Shown here: one piece after another, positions 1-64,000 of the stretch
Numbering within the stretch: position 1 is the first letter of the stretch
Layout of the letters: each line of letters opens with the position of its first letter
Origin: Xenorhabdus ishibashii
GTDB taxonomy: Bacteria > Pseudomonadota > Gammaproteobacteria > Enterobacterales > Enterobacteriaceae
Length of the DNA stretch: 64,000 nucleotides
Assembly (NCBI RefSeq): GCF_002632755.1
Contig: NZ_NJAK01000001.1
Location: 62,001 to 126,000 of the forward strand
Direction: 5' to 3'
Program-made: the position numbers and the translations under genes
Notes under the pieces: generated by a model
What the model saw: only the letters and a program-made list of their open reading frames with translations
What the model was told of the DNA's origin: nothing
The model's database searches: none

Positions 1-44
1 GCGTGAATATTAGGGCAAGATCACAAATTGCGAATGTTTTTTGA

Positions 45-74
45 TCAAAAAAAAGGTGCTGTAATGACAGCACC
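45..74 (-). terminator. Rho-independent terminator of adiC
   Basis: An 8-bp perfect stem (55-62 with 67-74, loop AATG) is followed on the minus strand by a run of eight T. It sits 28 bases past the adiC stop and fits an intrinsic terminator for the adiA-adiC transcripts. Confidence 0.8.
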
Positions 75-101
75 AAAATATGTGACACCCTAAAATCGGA
101 A

Positions 102-1445
102 TTAATCTTTTTTATCTAATGGAAAAGGGACAGGATGTTTCGTATTGTAGTTAAAGGTATACATCGCCGTTATCACCATCATAACAACGAGTGTCCATAC
201 CACTTCTTTTGCTCCAGTCCCTAAAACCGCCCAGATGCAATAAATGAAGGCAATAAACGTAATGATGATATATCGCGTTTTTTCTTGCCCAAGATGACCA
301 TGACCAATTAGCAGCAGAGCTGCACAGGTATACAGGTAAGGTATCAGGGTAAAAATAACCGAAACGGAAGAGACCAACCCAAATTCTTTCGCTGCATTTG
401 GCGAAATACTACTGAGTTGGAAAATCGTCATTAGAACCCCTAGGATCAACAAACCCGCAACCGGAGTCCCTGCTTTGTTCACTTTGGCAAAGATTGAAGG
501 AAACAGCCCATCGTCTGCGGCAGCTTTGGCTGTTTGCCCTGCAAGCAATGTCCAGCCTCCTAATGATCCCAAACAGCCTGCCGCAGCACAAAATGCAACC
601 ACGGCTCCAGCGGTATCACCCAATGCCAATCGGGCAGCATCACCAAAAGGTGACGATGAGATTTTCAACGCCGCGTTAGGGATCATGCCCATAATCACGC
701 TGCTGGACAGAACATAACAGACGGCCGCGATAAGCACACCACCAATAGTCGCAATCGGCACGTTACGCTTAGGATCTTTAACCACACCAGCAGCAACAGA
801 AGCACTTTCAACACCAATAAAAGACCATAATGTTACGTTTAAGATACTCTGAATGGCGCCAAAGGTATTCAATCCACTGACGTTCCACGCATCCATATAG
901 GTCTTACCGTTGAACCAGAACCAACCCAATACGGCGGTTGCTACAATCGGAATCAACGCTAAGGTTGTCGCTACCGCTTGCACTCTGGTAATAACATGTG
1001 GTCCGATAATGTTCAAAATGACAAATATCCACAGTATGACTGTACAAGTGATGGTTAAAATAATGGGATCTTTCAGGATGGGGAAAAAATAACTCAGGTA
1101 ACCAACGCCAATCACAACCATTGCGATATTACCGATCCAACACGCCAGCCAATATAAAATATTAGTCTGATAGCCTAAAAAAGGGCCAAAGGCTCGTCGT
1201 GCATAGGCATAAGAACCGCCTGGACTGTCATCCAGTGAGGAGATTTTCGCATAGACAATCGATAACCCCACGGCACCAATGATAGTCACCAGCCAGCCAA
1301 GGATCGCAATACCTCCGGTTGAAGCCAGGCTGGCTGGCAGAAGAAAAACGCCCGATCCCATGATGTTACCCGCAACCATCAGGGTAACGGGGATCAATCC
1401 GACTTTTTTTGCCTCTGAAACATTTGCCTCTGAAACAATAGCCAT
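102..1445 (-). CDS. adiC: Arginine:agmatine antiporter AdiC
   Basis: Inner-membrane exchanger of the APC superfamily that imports arginine and exports agmatine, so that AdiA can consume protons in the cytoplasm during acid stress. The 447-residue protein follows E. coli AdiC nearly end to end: the unwound TM1 segment (GNIMGSGVF), the [10 protein letters not shown] segment of TM6 and the GGWTLLAG segment of TM8 that line the arginine site are all present. About twelve membrane segments are visible. The start is supported by GGAAG eight bases upstream. It lies 17 bp after adiA on the same strand; the regulator gene adiY that separates the two in E. coli is absent. A small in-frame duplication (SEANVSEA) marks the N-terminus. 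Assignment is firm. Confidence 0.95.
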
Positions 1446-1462
1446 AATTTATCTTCCCATTT

Positions 1463-3736
1463 TCACTTTTTTATACACATGACGTGATAAATGCCGTCGA
1501 TAATCTCTGTGCCTTCCGTTTCATGCTCAAAACCAGGAAATTCGTGATCCCACTTTTGTAATGCGTGTAAATATCCAATTTGAGGACTGGTTTTATCACC
1601 AAAGTTCTCGCCTGAAAGCAGCATGGGAATACCAGGCGGATATGGGATGATAGAATTCGCAGCAATACGATGAGGTAAATCGTCCAGTGCCACCATCTCC
1701 ACATGATTGGTCACAATGGCCTGATAAGCGGCTCGCGGAGTCATTTCCATTTTAGGTAAACCCGCATATGCCCGATTCAGTTTTTCACCCGGATTATTCT
1801 GCCGTAAATAATCGAACATTTTATCGCCTAACTCTTTTAATCCTAAATGCTCATATACCTCTGGGTGCTGCTCTACCAAATCTGGCAAAACTCTATTCAA
1901 AGGCGTATTAGCATCATAATGGTGTTTGAAAGACAACAAGGTGTTAAGTAATGTGCCCCATTTTCCTTTGGTGATCCCCATTGAAAACAGGAACATAATT
2001 TGAAAGTCTGTGGTACGGGTTGGTACGATACCATGCTGACTTAACCATGCGGTGACTAATGCTGCCGGCACGCCCTGTTTTTTCAACTTACCATTATCCC
2101 CCATGCCCGGAGCCAATATGCTGACTTTAATCGGATCAAGCATACTCCAGTTATCAGGCAAATCTTCAAATCCGTGCCAACTGTCTCCCGGACGCATTAC
2201 CCAGCAACTTTGCTCCTTCGTCAGTAATTCCTTAGGGGCATCCTCAAAAGCTATTTTCTTACCAGTCGCAGGATCTGTCACTTTTTCTTGGTTCCAGGGT
2301 TTAAAAAACCAATCCCCTTTCTTACTGAAATTTCGATGCAAATGCGCTAATGCCTGACGAAAATCAACCGCTTCTTCAATCACTTCCTGAGTCAATGAGT
2401 AGCCGCTATTGCCATCCATCATTGAAACCGCGATATCATTTGAAGCGCAAATCGCATACAGAGGAGACGTTGTTGCATGCATCATGTAGGCTTGATTAAA
2501 CCTTGAAAACTCCACGGGCTTGCGTCCGTCCCGTACATGGATAAAGGAGGCTTGAGATAGTGCATTCAACAACTTGTGAGATGAGTGGGTAGCAAAAACT
2601 GTCGGCCCAGAGTGGTTTTTCGGGTCTCCGCGCATGGCAAAATGATCATGGTAAATGGGGTTAAACCGCGCATAACCATACCATGCTTCATCAAAATGTA
2701 TTCTATCGACACTTTTATCTAATAACTCCTGCACCTGCCTGGCGTTATAACAGACACCATCATAGGTACAGTTTGTCACTACGCTATAAACAGGTTTCTG
2801 ATTAGCCATGCCTTGGAGCTGTGGATTTTGTTTCAATTTTTTCTGTAATGTTTTAGCCTGCATTTCCTGCGGGTAGATGGGTCCAATGATGCCATAACGG
2901 TTACGGCTCGGCAGCATATAAACAGGTTTGGCGCCTGTCAGTATCAGCCCTTGCTCAATGGATTTATGGCAATTTCGATCAATGATGACCACGTCATCTT
3001 CGGTCATACAAGCCTGCATAATCGTGCGGTTAGAGCCTGACGTTCCCACCACGACAGAATAAGAATGATCTGCACCAAATACTCTGGCGGCATTTCTTTC
3101 ACTTTCACCAAATGCACCGGAATGATCTAATAGCGAACCCAATGAAGCTCGTTCAATTCCCATATCGGTACGGAAGAGATTTTCCCCATAATAGTCATGA
3201 TAAAAGCGGCCAACGGGTGTTTTATTAAATCCGACTCCGCCTTGATGCCCAGGCGCCGCCCAGGAATATTCATAGGTTCGGCTGTATTTCATCAATGCTG
3301 ACATTAAAGGAGGAAATAATTGTTGACGATAACGCTGCATGGCTGCAATGGCACGGCCAGCAATAAAATCCGCAGAATCTTCCAATATCCAGGCAAATTC
3401 AGTTAATTGTTCAAGTAATTCATGATTTAGCAAAAATACCGCTTTTTCCCGATCACTTAACAAAAAGACCGGCACATTTTCCTGTCGTTCAAATAATTTA
3501 TTGAGTAGTTTCTGTATTTGAAGATATAAATCATCATCGATGAGTGCACAGCTTATCATTAAGCAATCAAACGGTTCATTGGCCGAAATTATTGTATAAC
3601 TATCATCAAAAGACTCAGAAATAACAACATCTACATCTTTCTCGATTAATTTATCTGCCAACCTATGCACAGCATTTTCCACGTAGTGACTATGATATCT
3701 TGTACCCACTTCGTTTTCTGCTATCAATACTTTCAT
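1463..3736 (-). CDS. adiA: Biodegradative arginine decarboxylase AdiA
   Basis: PLP-dependent fold-type I decarboxylase converting arginine to agmatine and CO2 with uptake of one proton, in the cytoplasm. The 757 residues match the E. coli enzyme (756) in length and order: N-terminal receiver-like wing domain (about 1-130), PLP core with VVGTSGSNRTIMQA, the Schiff-base lysine in FATHSSHKLLNALSQ, and the C-terminal domain with IPYPPGIPMLLSGE. The GIERASLGSLLDHSGAFGES stretch separates it from ornithine and lysine decarboxylases. It is first in an operon with adiC. Agmatine could also feed polyamine synthesis, relevant to the BpsA-SpeD gene at 52 kb, but no agmatinase is seen here. Assignment is firm. 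Confidence 0.95.
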   Translation of the reverse strand: MKVLIAENEVGTRYHSHYVENAVHRLADKLIEKDVDVVISESFDDSYTIISANEPFDCLMISCALIDDDLYLQIQKLLNKLFERQENVPVFLLSDREKAVFLLNHELLEQLTEFAWILEDSADFIAGRAIAAMQRYRQQLFPPLMSALMKYSRTYEYSWAAPGHQGGVGFNKTPVGRFYHDYYGENLFRTDMGIERASLGSLLDHSGAFGESERNAARVFGADHSYSVVVGTSGSNRTIMQACMTEDDVVIIDRNCHKSIEQGLILTGAKPVYMLPSRNRYGIIGPIYPQEMQAKTLQKKLKQNPQLQGMANQKPVYSVVTNCTYDGVCYNARQVQELLDKSVDRIHFDEAWYGYARFNPIYHDHFAMRGDPKNHSGPTVFATHSSHKLLNALSQASFIHVRDGRKPVEFSRFNQAYMMHATTSPLYAICASNDIAVSMMDGNSGYSLTQEVIEEAVDFRQALAHLHRNFSKKGDWFFKPWNQEKVTDPATGKKIAFEDAPKELLTKEQSCWVMRPGDSWHGFEDLPDNWSMLDPIKVSILAPGMGDNGKLKKQGVPAALVTAWLSQHGIVPTRTTDFQIMFLFSMGITKGKWGTLLNTLLSFKHHYDANTPLNRVLPDLVEQHPEVYEHLGLKELGDKMFDYLRQNNPGEKLNRAYAGLPKMEMTPRAAYQAIVTNHVEMVALDDLPHRIAANSIIPYPPGIPMLLSGENFGDKTSPQIGYLHALQKWDHEFPGFEHETEGTEIIDGIYHVMCIKK

Positions 3737-4143
3737 GACATTATTCCTTACTCTATATCTACTTGAGCTAACAGGATAAATTCAGAGTGACTTGGCAATG
3801 ACCATCGAATAGTTGATACGAACAGGAAAATTTATCGATGCCAAATAAGCCATAACAAAAAATTATCAACAATATAATATTGATAATTAACTATTTATAA
3901 AAATATAGTTTTCTTATTAAAAATCACACTGATTAATATAGTGCCTATTTGAGTTTGTGCAATTTCCCTTCATTCTGTCTATTTTTTGTACGCCAAAAAA
4001 TTTGGCGTTTCTAGGGTTAGTAAGAGCCAGGGCACAATAGCGTCACCATGTGGATTTTCTTTACCAGCGTTACTATGGAAGAGTACGGGACGTCATTAAG
4101 TCAGTGTTGAAAACTCTGCTTCTGTGATGCCTATCATTAAATT
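3737..4143. other. AT-rich intergenic region upstream of adiA
   Basis: No convincing gene in these 407 bases. The adiA-proximal part is very AT-rich and should hold the adiA promoter. The other half holds the hairpin at 3991-4010 and then ordinary-composition sequence leading into the phage remnant. Confidence 0.6.
3991..4010 (+). terminator. Probable intrinsic terminator
   Basis: CGCCAAA and TTTGGCG form a 7-bp perfect stem with an AAA loop followed by TTT. It lies between divergent adiA and the phage remnant; the gene it originally ended is not visible in the window. Confidence 0.45.
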
Positions 4144-4488
4144 ATGGGAATAGTAATGAAAGAACATCCTGATTTATGGGCCGATTTATTAAACGGTCTA
4201 AGAAACGCTTGGCCGCAAATTTCTGGCTCTATTTTGGCCGTCATGATTTGTTACGGCCGGCTTATTTATGACGGTGTGGAACGGAAAAATCGCTGGGTCG
4301 AACCGCTACTATGTGGAGCGTTGTCGTGGGGGTTTTCCAGCGGACTGGAACTATTTGGTATTCCAAACAGTATTTCACCTGCTCTCGGCGGTGCCGTTGG
4401 TTTTATTGGCGTAGAGAAGCTACGCGAGTTTGCTATTCGAGCCATCAATAAACGTTTAGGAGATAACCATGACAAGAGGGATTCGTAA
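4144..4488 (+). CDS. Phage holin, lambda S-like family
   Basis: A 114-residue small membrane protein with the lambda-type holin layout: a charged N-terminus, three short hydrophobic segments (around residues 22-38, 52-68 and 75-92) and a basic C-terminal tail ending in KRDS. Holins open the inner membrane for a murein-degrading enzyme. A second start (MKEHPD, 4156) has GGA spaced seven bases upstream and may be the real one. The stop overlaps the next gene by 20 bases, as in phage lysis cassettes. No capsid, tail or replication gene surrounds it, so this is a remnant or a domesticated pair. Confidence 0.7.
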   Translation: MGIVMKEHPDLWADLLNGLRNAWPQISGSILAVMICYGRLIYDGVERKNRWVEPLLCGALSWGFSSGLELFGIPNSISPALGGAVGFIGVEKLREFAIRAINKRLGDNHDKRDS

Positions 4489-4864
4489 CCACAACCCCGG
4501 CAATATCCGTCATGGTGATAAATGGCGGGGTTTGCGTGATATCCAGACAGATACTTCATTTTGTCAATTTGTGGCACCGGAATATGGTATACGGGCGATG
4601 CTAAAAATTCTGCGTAATTATGAACGCAAATACGGGGATAATACTATTCGTCAGTTTATTTCTCGCTGGGCACCACCGAATGAAAATAATACCGAAAGTT
4701 ATATTGCTTATGTGTGTCAATCAGTTGGCGTAACCAGTAGTGCCGTGGTGGATGTAGAAAATGTTGCCACAATGCGCCGACTGGTTAAGTCTATTATTCA
4801 AATGGAAAATGGCCAACAACCTTATTCCGATGAGGTCATTAAACGAGCATTCGAATTGTTATAA
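4469..4864 (+). CDS. Phage P5-like / lysozyme-like protein
   Basis: 131 residues starting RGIRNHNPGNIR, a signature of phage-derived proteins commonly annotated as structural protein P5 or virion peptidoglycan hydrolase. Further conserved pieces are FVAPEYGIRAMLKIL, TIRQFISRWAPPNENNT and YIAYVC, compatible with a lysozyme-like helical fold. No signal peptide is seen, so it would need the overlapping upstream holin to reach the cell wall. Enzyme activity is inferred from context and fold family; a catalytic glutamate cannot be assigned by eye. Confidence 0.65.
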   Translation: MTRGIRNHNPGNIRHGDKWRGLRDIQTDTSFCQFVAPEYGIRAMLKILRNYERKYGDNTIRQFISRWAPPNENNTESYIAYVCQSVGVTSSAVVDVENVATMRRLVKSIIQMENGQQPYSDEVIKRAFELL

Positions 4865-5249
4865 GTTCTAATCATCACCGTCTATTGGCGGTGAAATGGT
4901 CGGTTACAAATAATCCATTTATAACCCCAAACTTTTTGAAAAAGCGTCTGCTTAGGAATTAAAAACAGGTAATGACCATGATTAACAAAGTCACTGAATA
5001 ACTTCGACTTGGATGTATTTATGGCGGGATTGGAGCGGAATGACGGCAACTTTTTTGGGGCGGGAGTTCCGGTATACATTCCTTCTCTGATAGAAATGCA
5101 GTTAGATATACCGATCTGCTGTGTTTATTCAGTTGCCGGTATGGATACAACCATACCGGCAACTGAAAATATTCTGACATCCCGTCATTCTGTCCACTCA
5201 GGCCGGAAGCCGTCTTCGTTATCGCAGAGAAAGGGATTCAGGGAAGGCC
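4865..5249. other. Intergenic region between phage remnant and csp gene
   Basis: No gene supported in these 385 bases; the open frames here lack recognisable protein sequence and ribosome-binding sites. It contains a small hairpin around 4877-4893 and the long perfect inverted repeat at 5128-5167. Confidence 0.5.
5128..5167. repeat. 17-bp perfect inverted repeat
   Basis: Two 17-base arms (5128-5144 and 5151-5167) are exact reverse complements around a six-base loop ATACAA, giving a very stable hairpin 83 bases downstream of the csp stop codon. There is no T-run on either side. It could be a terminator-like or mRNA-stabilising structure, or a palindromic operator; the sequence does not decide. 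Confidence 0.6.
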
Positions 5250-5465
5250 TTATGCTGTTGGCACAACGTTTGCTGCTGCCGGACCTTTGGCACCTTTCTC
5301 GATAGAGAACTCGACCTTCTGGCCTTCGTACAGAGTACGATAGTCATTACTCTGGATAGCTGAGAAGTGCACGAACACGTCTTTGCTTCCATCTGTAGGG
5401 GAGATAAAACCAAAGCCTTTATCTGCATTAAACCACTTTACTATTCCAGTCATTTTATTAGACAT
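5250..5465 (-). CDS. Cold-shock protein, CspA family
   Basis: 71-residue single-stranded nucleic-acid-binding OB-fold protein. RNP1 (KGFGFI) and RNP2 (VFVHF) motifs are intact, and the order [17 protein letters not shown]...[20 protein letters not shown] is that of CspA/CspE-type RNA chaperones. I place the start at MSNKMTG (5465) rather than at the upstream Met at 5498 because AAGGA lies eight bases before it and the family begins there. Which Csp paralogue it represents cannot be told. Confidence 0.9.
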
Positions 5466-5533
5466 GCGATATTTCCTTTTATTGAGCCTTTTAGGCAAAC
5501 ATGGCCTGATGTACAGAAACTACTTAGCGCTTA

Positions 5534-5863
5534 ATGGAGAAACTCAAAAAGAAGGGGATATCTGGGATAACGCCTGGAAATGAGAATTGCTTTAATAAAC
5601 TGCTTTGTATGAGGTCTGTCTTTCAAACCGACCAGACTATTAACGCATGCCCCGGAATATTAAGCAAGCTTTATTTTAGCCATCTGGCAGGCTACAGTTG
5701 TAACCAGCAAGGAAATACCCTCAAGTCAGCCAACCATATTGGAACAATAATAGAGTTGATTGATATCTATAATATGATATTAAACCCGCCTATGGAAAAA
5801 ATTGTTGATCCCAAAGTTATTGAACCGTATGTGGGAGAAAAACATGTTCGATATGATGAGTGA
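5534..5863 (+). pseudogene. Decayed NRPS thioesterase C-terminus
   Basis: The open frame is probably not a working gene, but residues translated from about 5703-5790 (QGNTLKSANHIGTIIELIDI and then YNMILN) match, almost residue for residue, the second thioesterase domain encoded at 47,915-48,003 (QGNALKSVNRVETIMELIDI, YNMILN). The next roughly 360 bases of that domain are missing, and homology resumes at 5813 with the sequence that follows the NRPS stop codon at 48,384. The sequence to the left (5534-5700) shows no match I can see. It is therefore an internally deleted remnant of a second NRPS gene end lying directly before the decarboxylase. Confidence 0.7.
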
Positions 5864-5919
5864 CCCTAAAGAGGCAAACTATGCGGTATTTTCCTGACAA
5901 TCTGGATCACGATGAAGCG
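5813..5919 (+). repeat. 107-bp direct repeat, left copy
   Basis: Bases 5813-5919 align without gaps to 48,384-48,490, with only scattered differences. The repeat covers the leader and first 13 codons of the decarboxylase. The two copies bracket the entire NRPS locus in the same orientation. Confidence 0.85.
5844..5897 (+). CDS. 17-codon leader ORF overlapping decarboxylase start
   Basis: ATG at 5844 follows GGGAG and reads MFDMMSDPKEANYAVFS then stop. It spans the decarboxylase ribosome-binding site and ends 14 bases inside that gene in another frame. The right-hand copy (48,414) keeps the same start, a good ribosome-binding site, the length and the last 12 residues. It may couple translation of the decarboxylase, or be the trace of an older longer N-terminus. 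Coding status is uncertain. Confidence 0.25.
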   Translation: MFDMMSDPKEANYAVFS

Positions 5920-7560
5920 GATAAAAAAACGCTTAATACTCACTGTCTGGATGCGCAAGAATGGCAGGCACTACTTGACCAGTTTATTTCCTGTATTGGT
6001 GAGGAAGATCTGGCCAAATTGGAAACAGAAATTGCTGGTGACCCTGTCACTTACTGTCTTCACAAGTTAAACACCCCCATCCACAAATTGGCGGAGCTTG
6101 AAAACCAGTTTTCTTCCGTAATTATCCCTGAATCTCCGGTTGATGCTGGGGCGTATGTCCAGCATCTAAGCGAAAATATCCTCAATCAGGTTGTGCCTGT
6201 ATCATCCCCCACCTTTGTTGGTCACATGACATCAGCTCTTCCCAGACATTTGCCTGCACTCGGCAAGATAGTGACAGCACTGAATCAAAATCTGGTCAAA
6301 CTGGAAACATCACATATTTTAACTGCGCTGGAACGCCAGGTTCTGGGCATGATGCACAAGTTGGTATACCACTGTGATGAAACTTTCTATAAGCAGTGGC
6401 TTCACAACAGTGACCACGCTCTGGCGACCTTCTGTTCTGGCGGAACTGTGGCGAATTTAACCGCCATGTGGGCGTGCCGAAACCAGCTTATGCCAGCCGA
6501 CGGGGATTTTGCTGGCCTTGCACGTGAGGGATTAGCCAGAGGGCTGATTCACTATGGCTATAGTGGCTTAGCCATTCTGGTATCGGAACTGGGACACTAT
6601 TCGCTGAAAAAAACGGTAGATATCCTTGGATTAGGGCAAGATGCCCTGATAAAAGTGGATACCGACAAAGATGGCAGGATTTGCATTGATGCCCTCTTCA
6701 TACAATTACAGAAACTGCGCCAGCGCAATATCAAACCTATGGCTATTGTCGGGATAGCGGGTACCACAGAAACCGGTTCTATTGATCCACTGGACATTCT
6801 GGCGGATATCGCTGAACAGGAGCAGTGCCATTTTCATGTTGATGCCGCCTGGGGCGGAGCGAGTTTACTATCCGAACGCTACCGGCACTTACTTACGGGC
6901 ATCGAACGTGCTGATACAGTGACGATCGACGCTCATAAGCAAATGTATGTACCCGTAGGAGCAGGTATGGTGTTGTTCCGTCAACCTACCCTGACCAACG
7001 CCATTGCCCAGCATGCTAATTATATTGTGCGCAAAGGATCGAAGGATCTGGGACGTCATACTTTGGAAGGTTCACGCAGTGCAATATCGCTGATGTTACA
7101 CAGTAACTTCCATCTGCTTGGTCGCCAAAGATTAGCTGGCCTGATAGATGCAAGCATTGAGAAAGCGCAACAATTTGCCGATCTCATCCGCCAGCAAGAA
7201 GATTTTGAGTTAATCAGTGAGCCACAGCTTTGTCTGTTGACCTATCGGTATGTGCCACCAAAGGTATTACCGGCATTACGGGAAGGTTCAGAACAGGTGA
7301 AACAACAACTGCATGAATTCATTAATGTATTGAACCAGAATATCCAAGCGATGCAGTGGACTGCGGGAAAATCTTTTGTTTCACATACCACTCTCAATCC
7401 CGTGCAATGGGCCAGACAGCCAACAACCGTTTTGCGTGTCGTGCTGGCAAATCCTCTGACCACGTTGGCAATACTTGAGAATATGCTTAAGGAGCAGCGT
7501 CAACTGGCACAACAAAGCCCGCTCTGGCAAACGCTACACAATTTAATCAATAAACAATAA
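5881..7560 (+). CDS. PLP-dependent decarboxylase, PanP-like (probable aspartate 1-decarboxylase)
   Basis: 559-residue group II PLP decarboxylase of the glutamate/aspartate decarboxylase fold. The PLP-binding His-Asp pair is in FHVDAAWGG, the Schiff-base lysine in TIDAHKQMYVP, and the phosphate-binding serine region in TFCSGGTVANL. Length and layout fit PanP, which makes beta-alanine from aspartate; a different acidic or aromatic amino-acid substrate cannot be excluded. ATG 5881 is preferred over the GTG at 5860 because AGAGG lies eight bases upstream and both copies of this start are conserved. It precedes the NRPS genes by 277 bases on the same strand. As far as I recall, the xenoamicin NRPS cluster of Xenorhabdus likewise carries an aspartate decarboxylase supplying beta-alanine; a similar role is inferred here. 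Confidence 0.75.
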   Translation: MRYFPDNLDHDEADKKTLNTHCLDAQEWQALLDQFISCIGEEDLAKLETEIAGDPVTYCLHKLNTPIHKLAELENQFSSVIIPESPVDAGAYVQHLSENILNQVVPVSSPTFVGHMTSALPRHLPALGKIVTALNQNLVKLETSHILTALERQVLGMMHKLVYHCDETFYKQWLHNSDHALATFCSGGTVANLTAMWACRNQLMPADGDFAGLAREGLARGLIHYGYSGLAILVSELGHYSLKKTVDILGLGQDALIKVDTDKDGRICIDALFIQLQKLRQRNIKPMAIVGIAGTTETGSIDPLDILADIAEQEQCHFHVDAAWGGASLLSERYRHLLTGIERADTVTIDAHKQMYVPVGAGMVLFRQPTLTNAIAQHANYIVRKGSKDLGRHTLEGSRSAISLMLHSNFHLLGRQRLAGLIDASIEKAQQFADLIRQQEDFELISEPQLCLLTYRYVPPKVLPALREGSEQVKQQLHEFINVLNQNIQAMQWTAGKSFVSHTTLNPVQWARQPTTVLRVVLANPLTTLAILENMLKEQRQLAQQSPLWQTLHNLINKQ

Positions 7561-7837
7561 TTGGTTATTCAATTTACTTCAATATTGATTGCATGTGCAG
7601 AAACCTAACTTCCTGACTCGATTCAAAAGCTCTTCCCTCCAACTTTTATATCAATATTTTTTATACAAATAATCAAAAAATATACAACCCATTCCTTTTA
7701 TAACAAAATTTCAAAAAACAAAGCATCCGTTTATGAAAGAGTTAGTTATCCAATCATATTCTAGCGTGCAGCAATGTACATAACTCAAATTTAATTAATT
7801 AGCCTGGTTAACTAGTCGCGCAAGTAGGAGTTAAACA
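7561..7837 (+). promoter_or_regulatory. Leader region of the NRPS operon
   Basis: 277 AT-rich bases without a gene or a clear T-rich terminator hairpin after the decarboxylase. AGGAG lies eight bases before the NRPS ATG at 7838, so that start is well supported. I cannot pick -35/-10 boxes or an operator with confidence. Confidence 0.4.
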
Positions 7838-10800
7838 ATGCCTATGTCATGCAATAGTAGCAATAATATTAAATTTCCACTCAGTTCTCCCCAGCAAGTC
7901 ATCTGGCTCGATCAGTGTTTCCGTCCTCATAGTACTTGCTATAACTTAGGTTCAGTTATTCTTGTTGAAGGAAAGTTGGATGAAACGCTGTTAGTACGCG
8001 CTGTTGAGACCGTTGTTTATCGTCATGACGCATTACGTTTACGGCTCGTTAAAACTCAGGAAGCACCACTGCAAGAACTCACCGATATCTCGCCTGTGTC
8101 TGTGACAATCCACGATTTCTCAGGTTATGCTGACGCAGAAGAACAAGCTGAACAATACATCCGTACTGCCTTCATGCGACCGTTTGATTTGCACAGTGAA
8201 CTATGGCGTTTTGAACTGTTACGGGTAAGTGATAATCGTTGGTACTGGCAGTTTTGCTGTCATCAGCTTATTGGCGATATAAAGACTTTAAGACTTATTT
8301 CCGAAGAGATAACCAACACGTATATTCGGTTAAGCAGAGGAAAAAAATTTACAAAAGCAGCCCCCTCTTACCTCGACTTTATTAATGAAGATCACACCTA
8401 TTTAAATTCACCGCGCTATCTACAAGACCAACAATTTTGGTCAGATCGCTACAAAAACTTACCTCCTGCCTTAATTCAGCCATCAAATTTAGAAAAAATA
8501 GCTGATAGCGAACACCCCGAGCCTCTCATTTGGCAACTGGATAAAACGCTCTTTCAGCGGATCGAAGACATTGTCGCTGCACATGGATTGTCCGTCCTGC
8601 ATTTTATGTATGCTGCGCTGGCTTGCTATTTCTCACGTACTGCTTATTCACTAACAAGCAGTACCGAAAATGAAGATATTGTTATTGGTATTCCCATAGA
8701 TAACCGTAAAAACAGCAAACAAAGACACACCGCAGGGATGTTTTCATCAGTGATCCCGATCGGTATCACTATTTCGCCCCATGATACTTTCCTTGATGTG
8801 ATGGACAAAACCGCCGCAGAATTACGCCGTTGCTACAAACATCAGCGTTTTCCAATCGAGGAAATCAACCGGCTCACACAAATCCAGCAGCAGACCGGAC
8901 GAGCCCAGTTATTCGATATTACGCTGTCATTTGGGCAAATAGATGTGAATGCCGATATACCAAATGCCACACTTACATACTCAAAAATACAGCGTGGTGC
9001 CTCATCTCCTCTTACTATTGCTGTCCATCAATATGTATTAGATAACAATGAGGATGCTCAAAAATCTGTCACACTTGAATTTCATTTTTCTCCTGATTAC
9101 CTGAGTCGTGCTGAAGTGATAGCCCTCCAGGCTCGTCTCATGGTGTTGATAGAAGCCGCCCTGACATCTCCAGAAACCCAGATCCAAAATTTATCCATAT
9201 TGCCACAAACAGAGCAACAACAACTGCTGGTGGATTTCAATGCCACCCAGAGGGATTTCCCGCAACAAACACTGATCCATCAATTGATCGAAGCACAAAC
9301 TGCAAAAACACCCAATGCAACAGCGGTGGTGTGTGGAGAGCTGTCTCTCAGTTATGAAGAATTGAACCAGCATGCTAATCGTCTGGCTCATCACTTGATT
9401 GCACTGGGTGTGCAGCCGGATGATCGGGTCGCCCTCTGTGTCGAACGCAGTCTGGAGATGATGATCGGATTTCTGGCTATCCTCAAAGCCGGCGGGGCTT
9501 ATGTGCCGCTTGATCCCGCTTATCCGGCCGAACGGCTGGTCTATATGCTGGAAGATGCGGCCCCCGTGGCTTTACTGACCCAGGCGGAACTAACCAAATC
9601 AGAGTGGCTCGCTCAGTTTAACACCTTGCCCACCCTCTTACTGGATAACCCCGAACCAAATCTGGTAACCCAACCGACTGACAACCCAAACCCTGAAACC
9701 CTGGGGTTAGCGTCACACCATCTGGCCTATGTTATTTATACTTCCGGTTCAACGGGGCAACCAAAAGGAGTGATGATCGAACATCAAAGCCTGTGCAACC
9801 TGATAGCCACCCAACAACCTACCCTGGCACTCACTACCGATAGTCGTGTCTTACAGTTCGCCTCAAACAGCTTCGATGCCAGTATTTGGGAATGTTGTAT
9901 GGCCTTAATGGCCGGCGCCCGACTCTATCTGGCCCAACGGGCCAGTCTGTTGCCGGGCGCCATCCTGTCTCGCTACTTAGCAGATCAGGCCATCAGCCAT
10001 GTTCTTTTGTCACCGACCGCATTGGCCGCGATGGATGTTCTGCCCGATACCCTGCAAACCTTGTTGGTGGGGGGCGAAGCGTGTCCGCCGACCTTAGTCA
10101 AACGCTGGTCATCAGGACGGCAAATGCTCAATGCCTATGGGCCGACGGAAATCACGGTCTGTGCCACGCTCTATTCATGTGCCTCTTCCGATGACAGTTC
10201 AGCAGATAATCCGCCCCCGATTGGCCGCCCGATTGCCAATACCCGGGTTTATATCCTGAATGCACACGGCCAGCCCGTTCCTCGCGGGGTGGCGGGGGAA
10301 ATTTATATCGGCGGTGTGGGGGTCGCCCGTGGTTACCTCAATCGCCCGGAGCTGACGGCCGAACGCTTCCTGACCGATCCATTCTCCCGTGCTCCCAATG
10401 CCCGTATGTACAAAACCGGCGACCTCGGTCGCTGGCTGCCCGATGGCAATATCGACTACCTCGGCCGCAATGATTTTCAGGTCAAGCTGCGCGGTTTCCG
10501 CATCGAACTGGGAGAAATTGAGTCCAGACTCACCCAATGTGACGGCGTACACGAAGCGGTGGTGATCGCCCGCGAAGATGCACCGGGGCAAAAGCGGCTG
10601 GTGGCCTACCTGTTACCGCAAAAAGGTGTTGAACTGGTGCCCGCTGCACTGCGCCAGCAACTTGCCCAGCACTTAGCCGAGTATATGCTACCCAGTGCTT
10701 TTGTCACCCTGCACACTTTCCCGCTGACCCCCAATGGCAAACTCGACCGTCAGGCACTGCCTGCCCCCGATTTATCGGCAGTAGTCGTTCGAGATTATGT

Positions 10801-13800
10801 TGCTCCCGTGGGCGAAATAGAAATCATTCTGGCGCAAATTTGGCAAGCGTTGTTAGGGTTAGAACAAGTTGGTCGTTACGATCATTTCTTCGAACTCGGC
10901 GGCCATTCCCTGCTCGCTACCCAATTGGCTGCACGAGTTCGCCAACGGTTAGCGAAAGAGTTGCCGTTGCAGCAACTCTTTGAACAACCTGTTTTGATGG
11001 ATTTAGCTCAAACGCTCACTAACACTTCAACCAGCACTCAGGTAACAATTTCCATCGTTGATCACAGCCAGTTGTTACCTCTGTCTTTTGCCCAACAACG
11101 TTTATGGTTCCTCGCCCAACTCGATCCGGCGGCCAGTCGAGCCTATCATATCCCTGTGGCATTACGTCTGACGGGGCAGCTTAATCGCCCTGTCTTAACC
11201 CGTGCATTCGATCACCTGATCGCCCGCCATGAAAGCTTGCGTACCCGCTTTGTGCTGGTTTCCGGTCAGCCTTGCCAGCATATTGATCCGGCTGACATTG
11301 GCTTTACCCTGCCTTATCAGGACTTACGCCCGCTGGCGCCAGAAATGCATTCCGGCCATATTGCTGATTTATCCGACCTTGAAGCACAGACATCTTTTGA
11401 CTTTACCCAAGATCCGCTGATCCGCGGGCACCTGCTGCAACTGGCAGACGAAGAGCATGTTTTGCTGCTCACGCAACACCACATTATCACTGATGGCTGG
11501 TCCGTTGGTGTCATGATGCATGAACTCAGTGTCCTTTATCGCGCCCTTCTCGACGATCAAGACGCGCCTTTAGCGCCACTCCCCATTCAATACTCTGACT
11601 ATGCTGTCTGGCAACGTGACTGGCTACAAGATACCATGCTCACTGCCCAACGTGATTTCTGGTTCACCCAACTTGCAGGGGCGCCGGCTTTACTCTCTCT
11701 CCCTACAGATCGGCCGCGTCCGGCAGTACAATCCTTTGTTGGCGACCGTGTTCCTGTGCATATTGATGCAGATTTATTGGTTTCACTGAAAAAGCTGGGA
11801 CTGCGCCATAATACTACCTTGTTTATGACGGTGCTCAGTGCCTGGAGTCTGGTACTGGCTCGGCTCAGTGGGCAGGATGATATCGTTATCGGCACGCCGG
11901 TTGCCAACCGTCTACAACATGAACTTGAAGGACTAATCGGTTTCTTCGTCAATACGCTGGCCTTGCGTGTCACCCTGAATGATGCCGTTACTGTCACTGA
12001 TCTGTTCGCCCAGGTTCGGGAACGGGCACTCGCCGCCTATGCTCATCAGGATTTACCCTTTGAGCAAGTGGTAGAAGCGCTCCAGCCCGAACGCAATTTA
12101 AGTTATAGCCCGATCTTTCAGGTAATGCTGGCCTTAAATAACACCCCCGTTCAGGTACTGACGTTACCCGATGTGCAGTGCACGCCCATTGAACAGATGT
12201 CCCCAAATGCTCACTTTGATTTAACCTTGTCACTGACTGAAACCGAGGCCGGTCTGGTCGGTGAGCTGGAATATGTCACCGATTTATTCGATACCACAAC
12301 CGTTGAACGGATCGTCGGTTATTTCAACAATGTACTGGCTGCCATGACGGCAGATGACACCCAACGGATTGCCACGTTGCCGATGCTGCCAGACCCCGAA
12401 CGCCAACAACTGCTGGTGGATTTCAATGCTACTCAAGCCGATTTCCCGCAAGAGGCGCTTATCCACCAACTGTTTGAGGCACAGGCCGCGCAGCATCCCG
12501 AAGCCATCGCCGTTGTCTTTGAGGCGCAAACGCTCAGCTATGGTGAATTAAACCACCGTGCCAACCAGTTGGCGCATTATCTGATTACGTTAGGGGTGCG
12601 GCCGGATGATCGGGTCGCCCTCTGTGCCGAGCGCAGTCCGGAGATGGTGATCGGCTTACTGGCTATCCTCAAAGCTGGCGGGGCTTATGTGCCGCTTGAT
12701 CCGGCTTATCCGGCCGAACGGTTGGTCTATATGCTGGAAGATGCGGCACCTGTGGCTTTACTGACCCAGGCGGAATTAGCCAAATCAGAGTGGCTCACTC
12801 AGTTTAATGCCTTGCCCACGCTCTTACTGGATAACCCCGAACCGTGCCTGACAACACAACCGACTGGCAATCCAGAGCCTCACACTTTGGGGTTAGCATC
12901 ACGCCATCTGGCCTATGTGATTTATACTTCCGGTTCAACGGGGCAACCCAAAGGGGTGATGATCGAACATCAAAGCCTGTGCAACCTGATAGCCACCCAG
13001 CAACCTACCCTGTCACTTACCGCTGACAGTCGCGTCTTGCAGTTCGCCTCAAATAGCTTCGATGCCAGTATTTGGGAATGTTGCATGGCCTTAATGGCGG
13101 GTGCCCGCCTCTGTCTCGCCCAACGTGCCAGCCTATTGCCCGGCGCTATCCTGTCCGGTTACTTAGCAGATCAGGCCATCAGCCACGTTCTCTTGTCACC
13201 GACCGCGTTGGCTGCGATGGATTCCCTGCCCGATACCCTGCAAACCTTGCTGGTGGGGGGGGAAGCGTGTCCACCAACTCTGGTCAAACGCTGGTCATCA
13301 GGGCGGCAGATGCTCAATGCTTATGGACCAACGGAAATCACGGTCTGTGCCACACTTTATTCATGTGCCTCTTCCGATGGCAGTTCAGCAGATAATCCGC
13401 CCCCGATTGGGCGCCCGATTGCCAATACCCGAATTTATATTCTGGATGCACACGGCCAGCCCGTCCCTCGCGGTGTGGCAGGGGAAATTTATATTGCCGG
13501 CGCCGGCGTAGCTCGTGGTTATTTAAACCGCCCCGAACTCACCGCTGAGCGCTTCCTCGCCGATCCATTCTCGTCGGAGCCAGACGCCCGTATGTACAAA
13601 ACCGGCGACCTCGGCCGCTGGCTGCCCGATGGCAATATTGAATATCAGGGGCGCAATGATTTTCAGGTCAAGCTGCGTGGCTTCCGTATCGAACTGGGGG
13701 AAATCGAGTCCAGACTCACCCAATGTGACGGCGTGCGTGAAGCGGTAGTGATTGCACGCGAAGATGGATCTGGTCAGAAACAGTTGATCGCTTATCTGCG

Positions 13801-16800
13801 ACCAGAGGAAGGGGTTGAATTGGTGCCCGCTGATTTGCGCCAACAACTGGCGCAGCATCTGGCTGATTATATGCTGCCCAGTGCCTTTGTGACCTTAGAG
13901 GCTTTCCCGCTCACCCCGAATGGTAAACTTGACCGTCAGGCGCTACCGGCTCCCGATTTATCGGCGATTGTCACTCGCGGCTATGAAGCCCCCGTCGGGG
14001 AGACCGAAATCGCTCTGGCACAGATTTGGCAAAAACTATTGGGATTAACACAGGTCAGCCGCCATGACCAGTTCTTTGAGCTAGGCGGTCATTCGCTGAT
14101 GATTGTCAGTCTGGTCGAAGAGCTGCGCCAACTGGGCTGGCAGCTTGAGGTTCCCAGTGTATTCGCTTCACCCATTCTGACCGATATGGCCCAGACTATC
14201 CAGCGCAACACCCATTCTTTTGTGGTGCCACCTAACCTTATTTCTGAAGGCTGCACAGCTATCACCCCTGATATGCTGCCGTTGGTTTCCCTCTCCCAAT
14301 CTGAGATTGATACCCTCGTAGAACAGATCCCTGGGGGCGCAAATAATATTCAGGATATCTACCCACTGGCTCCCTTACAGGAAGGGATCTTGTTCCACCA
14401 CCTGTTACAAACACAAGGTGATGACTATTTATTGCGGATCGTACTTGCCTGTAGCACTCGCGAACATCTTGATAATTTTTTGGGAGCCTTACAGCAAGTT
14501 ATTGATCGTCATGACATCCTGCGCACTGCGGTTTATTGGCAAAATCTGGCACGACCGGTTCAAGTGGTCTGGCGTCAGGCACTGCTGGCTATCCATGAAT
14601 TCATCCCAGCCACAACAGACGATATTCCAACACAATTACTGGCTCATACTGATCCACTCCGGCACCGTATCAATTTGAATCAGGCGCCCCTCTTTGCTGC
14701 TGATATCACCCATGATCCAGCACAAGATGAATGGTTGCTAGCGCTGCGTTTCCATCATCTGGTCAATGACCACATGACATCAGATCTGATTTTTGCCGAG
14801 ATTGCTCAGATACTCCGAGGTAATGCAGCAGACCTGCCTGCCATGTTGCCCTACCGCAACTTTATTGCCCAGACATTAAGTGTGCCAGTTGCAGAACATG
14901 AAACCTATTTCCGTACCCGACTGGCAGATATTGATGAACCCACCGCTCCCTTTGGGATACTCAGCATACCCAGCGATAGCGATAATAGTACTGTCAACGA
15001 ACGTACTATCAACGAACGTACTATCAACGAAAATAGCCTGCTGCTTGATCCCGCGTTGGCGAAGGCAATTCGCTCTCAGGCTCGTCGGCTAGGGGTGAGT
15101 CCTAGTGTCTTGTTCCATGTAGCCTGGGCGCAGGTAGTAGCCCAAACCAGCGGGCGTGATGATGTGGTGTTTGGCTCCGTACTACTGGGTCGACTACAAG
15201 GTGGTGCGGGAGCTGATCGCATACTGGGCATGTTTATCAATACCCTGCCCCTGCGTATCTCTCTGGGTGGGCGCACGGTACACACCATCGTGCAAGAAAC
15301 CTATCACAATTTAACCGCCTTGCTGGAGCATGAGCAAGCCCCATTAGCATTGGCACAACGATGCAGTGGCGTAGCCCAACCGATGCCTCTGTTCAGTGCG
15401 TTACTGAATTACCGCCATAGCCCATCGGATCAGGACAAAACCACTGACATATCAGGGACAGCAATGCGTCTGGTCGCGGCTGAAGAACGCACCAATTATC
15501 CCATTACTCTGTCCGTCGATGATTTAGGGGATAACTTTGAATTAACCGCCCTGACCGTGACAAACATTGCTGCCGAACGTATTACCACCTATCTGGCGAC
15601 GGCCATAAACGGTCTGGTGACCGCACTGGTTCACCACCCGCAACAATTGATACTGGATGTTCCTATCTTGCCAGAATCAGAACGGCAACAATTGCTGGTG
15701 GGTTTCAACACAACGCAGAGAAATTTCCCACAAAAGGCTCTGATCCATCAGCTTGTTGAGACTCAGGCATTACAACATCCCCAAGCTCCGGCGGTGACCT
15801 ACGAAGGACAAACCGTGAGTTATCACGAACTGAACCAACGAGCCAACCAGCTTGCGCATTATTTGATTGCGCAGGGAGTACGGCCGGATGATCGGGTCGC
15901 CCTCTGTATCGAACGCAGTCCGGAAATGGTGGTCGGCTTACTGGCTATCCTGAAAGCCGGTGGCGCCTATGTCCCGCTCAATCCAAACTACCCGATTGAA
16001 CGGTTGACTTATATGCTAAAGGATGCGGCACCGGTTGTTTTATTGACCCTGACAGCCCAGCTTAATACTCTGCCCAACACCGTGCCGACGGTCTTACTGG
16101 ATCATCTACTTGACCATGAAGAACCGATGCTGGCGACGCAACCGACTGACAACCCAGACGCTCAGATATTAGGGCTGAAATCGCACCATTTAGCCTATGT
16201 GATTTACACCTCAGGTTCGACCGGCCAACCCAAAGGGGTTATGGTCGAGCATCGCAATGTCCTGCGCCTGATCATCAATAATGGCTTTGCCGATATCAAT
16301 GCCCACGACTGCGTTGCCCATTGTGCCAATATCGCTTTTGATGCCTCAACCTGGGAAATTTGGTCTGCCCTGCTCAATGGGGCACGCCTGCATGTGGTGC
16401 CGCAATCCGTACTGCTCGATCCAATACGTTTTTGCGATTCACTGATCAAGGGGCAAGTCACCGCCCTCTGGCTGACTGTGGGCTTATTTAATGAATATCT
16501 CGACAGCCTTAAGCCCCTGTTTGGGCAATTACGTTATTTGCTGATTGGCGGTGATGTACTCGACCCAAGGAAGATACAACAGGTGCAATTAGCTGCATCT
16601 CAACCCGTACACCTGATTAACGGATATGGTCCAACGGAAACCACAACATTTGCTGCAACCTACGAGATTGTATCTCCGGTTGATGTATCCAATTCCATTC
16701 CTATCGGTCACCCGATTGCCAATACTCAGATTTATATTCTGGATACACAGGGCCAGCCTGTTCCTCTCGGTGTGGCAGGAGAAATTTATATCGCCGGTGC

Positions 16801-19800
16801 CGGTGTTGCCCGTGGCTATCTGAACCTACCTGAACTCACCACAGAACGCTTCCTGACCGATCCATTCTCCCGGGCTCCCAATGCCCGTATGTACAAAACC
16901 GGCGACCTCGGTCGCTGGCTGCCCGATGGCAATATCGACTACCTCGGCCGCAATGATTTTCAGGTCAAGCTGCGCGGTTTCCGCATCGAACTGGGAGAAA
17001 TTGAGTCCAGACTCACCCAATGTGACGGCGTACACGAAGCGGTGGTGATCGCCCGCGAAGATGCACCGGGGCAAAAACGGCTGGTGGCCTACCTGTTACC
17101 GCAAAAAGATGTTGAACTGGTGCCGGCGACATTACGACAACAACTCGCTCAGCACCTGACCGATTATATGTTGCCCAGTGCCTTTATCTCGCTAGATGCC
17201 TTCCCGCTGACCCCGAACGGCAAGCTTGACCGTCAGGCCTTGCCGACCCCGGATTTATCGGCGGTGGTGGCACGCGAGTATGCCGCACCGGTGGGCGAAG
17301 CAGAAATTGCTCTGGCTCAGATTTGGCAAGACTTGCTTGAGTTGGAACAGGTCGGACGTTACGATCATTTCTTCGAACTCGGCGGTCATTCCCTGCTGGC
17401 CGTCCAACTGGCAGCTCGGATCCGTCAACACTTGGCGCGCGAGTTATCGTTACAATCACTCTTTGACCAACCACGTTTGATCGACTTGGCTCAGGAGTTG
17501 ACGGAGACGTCAACCCCTCCTCTGGTCACCCTTTCTGTGGCTAACCGCAATCAACCCTTGCCACTGTCTTTTGCCCAACAACGTTTATGGTTCCTCGCCC
17601 AACTCGATCCGGCGGCCAGTCGAGCCTATCATATTCCTGTGGCATTACGTCTGACGGGGCAGCTTAATCGCCCTGTCTTAACCCGTGCATTCGATCACCT
17701 GATCGCCCGCCATGAAAGCTTGCGTACCCGCTTTGTGCTGGTTTCCGGCCAACCTTGTCAGCATATTGATCCGGCTGACATTGGCTTTACCCTGCCTTAC
17801 CAGGACTTACGCCCGCTGGCGCCAGAAATGCACTCCGGCCATATTGCTGATTTGTCCGCTCTTGAAGCACAGACATCTTTTGACTTTACCCAAGATCCGC
17901 TGATCCGCGGTCACCTGCTGCAACTGGCAGACGAAGAGCATGTTTTGCTGCTCACGCAACACCACATTATCACTGATGGCTGGTCCGTTGGTGTCATGAT
18001 GCATGAACTCAGTGTCCTTTATCGCGCCCTTCTCGACGATCAAGACGCGCCTTTAGCGCCACTCCCCATTCAGTATGTCGATTATGCCATCTGGCAGCGA
18101 GGATGGTTACAAGGAACTGTCATTGCTAAACAACGCGATTTCTGGTGTTCTCAGCTTGAAGGGGCTCCGGCCTTATTAACACTGCCTACCGACAGACCCC
18201 GCCCCGCGGTGCAGACTTATGTTGGCGGCCGTGTTCCTGTCCACTTTGATGCAAGCTTATTAACTTCGCTTAAAGAACTGGGACAGCGCCATCAAACTAC
18301 CTTGTTTATGACTGTGTTGAGTGCCTGGAGTCTCGTATTGGCTCGGCTTAGTGGTCAGGATGATATTGTCATCGGTACACCTGTAGCTAACCGTCCTCAC
18401 TATGAACTTGAGGGGATGATCGGTTTCTTCGTCAATACACTGGCTCTGCGTGTCACTCTGGATGATTCCATATGTGTCGCTGACTTACTTGCCCAGGTGC
18501 GGGAAAAAACCTTAGCGGCCTACGCCCATCAGGATCTGCCTTTTGAACAGGTGGTGGAAACACTCCAGCCTGAACGTAGCTTAAGCTATAGCCCAATCTT
18601 CCAAGTGATGCTGGCTTTAAACAATACGCCAGTCAAAACCTTGACGTTACCCGACTTGCAACTCACCCAAATTGAACAAGTACACTACAGTACTCACTTC
18701 GATATGACCCTATCACTGACTGAAACCGAATCTGGTTTGTCCGGTGAACTAATATATGCCGTTGATCTATTTGATCCTGCAACAATAAAGCGCATGATCG
18801 GTTACCTGAAACAGGTTTTGGTAGCAATAACACGCGATGCTGAACAAGCTATTGCCAGCATGCCAATATTATCGGCATCGGAGCGACATCAACTGTTGGT
18901 AGAATTCAATGCCACCCAAGCCGATTTCCCACAAGAAGCCCTGATCCATCAACTGGTCGAAGCACAGGCTGCAAAAACGCCCAGTGCAATAGCTGTAGTA
19001 TGCGACGACCAATCTCTCAGTTATGGAGAATTGAACCGCTATGCCAATGATTTGGCTCATCATTTAATGATGCTAGGGGTACATCCAGACGATAGAATTG
19101 CTATCTGTGTCGAACGCAATGTAGCAATGGTGGTGGGATTACTGGCCATTCTTAAAGCGGGAGGCGCTTATGTCCCACTTGACCCTGCTTATCCAACAAG
19201 TCGATTGGCATATATGCTTGAGGATGCGGCTCCCGTCGTGGTCATCACCCAGAAAAAACTAACTGACAGACTGACTCACTCTGTACCTACGGTATTCATC
19301 GACAACCTGCTCGATAATGAAACTCAAGGATACTTAAATCAATCAGCAGGCAATCCTGATGCTCAAGGAATGGGCTTAACGTCAAATCATCTGGCTTATG
19401 TGATCTATACATCAGGCTCCACCGGATTACCCAAAGGAGTTGCGATCACCCACCGTAATACCGTAAATTTCCTGACCTGGGCTCAGCGAACTTTTAGCGC
19501 TGAAGCATTGGCCCATACCCTGTTCGCGACTTCATTTAATTTTGATTTGTCCGTGTACGAATGTTTTGCACCACTGATTTCTGGTGGTACAGTTCACCTT
19601 GTTTCTGATGCCCTGTCGTTAATCACAACTAAATCCGCGGCAGAACAGAGGCTCAGCCTAATTAATACGGTGCCGTCGGCTATCACGCATTTGAGCGAGG
19701 CAAACGCCATTCCCCCCACCGTTAAAACCATTAATTTGGCGGGTGAAGCGCTGAAATCCCATATTGTCGAACATCTGTTTGCCCATTCCGCTGTGGAACA

Positions 19801-21961
19801 TATCTGCAATCTCTATGGTCCTTCTGAGACGACAACGTATTCGACCTGGACATGCATGGATCGGACGACCAATATTGTGTCTCATATTGGTCGCCCCATC
19901 GCCAATACCCAGATCTATATTCTTGACACTACCGGTCAGCCTGTTCCTCTGGGAGTTACCGGCGAAATTTACATTGGCGGTGCCGGTGTGTCCCGTGGTT
20001 ACCTGAACCGGCCTGAACTGACGGCCGAACGTTTCCTGCCCGATCCTTTCGTTGCAGAGCCAAACGCCCGCATGTACAAAACCGGCGACCTCGGTCGCTG
20101 GCTGCCCGATGGTAATATTGAGTATCTCGGTCGCAACGATTTTCAGGTCAAGCTGCGCGGTTTCCGCATCGAATTGGGAGAAATCGAAGCCAGACTTACC
20201 CAATGTGACGGTGTGCGTGAGGCGGTGGTCATTGCCCGCGAAGACGAGCCGGGGCAGAAACGGCTGGTCGCCTATCTGCGGCCGGAGGAAGGTGCCGAAC
20301 TGGTGCCGGCTGAATTACGCCAGCAACTGGCTCAACACCTTTCTGACTATATGCTGCCCAGTGCCTTTGTCACCCTGGACACTTTCCCGTTAACCCCTAA
20401 CGGCAAACTCGACCGGAAGGCTCTGCCGGCTCCCGATTTATCGGCGGTTGTGGCACGCAGCTATGAAGCCCCCGTCGGGGAGACCGAAATCGCTTTAGCG
20501 CAGATTTGGCAAAATTTATTGGGGTTAAAACAGGTCAGCCGCCATGACCAGTTCTTTGAGCTAGGCGGCCATTCGCTGATGATTGTCAGCCTGATCGAAG
20601 AGCTGCGCCAATTGGGCTGGCAGCTCGAAGTTCGCAGTGTATTCGCCTCACCTGTCCTCACCGATATGGCTCTGGCTATCCAGCATGAGGCCAGTACCTT
20701 TGTCGTGCCCCCTAACCGTATCCCAGAGAATTGCACGACCATCACCCCCGATATGCTGCCCTTGGTTTCGCTTTCCCAATCTGAGATTGAGACCATCGTT
20801 GAGCAGATCCCAGGCGGCGCGAGTAATGTCCAGGATATCTACCCACTGGCTCCTTTGCAGGAAGGGATCTTGTTCCACCACTTGTTACAGACTCAGGGGG
20901 ATAATTATCTGCTGCAAAGCCTGCTCGCGTTCAATACCCGTGAACGCCTCGATGACTTTTTAGCGGCGCTGCAACACGTCATCGACCGGCATGATATTCT
21001 GCGCACTGCCGTTTACTGGCAAGCGATGGCACAACCGGTGCAAGTAGTCTGGCGTCAGGCACCACTGCCCATTACCGTTTTTACCCCAGCGACGGTCGGT
21101 GACGTTGTCACCCAACTCAAGTGTCATACCGATCCACGCCAGCACCGTATTAATCTGAATCACGCCCCGCTGTTTGCTGCTGATATCGCCCATGATCCGG
21201 CACAAAATGAATGGTTGCTGGCATTGCGCTTTCATCATCTGGTCAGTGACCATATGACACTGGAACTGATCCTTGCGGAAATTGCACTCATCTTGCAGGG
21301 TGAAACGGCGAGCTTGCCGGCGGTATTGCCCTATCGCAACTTTATCGCCCAAACTCTGGCTACACCAACCACTGAGCATGAGGCCTATTTCCGCGCCCAA
21401 CTGGCGGACATTGATGAACCCACGGCACCCTTTGGGGTGCTCAAGGTATCAACTGACAACAACCTTGTAACAGAGGCTCGTCTGCCCATCGCCCCCGATC
21501 TGGCCAAAACTATCCGTACTCAGGCGCGCCGTTTAGGTGTCAGCCCTGGTGTGTTATTCCATGTAGCCTGGGCACAAGTGCTGGCACAAACCAGCGGCCG
21601 CGATGACGTAGTGTTTGGCTCCGTACTATTGGGTCGTCTGCAAGGCGGCGCAGGGGCTGATCAAATTCTGGGGATGTTTATCAACACCCTGCCCATTCGC
21701 ATTTCCTTGGGTGAGCGCACGGTACAAGAAATTGTGCAGGATACCTACCATAACCTGACCGCATTACTGGAGCACGAGCAGGCTCCGTTAGTGCTGGCAC
21801 AACAGTGCAGTGGTGTAGCCCAACCCATGCCGCTGTTCAGTAGCTTACTGAATTATCGTCATAGCCCATCGGGTGAAACCGAGGGGGGGATAGCATTTGG
21901 ACAGACATACGTATTTTGGCCGCAGAGGAGCGCACTAACTACCCTGTCTCCTTATCGGTAG
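7838..21961 (+). CDS. Non-ribosomal peptide synthetase, first segment (modules 1-4 and part of C5)
   Basis: First uninterrupted segment (4,707 codons) of the first NRPS gene. Domain order is Cstarter-A-T, C-A-T, C/E-A-T, C-A-T, then the first three quarters of a dual C/E domain. All four carrier domains have the phosphopantetheine serine in FFELGGHSL. The true frame is lost at a run of seven G (21,883-21,889); the last 24 residues before the stop at 21,961 are out-of-frame and do not match the family. One extra G restores GDSIWTDIRILAAEERTNYP, the sequence expected from sister domains. The protein would be a cytoplasmic thiotemplate enzyme building the first residues of a lipopeptide-like product. 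Base composition matches the neighbouring genes apart from the AT-rich first kilobase of the starter domain. Confidence 0.9.
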   Translation: MPMSCNSSNNIKFPLSSPQQVIWLDQCFRPHSTCYNLGSVILVEGKLDETLLVRAVETVVYRHDALRLRLVKTQEAPLQELTDISPVSVTIHDFSGYADAEEQAEQYIRTAFMRPFDLHSELWRFELLRVSDNRWYWQFCCHQLIGDIKTLRLISEEITNTYIRLSRGKKFTKAAPSYLDFINEDHTYLNSPRYLQDQQFWSDRYKNLPPALIQPSNLEKIADSEHPEPLIWQLDKTLFQRIEDIVAAHGLSVLHFMYAALACYFSRTAYSLTSSTENEDIVIGIPIDNRKNSKQRHTAGMFSSVIPIGITISPHDTFLDVMDKTAAELRRCYKHQRFPIEEINRLTQIQQQTGRAQLFDITLSFGQIDVNADIPNATLTYSKIQRGASSPLTIAVHQYVLDNNEDAQKSVTLEFHFSPDYLSRAEVIALQARLMVLIEAALTSPETQIQNLSILPQTEQQQLLVDFNATQRDFPQQTLIHQLIEAQTAKTPNATAVVCGELSLSYEELNQHANRLAHHLIALGVQPDDRVALCVERSLEMMIGFLAILKAGGAYVPLDPAYPAERLVYMLEDAAPVALLTQAELTKSEWLAQFNTLPTLLLDNPEPNLVTQPTDNPNPETLGLASHHLAYVIYTSGSTGQPKGVMIEHQSLCNLIATQQPTLALTTDSRVLQFASNSFDASIWECCMALMAGARLYLAQRASLLPGAILSRYLADQAISHVLLSPTALAAMDVLPDTLQTLLVGGEACPPTLVKRWSSGRQMLNAYGPTEITVCATLYSCASSDDSSADNPPPIGRPIANTRVYILNAHGQPVPRGVAGEIYIGGVGVARGYLNRPELTAERFLTDPFSRAPNARMYKTGDLGRWLPDGNIDYLGRNDFQVKLRGFRIELGEIESRLTQCDGVHEAVVIAREDAPGQKRLVAYLLPQKGVELVPAALRQQLAQHLAEYMLPSAFVTLHTFPLTPNGKLDRQALPAPDLSAVVVRDYVAPVGEIEIILAQIWQALLGLEQVGRYDHFFELGGHSLLATQLAARVRQRLAKELPLQQLFEQPVLMDLAQTLTNTSTSTQVTISIVDHSQLLPLSFAQQRLWFLAQLDPAASRAYHIPVALRLTGQLNRPVLTRAFDHLIARHESLRTRFVLVSGQPCQHIDPADIGFTLPYQDLRPLAPEMHSGHIADLSDLEAQTSFDFTQDPLIRGHLLQLADEEHVLLLTQHHIITDGWSVGVMMHELSVLYRALLDDQDAPLAPLPIQYSDYAVWQRDWLQDTMLTAQRDFWFTQLAGAPALLSLPTDRPRPAVQSFVGDRVPVHIDADLLVSLKKLGLRHNTTLFMTVLSAWSLVLARLSGQDDIVIGTPVANRLQHELEGLIGFFVNTLALRVTLNDAVTVTDLFAQVRERALAAYAHQDLPFEQVVEALQPERNLSYSPIFQVMLALNNTPVQVLTLPDVQCTPIEQMSPNAHFDLTLSLTETEAGLVGELEYVTDLFDTTTVERIVGYFNNVLAAMTADDTQRIATLPMLPDPERQQLLVDFNATQADFPQEALIHQLFEAQAAQHPEAIAVVFEAQTLSYGELNHRANQLAHYLITLGVRPDDRVALCAERSPEMVIGLLAILKAGGAYVPLDPAYPAERLVYMLEDAAPVALLTQAELAKSEWLTQFNALPTLLLDNPEPCLTTQPTGNPEPHTLGLASRHLAYVIYTSGSTGQPKGVMIEHQSLCNLIATQQPTLSLTADSRVLQFASNSFDASIWECCMALMAGARLCLAQRASLLPGAILSGYLADQAISHVLLSPTALAAMDSLPDTLQTLLVGGEACPPTLVKRWSSGRQMLNAYGPTEITVCATLYSCASSDGSSADNPPPIGRPIANTRIYILDAHGQPVPRGVAGEIYIAGAGVARGYLNRPELTAERFLADPFSSEPDARMYKTGDLGRWLPDGNIEYQGRNDFQVKLRGFRIELGEIESRLTQCDGVREAVVIAREDGSGQKQLIAYLRPEEGVELVPADLRQQLAQHLADYMLPSAFVTLEAFPLTPNGKLDRQALPAPDLSAIVTRGYEAPVGETEIALAQIWQKLLGLTQVSRHDQFFELGGHSLMIVSLVEELRQLGWQLEVPSVFASPILTDMAQTIQRNTHSFVVPPNLISEGCTAITPDMLPLVSLSQSEIDTLVEQIPGGANNIQDIYPLAPLQEGILFHHLLQTQGDDYLLRIVLACSTREHLDNFLGALQQVIDRHDILRTAVYWQNLARPVQVVWRQALLAIHEFIPATTDDIPTQLLAHTDPLRHRINLNQAPLFAADITHDPAQDEWLLALRFHHLVNDHMTSDLIFAEIAQILRGNAADLPAMLPYRNFIAQTLSVPVAEHETYFRTRLADIDEPTAPFGILSIPSDSDNSTVNERTINERTINENSLLLDPALAKAIRSQARRLGVSPSVLFHVAWAQVVAQTSGRDDVVFGSVLLGRLQGGAGADRILGMFINTLPLRISLGGRTVHTIVQETYHNLTALLEHEQAPLALAQRCSGVAQPMPLFSALLNYRHSPSDQDKTTDISGTAMRLVAAEERTNYPITLSVDDLGDNFELTALTVTNIAAERITTYLATAINGLVTALVHHPQQLILDVPILPESERQQLLVGFNTTQRNFPQKALIHQLVETQALQHPQAPAVTYEGQTVSYHELNQRANQLAHYLIAQGVRPDDRVALCIERSPEMVVGLLAILKAGGAYVPLNPNYPIERLTYMLKDAAPVVLLTLTAQLNTLPNTVPTVLLDHLLDHEEPMLATQPTDNPDAQILGLKSHHLAYVIYTSGSTGQPKGVMVEHRNVLRLIINNGFADINAHDCVAHCANIAFDASTWEIWSALLNGARLHVVPQSVLLDPIRFCDSLIKGQVTALWLTVGLFNEYLDSLKPLFGQLRYLLIGGDVLDPRKIQQVQLAASQPVHLINGYGPTETTTFAATYEIVSPVDVSNSIPIGHPIANTQIYILDTQGQPVPLGVAGEIYIAGAGVARGYLNLPELTTERFLTDPFSRAPNARMYKTGDLGRWLPDGNIDYLGRNDFQVKLRGFRIELGEIESRLTQCDGVHEAVVIAREDAPGQKRLVAYLLPQKDVELVPATLRQQLAQHLTDYMLPSAFISLDAFPLTPNGKLDRQALPTPDLSAVVAREYAAPVGEAEIALAQIWQDLLELEQVGRYDHFFELGGHSLLAVQLAARIRQHLARELSLQSLFDQPRLIDLAQELTETSTPPLVTLSVANRNQPLPLSFAQQRLWFLAQLDPAASRAYHIPVALRLTGQLNRPVLTRAFDHLIARHESLRTRFVLVSGQPCQHIDPADIGFTLPYQDLRPLAPEMHSGHIADLSALEAQTSFDFTQDPLIRGHLLQLADEEHVLLLTQHHIITDGWSVGVMMHELSVLYRALLDDQDAPLAPLPIQYVDYAIWQRGWLQGTVIAKQRDFWCSQLEGAPALLTLPTDRPRPAVQTYVGGRVPVHFDASLLTSLKELGQRHQTTLFMTVLSAWSLVLARLSGQDDIVIGTPVANRPHYELEGMIGFFVNTLALRVTLDDSICVADLLAQVREKTLAAYAHQDLPFEQVVETLQPERSLSYSPIFQVMLALNNTPVKTLTLPDLQLTQIEQVHYSTHFDMTLSLTETESGLSGELIYAVDLFDPATIKRMIGYLKQVLVAITRDAEQAIASMPILSASERHQLLVEFNATQADFPQEALIHQLVEAQAAKTPSAIAVVCDDQSLSYGELNRYANDLAHHLMMLGVHPDDRIAICVERNVAMVVGLLAILKAGGAYVPLDPAYPTSRLAYMLEDAAPVVVITQKKLTDRLTHSVPTVFIDNLLDNETQGYLNQSAGNPDAQGMGLTSNHLAYVIYTSGSTGLPKGVAITHRNTVNFLTWAQRTFSAEALAHTLFATSFNFDLSVYECFAPLISGGTVHLVSDALSLITTKSAAEQRLSLINTVPSAITHLSEANAIPPTVKTINLAGEALKSHIVEHLFAHSAVEHICNLYGPSETTTYSTWTCMDRTTNIVSHIGRPIANTQIYILDTTGQPVPLGVTGEIYIGGAGVSRGYLNRPELTAERFLPDPFVAEPNARMYKTGDLGRWLPDGNIEYLGRNDFQVKLRGFRIELGEIEARLTQCDGVREAVVIAREDEPGQKRLVAYLRPEEGAELVPAELRQQLAQHLSDYMLPSAFVTLDTFPLTPNGKLDRKALPAPDLSAVVARSYEAPVGETEIALAQIWQNLLGLKQVSRHDQFFELGGHSLMIVSLIEELRQLGWQLEVRSVFASPVLTDMALAIQHEASTFVVPPNRIPENCTTITPDMLPLVSLSQSEIETIVEQIPGGASNVQDIYPLAPLQEGILFHHLLQTQGDNYLLQSLLAFNTRERLDDFLAALQHVIDRHDILRTAVYWQAMAQPVQVVWRQAPLPITVFTPATVGDVVTQLKCHTDPRQHRINLNHAPLFAADIAHDPAQNEWLLALRFHHLVSDHMTLELILAEIALILQGETASLPAVLPYRNFIAQTLATPTTEHEAYFRAQLADIDEPTAPFGVLKVSTDNNLVTEARLPIAPDLAKTIRTQARRLGVSPGVLFHVAWAQVLAQTSGRDDVVFGSVLLGRLQGGAGADQILGMFINTLPIRISLGERTVQEIVQDTYHNLTALLEHEQAPLVLAQQCSGVAQPMPLFSSLLNYRHSPSGETEGGIAFGQTYVFWPQRSALTTLSPYR
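7862..10990 (+). other. NRPS module 1: starter C - A(X) - T
   Basis: The condensation domain is divergent from all others here: its core motif reads CHQLIGD instead of HHxxxDG, keeping the second His. Being N-terminal it is likely a starter C domain that loads an acyl group. The A domain core TSGSTGQPKG is at about 9,736; pocket residues read by eye are D-A-W-L-L-G-A-V-C, a hydrophobic pocket I cannot assign (X, Leu-like or aromatic). T serine near 10,905 in GGHSLLATQL. Confidence 0.75.
11063..14200 (+). other. NRPS module 2: LCL - A(X) - T
   Basis: C domain of the LCL class (LPLSFAQQRLWFLAQLDPAA; HHIITDG intact at about 11,474). The A domain has the same X pocket as module 1, but its DNA (about 12,400-14,000) is nearly identical to the A domains of modules 7, 10 and 11. 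It carries the in-frame eight-G run at 13,255-13,262. The T domain has the GGHSLMIVSL form that here always precedes a dual C/E domain, so residue 2 should be epimerised to D. Confidence 0.8.
14350..17510 (+). other. NRPS module 3: dual C/E - A(Val) - T
   Basis: The dual condensation/epimerisation domain is recognised by the extra N-terminal motif HHLLQTQGD after DIYPLAPLQEGILF, and by HHLVNDH at the main site. A 15-bp in-frame tandem triplication (14,988-15,032) lengthens a linker within it. A-domain pocket D-A-W-W-L-G-G-T-F matches the valine code. T domain GGHSLLAVQL. Confidence 0.8.
17555..20690 (+). other. NRPS module 4: LCL - A(Ala) - T
   Basis: LCL domain whose first 500 bases are nearly identical to C2, at an offset of 6,483 bases. 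A-domain pocket D-L-Y-N-N-A-L-T-Y is close to the alanine code DLFNNALTY. T domain of the GGHSLMIVSL type, followed by a dual C/E domain, so D-Ala is predicted. Confidence 0.8.
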
Positions 21962-23930
21962 ATGACTTAGGAGACGGCTTCCTGCTAACTACCCTGACTG
22001 TCACCGAAATTGCACCAGAACGAATCAACACCTATCTGGCGACAGCCATAAGCGGTTTGGTCGATGCCTTAGTGCATAATCCACAACAAGCGATCCGGAA
22101 TATCTCCATTTTACCTGCGGCGGAACAGCAACAATTGCTGATAGATTTCAATGCCACTCAAGTCGATTTCCCCCAAGAAGTGTTTATCCACCAATTGATT
22201 GAGGCTCAGGCCGCCAAATATCCCGAAGCGATCGCGGTCGTCTATAAAGATCAGACACTAAACTATGGTGAATTGAACCGCCGTGCCAATCAACTGGCGC
22301 ACCATCTATTGGCGTTGGGTGTGCAACCCGATGACCGAGTTGCCATTTGTGTCGAACGCAGTCTGGAGATGGTGGTGGGATTATTGGGTACTCTCAAGGC
22401 TGGCGCTGCTTATGTGCCACTCGATCCAACTTACCCACTCGAACGTCTGACTTATATGTTGGATGATGCCGCGCCGGTAGCATTACTTACCCAGACTTCC
22501 CTGATTGAGAGATTGGGCACCAACTTGCCTATCGTGCTGCTTGATGCTCCTGTCTTCGACAATGATGCGGAAAGCAACCCTGACCCCCAAACGCTGGGGC
22601 TGACCTCACATCATCTGGCGTATGTCATCTATACCTCTGGCTCTACCGGCCAACCCAAAGGCGTAATGGTTGAACACGCCGGATTCAGAAATTACCTACA
22701 GTGGGGGCTAAGTCATTATGTAACGACCGAACAGACAGACAGCATTGTGTCATCACCTTTTGCTTTTGATGCCACCGTCTCCAGTCTTTATTTACCTCTG
22801 CTTTGTGGCGGCAAAGTGCACCTTATCCGTGAAGGCCAGACACTGACTGAGTTGGTGCCTGCTCTGTTATCCCTCTCTATGGCATCCACTACGCTGGTTA
22901 ACGTTACCCCGACCCTTTTCGCCGCAATGGGTCAGGGATTACTGGCAGCAAAACGGACTTGTCCTGCCCATTGTTTTATCGTTGGGGGGGAAATGCTCTC
23001 TCAATCTGTGGTCGAACTTTGGCGTGATCTGTCACCAGAATCACGCATTATCAACGAATATGGCCCAACCGAAACGGTGGTGGGTTGCATCACATTTGAT
23101 ATTCATCAGCAGGATAGTATCGTTGATAACATTCCCATCGGAAAACCGATCGCCAACACCCGAATTTATATTCTGGATGCACACGGTCAGCCCGTACCTC
23201 TTGGAGTGAGCGGTGAAATTTACATTGGTGGTGCAGGTGTGTCCCGCGGTTACCTGAACCGGCCTGAACTCACCGCTGAGCGCTTCCTCGCCGATCCATT
23301 CTCGTCGGAGCCAGACGCCCGCATGTACAAAACCGGCGACCTCGGTCGCTGGTTGCCCGATGGCAATATTGAGTATCTCGGTCGCAACGATTTTCAGGTC
23401 AAGATACGCGGTTTCCGCATTGAATTAGGCGAAATTGAGACGCGGCTGGTTGCTTGTGAAGGCGTCAAGGATGCTGTAGTGATCGCCCGTGAAGAAGAAC
23501 AGGGTGATAAGCGTTTGGTTGCTTACCTCATTCCACAATCGGGAGTCACTCTCAATCCCGCCAGCCTGCGTGAACAACTAAGTTCCAATTTGATGGAACA
23601 CATGCTCCCCAGTGCCTTTGTCACACTGGCGTCCTTCCCCCTAACCCCCAATGCCAAGCTGGATCGCAAGGCGCTGCCAGCACCGGATTTATCAGCCGTG
23701 GCGGTACAAGATTATGTTGCCCCTGTGGGCGACATAGAAATCGCCTTAGCGCAGATTTGGCAAGATTTGTTAAGGTTAGAACAAGTTGGTCGTCACGATA
23801 ACTTCTTCGAACTCGGTGGCCATTCGCTGCTTGCTGTCCAACTGGTCGCACATGTACACCAGAAGTTGGCACGGGATTTGTCACTCCAGCAACTCTTTGA
23901 TCAACCCATTTTGATGCATTTGGCTCAAAC
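20830..23930 (+). other. NRPS module 5: dual C/E (frame break) - A(Asx-like/possible beta-Ala) - T
   Basis: Dual C/E domain (HHLLQTQGD, HHLVSDH) interrupted near its end by the seven-G run at 21,883. The A domain differs in type from all others here (FDATVSSLYLPL). Its pocket D-A-S-N-I-G-E-V-G resembles the Asp/Asn codes (DLTKxG-x-x-G) but lacks the lysine at position 278. With an aspartate decarboxylase in the locus it is my candidate for beta-alanine; Asn or another small polar residue is the alternative. T domain GGHSLLAVQL. Confidence 0.6.
21883..21889 (+). repeat. Poly-G run, frame break 1 (7 G, 8 needed)
   Basis: In C5. Sister C/E domains read GETEAVDTIW; here one added G gives GETEGGDSIW and restores the frame into the next segment. 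Confidence 0.85.
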
Positions 23931-26900
23931 ACTCACCGGTGCTTCAACAATGGCTCAGATAGTGATCCCGGTCGCTGATCGCAGCCAGTCGTTGCCCCTG
24001 TCCTTTGCTCAACAAAGGCTCTGGTTTCTGGGGCAACTCGATCCGGCTGCCAGTCTGGCTTATCATATTCCTGTGGCACTGCGCCTGACAGGTCAGCTTA
24101 ATCGCCATGCCTTAACCCGGGCATTTGACCATCTGGTCGCCCGCCATGAAAGCTTGCGTACCCGCTTTGTGCTGGTTTCCGGCCAACCTTGCCAAAAGAT
24201 TGATCCGGCCGATATTGGCTTTGCCCTGACTTATCAGGATCTGCGCGCATTAACATCTGAAGCACGTATCAACCGTATTGCAGAATTAATGGCACTCGAC
24301 ACGCAAACACCTTTTGACTTGACCCAAGGTCCGCTGTTCCGCGGCCACTTGCTGCAACTGGCAGATAAAGAGCATGCCTTGCTGCTCACGCAACATCATA
24401 TTATTTCTGATGGCTGGTCCGTCGGTGTGCTGATACATGAACTCAGTGTGCTTTATCACGCCCTCCTTGACGGTCAAGATACACCTTTACCACCACTGCC
24501 CATTCAGTATGCCGACTATGCCATCTGGCAACGTAACTGGCTACAAGAAGCGGCGCTCACGGCACAACGTGATTTCTGGTGCACCCAACTTGCAGGAGCG
24601 CCGGCTTTACTGACTCTTCCGACCGACCGACCGCGCCCGGCAGTACAATCCTTTGTTGGTAGCCGAGTTCCTGTGCACATTGATGCAAGCTTATTGGACT
24701 CACTGAAAAAACTGGGACTGCGCCATCACACCACGTTATTTATGACAGTGCTCAGTGCCTGGAGCCTTGTACTGTCACGACTCAGTGGGCAGGATGATAT
24801 CGTTATCGGTACGCCGGTTGCTAATCGCCCACACCATAAACTTGAAGGATTGATTGGTTTCTTTGTTAACACGCTGGCTTTACGCATCACCTTTAATGAT
24901 GATCTTAGTGTGGCCGATCTGCTGGCTCAGGTTCGGGAACGGGCACTGGCCGCTTATGCCCATCAAGATTTACCCTTTGAGCAAGTGGTAGAAGCACTCC
25001 AGCCCGAACGCAATCTAGGCTATAGCCCGATTTTCCAAGTAATGCTGGCTTTAGACAATACGCCTACCCAGACGCTGGCATTTTCTGATATCCAATGTTC
25101 ACCTATTGAGCAAGTGTATCCCAGCGCTCACTTTGATTTAACCTTGTCATTGTCCGAAACCGAGTCTGGTCTGATCGGTGAGCTGGAATATGTCACCGAT
25201 TTATTCGATACCGCAACTGTTGAACGAATAGTCGGTTATTTCAATAATGTACTGACCGCTATGGTGGTAGATGAAACGGCGGCGGATGAAACCCAACGGA
25301 TTGCCACGTTGCCGATGCTACCTGCATCAGAACGACAACAACTGCTGGTGGACTTCAATGCCACTCAGGTAGATTTCCCGCAAGAGGCCTTGATCCACCA
25401 ACTGTTTGAAACACAGGCGGAACAGCATCCTCAGGCTATCGCCGTTGCCTTTGAGGAACAGACTCTGAGCTATAGTGAATTAAACCACCGCGCCAATCAG
25501 TTAGCACATTACCTGATTGCGCTGGGGGTACAGCCGGATGATCGGGTCGCCATTTGTGTCGAACGCAGTCTGGAGATGGTGGTGGGATTACTGGGTATCC
25601 TCAAGGCAGGAGCGGCCTATGTGCCGCTCGATCCGGCCTATCCAGCCGAACGACTGACCTTTATGTTGGATGATGCCGCCCCAGTGGCGTTACTTACCCA
25701 AACGTCGTTAGTTGGGACACTGAGCGGTGACCGACCTACTGTACTGCTTGACACCTTAGTCCTCGATGACTATGCAATAAGTAATCCTGATGCCTGTGTG
25801 CTGGGGTTAACCTCACGCCATCTGGCTTATGTTATCTACACATCTGGCTCTACTGGTCTGCCCAAAGGGGTGATGGTTGAGCATCGTGGTCTGTACAACC
25901 TGACTCAGGCACAAATTGAAGCCTTTCATATCACGGCTAACACCCGACTATTGCAATTTGCTTCTTTTAGTTTTGATGCCTGCATCTCTGAAATTGCCAC
26001 CACACTGTGTCAAGGAGCCTGTCTGGTTCTGGCATCCCGTGAAGCGCTATTACCCGGTGAAGCTCTGATGACGACATTGAAAACTCAGGCGATCACTCAT
26101 GTAACCCTGCCACCTGTTGCAGCCAGCGCATTAACGCCGGATGCTGAATTACCTGACCTGACCATTTTGGTGCTGGCCGGTGAAGCTTGTTCATCATCGT
26201 TGATCAAGCGTTGGGCAACCGACCAACGTATCATCATCAATGCTTATGGACCGACAGAATCCACTGTGTGTGCAACGCTTTCCCCATGTGATATTCAGGA
26301 TGAAAGAGTCCCCCCGATAGGTCGGCCTATTGCGAATACTCAAATTTATATTCTGGATACACAAGGTCAACCCGTTCCGTTCGGTGTGGCGGGAGAAATT
26401 TATATCGGCGGTGTTGGTATTGCCCGTGGTTATCTCAATCGCCCTGAACTCACTGCCGAACGCTTCCAGACCGATCCGTTTTCTTCGGAGCCAGATGCCC
26501 GCATATACAAAACCGGCGACCTCGGCCGCTGGCGCCCCGATGGCAATATTGAATACCTCGGCCGTAACGATTTTCAGGTCAAGTTGCGTGGCTTCCGCAT
26601 TGAGTTGGGGGAAATCGAGGCAAGACTCACGCAATGTGATGGCATACGTGAGGCAGTAGTGGTTGCGCGCGAAGATGAGCCGGGGCAGAAACGGCTGGTA
26701 GCTTATCTGCGACCAGAGGAAGGGGTTGAATTAGTGCCCGCTGATTTGCGTCAGCAACTCACCCAACACCTCACGGACTATATGCTGCCCAGCGCCTTTG
26801 TCACCTTAGAGACTTTCCCGCTCACCCCTAACGGTAAACTCGATCGTAAGGCCCTGCCGGCTCCTGATGTATCGGCGATTGTCACGCGCGACTATGAAGC

Positions 26901-29439
26901 TCCCGTCGGGGAGACCGAAATCGCTTTGGCGCAGATTTGGCAAAAACTATTGAATTTGAAACAGGTCAGCCGTCATGACCATTTCTTTGAACTCGGTGGT
27001 CATTCGCTGATGATTGTCAGCCTGATCGAAGAGTTACGCCATCTGGGCTGGCAACTTGATGTTCGCAGCGTATTTGTTGCGCCGATCCTCGTTGATATGG
27101 CTCTGGCTATCCAGTGTGAAGTCAGCACCTTTGTCGTGCCCCCTAATCGTATTCCCGAAGATTGCACGGCTATCACACCCGATATGCTGCCTTTAGTCTC
27201 ACTTTCCCAAACTGAGATTGACACCATCGTTGAACAGATCCCAGGTGGCGCAAGTAATGTTCAGGATATCTATCCGCTGGCTCCCTTGCAGGAAGGGATC
27301 CTGTTCCATCATCTGTTACAGACACAGGGGGATAATTATCTACAGCAAAGCTTGCTCGCGTTCAATACCCGTGAGCGCCTTGATGACTTTTTAGCGGCGC
27401 TGCAACACGTCATCGACCGGCATGACATCCTGCGCACCGCCATTTATTGGCAGGGACTGGAACAGCCAGTTCAGGTGGTCTGGCGTCAGGCACCGCTCAC
27501 AATCCGTGAATTTACCCCTGCCACAATGGACGATATTCCGGCGCAATTACTGGCTCACACGGATCCACGCCGGCACCGTATCGATCTGAACCACGCCCCG
27601 CTGTTTGCTGCTGATATCGCCCATGATCCGGCACAAAATGAATGGTTACTGGCACTGCGCTTCCATCATCTGGTCAGTGACCATATGACTCTGGAACTGA
27701 TTTTTGCGGAAATGGCGCTCATCTTGCAGGCAGATACAGAGAAATTGCCGGCGGTATTGCCTTACCGCAACTTTATCGCTCAAACCTTAAATACACCAAC
27801 CGCCGAGCATGAAGCTTATTTCCGCGCCCGACTGGCGGATATTGACGAACCCACGGCGCCGTTTGGGGTAATTGACGTAAAAATTGGCAATGACCTCGTC
27901 ACTAAAGCACACCTCTCTATCGCACCAGCTCTGGCCAAAGCTATCCGCACTCAGGCGCGTCGTTTAGGTGTCAGCCCAAGTGTCCTGTTCCATGTTGCGT
28001 GGGCACGAGTGCTGGCACACACCTGTGGCCGCGATGACGTGGTATTTGGCTCCGTGCTACTGGGTCGCTTGCAAGGGGGCGCAGGATCTGATCGCATACT
28101 GGGCATGTTTATCAATACCCTGCCCCTGCGTATTTCTCTGGATGGGCGCACGGTACAAGAAACCGTGCAGGAAACCTATCAAAATCTGACTACCTTACTG
28201 GAGCATGAGCAGACTCCGTTAGTGCTGGCACAGCGGTGTAGCGGCGTGGAGCAACCCATGCCACTGTTCAGTACCTTACTGAATTATCGTCATAGTTCAT
28301 CAGGTGAAACCGAGGCGGTTGATACCATCTGGGCAGGCATACGTGTTTTATCCGCAGAAGAGCGCACTAACTATCCTGTCTCCTTATCAGTGGATGACTT
28401 AGGGGATGATTTCCTGCTAACAGCTCTGACCGTCACCGATATTGTGCCAGAACAAATCAACGCCTATCTGGCGACGGCCATAAGCGGTTTAGTGGATGCC
28501 TTAGTGCATAATCCGCAACAAGCGATCCAAAATATCCCCGTCTTACCGGCATCAGAACGCCAACAACTGCTGGTGGATTTCAATGCTACTCAGGCCGATT
28601 TCCCGCAAGAGACGCTTATCCACCAACTGTTTGAGGCACAGGCCGCACAGCATCCCGAAGCCATCGCCCTTGTCTTTGAGGCGCAAACGCTCAGCTATGG
28701 TGAATTAAACCACCGTGCCAACCAGTTGGCGCATTATCTGATTACGTTAGGGGTGCGGCCGGATGATCGGGTCGCCCTCTGTGCCGAGCGCAGTCCGGAG
28801 ATGGTGATCGGCTTACTGGCTATCCTCAAAGCTGGCGGGGCTTATGTGCCGCTTGATCCGGCTTATCCGGCCGAACGGTTGGTCTATATGCTGGAAGATG
28901 CGGCTCCTGTGGCTTTACTGACCCAGACGAAATTAGCCAAATCAGAGTGGCTCACTCAGTTTAATGCCTTGCCCACGGTCTTACTGGATAACCCCGAACC
29001 GCGCCTGACAACACAACCGACTGGCAATCCAGAGCCTCACGCTTTGGGGTTAGCATCACGCCATCTGGCCTATGTGATTTATACTTCCGGTTCAACGGGG
29101 CAACCCAAAGGGGTGATGATCGAACATCAAAGCCTGTGCAACCTGATAGCCACCCAGCAACCTACCCTGTCACTTACCGCTGACAGTCGCGTCTTGCAGT
29201 TCGCCTCAAATAGCTTCGATGCCAGTATTTGGGAATGTTGCATGGCCTTAATGGCGGGTGCCCGCCTCTGTCTCGCCCAACGTGCCAGCCTATTGCCCGG
29301 CGCTATCCTGTCCGGTTACTTAGCAGATCAGGCCATCAGCCACGTTCTTTTGTCACCGACCGCGTTGGCTGCGATGGATTCCCTGCCCGATACCCTGCAA
29401 ACCTTGCTGGTGGGGGGGAAGCGTGTCCGCCAACCTTAG
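21916..29439 (+). CDS. Non-ribosomal peptide synthetase, second segment (end of C5 to first part of A7)
   Basis: Continuation of the first NRPS gene in the next frame. The coding frame actually enters at the poly-G run 21,883-21,889; the TTG at 21,916 has no ribosome-binding site and is unlikely to start a protein. It encodes the end of C5, A5-T5, C6-A6-T6, C7 and about half of A7. The frame is lost again at the seven-G run 29,412-29,418, inside LLVGGEACPP of A7; the final KRVRQP is out-of-frame. If the breaks are real the synthetase is split inside a C domain and an A domain and should not work as a line; if they are sequence errors the gene is a single 7,550-codon frame. Confidence 0.85.
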   Translation: MAAEERTNYPVSLSVDDLGDGFLLTTLTVTEIAPERINTYLATAISGLVDALVHNPQQAIRNISILPAAEQQQLLIDFNATQVDFPQEVFIHQLIEAQAAKYPEAIAVVYKDQTLNYGELNRRANQLAHHLLALGVQPDDRVAICVERSLEMVVGLLGTLKAGAAYVPLDPTYPLERLTYMLDDAAPVALLTQTSLIERLGTNLPIVLLDAPVFDNDAESNPDPQTLGLTSHHLAYVIYTSGSTGQPKGVMVEHAGFRNYLQWGLSHYVTTEQTDSIVSSPFAFDATVSSLYLPLLCGGKVHLIREGQTLTELVPALLSLSMASTTLVNVTPTLFAAMGQGLLAAKRTCPAHCFIVGGEMLSQSVVELWRDLSPESRIINEYGPTETVVGCITFDIHQQDSIVDNIPIGKPIANTRIYILDAHGQPVPLGVSGEIYIGGAGVSRGYLNRPELTAERFLADPFSSEPDARMYKTGDLGRWLPDGNIEYLGRNDFQVKIRGFRIELGEIETRLVACEGVKDAVVIAREEEQGDKRLVAYLIPQSGVTLNPASLREQLSSNLMEHMLPSAFVTLASFPLTPNAKLDRKALPAPDLSAVAVQDYVAPVGDIEIALAQIWQDLLRLEQVGRHDNFFELGGHSLLAVQLVAHVHQKLARDLSLQQLFDQPILMHLAQTLTGASTMAQIVIPVADRSQSLPLSFAQQRLWFLGQLDPAASLAYHIPVALRLTGQLNRHALTRAFDHLVARHESLRTRFVLVSGQPCQKIDPADIGFALTYQDLRALTSEARINRIAELMALDTQTPFDLTQGPLFRGHLLQLADKEHALLLTQHHIISDGWSVGVLIHELSVLYHALLDGQDTPLPPLPIQYADYAIWQRNWLQEAALTAQRDFWCTQLAGAPALLTLPTDRPRPAVQSFVGSRVPVHIDASLLDSLKKLGLRHHTTLFMTVLSAWSLVLSRLSGQDDIVIGTPVANRPHHKLEGLIGFFVNTLALRITFNDDLSVADLLAQVRERALAAYAHQDLPFEQVVEALQPERNLGYSPIFQVMLALDNTPTQTLAFSDIQCSPIEQVYPSAHFDLTLSLSETESGLIGELEYVTDLFDTATVERIVGYFNNVLTAMVVDETAADETQRIATLPMLPASERQQLLVDFNATQVDFPQEALIHQLFETQAEQHPQAIAVAFEEQTLSYSELNHRANQLAHYLIALGVQPDDRVAICVERSLEMVVGLLGILKAGAAYVPLDPAYPAERLTFMLDDAAPVALLTQTSLVGTLSGDRPTVLLDTLVLDDYAISNPDACVLGLTSRHLAYVIYTSGSTGLPKGVMVEHRGLYNLTQAQIEAFHITANTRLLQFASFSFDACISEIATTLCQGACLVLASREALLPGEALMTTLKTQAITHVTLPPVAASALTPDAELPDLTILVLAGEACSSSLIKRWATDQRIIINAYGPTESTVCATLSPCDIQDERVPPIGRPIANTQIYILDTQGQPVPFGVAGEIYIGGVGIARGYLNRPELTAERFQTDPFSSEPDARIYKTGDLGRWRPDGNIEYLGRNDFQVKLRGFRIELGEIEARLTQCDGIREAVVVAREDEPGQKRLVAYLRPEEGVELVPADLRQQLTQHLTDYMLPSAFVTLETFPLTPNGKLDRKALPAPDVSAIVTRDYEAPVGETEIALAQIWQKLLNLKQVSRHDHFFELGGHSLMIVSLIEELRHLGWQLDVRSVFVAPILVDMALAIQCEVSTFVVPPNRIPEDCTAITPDMLPLVSLSQTEIDTIVEQIPGGASNVQDIYPLAPLQEGILFHHLLQTQGDNYLQQSLLAFNTRERLDDFLAALQHVIDRHDILRTAIYWQGLEQPVQVVWRQAPLTIREFTPATMDDIPAQLLAHTDPRRHRIDLNHAPLFAADIAHDPAQNEWLLALRFHHLVSDHMTLELIFAEMALILQADTEKLPAVLPYRNFIAQTLNTPTAEHEAYFRARLADIDEPTAPFGVIDVKIGNDLVTKAHLSIAPALAKAIRTQARRLGVSPSVLFHVAWARVLAHTCGRDDVVFGSVLLGRLQGGAGSDRILGMFINTLPLRISLDGRTVQETVQETYQNLTTLLEHEQTPLVLAQRCSGVEQPMPLFSTLLNYRHSSSGETEAVDTIWAGIRVLSAEERTNYPVSLSVDDLGDDFLLTALTVTDIVPEQINAYLATAISGLVDALVHNPQQAIQNIPVLPASERQQLLVDFNATQADFPQETLIHQLFEAQAAQHPEAIALVFEAQTLSYGELNHRANQLAHYLITLGVRPDDRVALCAERSPEMVIGLLAILKAGGAYVPLDPAYPAERLVYMLEDAAPVALLTQTKLAKSEWLTQFNALPTVLLDNPEPRLTTQPTGNPEPHALGLASRHLAYVIYTSGSTGQPKGVMIEHQSLCNLIATQQPTLSLTADSRVLQFASNSFDASIWECCMALMAGARLCLAQRASLLPGAILSGYLADQAISHVLLSPTALAAMDSLPDTLQTLLVGGKRVRQP
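23985..27110 (+). other. NRPS module 6: LCL - A(Tyr) - T
   Basis: LCL domain with HHIISDG. A-domain pocket D-A-S-T-V-A-A-V-C equals a known tyrosine code. T domain GGHSLMIVSL, followed by a dual C/E domain, so D-Tyr is predicted. Confidence 0.8.
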
Positions 29440-30350
29440 TCAAACGCTGGTCATCAGGGCGGCAGATGCTCAATGCCTATGGGCCAACGGAAATCACGGT
29501 CTGTGCCACACTTTATTCATGTGCCTCTTCCGATGGCAGTTCAGCAGATAATCCGCCCCCGATTGGTCGCCCGATTGCCAATACCCGAATTTATATTCTG
29601 GATGCACACGGCCAGCCCGTCCCTCGTGGTGTGGCAGGGGAAATTTATATTGCCGGCGCCGGCGTAGCCCGCGGTTATCTGAACCGCCCCGAACTCACCG
29701 CGGAGCGCTTCCTCGCCGATCCATTCTCGTCGGAGCCAGACGCCCGCATGTACAAAACCGGCGACCTCGGCCGCTGGCTGCCCGATGGCAATATTGAATA
29801 TCTGGGGCGCAATGATTTTCAGGTCAAGCTGCGCGGCTTCCGTATCGAACTGGGGGAAATCGAGTCCAGACTCACCCAATGTGACGGCGTGCGTGAGGCG
29901 GTAGTGATTGCACGCGAAGATGAGCCGGGGCAGAAACGGCTGGTAGCCTACCTGCAACCAGAGGAAGGGGTTGAATTGATACCCGCGGAACTGCGTCAGC
30001 AACTCACCCAATACCTCACGGACTATATGCTGCCCAGTGCCTTTGTGACCTTAGAGGCTTTCCCGCTGACCCCCAACGGCAAACTTGACCGGCAGGCTCT
30101 GCCTGCACCGGATTCATCTGCCGTTGTCACTCAGGGTTATGAACCCCCTCAAGGCCGGATAGAAACCGCGTTGGCACAAATCTGGCAAGAGCTGTTAGGG
30201 CTGGAGCGTATCAGTCGCCACGACACCTTCTTTGAACTCGGCGGCCACTCGCTAATGGTCGTCAGACTGATCACACGCATACAAGAACAATTTCGGGTCA
30301 ATATCCCCCTGACTGAATTATTCACATCGCCCACATTGGCGGTGCAGGCC
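27265..30350 (+). other. NRPS module 7: dual C/E - A(X, frame break) - T
   Basis: Dual C/E domain (HHLLQTQGD), much of it nearly identical to C10. The A domain is a near-identical copy of A2/A10/A11 with pocket D-A-W-L-L-G-A-V-C and is broken by the seven-G run at 29,412. T domain GGHSLMVVRL is a different type, fitting its position at a protein end. Confidence 0.75.
29412..29418 (+). repeat. Poly-G run, frame break 2 (7 G, 8 needed)
   Basis: Same place in the A domain as the in-frame eight-G runs at 13,255-13,262 (A2) and 39,334-39,341 (A10). One added G restores LVGGEACPPTLV. Confidence 0.85.
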
Positions 30351-30488
30351 AACGTCATTTTTTCCGCCCAAATGAATGTGGTCGGGGAAAACGAACTGGC
30401 ATCTATCCAAGACGATCTTAACTCTCTGTCGGCAGAAGAACTGATGGCAATTTTAGGCGGGGAAGTGCCCCGCGGAGGCAGTAAATAA
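29412..30488 (+). CDS. Non-ribosomal peptide synthetase, third segment (end of A7, T7, C-terminal docking tail)
   Basis: Last part of the first NRPS gene. The open frame extends left to 29,229, but only from the poly-G run onward does it read NRPS sequence (GGEACPPTLVKRWSSGRQM...). It completes A7 and T7 (GGHSLMVVRLITRIQEQFRV) and ends in a short acidic tail, IQDDLNSLSAEELMAILGG, that looks like a C-terminal docking segment. The stop overlaps the next gene's start (TAATG), so the two synthetases are translationally coupled. No thioesterase is present, so the peptidyl chain must pass to the next protein. Confidence 0.85.
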   Translation, partial: GGEACPPTLVKRWSSGRQMLNAYGPTEITVCATLYSCASSDGSSADNPPPIGRPIANTRIYILDAHGQPVPRGVAGEIYIAGAGVARGYLNRPELTAERFLADPFSSEPDARMYKTGDLGRWLPDGNIEYLGRNDFQVKLRGFRIELGEIESRLTQCDGVREAVVIAREDEPGQKRLVAYLQPEEGVELIPAELRQQLTQYLTDYMLPSAFVTLEAFPLTPNGKLDRQALPAPDSSAVVTQGYEPPQGRIETALAQIWQELLGLERISRHDTFFELGGHSLMVVRLITRIQEQFRVNIPLTELFTSPTLAVQANVIFSAQMNVVGENELASIQDDLNSLSAEELMAILGGEVPRGGSK

Positions 30489-33400
30489 TGACAAAGATTA
30501 ATATGAGTATTGATGACTTGAAACGTGCGGTACTGGAAAAAAGAATTGAAGAACAACTGAAAGCCCGTGGGGATCAACCGCAATTATTTATCAAACCCGC
30601 TGATAGACATCAGTCTTTGCCACTCTCTTTTGCCCAACAACGGCTGTGGTTTATCAGTCAGCTCGATCCGGCGGCCAGTCAGGCTTATCACCTGCCTGTG
30701 ACATTACGTCTCACGGGTCAGCTCGACCACCACGCCCTGAAAATCTCACTTGACCGCCTGATAGCACGCCATGAAAGTCTGCGTACCCGCTTTGTCCTGA
30801 ACGAAGGCCAGCCCTGCCAGCATATCGATCCGGCTGACATCGGTTTTGCCCTGTCTTACCATGACCTGCGCCCGCTCGATCCGGCCTTACATACCCAACG
30901 TGTTGCCGAGCTCATTGATCTCGAAGCACAGGCGCCCTTCGATTTTTCCCAGGGTCCACTGATCCGTGGCCAATTGTTGCAGTTGACGGACGAAGAGCAT
31001 GTGCTGTTGCTGACCCTGCATCACATTATCACTGACGGCTGGTCTGTCGGTGTTTTGGTGCAAGAACTGGGCACCTTTTATCGTGCGGCTCTGGATGGTC
31101 ATGATGATCTTTTGCCTCCCCTGCCGATTCAGTATGTGGATTATGCTATCTGGCAGCAGGAGCAGCAACAAAGTGCTGCCTTCACTGAACAACGGGATTT
31201 CTGGTGCGCCCAGCTTGCAGACGCACCGGCCTTACTCACCCTGCCCACAGATCGGCCACGCCCCAAAGTACAAACCTATGTGGGCAACCGAGTGCCTGTG
31301 CATATTAATGCGGATTTATTGGTGGCACTGAAAAAATTGGGGCAGCGCCATCACACTTCGTTATTTATGACGGTACTCAGTGCCTGGAGTCTTGTACTGG
31401 CTCGGCTCAGTGGGCAGGATGATATTGTTATCGGCACGCCTGTTGCTAACCGCCCGCACCATGAACTTGAAGGATTAATCGGTTTCTTCGTCAATACCCT
31501 GGCTCTGCGTGTCACTTTCCATGATGATTTTTGTGTGGCCGATTTGCTGGCTCAGGTGCGGGGACAGGCACTCGCCGCCTATGCTCATCAAGATCTGCCT
31601 TTTGAGCAGGTGGTGGAAGCACTCCAGCCTGAACGTAGTTTAAGCTACAATCCCATCTTTCAGGTAATGCTGGCCTTAAACAACACACCTGCCCAAGAAT
31701 TGATCCTACCGGGTTTGCAACTGGCGACGATACCTCAGGAACTGTGTAGTGCACATTTTGATTTAACGTTATCACTGAGTGAAACCGAGGCCGGGCTGGC
31801 CGGTGAGCTGGAATATGCCACCGATTTATTCGACACCACGACCATTGAACGGATGGTCGGTTACTTAACCAATGTGCTGACCGCCATGGCGGCGGATGAA
31901 ACTCAGCTTATTACCACGTTGCCGCTATTGCCGGCATCCGAACGCCAACAACTGCTGGTGGATTTCAATGCCACGCACGCTGATTTCCCGCAAGAAGCAT
32001 TGATCCACCAACTGTTTGAGGCACAAGCCGCACAACATCCCGATACCCTGGCTGTCGTCTGTGAAGACCAGACACTGAGCTATGGTGAATTAAACCACCG
32101 TGCTAATCAGTTGGCGCATTATCTGATTGCTTTGGGAGTACGGCCGGATGATCGGGTGGCGATTTGCACTGAGCGCAGTCTGGATACTATCGTAGGCTTG
32201 CTGGCTATCCTTAAGGCCGGAGGCGCTTATGTCCCGCTCGATCCGGCCTATCCTGCCGAGCGGTTGGCTTTTATGCTCGATGATGCCGCGCCGGTGGTAC
32301 TACTGACCCAAACCACCCAGTCCGATAAACTGCACGGCACTGTACCTGCAACGGTGCCTGTCATCATGCTTGATACTCTGGAAATGTCACTGGCGACACA
32401 GCCGGCTCACAATCCACAAGCCCACACCTTAGGACTGACATCACACCATCTGGCCTATATCATTTACACATCCGGCTCGACGGGACAGCCCAAAGGGGTG
32501 ATGGTCGAGCACCGTAATGTCCTTCGTCTTATCATTAATAGCGGGTTTGCTGATATTGCCCAGAGTGACTGTGTGGCTCATTGTGCCAATGTCGCGTTTG
32601 ATGCCTCAACCTGGGAAATCTGGTCTGCCCTGCTCAATGGGGCACGCCTGCAAGTGGTGCCACAATCGGTGCTGCTCGAACCGGTGCGTTTCTGTCATGT
32701 ACTGATAAAAGGACAAGTCACGGCACTTTGGTTAACAGCCGGCTTATTTAACGAATATCTGGATAATCTCATCCCCCTGTTTGGACAATTACGTTACCTG
32801 CTTGTCGGCGGGGATGTCCTTGACCCAAGTAAGATACAACAAGTGCAGTTGGCGGTGTCCCAGCCCGCTCACCTGATAAATGGGTATGGTCCAACGGAAA
32901 CCACAACATTTGCCACTACCTATGCGATTACATCCCCCGTTGATGTCACCCACTCTATTCCTGTCGGCCGGCCGATTGCCAATACCCAGATTTATATTCT
33001 GGATACGCATGGTCAACCTGTTCCTGTCGGTGTAACGGGTGAAATCCATATCGCGGGGGACGGCGTAGCTCGTGGTTATTTAAATCGCCCAGAACTTACC
33101 GCTGAACGCTTCCTTGTCAATCCGTTCTCGTCGGAGCCAGACGCCCGTATGTACAGAACCGGCGACCTCGGCCGCTGGTTACCCGATGGCAATATCGAAT
33201 ATCTGGGGCGCAATGATTTTCAGGTCAAGCTGCGCGGCTTCCGTATCGAGCTGGGGGAAATCGAGTCCAGACTCACCCAATGTGACGGCGTGCGTGAGGC
33301 GGTAGTGATTGCACGCGAAGATGGATCTGGTCAGAAACAGTTGATCGCTTATCTGCGACCAGAGGAAGGGGTTGAATTGGTGCCCACTGATTTGCGCCAG

Positions 33401-36400
33401 CAACTGGCGCAGCATCTGGCTGATTATATGCTGCCCAGTGCCTTTGTGACCTTAGAGGCTTTCCCTCTGACCCCGAATGGCAAGCTTGACCGGCAGGCGC
33501 TACCGGCTCCCGATTTATCGGCAGTCGTGGTGCGCAGCTATGAAGCCCCCGTCGGGGAAACCGAAATCGCACTGGCGCAGATTTGGCAAGATTTGCTAGG
33601 ACTGGAACAAGTTGGTCGTCACGATCATTTCTTTGAACTCGGTGGCCATTCGTTGATGATTGTCAGTCTGATCGAAGAGCTGCGCCATCTGGGTTGGCAG
33701 CTCGAAGTTCGTAGTGTATTCGCCTCACCTGTTCTCACCGATATGGCGCTGGCTATCCAGCATGAAGCCAGTACCTTTATCGTACCCCCCAACCTTATTC
33801 CCGCAGGTTGCACGGCTATCACCCCCGAGATGCTGTCGTTGGTTTCGCTCTCCCAAAGCGAAATTAATACCATCGTTGGGCAGATCACTGGCGGCGCGAA
33901 TAATGTTCAGGATATCTACCCCCTCGCCCCGTTGCAGGAAGGGATCTTGTTCCACCATCTGTTACAGACACAGGGGGATACCTATCTATTGCAGAGCCTG
34001 CTTGCTTTCGATTCCCGCAACCGCCTCGATAGCTTTTTAGATGCCCTGCAACAGGTGATTAACCGCCATGACATTCTGCGCACCTCCATCTTCTGGCAAG
34101 GACTGGAAAAACCGGTTCAAGTGGTCTGGCGTCAGGCTCCGCTGAGTGTCCGTGAGTTCACCCCTGCCACAATGGACGCTATTCCGGCACAGTTACAGGC
34201 TTATACCGATCCGCGCCAGCACCGTATTAATTTGAATCATGCCCCCCTCTTTGCCGCCGATATCGCCCATGATCCGGTACAGAATGAGTGGCTGCTGGCT
34301 TTGCGTTTCCATCATTTGGTCAGTGACCATATGACACTGGAGCTGATTTTGGCGGAAATTGCCCGGATACTTCAGGGCAAGACAAAAACACTGCCCACGA
34401 TGCTGCCTTACCGCAACTTTATTGCCCAGACATTAAGTGTGCCCGCAGCAGAGCATGAAGCCTATTTCCGCGCCCAACTGGCGGATATTGATGAACCCAC
34501 CGCGCCCTTTGGGATACTCAGCGTACCCAGCGATAATCGTGCTATCGCCGAACATCGTCTTCCAATTGACGCCACTCTGGCGAAAGCCATTCGCTCTCAG
34601 GCACGCCGGCTGGGAGTCAGCCCCAGTATCCTGTTCCATGTAGGCTGGGCGCAGGTATTGGCTAAGACCAGTGGCCGCGATGATGTGGTATTTGGCTCGG
34701 TATTATTGGGTCGCTTGCAAGGCGGTGCGGGTGCCAATCAAATACTGGGGATGTTTATCAATACCCTGCCCCTGCGTATCTCTCTGAACGGGCGCACGGT
34801 GAGCAAAATTGTGCAGGAAACCTATCACAATCTGACCGCCTTGCTGGAGCATGAGCAGGCGCCGTTAGTGCTGGCACAGCGGTGCAGTGGCGTGGAGCAA
34901 CCCATGCCGCTGTTTAGTACCCTGCTCAATTATCGTCATAGCCCATCGGACAAAACCGAAGCGGTTGAAACCATCTGGACAGGCATACGTACTTTGACCT
35001 CAGAGGAAAACACTAACTATCCCATTACCCTGTCAGTGGATGATTTAGGGGACGGCTTCCAACTGACCGCCCAGACTGTCACGGAAATCGCACCAGAACG
35101 GATCACCGCCTATCTGGCCACTGCTATAAGTAGTTTGATCGATGCTCTGGTTCACAATCCACAGCAAAGGCTCCGCGATATTCCCATCTTACCGGCGGCA
35201 GAGCGGCAACAAGTGCTAACAAATTTCAACGCGACTCAAACCGATTTCCCACAAGAAGCACTAATCCACCAATTAGTCGAAGAACAGGCTGCAACAACGC
35301 CCAGCGCAATAGCAGTAGTGTGTGACGATCAATCTCTCAGCTATGAGGAGTTGAACCGCTATGCTAATCGTCTGGCTCACTACTTGATTGAACTGGGTGT
35401 ACATCCTGATGATCGGGTAGCGATTTGTGTCGAACGCAGTCTGGAAATGGTGGTCGGATTACTCGCCATCCTCAAGGCCGGTGGCGCTTATGTCCCTCTC
35501 GACCCAGCCTACCCAACCGATCGGTTGGCATATATGCTTGAAGATGCTGCCCCTGTGGTTTTACTGACTCAGGCCACGTTACACGATAAACTTGACAGCA
35601 CCTTACCTGTGATCTTACTGGATAACATCCTTAATAGCCCTGAGCCATTCCTGGCAACACAATTCCTGGCAACACAATCGACTGACAATCCAGATACTCA
35701 GGCTTTGGGGCTGACATCACGCCATTTGGCCTATGTCCTCTACACTTCTGGTTCAACGGGATTACCCAAAGGGGTGATGAATGAGCATCGCGGTGTGGTT
35801 AATCGTTTACTCTGGGCACAGGAGGCTTATCAATTAACTCCGCAAGATCGCGTCTTACAAAAAACGCCATTTAGTTTTGATGTTTCCGTTTGGGAGTTTT
35901 TCCTTCCCCTGATGTTTGGAGCACAATTAGTCATGGCTCGCCCTGGCGGGCACAAAGAACCGCACTATTTATTGGAAGAAATAGAAAACCGCCATATTAC
36001 AACGATCCATTTTGTGCCTTCTATGTTGCAAATTTTCCTTCATTACATTCCGGCCGGACGTTGTCTTTCTCTGCGCCAAATTTTATGTAGCGGGGAAGCG
36101 CTGCCCTATGCCTTGCAACAACACTGTCTGTCTCACTTACCTCACAGTGAACTGCATAATTTATATGGACCAACGGAAGCGGCTATTGATGTGACCGCCT
36201 GGAAATGTGTTCCAGATCGCCATACCGGACAAGTACCGATTGGGCATCCTATTTCTAATATCCAAATCTATATTCTCGATACCCGCGGGGAAATCGTTCC
36301 AATTGGTGTGGCGGGTGAAATTTATATCGGGGGGGTGGGTGTTGCCCGTGGCTATCTCAATCGCCCTGAGTTGACAGCGGAACGCTTTGTTCCCGATCCA

Positions 36401-39400
36401 TTCTCAATCACACCTCATGCCCGCATGTACAAAACCGGCGACCTCGGCCGCTGGCTGCCCGATGGCAATATCGAATACCTCGGCCGCAATGATTTTCAGG
36501 TCAAGCTGCGCGGCTTCCGCATCGAACTGGGAGAAATCGAGTCCAGACTCACCCAATGCGACGGCGTGCGTGAGGCGGTGGTACTGGCTCGCGAAGATGA
36601 CTCCGGTCAGAAACGGCTGGTGGCCTATTTGCGACCAGAAGAAGGGGTTGAATTAGTGCCCGCTGATTTGCGTCAGCAACTCACTCAGCACCTCGCTGAC
36701 TATATGGTGCCCAGTGCCTTTGTGATCTTAGCCTCTTTCCCGCTCACCCCTAACGGCAAACTCGACCGTCAGGCTCTGCCTGCTCCTGATTTATCGGCAG
36801 TCGTGGCGCGCCGCTATGAAGCCCCCGTCGGGGAGACCGAAATCGCCCTGGCACAAATTTGGCAAAAACTCTTGAGCCTGAAACAGGTCGGTCGCCATGA
36901 CCACTTCTTTGAGCTCGGTGGCCATTCGCTGATGATTGTCAGTCTGGTCGAAGAGCTGCGTCAACTGGGCTGGCAGCTCGAAGTTCGCAGTGTATTCGCC
37001 TCACCAATCCTCACCGATATGGCTCTGGCTATCCAGCATGAGGTCAGCACCTTTGTCGTGCCCCCCAACCGTATTCCCGAAGATTGCACAGCCATCACTC
37101 CTGATATGCTACCGTTGGTTTCGCTCTCCCAAAGCGAAATTAATACTATCGTTGAGCAAATCCCAGGCGGTGCACGTCATATACAGGATATCTATCCCCT
37201 GTCTCCCTTGCAGGAGGGCATCCTGTTCCATCATCTGTTACAGACACAGGGGGATAATTATCTGCTACGAAGTTTGCTCGCTTTCGCTACCCGTGATCGT
37301 CTCGATAGCTTTTTGGATGCACTGCAACAGATCATCAACCGCCATGACATCCTGCGCACCGCCATTTATTGGCAGGGACTGGAACAGCCAGTTCAGGTGG
37401 TCTGGCGTCAGGCACCGCTCACAATCCGTGAATTTACCCCTGCCACAATGGACGATATTCCGGCGCAATTACTGGCTCACACGGATCCACGCCGGCACCG
37501 TATCGATCTGAACCACGCCCCGCTGTTTGCTGCTGATATCACCCATGATCCGGCACAAAATGAATGGTTACTGGCATTGCGCTTCCATCATCTGGTCAGT
37601 GACCATATGACTCTGGAGCTGATTTTTGCGGAAATTGCACTTATCTTGCAGGCAAATACGGAGAAATTGCCGGCGGTATTGCCTTATCGCAACTTTATCG
37701 CTCAAACCTTAAATACACCAACCGCCGAGCATGAAGCTTATTTCCGCGCCCGACTGGCGGATATTGACGAACCCACGGCGCCGTTTGGGGTACTTGATGT
37801 ACAAACTGACAACGACCTTGTTACTAAAGCACATCTCACTATCACTCCCGATCTGGCAAAAGATATCCGCATTCAGGCGCGTCGTTTAGGTGTCAGCCCT
37901 AGTGTCCTGTTCCATGTTGCCTGGGCACAAGTGCTGGCACACACCTGTGGCCGCGATGATGTAGTGTTTGGCTCCGTGCTACTGGGTCGCCTGCAAGGCG
38001 GTGCGGGTGCCGGCCAAACATTGGGGATGTTTATCAACACCCTGCCTCTGCGTATCTCTCTAAGCGGGCGCACGGTACAAGAAACCGTGCAGGAAACCTA
38101 TCATAATCTGACTACCTTACTGGAGCATGAGCAGGCGCCGTTAGTGCTGGCACAGCGGTGTAGCGGCGTGGAGCAACCCATGCCACTGTTCAGCACCTTA
38201 TTCAATTATCGTCATGGCCCATCGGGTGAAACCGAAGTGGTTGATACCATCTGGGCGGGTATACGTATTTTGACCGCAGAGGAACACACTAACTATCCCA
38301 TTACCTTGTCAGTGGATGATTTAGGGGACGGTTTCCAATTAACAGCTCTGACCGTCACCGATATTGTGCCAGAACAAATCAACGCCTATCTGGCGACGGC
38401 CATCAGTGGTTTAGTGGATGCCTTAGTGCATAATCCGCAACAAGCGATCCGAGATATCCCCGTCTTACCGGCATCAGAACGCCAACAACTGCTGGTGGAT
38501 TTCAATGCTACTCAAGCCGATTTCCCGCAAGAGGCGCTTATCCACCAACTGTTTGAGGCACAGGCCGCGCAGCATCCCGAAGCCATCGCCGTTGTCTTTG
38601 AGGCGCAAACGCTCAGCTATGGTGAATTAAACCACCGTGCCAACCAGTTGGCGCATTATCTGATTACGTTAGGGGTGCGGCCGGATGATCGGGTCGCCCT
38701 CTGTGCCGAGCGCAGTCCGGAGATGGTGATCGGCTTACTGGCTATCCTCAAAGCTGGCGGGGCTTATGTGCCGCTTGATCCCGCTTATCCGGCCGAACGG
38801 TTGGTCTATATGCTGGAAGATGCGGCACCTGTGGCTTTACTGACCCAGGCGGAATTAGCCAAATCAGAGTGGCTCACTCAGTTTAATGCCTTGCCCACGC
38901 TCTTACTGGATAACCCCGAACCGTGCCTGACAACACAACCGACTGGCAATCCAGAGCCTCACACTTTGGGGTTAGCATCACGCCATTTGGCCTATGTGAT
39001 TTATACTTCCGGTTCAACGGGGCAACCCAAAGGGGTGATGATCGAACATCAAAGCCTGTGCAACCTGATAGCCACCCAGCAACCTACCCTGTCACTTACC
39101 GCTGACAGTCGCGTCTTGCAGTTCGCCTCAAATAGCTTCGATGCCAGTATTTGGGAATGTTGCATGGCCTTAATGGCAGGTGCCCGCCTCTGTCTCGCCC
39201 AACGTGCCAGCCTATTGCCCGGCGCTATCCTGTCCGGTTACTTAGCAGATCAGGCCATCAGCCACGTTCTCTTGTCACCGACCGCATTGGCTGCGATGGA
39301 TTCCCTGCCCGATACCCTGCAAACCTTGCTGGTGGGGGGGGAAGCGTGTCCGCCAACTCTGGTCAAACGCTGGTCATCAGGGCGGCAGATGCTCAATGCC

Positions 39401-42400
39401 TATGGGCCAACGGAAATCACGGTCTGTGCCACACTTTATTCATGTGCCTCTTCCGATGGCAGTTCAGCAGATAATCCGCCCCCGATTGGCCGCCCGATTG
39501 CCAATACCCGAATTTATATTCTGGATGCACACGGTCAGCCCGTCCCTCGTGGTGTGGCAGGGGAAATTTATATTGCCGGCGCCGGCGTAGCCCGCGGTTA
39601 TCTGAACCGCCCCGAACTCACCGCGGAGCGCTTCCTCGCCGATCCATTCTCGTCGGAGCCAGACGCCCGCATGTACAAAACCGGCGACCTCGGCCGCTGG
39701 CTGCCCGATGGCAATATTGAATATCTGGGGCGCAATGATTTTCAGGTCAAGCTGCGCGGCTTCCGTATCGAACTGGGGGAAATCGAGTCCAGACTCTCCC
39801 AATGTGACGGCGTGCGTGAGGCGGTAGTGATTGCACGCGAAGATGAGACGGGGCAGAAACAGTTAATCGCTTATCTGCGACCAGAGGAAGGGGTTGAATT
39901 GGTGCCCGCTGATTTGCGCCAACAACTGGCGCAGCATCTGGCTGACTATATGCTGCCCAGTGCCTTTGTGACCTTAGAGGCTTTCCCGCTCACCCCGAAT
40001 GGTAAACTTGACCGTCAGGCGCTACCGGCTCCCGATTTATCGGCGATTGTCACTCGCGGCTATGAAGCCCCCGTCGGGGAAACCGAAATCGCTCTGGCAC
40101 AGATTTGGCAAGATTTGCTAGGACTGGAACAAGTTGGTCGTCACGATCATTTCTTTGAATTGGGGGGACATTCCCTGCTTGCCGTCCAACTGACCGCACG
40201 AGTTCGTCAACTATTAGCTCGGGAGTTGCCGTTACAACAACTCTTTGAACAACCTGTTTTGACACAGTTAGCTCAAACACTCACTAACACTTCAACAATC
40301 ACTCAGGTAACGATCCCTTTAGCTGAGCGCAACCAACCATTGCCCCTGTCCTTTGCCCAACAACGTTTATGGTTCCTGGGTCAACTCGATCCGGCGGCCA
40401 GTCTGGCTTATCATATCCCTGTGGCGTTACGTCTGACTGGCCGGCTTAATCGCCATGCCTTAACTCGTGCACTCGACCATTTGGTCACTCGACATGAAAG
40501 CTTACGCACCCGCGTTGTGCTGGTCTCAGGCCAACCTTGTCAGCACATCGATCCGGCTGACATTGGCTTTGCTCTAACCTATCAAGACTTGCGCCAGTTA
40601 GATCCGGCCTTACATACCCAACGTGTTACCGAACTCGCTAATCTTGAAGCACAGGTGCCCTTCGATTTTGCCCAAGGGCCGCTGATCCGCGGTCAACTAC
40701 TGCAACTGGCAGACGAAGAGCATATCTTACTACTTACGCAACATCATATTATCTCTGATGGTTGGTCTATCGGTGTGCTGATCCATGAAATCAGTGTTCT
40801 TTATCGTGCCATCCTTGATGGTCAAGACAATCCTTTACCACCACTACCGATTCAATACGCCGATTATGCCGTCTGGCAGCGTGAATGGTTGCAAGAGGCT
40901 ACTCTCGCTGCACAACACGATTTTTGGTGCACTCAGCTTGCAGGCGCGCCGGCCTTGCTCACCCTGCCCACGGATCGGCCACGCCCCGCGGTACAAACCT
41001 TTGTTGGTGACCGAGTTTCTGTACGCATCGATGTGGATCTATTAGCTGCACTGAAAGAGCTTGGACAGCGCCATAACACGACTTTGTTTATGACGGTACT
41101 CAGTGCCTGGAGTCTCGTGCTGGCTCGGCTCAGTGGGCAGGATGATATTGTTATCGGCACCCCAATCGCTAACCGCCCGCACCATGAGCTTGAAGGACTA
41201 ATCGGTTTCTTCGTCAATACGCTGGCTCTGCGTGTCACTTTCCATGATGATTTTTGTGTGGCCGATTTGCTGGCTCAGGTGCGGGAACGGGCACTCGCCG
41301 CCTATGCTCATCAGGATTTACCCTTTGAGCAGGTGGTGGAAGCGCTCCAGCCCGAACGCAATCTAAGCTATAGTCCAATTTTTCAAGTAATGCTGACCTT
41401 AAACAACACCCCAACCCAGACGATAGTGTTACCCGAAATCCAATGCACACCTGTTGAACAGATGTATCCCAGCGCTCACTTTGATTTAACCTTGTCATTG
41501 ATCGAAACCGAAGACGGTCTGCTAGGTGATTTGGAATATGCTACCGATTTATTCGACACCACGACCATTGAACGGATGGTCGGTTACTTAACCAATGTGC
41601 TGACCGCCATGACGGCGGATGAAACTCAGCTTATTACCACGTTGCCGCTATTACCGGCATCCGAATGCCAACAACTGCTGGTGGATTTCAATGCTACTCA
41701 AGCCGATTTCCCGCAAGAGGCGCTTATCCACCAACTGTTTGAGGCACAGGCCGCGCAGCATCCCGAAGCCATCGCCGTTGTCTTTGAGGCACAAACGCTC
41801 AGCTATGGTGAATTAAACCACCGTGCCAACCAGTTGGCGCATTATCTGATTACGTTGGGGGTGCGGCCGGATGATCGGGTCGCCCTCTGTGCCGAGCGCA
41901 GTCCGGAGATGGTGATCGGCTTACTGGCTATCCTCAAAGCTGGCGGGGCTTATGTGCCGCTTGATCCCACTTATCCGGCCGAACGGTTGGTCTATATGCT
42001 GGAAGATGCGGCTCCTGTGGCTTTACTGACCCAGACGAAATTAGCCAAATCAGAGTGGCTCACTCAGTTTAATGCCTTGCCCACGGTCTTACTGGATAAC
42101 CCCGAACCGCGCCTGACAACACAACCGACTGGCAATCCAGAGCCTCACGCTTTGGGGTTAGCATCACGCCATCTGGCCTATGTGATTTATACTTCCGGTT
42201 CAACGGGGCAACCCAAAGGGGTGATGATCGAACATCAAAGCCTGTGCAACCTGATAGCCACCCAGCAACCTACCCTGTCACTTACCGCTGACAGTCGCGT
42301 CTTGCAGTTCGCCTCAAATAGCTTCGATGCCAGTATTTGGGAATGTTGCATGGCCTTAATGGCGGGTGCCCGCCTCTGTCTCGCCCAACGTGCCAGCCTA

Positions 42401-42775
42401 TTGCCCGGCGCTATCCTGTCCGGTTACTTAGCAGATCAGGCCATCAGCCACGTTCTCTTGTCACCGACCGCGTTGGCTGCGATGGATTCCCTGCCCGATA
42501 CCCTGCAAACCTTGCTGGTGGGGGGGAAGCGTGTCCACCAACTCTGGTCAAACGCTGGTCATCAGGGCGCCAGATGCTCAATGCTTATGGACCAACGGAA
42601 ATCACGGTCTGTGCCACACTTTATTCATGTGCCTCTTCCGATGGCAGTTCAGCAGATAATCCGCCCCCGATTGGGCGCCCGATTGCCAATACCCGAATTT
42701 ATATTCTGGATGCACACGGCCAGCCCGTCCCTCGTGGTGTGGCAGGGGAAATTTATATTGCCGGCGCCGGCGTAG
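30488..42775 (+). CDS. Non-ribosomal peptide synthetase, second gene, first segment (modules 8-10, C11 and first part of A11)
   Basis: Second NRPS gene, starting at the TAATG overlap. The N-terminus (MSIDDLKRAVLEKRIEEQL) is a short charged helix before the first C domain and probably docks to the tail of the upstream synthetase. Domain order is C-A-T, C/E-A-T, C/E-A-T, C, then half of A11. The frame is lost at the seven-G run 42,520-42,526; residues after LLVGG (KRVHQLWSNAG...) are out-of-frame up to the stop at 42,775. Adding one G joins it to the next segment as a 5,963-codon gene. Confidence 0.9.
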   Translation: MTKINMSIDDLKRAVLEKRIEEQLKARGDQPQLFIKPADRHQSLPLSFAQQRLWFISQLDPAASQAYHLPVTLRLTGQLDHHALKISLDRLIARHESLRTRFVLNEGQPCQHIDPADIGFALSYHDLRPLDPALHTQRVAELIDLEAQAPFDFSQGPLIRGQLLQLTDEEHVLLLTLHHIITDGWSVGVLVQELGTFYRAALDGHDDLLPPLPIQYVDYAIWQQEQQQSAAFTEQRDFWCAQLADAPALLTLPTDRPRPKVQTYVGNRVPVHINADLLVALKKLGQRHHTSLFMTVLSAWSLVLARLSGQDDIVIGTPVANRPHHELEGLIGFFVNTLALRVTFHDDFCVADLLAQVRGQALAAYAHQDLPFEQVVEALQPERSLSYNPIFQVMLALNNTPAQELILPGLQLATIPQELCSAHFDLTLSLSETEAGLAGELEYATDLFDTTTIERMVGYLTNVLTAMAADETQLITTLPLLPASERQQLLVDFNATHADFPQEALIHQLFEAQAAQHPDTLAVVCEDQTLSYGELNHRANQLAHYLIALGVRPDDRVAICTERSLDTIVGLLAILKAGGAYVPLDPAYPAERLAFMLDDAAPVVLLTQTTQSDKLHGTVPATVPVIMLDTLEMSLATQPAHNPQAHTLGLTSHHLAYIIYTSGSTGQPKGVMVEHRNVLRLIINSGFADIAQSDCVAHCANVAFDASTWEIWSALLNGARLQVVPQSVLLEPVRFCHVLIKGQVTALWLTAGLFNEYLDNLIPLFGQLRYLLVGGDVLDPSKIQQVQLAVSQPAHLINGYGPTETTTFATTYAITSPVDVTHSIPVGRPIANTQIYILDTHGQPVPVGVTGEIHIAGDGVARGYLNRPELTAERFLVNPFSSEPDARMYRTGDLGRWLPDGNIEYLGRNDFQVKLRGFRIELGEIESRLTQCDGVREAVVIAREDGSGQKQLIAYLRPEEGVELVPTDLRQQLAQHLADYMLPSAFVTLEAFPLTPNGKLDRQALPAPDLSAVVVRSYEAPVGETEIALAQIWQDLLGLEQVGRHDHFFELGGHSLMIVSLIEELRHLGWQLEVRSVFASPVLTDMALAIQHEASTFIVPPNLIPAGCTAITPEMLSLVSLSQSEINTIVGQITGGANNVQDIYPLAPLQEGILFHHLLQTQGDTYLLQSLLAFDSRNRLDSFLDALQQVINRHDILRTSIFWQGLEKPVQVVWRQAPLSVREFTPATMDAIPAQLQAYTDPRQHRINLNHAPLFAADIAHDPVQNEWLLALRFHHLVSDHMTLELILAEIARILQGKTKTLPTMLPYRNFIAQTLSVPAAEHEAYFRAQLADIDEPTAPFGILSVPSDNRAIAEHRLPIDATLAKAIRSQARRLGVSPSILFHVGWAQVLAKTSGRDDVVFGSVLLGRLQGGAGANQILGMFINTLPLRISLNGRTVSKIVQETYHNLTALLEHEQAPLVLAQRCSGVEQPMPLFSTLLNYRHSPSDKTEAVETIWTGIRTLTSEENTNYPITLSVDDLGDGFQLTAQTVTEIAPERITAYLATAISSLIDALVHNPQQRLRDIPILPAAERQQVLTNFNATQTDFPQEALIHQLVEEQAATTPSAIAVVCDDQSLSYEELNRYANRLAHYLIELGVHPDDRVAICVERSLEMVVGLLAILKAGGAYVPLDPAYPTDRLAYMLEDAAPVVLLTQATLHDKLDSTLPVILLDNILNSPEPFLATQFLATQSTDNPDTQALGLTSRHLAYVLYTSGSTGLPKGVMNEHRGVVNRLLWAQEAYQLTPQDRVLQKTPFSFDVSVWEFFLPLMFGAQLVMARPGGHKEPHYLLEEIENRHITTIHFVPSMLQIFLHYIPAGRCLSLRQILCSGEALPYALQQHCLSHLPHSELHNLYGPTEAAIDVTAWKCVPDRHTGQVPIGHPISNIQIYILDTRGEIVPIGVAGEIYIGGVGVARGYLNRPELTAERFVPDPFSITPHARMYKTGDLGRWLPDGNIEYLGRNDFQVKLRGFRIELGEIESRLTQCDGVREAVVLAREDDSGQKRLVAYLRPEEGVELVPADLRQQLTQHLADYMVPSAFVILASFPLTPNGKLDRQALPAPDLSAVVARRYEAPVGETEIALAQIWQKLLSLKQVGRHDHFFELGGHSLMIVSLVEELRQLGWQLEVRSVFASPILTDMALAIQHEVSTFVVPPNRIPEDCTAITPDMLPLVSLSQSEINTIVEQIPGGARHIQDIYPLSPLQEGILFHHLLQTQGDNYLLRSLLAFATRDRLDSFLDALQQIINRHDILRTAIYWQGLEQPVQVVWRQAPLTIREFTPATMDDIPAQLLAHTDPRRHRIDLNHAPLFAADITHDPAQNEWLLALRFHHLVSDHMTLELIFAEIALILQANTEKLPAVLPYRNFIAQTLNTPTAEHEAYFRARLADIDEPTAPFGVLDVQTDNDLVTKAHLTITPDLAKDIRIQARRLGVSPSVLFHVAWAQVLAHTCGRDDVVFGSVLLGRLQGGAGAGQTLGMFINTLPLRISLSGRTVQETVQETYHNLTTLLEHEQAPLVLAQRCSGVEQPMPLFSTLFNYRHGPSGETEVVDTIWAGIRILTAEEHTNYPITLSVDDLGDGFQLTALTVTDIVPEQINAYLATAISGLVDALVHNPQQAIRDIPVLPASERQQLLVDFNATQADFPQEALIHQLFEAQAAQHPEAIAVVFEAQTLSYGELNHRANQLAHYLITLGVRPDDRVALCAERSPEMVIGLLAILKAGGAYVPLDPAYPAERLVYMLEDAAPVALLTQAELAKSEWLTQFNALPTLLLDNPEPCLTTQPTGNPEPHTLGLASRHLAYVIYTSGSTGQPKGVMIEHQSLCNLIATQQPTLSLTADSRVLQFASNSFDASIWECCMALMAGARLCLAQRASLLPGAILSGYLADQAISHVLLSPTALAAMDSLPDTLQTLLVGGEACPPTLVKRWSSGRQMLNAYGPTEITVCATLYSCASSDGSSADNPPPIGRPIANTRIYILDAHGQPVPRGVAGEIYIAGAGVARGYLNRPELTAERFLADPFSSEPDARMYKTGDLGRWLPDGNIEYLGRNDFQVKLRGFRIELGEIESRLSQCDGVREAVVIAREDETGQKQLIAYLRPEEGVELVPADLRQQLAQHLADYMLPSAFVTLEAFPLTPNGKLDRQALPAPDLSAIVTRGYEAPVGETEIALAQIWQDLLGLEQVGRHDHFFELGGHSLLAVQLTARVRQLLARELPLQQLFEQPVLTQLAQTLTNTSTITQVTIPLAERNQPLPLSFAQQRLWFLGQLDPAASLAYHIPVALRLTGRLNRHALTRALDHLVTRHESLRTRVVLVSGQPCQHIDPADIGFALTYQDLRQLDPALHTQRVTELANLEAQVPFDFAQGPLIRGQLLQLADEEHILLLTQHHIISDGWSIGVLIHEISVLYRAILDGQDNPLPPLPIQYADYAVWQREWLQEATLAAQHDFWCTQLAGAPALLTLPTDRPRPAVQTFVGDRVSVRIDVDLLAALKELGQRHNTTLFMTVLSAWSLVLARLSGQDDIVIGTPIANRPHHELEGLIGFFVNTLALRVTFHDDFCVADLLAQVRERALAAYAHQDLPFEQVVEALQPERNLSYSPIFQVMLTLNNTPTQTIVLPEIQCTPVEQMYPSAHFDLTLSLIETEDGLLGDLEYATDLFDTTTIERMVGYLTNVLTAMTADETQLITTLPLLPASECQQLLVDFNATQADFPQEALIHQLFEAQAAQHPEAIAVVFEAQTLSYGELNHRANQLAHYLITLGVRPDDRVALCAERSPEMVIGLLAILKAGGAYVPLDPTYPAERLVYMLEDAAPVALLTQTKLAKSEWLTQFNALPTVLLDNPEPRLTTQPTGNPEPHALGLASRHLAYVIYTSGSTGQPKGVMIEHQSLCNLIATQQPTLSLTADSRVLQFASNSFDASIWECCMALMAGARLCLAQRASLLPGAILSGYLADQAISHVLLSPTALAAMDSLPDTLQTLLVGGKRVHQLWSNAGHQGARCSMLMDQRKSRSVPHFIHVPLPMAVQQIIRPRLGARLPIPEFIFWMHTASPSLVVWQGKFILPAPA
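30605..33760 (+). other. NRPS module 8: LCL - A(Val) - T
   Basis: LCL domain (LPLSFAQQRLWFISQLDPAA; HHIITDG) receiving the chain from T7. The A pocket D-A-W-W-L-G-G-T-F is the valine code, as in module 3. T domain GGHSLMIVSL before a dual C/E domain predicts D-Val. Confidence 0.8.
33905..37035 (+). other. NRPS module 9: dual C/E - A(Ser) - T
   Basis: Dual C/E domain nearly identical in DNA to C12 (offset 9,707 bases). The A pocket D-V-W-H-L-S-L-I-D equals the serine code of EntF-type domains. A 15-bp in-frame duplication (LATQF/LATQS, about 35,648-35,677) lies in the A domain. T domain GGHSLMIVSL before another dual C/E domain predicts D-Ser. Confidence 0.85.
37185..40275 (+). other. NRPS module 10: dual C/E - A(X) - T
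   Basis: Dual C/E domain (DIYPLSPLQEGILFHHL) nearly identical in large part to C7. The A domain is a near-identical copy of A2/A7/A11, in frame here with eight G at 39,334-39,341. T domain GGHSLLAVQL leads to an LCL domain, so an L residue is predicted. Confidence 0.8.
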
Positions 42776-43460
42776 CCCGCGGTTATCTGAACCGCCCCGA
42801 ACTCACCGCGGAGCGCTTCCTCGCCGATCCATTCTCGTCGGAGCCAGACGCCCGTATGTACAGAACCGGCGACCTCGGCCGCTGGCTGCCCGATGGTCAT
42901 CTCGACTACCTCGGCCGCAATGACTTTCAGGTCAAGCTGCGCGGCTTCCGTATCGAACTGGGGGAAATCGAGTCCAGACTCACCCAATGTGACGGCGTGC
43001 GTGAGGCGGTAGTGATTGCACGCGAAGATGAGACGGGGCAGAAACAGTTAATCGCTTATTTGCGACCAGAGGAAGGGGTTGAATTGATACCTGCGGAACT
43101 GCGCCAACAACTGGCTCAGCATCTGGCTGATTATATGCTGCCCAGTGCCTTTGTGACCTTAGAGGCTTTCCCGCTGACCCCGAATGGTAAACTTGACCGT
43201 CAGGCGCTACCGGCTCCCGATTTATCGGCGATTGTCACTCGCGGCTATGAAGCCCCCGTCGGGGAGACCGAAATCGCACTGGCACAGATTTGGCAAGATT
43301 TGCTAGGACTGGAACAAGTTGGTCGTCACGATCATTTCTTTGAACTCGGCGGTCATTCACTGATGATTATCAGTCTGGTCGAAGAATTACGTCATTTGGG
43401 CTGGCAAATCGAGGTTCGTAGTGTATTCGCCTCACCTGTCCTCACCGATATGGCGCTGGC
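40330..43460 (+). other. NRPS module 11: LCL - A(X, frame break) - T
   Basis: LCL domain with HHIISDG. The A domain is the fourth near-identical X copy, broken by the seven-G run at 42,520. T domain GGHSLMIISL before a dual C/E domain predicts a D residue. Confidence 0.75.
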
Positions 43461-46400
43461 TATCCAGCATGAAGCCAGCACCTTTATCGTGCCCCCCAAC
43501 CTTATTCCCGCAGGTTGCACGGCTATCACCCCCGAGATGCTGTCGTTGGTTTCGCTCTCCCAAAGCGAAATTAATACCATCGTTGGGCAGATCACTGGCG
43601 GCGCGAGTAATGTTCAGGATATCTACCCCCTCGCCCCGTTGCAGGAAGGGATCTTGTTCCACCATCTGTTACAGACACAGGGGGATACCTATCTATTGCA
43701 GAGCCTGCTTGCTTTCGATTCCCGCAACCGCCTCGATAGCTTTTTAGATGCCCTGCAACAGGTGATTAACCGCCATGACATTCTGCGCACCTCCGTCTTC
43801 TGGCAAGGACTGGAAAAACCGGTTCAAGTGGTCTGGCGTCAGGCTCCGCTGAGTGTCCGTGAGTTCACCCCTGCCACAATGGACGCTATTCCGGCACAGT
43901 TACAGGCTTATACCGATCCGCATCAGCACCGTATTAATTTGAATCATGCCCCCCTCTTTGCCGCCGATATCGCCCATGATCCGGTACAGAATGAGTGGCT
44001 GCTGGCTTTGCGTTTCCATCATTTGGTCAGTGACCATATGACACTGGAGCTGATTTTGGCGGAAATTGCCCAGATACTTCAGGGCAAGACAAAAACACTG
44101 CCCACGATGCTGCCCTACCGCAACTTTATTGCCCAGACATTAAGTGTGCCCGCAGCAGAGCATGAAGCCTATTTCCGCGCCCAACTGGCGGATATTGATG
44201 AACCCACCGCGCCCTTTGGGATACTCAGCGTACCCAGCGATAATCGTGCTATCGCCGAACATCGTCTTCCAATTGACGCCACTCTGGCGAAAGCCATTCG
44301 CTCTCAGGCACGCCGGCTGGGAGTCAGCCCCAGTATCCTGTTCCATGTAGGCTGGGCGCAGGTATTGGCTAAGACCAGTGGCCGCGATGATGTGGTATTT
44401 GGCTCGGTATTATTGGGTCGCTTGCAAGGCGGTGCGGGTGCCAATCAAATACTGGGGATGTTTATCAATACCCTGCCCCTGCGTATCTCTCTGAACGGGC
44501 GCACGGTGAACGAAATTGTGCAGGAAACCTATCACAATCTGACCGCCTTGCTGGAGCATGAGCAGGCGCCGTTAGCGCTGGCACAGCGGTGCAGTGGCGT
44601 AGAACAACCGATACCGCTGTTTAGTACCCTGCTCAATTACCGCCATAGCCGGCCAAACACAAATGATACTGTCTGGGATGGCATACGCCCGTTGTTTTCT
44701 GAGGAGAGAACTAATTACCCGTTGACCCTTTCAGTGGATGACCTTGGGGAAGATTTCAGCATATCAGTCAAAGCCGTCGCGACAATTGATCCTGCCCGAA
44801 TAGCGGATTATTTGGTCGCAACTATCAGCGGCCTGACCGAAGCCCTGATGAACGAACCCCAGCAGTCTGTTTTGGCGCTGTCAATTCTGCCTGCCACTGA
44901 ATGCCAACAGCTACTGGCCGAATTCAACACCACCGAAATTGACTTTCCACAGAACAGCCTGATCCATGAATTGTTTGAGCAACAAGCAGCCCGCACGCCT
45001 GAAGCCACAGCCGTAATCTTCGAAGATCTGTCTTTCAGCTTCCGTGAACTGAATTGCCGTGCCAATCGTCTGGCGCATCAGCTAATCGCCATGGGAGTAC
45101 GTCCTGATGATCGTGTGGCTCTCTGTGTTGAACGTAGTCTGGAAATGATGGTGGGACTGCTGGCTATCCTCAAAGCCGGCGGAGCCTATGTGCCACTGGA
45201 CCCAGCTTATCCGGCTGAACGACTGGCTTACATGATAGACGATGCAGCACCAGTAGCCCTGCTTACCCAGTCTGCATTTGTTGAGATGCTGGATAGCAAT
45301 CTACCCAGCCTATTACTTGATACTCAATTACCCTCTATCTTTGATGAAGAAGCGGAAAACAATCCCGATGCGCAAGCGCTGGGACTAACGCCACACCATC
45401 TGGCCTATGTGATTTACACTTCCGGTTCTACCGGACAGCCCAAAGGGGTGATGGTGACACACAGGAATGTCATCAATCTGCATACTGGATTGAATGCAGA
45501 ACTCGCCCTCAACTCGCCGTATCGCATAGCCATGAATGCCAGTATTGTGTTCGATGCCTCAGTGAAAATCTGGCTCCAGTTACTTTCAGGTCACACATTG
45601 ATTATCGTGCCTGAACAGATCCGTGCCGATAGTCAACAACTCTGGCGCTATTTTGCCCACCACCTTGTGGAGATGTTCGACTGCACGCCAGTGCAATTAC
45701 AATGGCTGTTAGAGGCTGGATTGGGAACACGGGCAGGTTATCAACCCAAATTGGTGCTGATTGGTGGTGACACTATCCCCCTTTCCATGTGGTCCAGACT
45801 GCAAGACATAGAAACCACCCGCTTTATCAACGTTTACGGACCAACAGAATGTACGGTAGATGCCACGCTCTGTCCGATTGGTTTATCCTTGTCACAACCC
45901 AGCATTGGTCAACCGATAGCTAATACTCAGATCTATATTCTGGATACACAAGGCCAGTTACTGCCTCTTGGCGTTGTCGGTGAGATTTATATTGGGGGCA
46001 CCGGTGTAGCTCGAGGCTATCTCAATCGCCCTGAGTTGACAGCGGAACGCTTTGTTCCCAACCCGTTCTCAACCACACCTCATGCCCGTATGTACAAAAC
46101 CGGTGATCTGGGGCGCTGGCTGCCCGATGGCAATATCGAATACCTCGGCCGCAATGATTTTCAGGTCAAGCTGCGCGGTTTCCGTATCGAACTGGGAGAA
46201 ATCGAGTCCAGACTCACCCAATGTGACGGCGTATGTGAAGCGGTAGTCATTGCCCGCGAAGACAAGCCGGGTCAGAAACGGCTGATCGCCTATCTGCGAC
46301 CAGAGACAGGTGCTGAATTGGTGCCCGCGGAACTGCGCCAGCAACTGGCGCAGCATCTTGCGGACTATATGGTGCCCAGTGCCTTTGTCACTCTGGACAC

Positions 46401-48378
46401 TTTCCCGCTCACCCCTAACGGCAAACTCGACCGTCAGGCTCTGCCTGCCCCCGATTTGTCCGCTTTCGTGGCGCGTGGCTATGAATCTCCCATCGGGGAG
46501 ACAGAAAACGCGCTGGCTCAGATCTGGCAAAATTTACTGGGGTTGGAAAGGATCAGTCGCCATGATCATTTCTTTGAGCTTGGCGGGCACTCGCTGCTCT
46601 CTGTACAGTTGTTGAATCGCATGCGCGAACAAAACATGGAGATTTCACTCACTACCTTGTTCGCCCATCCAACCTTATGTGATCTGGCTCAGGCTGTTAA
46701 GGAGCACTTCGTCATGCCAGTATCTCCCTTTGAGGCAAATCCTGTACCACTCAATCCGACCGGCACTTCGCTACCTTTGTTCTTGGTTCACGAAACTTCC
46801 GGTGATCCACTGGTGTATTCTCCTTTGGTTACCCTGTTGCCACCTGAACTTCCGGTCTATGCCTTGCAGGCGCTCGGCATCCATACACTGGAGCGTCCTC
46901 CGGTGTCGATTGAAGAGCTGGCCACTTGCCATATTCAGGCCATCCGCCGTATCCAACCACAAGGGCCTTATCGTCTGATGGGATGGTCGATTGGTGGCTT
47001 GATTGCCTATGAGATAGCCCAGCAGTTAATAAGTGACGGTGAGACAATTGAGTTTCTCGGTATGATCGATTCCTATTATTATGCCTATAAAGAGAGTGGT
47101 GACTTCTCAACAACTACCGACCAATCTGTAAACAAGAAAGCAAGACAAATGGAATTGCTCATTAGCGCACTGCATGACCAAGGGATTATTGACGATGAGA
47201 AAGCGTTGGCGGAACTTCACAACCTCAGTAACGTGGAGCAGGTACTTGATCACTCTATTGAACACCAGTGGTTGCCGGCAGGTATCACGCGCGAAGATAT
47301 TTTCCTGCGTATCTATACCGCCGAGATAATTTCACAGCTTGGTCAAGGGTACATCGCGCAAAAATCCGCCTTACCTGTCCACATCTATACTGCAGAAGAG
47401 TCAGTCAACGGCGATAATTGGCACGGCTGGCATGATATTGTCGGTCATGATTCGGTGCTCCACCCTATCGGCGGGACACATTTCTCCATCATGCATCCCC
47501 CTTTGCTAAACCAAATTGTGGATTCAATCACTGAAAATTTACGGGATATTCCTGCTTTCGACCCACTAGTTATTATTCAGCAGGGGTCTCCATCAGTATC
47601 GCCGCTATTTTGCCTGCCTGGTGCCGGTGCCAGCCCATCCAGTTTGCTCGAACTGTCCCTATCGTTCCCACAGCAACTTCCAATATATGTTTTACAGGCA
47701 CGTGGGTTCACGATTGAGCATCATTTTCCTTACAGCAGTGTTGAAGGGGCTGCCCGTGCCTATATCCAGCATATCCGGCAAATCCAACCTCATGGCCCTT
47801 ATCACCTGCTCGGTCACTCCTTTGGGGGTTGGATTGCCTTTGAAATAGCCTTGCAATTGCAAGCTGAAGGGGAACGGGTCTCCAGTCTTATTCTTATCGA
47901 TACCGATGAGCCTGATCAGCAAGGAAATGCCCTCAAGTCGGTCAACCGTGTTGAGACAATAATGGAGTTAATTGATATCTACAATATGATATTAAACCAG
48001 CCTCTTCCGCTCGCCAGACAAGATTTTGATGATCTGGCGCCGGATGAACAAATTCAGCATTTGCATAGTGCTTTGGTTAAAGTCGGTCTTTTTCCGGCAA
48101 AAACACCAATATCAATGTTGCAAGGCATTGTTCGCGTTATGCAGGCTAATCTGAACACGGGCTATATACCTCGTACCCGTTATGAAGGGCTTATGCATCT
48201 GATTAACGCAGAGGAAGGTGATAAGGATGAAAGGAGGAGGCGTGAAACCCAGTGGCGCCTTCACGTAGCTGAACTCAATACGCTGGTTGTGCCCGGCAAT
48301 CATATGACCATGTTATCCGCACCCTATGTCGGGCAATGGGTAACCAACCTATGGCAGAATTTGCATGTTCCTTATTGA
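42337..48378 (+). CDS. Non-ribosomal peptide synthetase, second gene, second segment (end of A11 to tandem thioesterase)
   Basis: Continuation of the second NRPS gene. NRPS coding starts at the poly-G run 42,520-42,526; the codons from 42,337 to there are a shadow frame. It carries the rest of A11, T11, C12 (dual C/E), A12 (Glu), T12 and two thioesterase domains, ending at TGA 48,378. This is the release end of the assembly line. The frame matches sister modules throughout, with no other break visible. It is followed by a copy of the decarboxylase leader and a strong terminator, so the NRPS transcript ends here. Confidence 0.88.
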   Translation: MGMLHGLNGGCPPLSRPTCQPIARRYPVRLLSRSGHQPRSLVTDRVGCDGFPARYPANLAGGGEACPPTLVKRWSSGRQMLNAYGPTEITVCATLYSCASSDGSSADNPPPIGRPIANTRIYILDAHGQPVPRGVAGEIYIAGAGVARGYLNRPELTAERFLADPFSSEPDARMYRTGDLGRWLPDGHLDYLGRNDFQVKLRGFRIELGEIESRLTQCDGVREAVVIAREDETGQKQLIAYLRPEEGVELIPAELRQQLAQHLADYMLPSAFVTLEAFPLTPNGKLDRQALPAPDLSAIVTRGYEAPVGETEIALAQIWQDLLGLEQVGRHDHFFELGGHSLMIISLVEELRHLGWQIEVRSVFASPVLTDMALAIQHEASTFIVPPNLIPAGCTAITPEMLSLVSLSQSEINTIVGQITGGASNVQDIYPLAPLQEGILFHHLLQTQGDTYLLQSLLAFDSRNRLDSFLDALQQVINRHDILRTSVFWQGLEKPVQVVWRQAPLSVREFTPATMDAIPAQLQAYTDPHQHRINLNHAPLFAADIAHDPVQNEWLLALRFHHLVSDHMTLELILAEIAQILQGKTKTLPTMLPYRNFIAQTLSVPAAEHEAYFRAQLADIDEPTAPFGILSVPSDNRAIAEHRLPIDATLAKAIRSQARRLGVSPSILFHVGWAQVLAKTSGRDDVVFGSVLLGRLQGGAGANQILGMFINTLPLRISLNGRTVNEIVQETYHNLTALLEHEQAPLALAQRCSGVEQPIPLFSTLLNYRHSRPNTNDTVWDGIRPLFSEERTNYPLTLSVDDLGEDFSISVKAVATIDPARIADYLVATISGLTEALMNEPQQSVLALSILPATECQQLLAEFNTTEIDFPQNSLIHELFEQQAARTPEATAVIFEDLSFSFRELNCRANRLAHQLIAMGVRPDDRVALCVERSLEMMVGLLAILKAGGAYVPLDPAYPAERLAYMIDDAAPVALLTQSAFVEMLDSNLPSLLLDTQLPSIFDEEAENNPDAQALGLTPHHLAYVIYTSGSTGQPKGVMVTHRNVINLHTGLNAELALNSPYRIAMNASIVFDASVKIWLQLLSGHTLIIVPEQIRADSQQLWRYFAHHLVEMFDCTPVQLQWLLEAGLGTRAGYQPKLVLIGGDTIPLSMWSRLQDIETTRFINVYGPTECTVDATLCPIGLSLSQPSIGQPIANTQIYILDTQGQLLPLGVVGEIYIGGTGVARGYLNRPELTAERFVPNPFSTTPHARMYKTGDLGRWLPDGNIEYLGRNDFQVKLRGFRIELGEIESRLTQCDGVCEAVVIAREDKPGQKRLIAYLRPETGAELVPAELRQQLAQHLADYMVPSAFVTLDTFPLTPNGKLDRQALPAPDLSAFVARGYESPIGETENALAQIWQNLLGLERISRHDHFFELGGHSLLSVQLLNRMREQNMEISLTTLFAHPTLCDLAQAVKEHFVMPVSPFEANPVPLNPTGTSLPLFLVHETSGDPLVYSPLVTLLPPELPVYALQALGIHTLERPPVSIEELATCHIQAIRRIQPQGPYRLMGWSIGGLIAYEIAQQLISDGETIEFLGMIDSYYYAYKESGDFSTTTDQSVNKKARQMELLISALHDQGIIDDEKALAELHNLSNVEQVLDHSIEHQWLPAGITREDIFLRIYTAEIISQLGQGYIAQKSALPVHIYTAEESVNGDNWHGWHDIVGHDSVLHPIGGTHFSIMHPPLLNQIVDSITENLRDIPAFDPLVIIQQGSPSVSPLFCLPGAGASPSSLLELSLSFPQQLPIYVLQARGFTIEHHFPYSSVEGAARAYIQHIRQIQPHGPYHLLGHSFGGWIAFEIALQLQAEGERVSSLILIDTDEPDQQGNALKSVNRVETIMELIDIYNMILNQPLPLARQDFDDLAPDEQIQHLHSALVKVGLFPAKTPISMLQGIVRVMQANLNTGYIPRTRYEGLMHLINAEEGDKDERRRRETQWRLHVAELNTLVVPGNHMTMLSAPYVGQWVTNLWQNLHVPY
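42520..42526 (+). repeat. Poly-G run, frame break 3 (7 G, 8 needed)
   Basis: Homologous position to break 2, in A11. The flanking sequence differs slightly from A7 (GTGTCCACC against GTGTCCGCC), so the two breaks are not simply one copied sequence, although the shared run of seven could be. Confidence 0.85.
43617..46690 (+). other. NRPS module 12: dual C/E - A(Glu) - T
   Basis: Dual C/E domain near-identical to C9. The A-domain pocket D-A-K-D-L-G-V-V-D equals the glutamate code of the first surfactin synthetase module. The A domain is more diverged from its neighbours than the X copies. T12 GGHSLLSVQL leads directly to the thioesterases, so L-Glu is predicted as the last residue. Confidence 0.85.
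46760..47545 (+). other. Thioesterase domain TE1
   Basis: Type I alpha/beta-hydrolase domain following T12. The nucleophile serine is in GWSIGG (about 46,984) and the region LFLVHETSGDPLVYSPL forms the oxyanion-side start. It releases or cyclises the peptide; the Glu carbonyl would be the acyl donor. Confidence 0.8.
47590..48375 (+). other. Thioesterase domain TE2
   Basis: A second alpha/beta-hydrolase domain with GHSFGG (about 47,815) and the start LFCLPGAGASPSSL. Tandem C-terminal thioesterases are known from cyclic lipopeptide synthetases such as those for arthrofactin and massetolide. A deleted fragment of the same domain lies at 5,703-5,790. Confidence 0.8.
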
Positions 48379-48383
48379 TAAAT

Positions 48384-48490
48384 AAAGCTACTGAACCTTA
48401 TGTGAGGGAAAAATATGACCGATATGATTAGTGACCCTAAAGAGGCAAACTATGCGGTATTTTCCTGACAATCTGAATCACGATGAAGCG
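48384..48490 (+). repeat. 107-bp direct repeat, right copy
   Basis: Ungapped partner of 5,813-5,919. It starts five bases after the NRPS stop codon and includes the leader ORF (ATG 48,414) and the decarboxylase ribosome-binding site and start. Confidence 0.85.
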
Positions 48491-48511
48491 ACTAATGAGT
48501 CCGCAAAGTAA
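48452..48511 (+). pseudogene. Truncated decarboxylase start
   Basis: Reads MRYFPDNLNHDEATNESAK then stop. The first 13 codons match the PanP-like gene at 5,881; the rest is replaced by unrelated sequence running into the terminator. It shows that a decarboxylase gene once stood downstream of this thioesterase. Confidence 0.75.
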
Positions 48512-48545
48512 TACCGCTCGCTTAAGTACGAGCGGTATTTTTATA
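48512..48545 (+). terminator. Rho-independent terminator of the NRPS operon
   Basis: A 9-bp perfect stem TACCGCTCG/CGAGCGGTA with an 8-base loop, followed by TTTTTA. It ends the transcript 134 bases after the NRPS stop. Confidence 0.85.
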
Positions 48546-48645
48546 AGGGTAACGTGGTGCTTTACAGAGCACTTGTCTTGGAATAGATTGGCGTTTCTTA
48601 GACTCGACGGAGGTGTAAATCCTCAAATATAATTTTAAAAACGGA

Positions 48646-48870
48646 TCACTTCTGAGTGGTAGCATATATACACTGGCTTGGATCACTCATACAGGCGTTG
48701 TATTTGCTCCTTTCACAAAAAGGATTCCATGATAGAATACAGTCATCTTCAGCTTTCATTTGACAGCAATCTTCTTTGGGTGAGTAAGGATTAGGATTAG
48801 AATTCGCAAATGCAAATTGACTTAGGTTGAATGTAAGTATTGCGATTGCAATCAAAATAATTTTTTTCAT
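48646..48870 (-). CDS. Small exported Cys-rich protein
   Basis: 74 residues with a clear signal peptide (KK, hydrophobic IILIAIAILTFNL, cleavage probably after AFA at residue 22). The mature part of about 52 residues has six cysteines (CCQMKAEDDC, FCER, ACMSDPSQC), suggesting a disulfide-stabilised periplasmic or secreted peptide. GAGG precedes the start by six bases. I do not recognise the family. It stands alone and converges on the NRPS transcript. Confidence 0.6.
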   Translation of the reverse strand: MKKIILIAIAILTFNLSQFAFANSNPNPYSPKEDCCQMKAEDDCILSWNPFCERSKYNACMSDPSQCIYATTQK

Positions 48871-50448
<1,578 letters not shown>

Positions 50449-50472
50449 TTAAATCGGGATCGTAGACAGAAA

Positions 50473-50495
50473 ACCGTGTTGCACTCCAACACGGT
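50473..50495. repeat. Hairpin between frmA and frmB
   Basis: ACCGTGTTG and CAACACGGT form a 9-bp perfect stem with a 5-base loop, without a T-run. It could modulate frmB expression or protect the frmA mRNA end; it is not a standard terminator. Confidence 0.5.
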
Positions 50496-50548
50496 ATCTG
50501 ACAAGTAATAAAATAATCACTGCAACAAATGACTTTAGAGAGGAAGTA

Positions 50549-51394
50549 ATGGAAAGAATCGAACATCACGCTTGTTTTGGTGGATGGCAGGATGTCTATC
50601 AACATGAATCAACAGTTTTGGATTGCGAGATGCGTTTTGCCATTTTCTTACCCCCTCAGGTTAAAGACAGAAGATTACCCGTCCTTTACTGGCTTTCTGG
50701 CTTGACCTGTACCGAGCAAAATTTCATCACAAAATCAGGTGTTCAACGTTATGCAGCTAAACAGGGTATCGTCATTGTTGTTCCAGATACCAGCCCACGA
50801 GGTGATGATGTCGCTGACGATCCCGCCTATGATCTTGGAAAAGGTGCTGGCTTTTATCTCAATGCATCAGAACACCCTTGGGCTTCACACTATCGTATGT
50901 ATGATTATGTTGTTTCAGAACTTCCCGACCTGATTGAAACACACTTTGCGGTAACGAATATACGGGCAATCAGTGGACACTCAATGGGAGGCCATGGTGC
51001 AATGACCATTGCATTGAAAAATCCAGGACGTTATTGCAGTGTATCGGCATTCTCACCTATTGTGGCTCCTGGCCAGGTTCCGTGGGGAATAAAAGCATTT
51101 TCAGCCTATCTTGGCGAAAATACATCAGATTGGAAACAATATGACACTGTAGAACTGATCAAAAATGCGCAAGAACAGCTTCCTATTTTGATTGATCAGG
51201 GTCTCAATGATGACTTTTTAGATGAACAGTTACGCCCTCATTTATTGCAAGATATTTGCGATGAAACCGGTTATCCAGTAACTATCAATCTTCGGCCAGA
51301 ATATGATCATAGCTACTACTTTATCGCCAGCTTTATTGAAGATCATATCTCTTATCATGCCAAAGCAATGCAAAGGCATATTGAGCGGAAATAA
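50549..51394 (+). CDS. frmB: S-formylglutathione hydrolase
   Basis: 281-residue alpha/beta-hydrolase of the esterase D family that splits S-formylglutathione into formate and glutathione, the second step of formaldehyde detoxification. The nucleophile serine is in GHSMGGHGA; the oxyanion-side LSGLTCTEQNF and the His region YDHSYYFIASF are intact. GAGAGG upstream supports the start. It works with FrmA directly upstream. Confidence 0.93.
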   Translation: MERIEHHACFGGWQDVYQHESTVLDCEMRFAIFLPPQVKDRRLPVLYWLSGLTCTEQNFITKSGVQRYAAKQGIVIVVPDTSPRGDDVADDPAYDLGKGAGFYLNASEHPWASHYRMYDYVVSELPDLIETHFAVTNIRAISGHSMGGHGAMTIALKNPGRYCSVSAFSPIVAPGQVPWGIKAFSAYLGENTSDWKQYDTVELIKNAQEQLPILIDQGLNDDFLDEQLRPHLLQDICDETGYPVTINLRPEYDHSYYFIASFIEDHISYHAKAMQRHIERK

Positions 51395-52011
51395 TTAGTT
51401 CAAGTCGAGATAGCTATAATTTCCACCTACAATCCAGATGGGAGTATTCTGGCAAAACACTCACTTTGAAGTGTGATGAACCATATTTAGTGGCAAACTC
51501 TTTCATCGCTGTGGAAGAAGATAGCTCACCTTTTTCGGTAATTAAAAAACTATCACATTGTAATTATTTTATACAGGATAATTATTTATTGTTATTATTA
51601 TTTAGATAATTTAGTAAAAATAAAATACGGGTTATTGTTAGTTTAAAAAAAGATCTGATTATTTCCCATCCAATAAAACTGAGGGATATACTCCAACTTG
51701 AGTATACTTACATTAATTTTGCGAATAATATCACAATACTGATGGATTCAGTTAAGAAAAAATCATAAACACACTATCCTTATTTACTGTTTCAAAAGTA
51801 ATAGAAACTAATTGAAAATCATGATTCCTTATATAATGGTTAAATTTATCAACAATATAAGTGAATTTCCAGAATTTATGGCAGGAGGATAAATTGCAAA
51901 CTTCAAAAATAACAACAGTAGCAGATTCAAATGGAATTTAAACATCTGGGTTAATAATTCTGAGTTTTAATTACGTTGTGAAATTAGCAAGTCACGTAAA
52001 AAGAGATTACC
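51395..52011. other. Long AT-rich intergenic region
   Basis: 617 bases without a supported gene, mostly very AT-rich, with repeated TTATT-type tracts around 51,560-51,610. It should include the promoter and leader of the BpsA-SpeD gene; I see no named element. Confidence 0.5.
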
Positions 52012-53517
52012 ATGAACACACTGAATGTTATAAGAAACAATATGGAGTTGTCACACCCAGTTGAAGTGCTAGAGACATTATTAATACGCCTGTATTTATA
52101 TGACCGAACATCAAACAAAGATATTTCATTAAAAAGCGGTCTACCTATTCCTATCATCTCCGCATTTAAAAAAGAATTAATAAAATATGATTACGCTGAA
52201 AACAAAGGTGTTTTTAAGTTAAACTCTATCGGCGTAAAATATGTACAAAATGAGCTGGGATACCGATCAATTGATATAAATAAATATAACTTGCTGTCAT
52301 CAGAGGAGAAACGAGAAGAGTTTGAGCAAGAGCTTTCCGTTTTATTGGCGCCTATATATAACAGCAGACCTAAAGTCAATGTTTTGTTAGATCAAGCACA
52401 TGCGACATTAGAGACATCAATACGCCGGGTAATGCTATTACTTAATAACCCAAGAGTATTTAAACAAAATATTTTATTTTTGGGTGATGATGATTTAACT
52501 TCCTTAGCCCTGATGATGGCATTTAAAAAACTCGGCCACGGCTGCTCAAAAAATATTTTTGTCAAGGATATCGATCAGGACCTGCTAATATTTATTCGGG
52601 ATGTCGCAGAGCAAAATGATTTTGTCATTAATACTGAATACTTAGATCTGAAACTTTCTAATGTATACACTAAAAATTTTGATATCGTCTTGACTGATCC
52701 TCCTTATACATTGAGCGGATTAAAACTATTTTTATCACGTGCTATTAGTTTCACTAAAAATGATAATAGTGAGATTTTACTCTCCTTTGGTCAAAAAAAA
52801 CCAATGGAAAACCAAGAAGCTCAAAGGTTATTTAACAACCAAAATCTTCTTATCAGACATATTTATCCGCAATTCAATAAATATCATGGCGGAAGTATTA
52901 TCAGTAATGTCAGCGATCTCTATGTTCTTTCTGTTACACCTCAAACATACCCAACAATCCCAGGAGGAAATAATTATTCAGATAAACTCTATACCGGAGA
53001 AATTAACCCTCGTGTAAAATTTTACCAATGTAAATCATGTAATAACATGATAACCATTGGACACGGAAAGAACATATTAACGATAGAACAGCTCATAGAG
53101 GCAACTTGTAATAAGTGTCACGGCACTAAATTTCAATATCGTGGTCAGGAAAAAGTCAGTACATCGGATAATACACGACAACTTGGCACTCACATGATCA
53201 TAGATATGAAAGATTGTGATGCAGAAGTACTGAAATCTGTATCAGCCATTGAAAAAATCATGCTTGAGATTGCCCAACAATGTGAGCTGAATGTGATTAC
53301 TCATCACTTCCATCAATTCCAACCATGGGGTGTCAGTGGTGCGCTAATATTAGCAGAGTCACATTTTACTATTCACACTTGGCCTGAACATCAATATGCC
53401 GCTCTTGATTTATTCGTTTGCAATGAATTTAAACATCAAGATACATTTATGATGCGGCTACAAACGCAGCTTAATGCTCAAGAATATGAATATAAGATAT
53501 TACAGCGAGGTTTTTAA
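52012..53517 (+). CDS. Fused BpsA-like aminopropyltransferase and S-adenosylmethionine decarboxylase (SpeD)
   Basis: 501 residues with two enzymes of polyamine synthesis. Residues 1-about 110 are a winged-helix-like start. Residues 110-330 are the DUF43/BpsA Rossmann core with FLGDDDLTSLAL, VKDIDQDLLIFI and the catalytic-type DPPYT motif, as in branched-chain polyamine synthase of hyperthermophiles. A CxxC...CxxC pair follows (YQCKSCNN, ATCNKCHG). Residues about 385-501 are a short bacterial SpeD: LGTHMIIDMKDC and AESHFTIHTWPEHQYAALDL, with the self-processing serine at 450, where cleavage forms the pyruvoyl group. SpeD makes decarboxylated AdoMet, which the N-terminal enzyme would use to transfer aminopropyl groups. 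BpsA is known mainly from archaea and thermophilic bacteria, so this gene is unusual here. The acceptor amine is unknown. Base composition is clearly AT-richer than flanking genes, suggesting transfer. Confidence 0.8.
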   Translation: MNTLNVIRNNMELSHPVEVLETLLIRLYLYDRTSNKDISLKSGLPIPIISAFKKELIKYDYAENKGVFKLNSIGVKYVQNELGYRSIDINKYNLLSSEEKREEFEQELSVLLAPIYNSRPKVNVLLDQAHATLETSIRRVMLLLNNPRVFKQNILFLGDDDLTSLALMMAFKKLGHGCSKNIFVKDIDQDLLIFIRDVAEQNDFVINTEYLDLKLSNVYTKNFDIVLTDPPYTLSGLKLFLSRAISFTKNDNSEILLSFGQKKPMENQEAQRLFNNQNLLIRHIYPQFNKYHGGSIISNVSDLYVLSVTPQTYPTIPGGNNYSDKLYTGEINPRVKFYQCKSCNNMITIGHGKNILTIEQLIEATCNKCHGTKFQYRGQEKVSTSDNTRQLGTHMIIDMKDCDAEVLKSVSAIEKIMLEIAQQCELNVITHHFHQFQPWGVSGALILAESHFTIHTWPEHQYAALDLFVCNEFKHQDTFMMRLQTQLNAQEYEYKILQRGF

Positions 53518-53718
53518 TTTTAAAGCCCTGAAAGCCCCCGTTTAGATTAAATCGTTTTATATAAAAAATATTCAAATAAGTTTCACATCTATACTGCATT
53601 ATCCTTGATCAAACATTCTCATTTGTCATATTTATCCAATCAATGTGATTAAAATGAATAACCAAACGAAATTGGATAGGGACTAATTTCTATTAACACG
53701 TTGTATAAACACAGAATA

Positions 53719-53742
53719 AGCCCCAGGCAGGGGCTGTTTTTT
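53719..53742 (+). terminator. Intrinsic terminator between bpsA-speD and xseA
   Basis: Stem AGCCCC/GGGGCT with a 5-base loop followed by GTTTTTT on the plus strand, so it ends the rightward transcript. Its T-run touches the xseA stop codon. Confidence 0.65.
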
Positions 53743-55093
53743 ATTTAGGATCCAATCCAACCTGTGTCACCTGACTCTCAACCCAGCCATCCTGCAACCG
53801 TGTTTTCAGCATATCACCTGCTTTTACTTGCCTGACTTGCCTTAGCAATTTTCCATCAGGAGCTTCGCTAATACTGTAACCACGACTCAACGTTGCCAAT
53901 GGGCTGACAGCCTCCATACGCGAGCAGGAAACAGCAAATTTTTCCCGATAACGCCCTAATTGCCGTTCAATGGCCTGTTTCAAGCGGAAATCAAACTGCT
54001 GGATAGATTGGCTATGACGCTGGATTTCCCGCTCAGGGTGAATTTGCAGTAATCGCTGATTCAATTTTTCATATGAAATTGAGTGCTGTTTTAGGCAACG
54101 TGACAAACTATCAATCAACTTTTGCCGTAACTCAGCTAAATGATTCTGCTGACGCGCCAATTGCAAATCAGGACGTTGCTGCTGAAGGCGATGCTGCAAT
54201 AAATTAAATACCCGCTGTTTTTGCGCGAAGAAATAATCCATTGCCATTTCAAGGCGTTGTTGCAGGGATTGTATTTGCCGTAATAATTCTGTTTGATTGC
54301 GGCTAACCAACTCTGCTGCCGCAGAAGGCGTTGGTGCACGTAAATCAGCGACAAAATCCGCAATGGTGATATCGGTTTCATGGCCGACAGCGCTGACAAT
54401 GGGAATATGACTTTGGAATATTGCCCGTGCCACTTGTTCATCATTGAAGCACCACAAATCTTCCAGCGATCCTCCGCCACGTCCGACAATCAGAACATCA
54501 CACTCTTGTCGCGCATTTGCCAGCTCGATTGCCCGAATAATCTGTAATGGTGCTTCGGCTCCCTGAACAGCGGTAGGATAAATAACAACGGGCAAGGAAG
54601 GATCACGGCGTTTCAAGATATTCAAAATATCGTGCAATGCAGCACCACTGGAAGATGTGATGACACCGAGTCGTTTTGCCGGAGAGGGAAGTGACTTCTT
54701 ATGAAGCTGATCAAATAAGCCTTCTGTGGCGAGTTTTTGCTTCAATATTTCAAATTGTTGTTGCAACAAACCATCACCCGCAGGCTGAATACTTTCCACT
54801 ATCAGTTGATAATCACCCCGCGGTTCATACAGGGTAATTTGTGCCCTAACCAATACCTGTTGGCCATTTTGTGGACGAAACGTTGCCCTCAGGTTATGAC
54901 TTCGAAACATGGCAGCACGAACTTGTGCCCTTTCATCTTTTAATGTGAAGTACCAATGCCCTGATGATGGCTGAGAAAAATTGGATATTTCAGCGGACAA
55001 CCAGATCCTGCCCATTTCCAGCTCTAATAGCTGGCGAACAGTCTGATTCAAACGGCTAACAGAAAAAATTCCGGTATTGGTTGGTAGTGACAT
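53741..55093 (-). CDS. xseA: Exodeoxyribonuclease VII large subunit
   Basis: 450 residues, close to the E. coli protein. The N-terminal OB fold ([34 protein letters not shown]) is followed by the catalytic part with [31 protein letters not shown] and [21 protein letters not shown], then a coiled-coil Gln-rich stretch. With XseB (not in the window) it degrades single-stranded DNA from both ends. It is divergent from guaB with 173 bases between starts, the same arrangement as in E. coli. Confidence 0.95.
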
Positions 55094-55186
55094 GTGAGCT
55101 AGATCAAATTTTAAAACAAGGACTTAATCAACCGATATTAGTCTCATTACACGACTAATCAAGAATTTTTTTCAAAAAATGCTGGA

Positions 55187-55211
55187 GGCAACCGATTTCG
55201 GCCTGTATAAT
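55187..55211 (+). promoter_or_regulatory. guaB promoter with PurR-like operator
   Basis: A perfect TATAAT (55,206-55,211) is preceded by GGCAACCGATTTCGGC (55,187-55,202), an imperfect palindrome resembling a PurR box and placed just upstream of the -10, as known for enterobacterial guaBA. The match is by eye, so operator function is inferred. Confidence 0.5.
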
Positions 55212-55266
55212 GCCGCGGCAATATTTTATCCCTCTTATTGCTCCATAGCCTGGTGAGATATTGCCC

Positions 55267-56733
55267 ATGTTACGAATTAAAAAAGAAGCATTAACTTTTG
55301 ACGATGTATTGTTGGTTCCTGCCCACTCAACAGTCTTGCCTAACACCGCAGATCTGTCCACCCAATTAACTTCCACTATTCGCCTGAATGTACCTATGCT
55401 TTCCGCAGCTATGGATACTGTAACGGAATCTTCACTGGCAATCGCACTGGCACAAGAAGGGGGCATTGGCTTCATTCATAAAAATATGTCAATTGAACGC
55501 CAGGCTGAAGAAGTCAGCCGCGTGAAGAAGCATGAAAGCGGTGTAGTCACTGATCCTGTTACTGTAACGCCACAGACGACTTTGCGCGAAGTTCATGAGT
55601 TGTCCGAACGCAATGGTTTTGCGGGTTATCCCGTAGTAACAGAAGAGAACGAATTAGTGGGCATTATTACTGGCCGCGATGTGCGTTTCGTGACTGATCT
55701 GAATCAGCCGGTGACGGCAGTAATGACGCCTAAGGAACGTTTGGTAACCGTAAAAGAAGGCGAAGCTCGTGAAGTGGTTTTGCACAAAATGCACGAAAAA
55801 CGGGTGGAGAAAGCGCTGGTTGTTGATGATAATTTCCACCTGCTTGGCATGATTACGGTAAAAGATTTCCAAAAAGCGGAGCGTAAGCCAAACGCATGTA
55901 AAGACGAACAAGGCCGTTTGCGTGTCGGTGCGGCGGTTGGCGCTGGTGCTGGCAACGAAGAACGTGTTGATGCATTGGTCGCTGCGGGTGTCGATGTACT
56001 GCTTATTGACTCTTCCCACGGCCATTCTGAAGGTGTGTTGCAGCGTATTCGTGAAACTCGCGCTAAGTATCCTGATCTGCAAATCATCGGCGGTAATGTA
56101 GCGACAGGTGAAGGTGCTAAAGCGCTGGTAGAAGCGGGTGTAAATGCCGTTAAAGTGGGTATCGGCCCAGGTTCTATTTGTACGACTCGTATCGTTACCG
56201 GTGTTGGTGTGCCTCAAATCACTGCCATTGCAGACGCAGTTGAAGCACTGCAAGGAACTGGCATTCCTGTAATTGCCGACGGAGGTATCCGTTTTTCCGG
56301 TGACATCGCCAAAGCGATTGCGGCAGGTGCATCATGTGTAATGGTTGGCTCCATGCTGGCGGGAACGGAAGAATCACCGGGAGAAATCGAGCTTTATCAG
56401 GGACGTTCGTTCAAATCTTACCGCGGCATGGGTTCGTTGGGTGCGATGTCCAAAGGTTCCTCTGATCGTTACTTCCAGACTGATAATGCGGCTGACAAAC
56501 TGGTTCCCGAAGGCATCGAAGGTCGTGTGGCTTACAAGGGTCTGCTGAAAAATATCGTCCACCAGCAAATGGGTGGCTTGCGTTCCTGTATGGGGCTGAC
56601 CGGTTGTGCAACCATTGATGAACTGAGAACTAAAGCAGAATTCGTTCGTATCAGTGGTGCGGGTATTCAGGAAAGCCACGTTCATGACGTGACTATCACC
56701 AAAGAATCACCCAACTACCGTTTAGGTCTTTAA
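55267..56733 (+). CDS. guaB: Inosine-5'-monophosphate dehydrogenase
   Basis: 488-residue enzyme oxidising IMP to XMP with NAD, the first committed step to GMP. The TIM barrel is split by two CBS domains (about residues 95-205: [38 protein letters not shown]). The catalytic cysteine loop [13 protein letters not shown] and the flap [18 protein letters not shown] are intact. ATG 55,267 gives the family N-terminus [19 protein letters not shown]; the in-frame TTG at 55,261 is not needed. It is co-oriented with guaA, 76 bases away. Confidence 0.97.
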
Positions 56734-56742
56734 CATATTTAG

Positions 56743-56773
56743 AGTGACCCACCCGCGGGTCACTGTTTTTTTA
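56743..56773 (+). terminator. Hairpin with T-run between guaB and guaA
   Basis: Stem AGTGACCC/GGGTCACT followed by GTTTTTTT. It looks like an intrinsic terminator or attenuator that would reduce, not abolish, read-through into guaA. Confidence 0.7.
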
Positions 56774-56809
56774 TTTTTAATTGCCACTTGTTTTTGGAAC
56801 TCACCTCAA

Positions 56810-58387
56810 ATGACAACTAATATCCATCAGCATCGCATTTTGATCCTTGATTTTGGTTCGCAATACACTCAGCTCATTGCTCGCCGTATTCGCGAAATCG
56901 GTGTTTATTGTGAACTTTGGACATGGAATGTCACTGAAGAACAAATCCGTGGATTTAACCCGAATGGTATTATCCTTTCTGGTGGACCAGAGAGTACGAC
57001 TGAGCACAATAGCCCACGTGCACCGGAATATGTTTTCAATGCGGGCGTACCTGTGCTGGGTATTTGCTATGGCATGCAAACCATGTCTATGCAATTGGGC
57101 GGCCAGGTTTCTAACTCTGATGAGCGTGAATTTGGTTATGCGCAGGTTGAAATCAAGAATAATTGCGAACTATTCCGCGAGATCCAGGATGCCCTGAGCG
57201 AAACCGGCAAACCCCTGTTGGATGTATGGATGAGTCATGGCGATAAAGTAACGGCTATCCCTGCTGGTTTCACAACCATCGCCAGTACTGATACTTGCCC
57301 GTTTGCTATTATGGCCAACGATGAAAAACGTTTTTATGGTGTGCAATTCCATCCGGAAGTCACTCATACTCATCAGGGCATGAATATCCTGAAACGTTTC
57401 GTTCTGGATATTTGTCAATGTGAAGCACTGTGGACACCTGCTTCTATTATTGAAGATATTGTAGAACGCCTGCGCGTACAGATTGGTGATGATCAAGTTA
57501 TTCTGGCACTGTCTGGCGGGGTGGATTCTTCTGTCACTGCACTGTTGCTGAACCGTGCAATTGGTAAGCGCCTGACTTGCGTTTTCGTAGACAATGGCCT
57601 GCTACGTTTAAATGAAGCGGATCAGGTGATGGAGATGTTTGCCGGTAAATTTGACCTGAACATCATTCACGTTAAAGCGGAAGAGCGTTTCCTGTCTGCA
57701 TTGGCAGGAATTAATGATCCGGAAGCTAAACGCAAAGCCATTGGTCATGTATTTATTGATGTTTTTGATGAAGAAGCATCAAAACAGACTCAGGTTAACT
57801 GGCTGGCACAGGGCACAATTTATCCGGATGTTATCGAATCAGCGGCCTCTGCAACGGGTAATGCCCATGTTATTAAATCTCACCACAATGTCGGTGGCCT
57901 GCCAGAAGATATGAAACTGGGTCTGGTTGAACCGCTGAAAGAGTTGTTCAAAGACGAAGTGCGCCGTATCGGTCTGGAATTGGGCTTACCATATGACATG
58001 TTATATCGCCACCCATTCCCAGGCCCAGGCCTTGGCGTTCGCGTATTGGGCGAAGTGAAGAAAGAGTATTGTGACTTACTGCGCCGCGCTGATGCTATCT
58101 TTATTGAAGAACTGCATAAAGCGGATCTGTACCATAAAGTCAGCCAGGCATTTACCGTATTCCTGCCAGTTCGCTCTGTTGGCGTTATGGGAGATGGCCG
58201 TAAATACGATTGGGTTGTATCCCTGCGTGCGGTAGAAACTATCGACTTTATGACCGCTCATTGGGCGCATCTGCCATATGATTTCTTAGGTCGTGTATCG
58301 AACAGGATCATTAATGAAGTCGATGGTATTTCGCGGGTAGTTTATGATATTAGCGGTAAGCCACCAGCAACAATTGAGTGGGAATGA
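56810..58387 (+). CDS. guaA: GMP synthase (glutamine-hydrolysing)
   Basis: 525 residues, the exact E. coli length when started at [13 protein letters not shown] (56,810); the longer frame from 56,744 is not supported. The N-terminal class I glutamine amidotransferase has the catalytic Cys in GICYGMQ and His/Glu in FHPEVTHT; the ATP-pyrophosphatase has the P-loop LSGGVDSSV; the C-terminal dimerisation domain ends PPATIEWE. It converts XMP to GMP. Forms the guaBA unit with the preceding gene. Confidence 0.97.
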
Positions 58388-58433
58388 TTTACGATAACCT
58401 GATGACAAAACTTAAGCACCTATAAACCTAAAA

Positions 58434-58462
58434 ACCATCAGTAAGTTACTGGTGGTTTTTTT
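58434..58462 (+). terminator. Rho-independent terminator of guaBA
   Basis: ACCATCAGTAA pairs with TTACTGGTGGT (one T-G wobble; the tip opens to form the loop), followed by a run of T to 58,462. Confidence 0.75.
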
Positions 58463-58730
58463 CGTTTGCAACTCAGTAAAAAAGTTATTATGAACCGTTT
58501 TATGATTGAATTACGGGCTTTCTTGAAATCTACAACACATCGCCGAATTTGATTTTCGAATGCAGGTATTTTCTGGCGACCGGAATAGCAGGCCGTAGGG
58601 TGTCGTCGGAGATTTTGATAAAGCTATGCTGCGCCATTCTTGATCCTTTAAGGCCATGGCACAGCAACTTAAGTTTAGGTTCGGGTGTTCAGGCCAATGG
58701 AATGATTTTAGCGGGTTATAATCCGTTATG
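58463..58730. other. Region between guaA terminator and repeat-protein gene
   Basis: No intact gene. On the minus strand a short frame-shifted peptide can be read (ALKDQEWRSIAL, then in another frame SDDTLRPAIPVARKYLHSK ending near 58,546), which looks like the decayed tail of a gene I cannot name. Confidence 0.35.
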
Positions 58731-59648
58731 CTACCGACTATTTTTTCTTGGTACTCGTTGGTTAACAAACGCATCAAATTCGCTATCTGAATCTGAATGC
58801 TGAGGTCTTGATACTCGTTGATTAACAAACGAATCAAATGCACTATCTGGTTCTGAACGCCGAAGTCTTGATACTCGTTGATTAGCAAACGCATCAAATG
58901 CACTATCTGGTTCTGAACGCTGAAGCCTTGATACTCGTTGATTGGCAAACGCATCAAATGCACTATCTGGTTCTGAACGCTGAAGCCTTGATACTCGTTG
59001 ATTGGCAAACGCATCAAATGCACTATCTGGTTCTGAACGCTGAAGCCTTGATACTCGTTGATTGGCAAACGCATCAAATGCACTATCTGGATCTGATGAT
59101 TGAGGATAGTACCACTGATACAAACCATAAGCAGGATCATGCCTCAACTGCCTATCCTCTTCCTCTGAATAATAGTGACCACCTCTATCTGTTTTATCAA
59201 TAAAATGACGGTTTACATTGGGCATTGAACGAAATTGCGTCGTTGGATAAACTCGTGTGCCTCCTAACGAGCCTTTAACTGGCATATTAATATAATCGGC
59301 CAATTTTTGAGCAAGCCCATTAGATCCAGAGTAGCAAGCTATTATTCTGACACAGAGAATATTTTGTCCTCTGCTTCTTATATCAGTTAATAATGCTTTG
59401 ATTGTTTGGCAAAAAACATTCAAATTCATTCCGGGATTATACGCAGATGCTCCAGCAAATAATATTGTTCTGCCCACTGGAGATGAGTGTCCTATAATAT
59501 TGAGCCGATCTCCCGACTTATGTCTTGGTGTATCTAAAAAATAATGAAATCGCTTCTCCTGATGAAAATTTACTTCAACCGTTTGCTGCAGCAACACATC
59601 ATCAGGCATTGCTATAATATTAGAGATTGTGTGTCGATACTGTCCCAT
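58731..59648 (-). CDS. Clan CD-like cysteine-peptidase-type protein with C-terminal 20-residue repeats
   Basis: 305 residues. The N-terminal 180 residues have two strand-end motifs typical of caspase/C80-like folds: RLNIIGHSSP with His54 and VRIIACYSG with Cys105, followed by LAQKLADYINMPVKGSLGG. This is the layout seen in MARTX/TcdA-type self-processing domains, so a peptidase-like or effector role is possible, but I did not identify an exact family. Residues about 185-305 are six copies of a 20-residue unit (PDSAFDAFANQRVSRLQRSE), likely disordered or a binding tail. GGGGGAG lies two bases before the start. No signal peptide. It is convergent with guaA, in an accessory region. Confidence 0.6.
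   Translation of the reverse strand: MGQYRHTISNIIAMPDDVLLQQTVEVNFHQEKRFHYFLDTPRHKSGDRLNIIGHSSPVGRTILFAGASAYNPGMNLNVFCQTIKALLTDIRSRGQNILCVRIIACYSGSNGLAQKLADYINMPVKGSLGGTRVYPTTQFRSMPNVNRHFIDKTDRGGHYYSEEEDRQLRHDPAYGLYQWYYPQSSDPDSAFDAFANQRVSRLQRSEPDSAFDAFANQRVSRLQRSEPDSAFDAFANQRVSRLQRSEPDSAFDAFANQRVSRLRRSEPDSAFDSFVNQRVSRPQHSDSDSEFDAFVNQRVPRKNSR
58751..59098 (-). repeat. Six tandem 60-bp repeats within the CDS
   Basis: Perfect 60-bp periodicity; the copies at 58,921-58,980 and 58,981-59,040 are identical and the outer copies drift. The period is a multiple of three, so copy-number change would keep the frame. Confidence 0.9.
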
Positions 59649-60238
59649 AACTCCCCCTACACTAAATTCAGCTTTTAATATATATCTGCGAATGTAACGA
59701 TACGCCAGAAATAATGCTTTATAGCGTTAATTTCAGTTCATGCCAACCCAATATATTCCAGCAGCGGCTTCACCTGCAAAACAGCATTCCGTCACCGGTA
59801 AAGATTCACCAAATGTTCCACAGCATTGTTGTTATAATTCAGCCACCTGCTGTTTGAAATGACACTGAAAGCCCCAGAAGGTAAAACAAGAAATCCTGTG
59901 TCTTTATTTTATGTCGGCTGCCATGAGAAAGGGGGGATGAAAATGGACTAATCTGCGGCCAGCGCCAGCCCTCGAAACGCGCCAGCTCTACTGGTTTCCT
60001 CGGAAGCTCATTTCTATAGGGTTAGGTTCATTGGATTAAATATGCGTTTTTGATGCACGGAATTCAGATATAAAAAATGCAACCATCCCGTATGCATTGG
60101 GTACGCGAAGTAAACGGGTGAAAAAATATTGGTTCAATTTCAGTGAGTAACTAATAGTTAAGAATTATTCGCTTATTATTGGATAGAAATAGTGAAATAA
60201 GATTTAAATTATCACTAATCAATAGAGCATGAATATAT
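59649..60238. other. Intergenic region with possible gene debris
   Basis: 590 bases without an intact gene. On the minus strand around 59,770-59,860 a stretch reads SRWLNYNNNAVEHLVNLYR then stop, which could be the end of a decayed transposase or similar gene; I could not identify it. The last 100 bases are AT-rich promoter-like sequence for the next gene. Confidence 0.35.
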
Positions 60239-60751
60239 ATGCCAACTGTAATCGTCCCCTATAAAAATTTAATCATTAAAAAGGCTGTAAATTCAGCCAG
60301 GACTGCAATTATTTTAGCTCATGGTGGCTATACCCCAAAAAGAAATTATTTTTGTCAAGGTTCTGGGTACACTTATGTCCCCTTTAGGATTAAATTAGTT
60401 TTTAATTGCAAACCCGATGGGGTGTCAATTGGTAAAAAAATGGCAGATGATGTTTTGTATTTCAATAGTCATTCAAATCATCTTATAACCTATGAGATCT
60501 TAGGAGGCAGCATAATTAAAAATTATTCCTTAACACATAATGATAAATTTTCAGATTATGAACCTAACAATCAGGTTGATATTATTGAAATAAAGCCTCA
60601 TAGCAAAGCGCATATGTCAGATGTTTTTGAAGCTATCAATAAATTAAATTTAGGCTATCAGCTCATATACAATGTAGCATGCAGGATAAATAAGCTAGAC
60701 CAAAGAGCGTTGTATATAGAATCACCAACTAACCCAAGACCTAATTATTAG
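60239..60751 (+). CDS. Putative Stv-like / HG...AC protein
   Basis: 170 residues, AT-rich. The core is AIILAHGGYTP with His28 and YQLIYNVACR with Cys148, each at the end of a hydrophobic strand: a His-Gly and Ala-Cys arrangement again reminiscent of clan CD peptidases. The LAHGGY motif also recalls small proteins annotated as putative adhesin Stv domain; that link is from memory and is weak. No signal peptide or membrane segment. The ribosome-binding site is poor. It lies head-to-head with the repeat-tailed protein gene, 590 bases away. Confidence 0.5.
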   Translation: MPTVIVPYKNLIIKKAVNSARTAIILAHGGYTPKRNYFCQGSGYTYVPFRIKLVFNCKPDGVSIGKKMADDVLYFNSHSNHLITYEILGGSIIKNYSLTHNDKFSDYEPNNQVDIIEIKPHSKAHMSDVFEAINKLNLGYQLIYNVACRINKLDQRALYIESPTNPRPNY

Positions 60752-60793
60752 AACTCCAGTATCATTTACTCTAAGGTGGCAATTTGTCATCTT

Positions 60794-61318
60794 TCAGTAA
60801 TCTATTGGAAATTTGGGATAAACGCTGGATCTATTTAAGACCGCCAGCACCGCATGAGCTAATAGCGATAAGGTAATGTGCCGATACCAACTGGGCCATT
60901 GCCGCACTTCATAATGATCCAGGCCACATTCCCCCTTCGTTTCCTCAAAACCACTTTCAATTTCCCAGCGATGCCCTGCCACCTGAACCAGGGTTTTCAG
61001 GTCAGCCTGTTCTCTGCCGGCATAGACGATATAATAAGCCCGCTCTTGTTTCTCATCCCGGCTGCGCTGAACCAGCAGATAATGACCATAATCCCGCTCT
61101 TCCTCACTGGGTTGTAAACGCCAAAGCGGCTCCCGAACCCAGTCGTACCAACCTTCTCCCTTTGTCCCCAATCCCGCGGAATGTTTTTCCCAAAACGAAG
61201 ATGGCAGACTGTCCACAACCTTGTCGGCGCTGGTATATCTGGGCCCTTGCCACCACACACTATTTTTACGCTCAACATCACCGGAGATAAGCGAGGCTGC
61301 GTTGCTGTGGACTGGCAT
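60794..61318 (-). pseudogene. IS701-type transposase, C-terminal remnant
   Basis: The 174 residues hold the C-terminal half of a DDE transposase: WVREPLWRLQPSEEERDYG, YYIVYAGREQADLKTLV and the catalytic-Glu region HRWEIESGFEETKGECGLDHY followed by EVRQWPSWYRHITLSLLAHA. The first half of the usual roughly 400 residues is missing, and no terminal inverted repeats are recognisable, so it is an immobile fragment. Its truncated 5' end abuts the cupin gene. Confidence 0.75.
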
Positions 61319-61426
61319 GGTGAAATAACGGTGTCAGACGCGTGTGTAATGAGAGCAGTTCTTGTTCCCAAAGGTTGACAGGTGAGTGCATTGAACACCT
61401 CCCCCTATTTTCAGGAAGAATATATC

Positions 61427-61639
61427 ATGAGCTATCATGCCACAATGGAGCGTACGACTGTAGTACTAGAGGTGGAAGTCGATCTTGGGAGCGATATTCG
61501 TCATATACATAGCCCAGCCAGTGTTTTCATCCCAGCGAGTGTGGCTCACTCCTATCGTTTTATTCGCGGTTGTGGCACCTATATTAACTTTGTCCATAAA
61601 GGCGATTACCATGAAAGTTTATTGGAGATAACACAGTGA
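61427..61639 (+). CDS. Cupin-like protein, truncated
   Basis: 70 residues from ATG 61,427 (AGGAAG upstream). HIHSPASVFIPASVAHSYRF is the second half of a cupin beta-barrel; the first conserved half is short or missing, so the gene is probably a remnant cut at its 5' end by the IS fragment. It overlaps the next gene by four bases (GTGA), showing an operon with the methyltransferase. Confidence 0.5.
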   Translation: MSYHATMERTTVVLEVEVDLGSDIRHIHSPASVFIPASVAHSYRFIRGCGTYINFVHKGDYHESLLEITQ

Positions 61640-62382
61640 AACAGTTTAATGAAAATGCAGAATCTTATGATATCGCAAGGGGAAAGATCACCTACCCCGA
61701 TGAGTTATATCGTTCACTCTCTGTCCGAGCACCTTCAAATGAAGCTGCATTGGATATTGGCTGCGGCAATGGCGTTTCTACCATTCATTTGAAAGAGTAT
61801 TTTGCTTATGTTCAAGGGTGTGATCTTGGTGATGCTCTTATTGAGCGAGCGTGCCATAGCTATCCTGATATAACGTTTAGCGTATCTCCAGCAGAAACTT
61901 TTTCTCCGCCACGCAATTATGACCTGATAACCAGTGCAACCTCATTTTACTGGATGGATCGTCAAGTAGTGTTAATGAATTTACAAAAGTGGTTAAAATC
62001 CGGAGGGCTTTTTTGCGCCTATAAATATGATTTTCCAATGGTTTATGGGCCTTTGCGCGATTATATTGAAAAAGAATTGATCTCGCGCTGGGCAAAGTAC
62101 CGAGATTCTCGTCTGACACAATATGATGATACGCTCGAACTGATGCGTGATTGTCCGCACTTGTATAACGCACAACGAGAGGTGTTTGCCAATATTATTT
62201 TCCTTTCTGCAGAAGAATTAGCATTGTTTTTTTTATCTACTAGCTACGTGACTCGCTATATTGAGCTGGAAGGTGGGGAGGCTTACGCTCATGAATTTAT
62301 GGAAAATGTCATGACAATTGGTGGTGCCAATTCGATTGCTGTTAACTTTGATATTCATGCTGTTACTGCGGTAAACCGCTAG
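61636..62382 (+). CDS. Class I SAM-dependent methyltransferase
   Basis: 248 residues starting at GTG, coupled to the cupin gene by the GTGA overlap. Motif I is LDIGCGNGVS, the acidic residue after the second strand is in QGCDLGDAL, and ITSATSFYWMD fits motif IV of the UbiE/small-molecule methyltransferase class. The C-terminal half is a helical cap. The substrate is unknown; the cupin-methyltransferase pairing suggests a small-molecule modification operon of which only part survives. Confidence 0.75.
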   Translation: MKQFNENAESYDIARGKITYPDELYRSLSVRAPSNEAALDIGCGNGVSTIHLKEYFAYVQGCDLGDALIERACHSYPDITFSVSPAETFSPPRNYDLITSATSFYWMDRQVVLMNLQKWLKSGGLFCAYKYDFPMVYGPLRDYIEKELISRWAKYRDSRLTQYDDTLELMRDCPHLYNAQREVFANIIFLSAEELALFFLSTSYVTRYIELEGGEAYAHEFMENVMTIGGANSIAVNFDIHAVTAVNR

Positions 62383-62390
62383 GAGGACAG

Positions 62391-62576
62391 ATGGAATATC
62401 TGCCCATCACGCTGGATACTACACTCCGTAAGAAAGCCCTTCGTTCGCCACAGCAATCTCTGTTGATTGATGCTTTAAAACCCGTGATGGGTTTAACAGC
62501 CGCTGGAAAAAAGCCAGAGCCGCCGCTATTGAAAAATTTCCAGAGCTGGACTTTAACTTCACATTTCATGATCTGA
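62391..62576 (+). pseudogene. Truncated third operon gene
   Basis: ATG 62,391 has an excellent AGGAGG eight bases upstream, starting inside the previous stop region, so a real gene begins here (MEYLPITLDTTLRKKALRSP). After about 25-30 codons the DNA switches to an integrase tail read in another frame, so the gene is broken. The N-terminus is not recognised. Confidence 0.5.
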
Positions 62577-62713
62577 AAGCAAAAGGGATTTCAGATCTAG
62601 AGGGTACACTGGCCGAAAAACAAAAAATCACTGGACATAAAAACATTACTCAAACGGCAAGATATGATAGAAAAGTGAATGTTGTTCCGGTCGTTGGGGG
62701 ACAAAAAAAGTAA
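62478..62713 (+). pseudogene. Phage/island integrase C-terminal remnant
   Basis: In the frame ending at TAA 62,711-62,713 the DNA reads GFNSRWKKARAAAIEKFPEL, then FTFHDLKAKGISDLEG, ITGHKNITQTARYDRKVNVV: the tail of a tyrosine recombinase with H-x-x-K, G-H and the catalytic tyrosine. The arm-binding part and most of the catalytic domain are gone. It is fused to the broken gene before it. Confidence 0.8.
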
Positions 62714-62786
62714 ACGGATGGTCAAAAAATATAGTGAAAGAATATAGTGAACAAATAGTGAAACGTGATTTACGTCAAAGAAAAAA

Positions 62787-62806
62787 GCCACCTTGCGGTG
62801 GCCTTT
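62787..62806 (+). terminator. Intrinsic terminator
   Basis: GCCACC/GGTGGC stem with a TTGC loop followed by CTTTTC, 74 bases after the integrase stop. It is flanked by A and T runs on the two sides, so it may work in both directions. Confidence 0.65.
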
Positions 62807-62844
62807 TCTAATCCTAACCCACTGTTTTACAGCAAGTTTTAATT

Positions 62845-62862
62845 TGGTGCCAGGGCGGGACT
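62845..62862 (-). other. Possible tRNA 3'-end fragment (att scar)
   Basis: Read on the minus strand it gives AGTCCCGCCCTGGCACCA, which looks like the T-arm/acceptor end of a tRNA gene including CCA. The rest of a tRNA is absent. Next to an integrase tail this suggests an attachment-site half left by an integrative element. Confidence 0.4.
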
Positions 62863-63107
62863 AGCAAATAAATATAACGAATTGAATATATTTAATTTAT
62901 TTTTATGTATTTATTTTATGCCCCTATTAATGCCCCCAGAATATTCTGCTTCTTATGTTTCTTATCTTATTGATTTTATTTTTTATTTTCGTTAAAGGAA
63001 AACAGCCATAAGGTTCAAAAATGGTCAAATTAAGGTGTCGTTTTATGCTCAGGGATCTATATAATAATTTATCATTTTCATGGAGTTTATCGCAAAATTA
63101 ACATCAC
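62863..63107. other. AT-rich intergenic region
   Basis: No gene or named element seen between the possible att scar and the specificity-subunit stop codon. Confidence 0.5.
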
Positions 63108-64000
63108 TCACTTATCATAACTCTTGTATTGAGAATCCAAATACTCAAGATACTGTTTGCGCTTTCGATACTCTAAATTCATTGTATATTGCGCCATGTA
63201 GTCATAATCTGGTGTTCCATCTTCAGCAACAGGAAGTAGAATCATTTGTCGTTTTAAACGGGTTGAATTAATCGTGTAAGAAAACGAGTACTTGTCTTTA
63301 TGCTGTCTTAATGATTGTGCAATGAAAAATAATGCTTTCTCTTGAAACACATTTTTAGGTTTTAATATGTTTACCTTTGTCCCTGTAAAAAATGAAGATG
63401 TTTGAACAAACGGCGATGCCGTTTCATTACCTATTGTGATTACTGGAGTATCTTTAAATAGATACTCTTGGTTATAATCCAAGAAACCATCATTGCCATT
63501 GTTAACTTCTTTTCTAGTAATATAAGGGGACATTCCAGAGCATTTATCCACTTTATTCCCATCAATGTTTTTGCCAATTTGGACGTCAAACAAATCATTA
63601 ATAAAGAACTCACACCATTCTTTATCCTCAAGCACATCAATTTCTTTATATTCAAGCTTGGCTAACTTTTTTCGGCAATGTTCAACATATTCAGCCTTTT
63701 TCTTATCCATCAAGGCATTAGTGTATTCCTCCATGAATAGGTAGTCTGGTTCATCGTTACTGATGACAGGAAGTATTATTTTGTCTCTTGATATACGCCT
63801 GTCGTTAATTTCACGATTAAAGTTGTATTTCTCTGACAATCTGCTGGTTTGATTAGCAATAAATAGGTAAATAAACTGATTGAAATTATCATCTTGTAAA
63901 TGAGTAACATGGTCACTAGCCACAAAACAATATGGATGATAAAAACTGGAACCAACACTGCCGCTATTAGCGATAGTCAAACAGTTTGAGAATATACGAA
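63108..64000 (-). CDS. Type I-like restriction-modification specificity subunit, partial
   Basis: At least 297 residues; the frame stays open to the window edge, so the N-terminus is missing (the in-frame TTG at 63,980 is not a convincing start). The segment SGSVGSSFYHPYCFVASDHV is the end of one target-recognition domain, then a helical spacer (YVEHCRKKLAKLEYKEI), then a second domain with FDVQIGKNIDGNKV, SPYITRKEVNNG and SSFFTGTKVNIL. The two-domain plus helical-spacer layout fits HsdS or the BcgI-type S subunit. It sets DNA target choice for a methylase/nuclease that should lie beyond 64,000. Confidence 0.7.
   Translation of the reverse strand, partial: RIFSNCLTIANSGSVGSSFYHPYCFVASDHVTHLQDDNFNQFIYLFIANQTSRLSEKYNFNREINDRRISRDKIILPVISNDEPDYLFMEEYTNALMDKKKAEYVEHCRKKLAKLEYKEIDVLEDKEWCEFFINDLFDVQIGKNIDGNKVDKCSGMSPYITRKEVNNGNDGFLDYNQEYLFKDTPVITIGNETASPFVQTSSFFTGTKVNILKPKNVFQEKALFFIAQSLRQHKDKYSFSYTINSTRLKRQMILLPVAEDGTPDYDYMAQYTMNLEYRKRKQYLEYLDSQYKSYDK

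Follow-up and report, generated by a model that had tools for sequence, protein, structure and literature searches.

The window, a 64,000-nucleotide stretch of the Xenorhabdus ishibashii genome, contains an ORF located downstream of an S-formylglutathione hydrolase gene on the same strand, and followed by xseA on the opposite strand. This ORF (Table 1) joins an N-terminal half related to BpsA, the N4-bis(aminopropyl)spermidine synthase of Thermococcus kodakarensis and Thermus (EC 2.5.1.128; structures 5xnc and 6j27), to a C-terminal SpeD domain of class 1b. The initial annotation had claimed two domains in one uninterrupted frame, together with BpsA motifs and a SpeD Glu-Ser cleavage site at Ser450, and the translation confirms all three: GDDDLTSLAL starts at residue 158, TDPPYT follows in the same frame, and E449 (gag, 53356-53358) and S450 (tca, 53359-53361) both lie within LAESHFTIHTWPEH.

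Table 1. Coordinates of the fusion ORF and its features in the window.
Feature	Residues	Position	Strand	Basis or remark
BpsA-like/SpeD fusion ORF	501 aa + stop	52012..53517	+	ATG start (translation)
N-terminal helical region	1-105	52012..52326	+	aligns with the N-terminal part of BpsA (profile search)
BpsA_C catalytic domain	115-310	52354..52941	+	Pfam
GDDD motif	158-161	52483..52494	+	T. kodakarensis (Tk) BpsA G157-D160
TDPPYT	228-233	52693..52710	+	D229 opposite Tk-BpsA Asp225 by counting along the alignment
Cys4 segment, C340-x2-C343 ... C366-x2-C369	~336-378	53017..53145	+	position of the acidic tail in BpsA
Class-1b SpeD domain	389-501	53176..53514	+	
E449-S450 codons	449-450	53356..53361	+	predicted self-cleavage/pyruvoyl site, Thermotoga Ser63 equivalent
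C470 codon	470	53419..53421	+	catalytic Cys, Thermotoga Cys83 equivalent

Profile searches agree with this assignment, since both halves score above the Pfam gathering cut-offs: BpsA_C (PF01861) matches residues 115-310 with E 5.3e-36 and 124.5 bits (cut-off 27), and AdoMet_dc (PF02675) residues 394-500 with E 8.9e-35 and 119.7 bits (cut-off 25). NCBIfam TIGR03330 (adenosylmethionine decarboxylase, B. subtilis type) is matched with 120.8 bits, against a cut-off of 75.65. Sequence relatives in the PDB are Thermotoga SpeD (1vr7, 2.3e-24), 2qm3 of P. furiosus (8.2e-18), which was deposited as a predicted methyltransferase, and T. kodakarensis BpsA (5xnc, 2.7e-16). The SpeD domain shares 40% identity with Thermotoga SpeD over 113 columns in Foldseek, and 36% in VIA-align. 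In the N-terminal region, modelled as helices, the profile alignment to 2qm3 and 5xnc begins at residue 3 or 5, and the BpsA structures and 2qm3 rank first for the N-terminal half both by Z and by sequence. At the level of sequence and models, the two domains, their folds and their key residues can be regarded as established. The relative arrangement of the parts is uncertain, because the whole-chain model is moderate (pLDDT 70, pTM 0.67) and the whole-chain Foldseek match to BpsA is poor (TM 0.35-0.37 on the query, rmsd ~17-18). Of note, 20 matches at E 0.001 in a viral structure library included SpeD and methyltransferase entries, none of which spans the whole chain well.

Distribution and genomic settings of the fusion

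The survey was carried out on samples comprising one genome per species. Within Xenorhabdus, 25 of 30 genomes gave a match and five gave none; the fusion is intact and full-length in 21, and four (G586, G593, G597 and G606) hold fragments or stop-bearing copies only. A second copy is intact in G596, is reduced to fragments in G581 and G591, and in G588 (L070 1061-3667) is split at about residue 330 by about 1.07 kb of DNA resembling an insertion element, in which an HTH_38 ORF lies together with an ORF that weakly matches an integrase core. An assembly or frame artefact is ruled out by this number of intact copies and by full-length or nearly full-length copies at 17 loci, each on a contig of its own, in 16 named assemblies. 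The family sample yielded matches in 3 of 198 genomes and 1 of 154 genera. Among Pseudomonadota, PF01861 was matched at E 0.001 in 12 of 398 genomes, four of them above the cut-off, including two Xenorhabdus. The two other above-cut-off proteins stand alone, carry NPPW for DPPY, and have no SpeD within the 2.5 and 3.6 kb examined. A stand-alone BpsA-type protein of 554 residues, with GDHD for GDDD and with TDPPYT present, was also noticed in the actinomycete Nonomuraea (L025 11671-13335).

With regard to mobile elements, 28 plasmid records gave a match, none covering 80% of the query, and one of the 138 matching phage records did so. A 4.3-kb 'Bacteriophage sp.' record from human faeces encodes a 555-aa fusion protein with 34% identity across almost the entire length. 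About 1.1 kb of the first 1.3 kb of this record shares 75% identity with plasmid DNA of Parabacteroides and Phocaeicola, so the record probably represents a mobile element of Bacteroidales. Three scans of the viral_contigs collection yielded no full-length fusion, and one locus there matched residues 440-499 alone. A known anti-phage defence protein was ruled out, as PADLOC gave no match at E 0.01.

The coding region of the fusion has a GC content of 34%, against 42-49% in four nearby genes. In L008, L013 and L018, DNA homology to the window ends about 14 bases ahead of the start codon and about 7 beyond the stop codon; in L010 and L015 it extends only about 50 bp further downstream. The best reading is that of a horizontally mobile, AT-rich accessory gene in Xenorhabdus; sequence comparison shows its accessory, mobile distribution and its conservation under purifying selection.

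Three settings were distinguished. In the first (window, L007, L009, L011), the fusion lies downstream of the S-(hydroxymethyl)glutathione dehydrogenase and S-formylglutathione hydrolase genes. The fusion coordinates of genome G605 agree with those of L007, which is from X. thuongxuanensis. In the second (L010, L013, L014, L015, L071, L072), its 3' end faces that of a fatty-acid-desaturase gene, beyond which lie saccharopine-dehydrogenase-like, PKS and NRPS genes; these were assigned by Pfam for the genes of L013 and L014 and one of L015, and for the rest by matching order and sequence (the saccharopine-dehydrogenase match of L014, 22 bits, is below the Pfam cut-off of 25.1). Passages of PMC5055758 and PMC6391269 describe xcnM and xcnN as the saccharopine-dehydrogenase-like/desaturase pair of the xenocoumacin (xcn) cluster. 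Because such a pair stands here beside PKS and NRPS genes, we interpret the neighbours as xcnN, xcnM and the remainder of the xcn cluster, and the fabclavine cluster was rejected on the same ground. The names of single xcn genes were given according to gene order.

The putative xcn cluster adjoins the fusion in seven genomes (e.g. L013 11750-18567). In six of these, xcnN is the tail-to-tail neighbour; the X. mauleonii locus (L017) lacks both xcnM and xcnN, and xcnL takes this position there. Gene content on the opposite flank of these loci varies, partly by clade. All six genomes with an xcnM match of at least 73% carry an intact fusion beside xcnM on the same contig. Co-occurrence of the two genes over the 30 genomes is weak, with phylogeny uncorrected (Fisher p 0.04 when every intact xcnM-like gene is counted, and 0.14 when xcnM must reach at least 73% identity). 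Seven of the 13 intact xcnM-like genes are located away from xcn clusters (59-64% identity; L100-L105 and, in the genome of the window itself, L099 8392-9480). The 9.5-18 kb examined around each of them contain no fusion, and of the 12 xcn proteins compared with these stretches, xcnF alone had matches among the other ORFs (29-30%, two loci). In L099 and L105, the lone xcnM-like gene was seen beside a similar run of ORFs with a ketosynthase-like ORF, the one matched by xcnF. The fusion of the window genome is not xcn-adjacent: the best xcnI match is 28% identical, and the xcnM-like gene (59%) is on the same contig at a distance of more than 1.5 Mb. An xcnI-like gene (62%) is present in G584, which has no fusion, and the xcnI match of G595 is a short remnant with stops.

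In the third setting (L019, L020, L023), a TetR-type gene overlaps the start of the fusion by eight bases, forming an apparent operon. Strong tetR matches occur in 6 of 30 genomes, three of the six with stops or in two pieces (second copy of G588, G583, G587), and tetR fragments lie beside the broken fusion copies of G586 and G591. No close tetR homologue was found in the genomes of L021 and L022 (G603 and G592), for which, as for L073 (G587, tetR in two pieces), the tree label 'tetR' was given by shared neighbours. On the protein tree, where L024 forms a very long branch, the frm group requires one change, the tetR-neighbourhood group one (two of its six 'tetR' rows being without a close tetR), and the xcn group two. 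One reading is that the fusion and the xcn cluster travelled together, the alternative being a chance adjacency inherited in two clades.

The X. ishibashii genome (3.86 Mb) has a single PF01861 gene, the fusion, and two PF02675 genes, namely the fusion and a class-1a speD (TIGR03331, 470 bits) located directly 3' of speE (TIGR00417, 378 bits). The fusion is therefore not expected to be required for spermidine.

Catalytic residues of the SpeD and BpsA-type halves

In the window copy, S450, H455 and C470 correspond to Ser63, His68 and Cys83 of the class-1b SpeD of Thermotoga maritima (1vr7, 1tlu), and the equivalents of E62 and W70-P71-E72 are kept as well. According to sections of PMC10407285, the three residues are essential for processing of the Thermotoga enzyme, and His68 and Cys83 for catalysis too. 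Both prolines of the central Thermotoga block, P438 and P458, are present, so that the one reported to mark true AdoMetDC, whichever of the two, is probably kept. The domain differs from Thermotoga SpeD in being the C-terminal part of a fusion and in the loss of the catalytic Cys in some copies: Ser450 and His455 are found in all 22 intact copies, and Cys470 in 18. Three of the four copies lacking it (L046, L052, L057, L058) have Gly before Ser450, and in L021 and L022, which represent the L057 and L058 genes, F436 and P438 are changed too. The four losses probably represent three events, since the X. stockiae and X. innexi copies, both without the Cys, group together on the protein tree (support 88/99).

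These losses bear on an unlikely reading, in which the BpsA-type half works on dcSAM from the housekeeping SpeD, and the fused SpeD either plays a structural or regulatory part or is degenerating. In its favour, all 22 copies retain GDDD and TDPPYT, L021 and L022 are altered at further positions, and the host has its own speE-speD. However, the SpeD part is under purifying selection (median dN/dS 0.144), and Ser, His and Cys are together in the window copy and in 18 of the 22. Selection on SpeD is slightly weaker than on the BpsA part, and dN is greater in SpeD in 136 of 153 pairs.

On the BpsA side, passages of PMC12979288 report that Asp159 and Asp160 of the T. kodakarensis enzyme position dcSAM and that Asp225, Glu259, Tyr290 and Tyr316 activate the amine. 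The aminopropyl group is first held by Glu339, Asp342, Asp343, Glu344 and Glu345 of a flexible tail, and then passed to spermidine; the tail region tunes product choice in swap experiments (PMC12979288). Counted from GDDD along the alignment, D160, D161, D229 and Y291 of the fusion correspond to Asp159, Asp160, Asp225 and Tyr290; Lys263 stands opposite Glu259, beside an alignment gap, and Tyr316 is not placeable. Between FNxY and SpeD, which are 99-104 residues apart, the acidic carrier cluster is absent in 19 of 19 sequences, with at most three Asp or Glu per seven residues; the window copy has at most two, against five in Tk 339-345.

The Cys4 segment takes the place of the acidic cluster. 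It had been described as zinc-ribbon-like, and the CxxC pairs at 340/343 and 366/369 are indeed there, both being kept in all intact copies but one (21/22) and in all aligned proteins but one (18/19; L023 lacks one Cys). The fold was not recovered: an 82-residue model of the segment alone has a pLDDT of 64 and resembles nothing in the PDB more closely than MCM N-terminal domains, at E 0.4 or worse.

The donor side of the reaction is thus well supported, as far as sequence can tell. The fusion shares with BpsA the GDDD motif, the Asp of the DPP motif and PF01861 membership, but differs from it by the missing acidic tail, the Lys opposite Glu259, the joining to SpeD and the mesophilic host. Two polyamine-type domains with their main catalytic residues, in a mesophilic Xenorhabdus, are what stands of the polyamine fusion proposed in the initial annotation; the branched product that it predicted is no more than one possibility, the acidic tail being absent. 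Since the acidic-tail feature was tested and is absent, we file the N-terminal half as a member of the PF01861 family and not as BpsA proper, and it may still work like BpsA. That this half would be a METTL5-like SAM methyltransferase instead of an aminopropyltransferase seems very improbable, considering that GDDD and DPP are as in BpsA, that BpsA structures and 2qm3 come first in both rankings, and that it is physically joined to a likely dcSAM maker.

Proposed function

We lean towards a bifunctional accessory enzyme that would form dcSAM and transfer its aminopropyl group to an amine, a branched product being one possibility; both activities, and the passage of dcSAM from one half to the other, we infer. 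The SpeD half would cleave itself before Ser450, generating the pyruvoyl cofactor, and decarboxylate S-adenosylmethionine to dcSAM. The BpsA-type half would hold dcSAM at GDDD and move its aminopropyl group to an acceptor, likeliest spermidine or another amine, leaving methylthioadenosine. As the acidic carrier tail is missing, the group would probably be handed over directly or by other residues. Such an enzyme probably adds a function beyond the housekeeping speE-speD pair, linked to specialised metabolism or stress and not to growth. The fusion may channel its own donor, as proposed earlier, but the host already possesses speE and a class-1a speD and the catalytic Cys is lost in 4 of the 22 intact copies, so that self-supply of dcSAM may not persist in every lineage.

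The least probable alternative is that the SpeD half has shifted to arginine or ornithine decarboxylation, supplying the acceptor amine instead of the donor: PMC10407285 describes such shifts as widespread and the sequence of the arginine type as only slightly different from that of AdoMetDC, but the closest solved relatives are Thermotoga SpeD (36-40% identity), P438 and P458 are both kept, TIGR03330 is passed, which would count if shifted enzymes score lower there, and the one Pelagibacter phage among the 60 of 153 records listed, HTVC103P, matches with E 5, the assayed phage being HTVC201P.

A bifunctional enzyme could also be more specialised, and it is quite unlikely, if conceivable, that the fusion serves specialised metabolism as a mobile module for aminopropyl transfer that supplies its own donor, making a branched or unusual polyamine or aminopropylating an antibiotic or its target, for self-protection or tailoring around the xenocoumacin locus. 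If so, BpsA-type chemistry would take place in a mesophile without the acidic carrier tail, whose absence would imply a different transfer mechanism.

We found no paper on a BpsA-SpeD fusion in the open-licence literature, and the word 'fusion' is absent from the review PMC12979288. The nearest parallels are the AdoMetDC-aminopropyltransferase fusions of Candidatus Pelagibacter, which, in the sections of PMC11107197 concerned, also have class-1b SpeD and an aminopropyltransferase in one chain. Both parts are functional there, the aminopropyltransferase making spermidine and spermine/thermospermine; SpeD is N-terminal in these proteins, whereas in Xenorhabdus it is C-terminal and its partner is of the BpsA type (PF01861). 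The SpeD-SpeDC fusions of Desulfotignum and Omnitrophica (passages of PMC10407285) likewise place SpeD in a multi-domain polyamine fusion, but with two SpeD-type domains where the Xenorhabdus protein has one; in a Victivallis variant, one of the domains is degraded (PMC10407285).

A 2026 review restricts BpsA to thermophiles, which the Xenorhabdus family contradicts at the sequence level: the majority of the species sampled in this mesophilic genus retain a BpsA-type domain, joined to a donor-making type of enzyme. Whether mesophiles make branched polyamines, and whether BpsA-type transfer is possible without the acidic carrier tail, are questions that can now be tested, and the natural variants without the SpeD Cys provide a ready comparison set.

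Elsewhere in the window, a tandem array at 58747-59096 (60-base unit, 5.8 copies, 94% matches) lies inside an ORF at 58731-59648 (-) that has a weak DUF2852 match only, and a 170-aa ORF at 60239-60751 carries an Stv putative adhesin domain (PF21527, E 8.7e-11).
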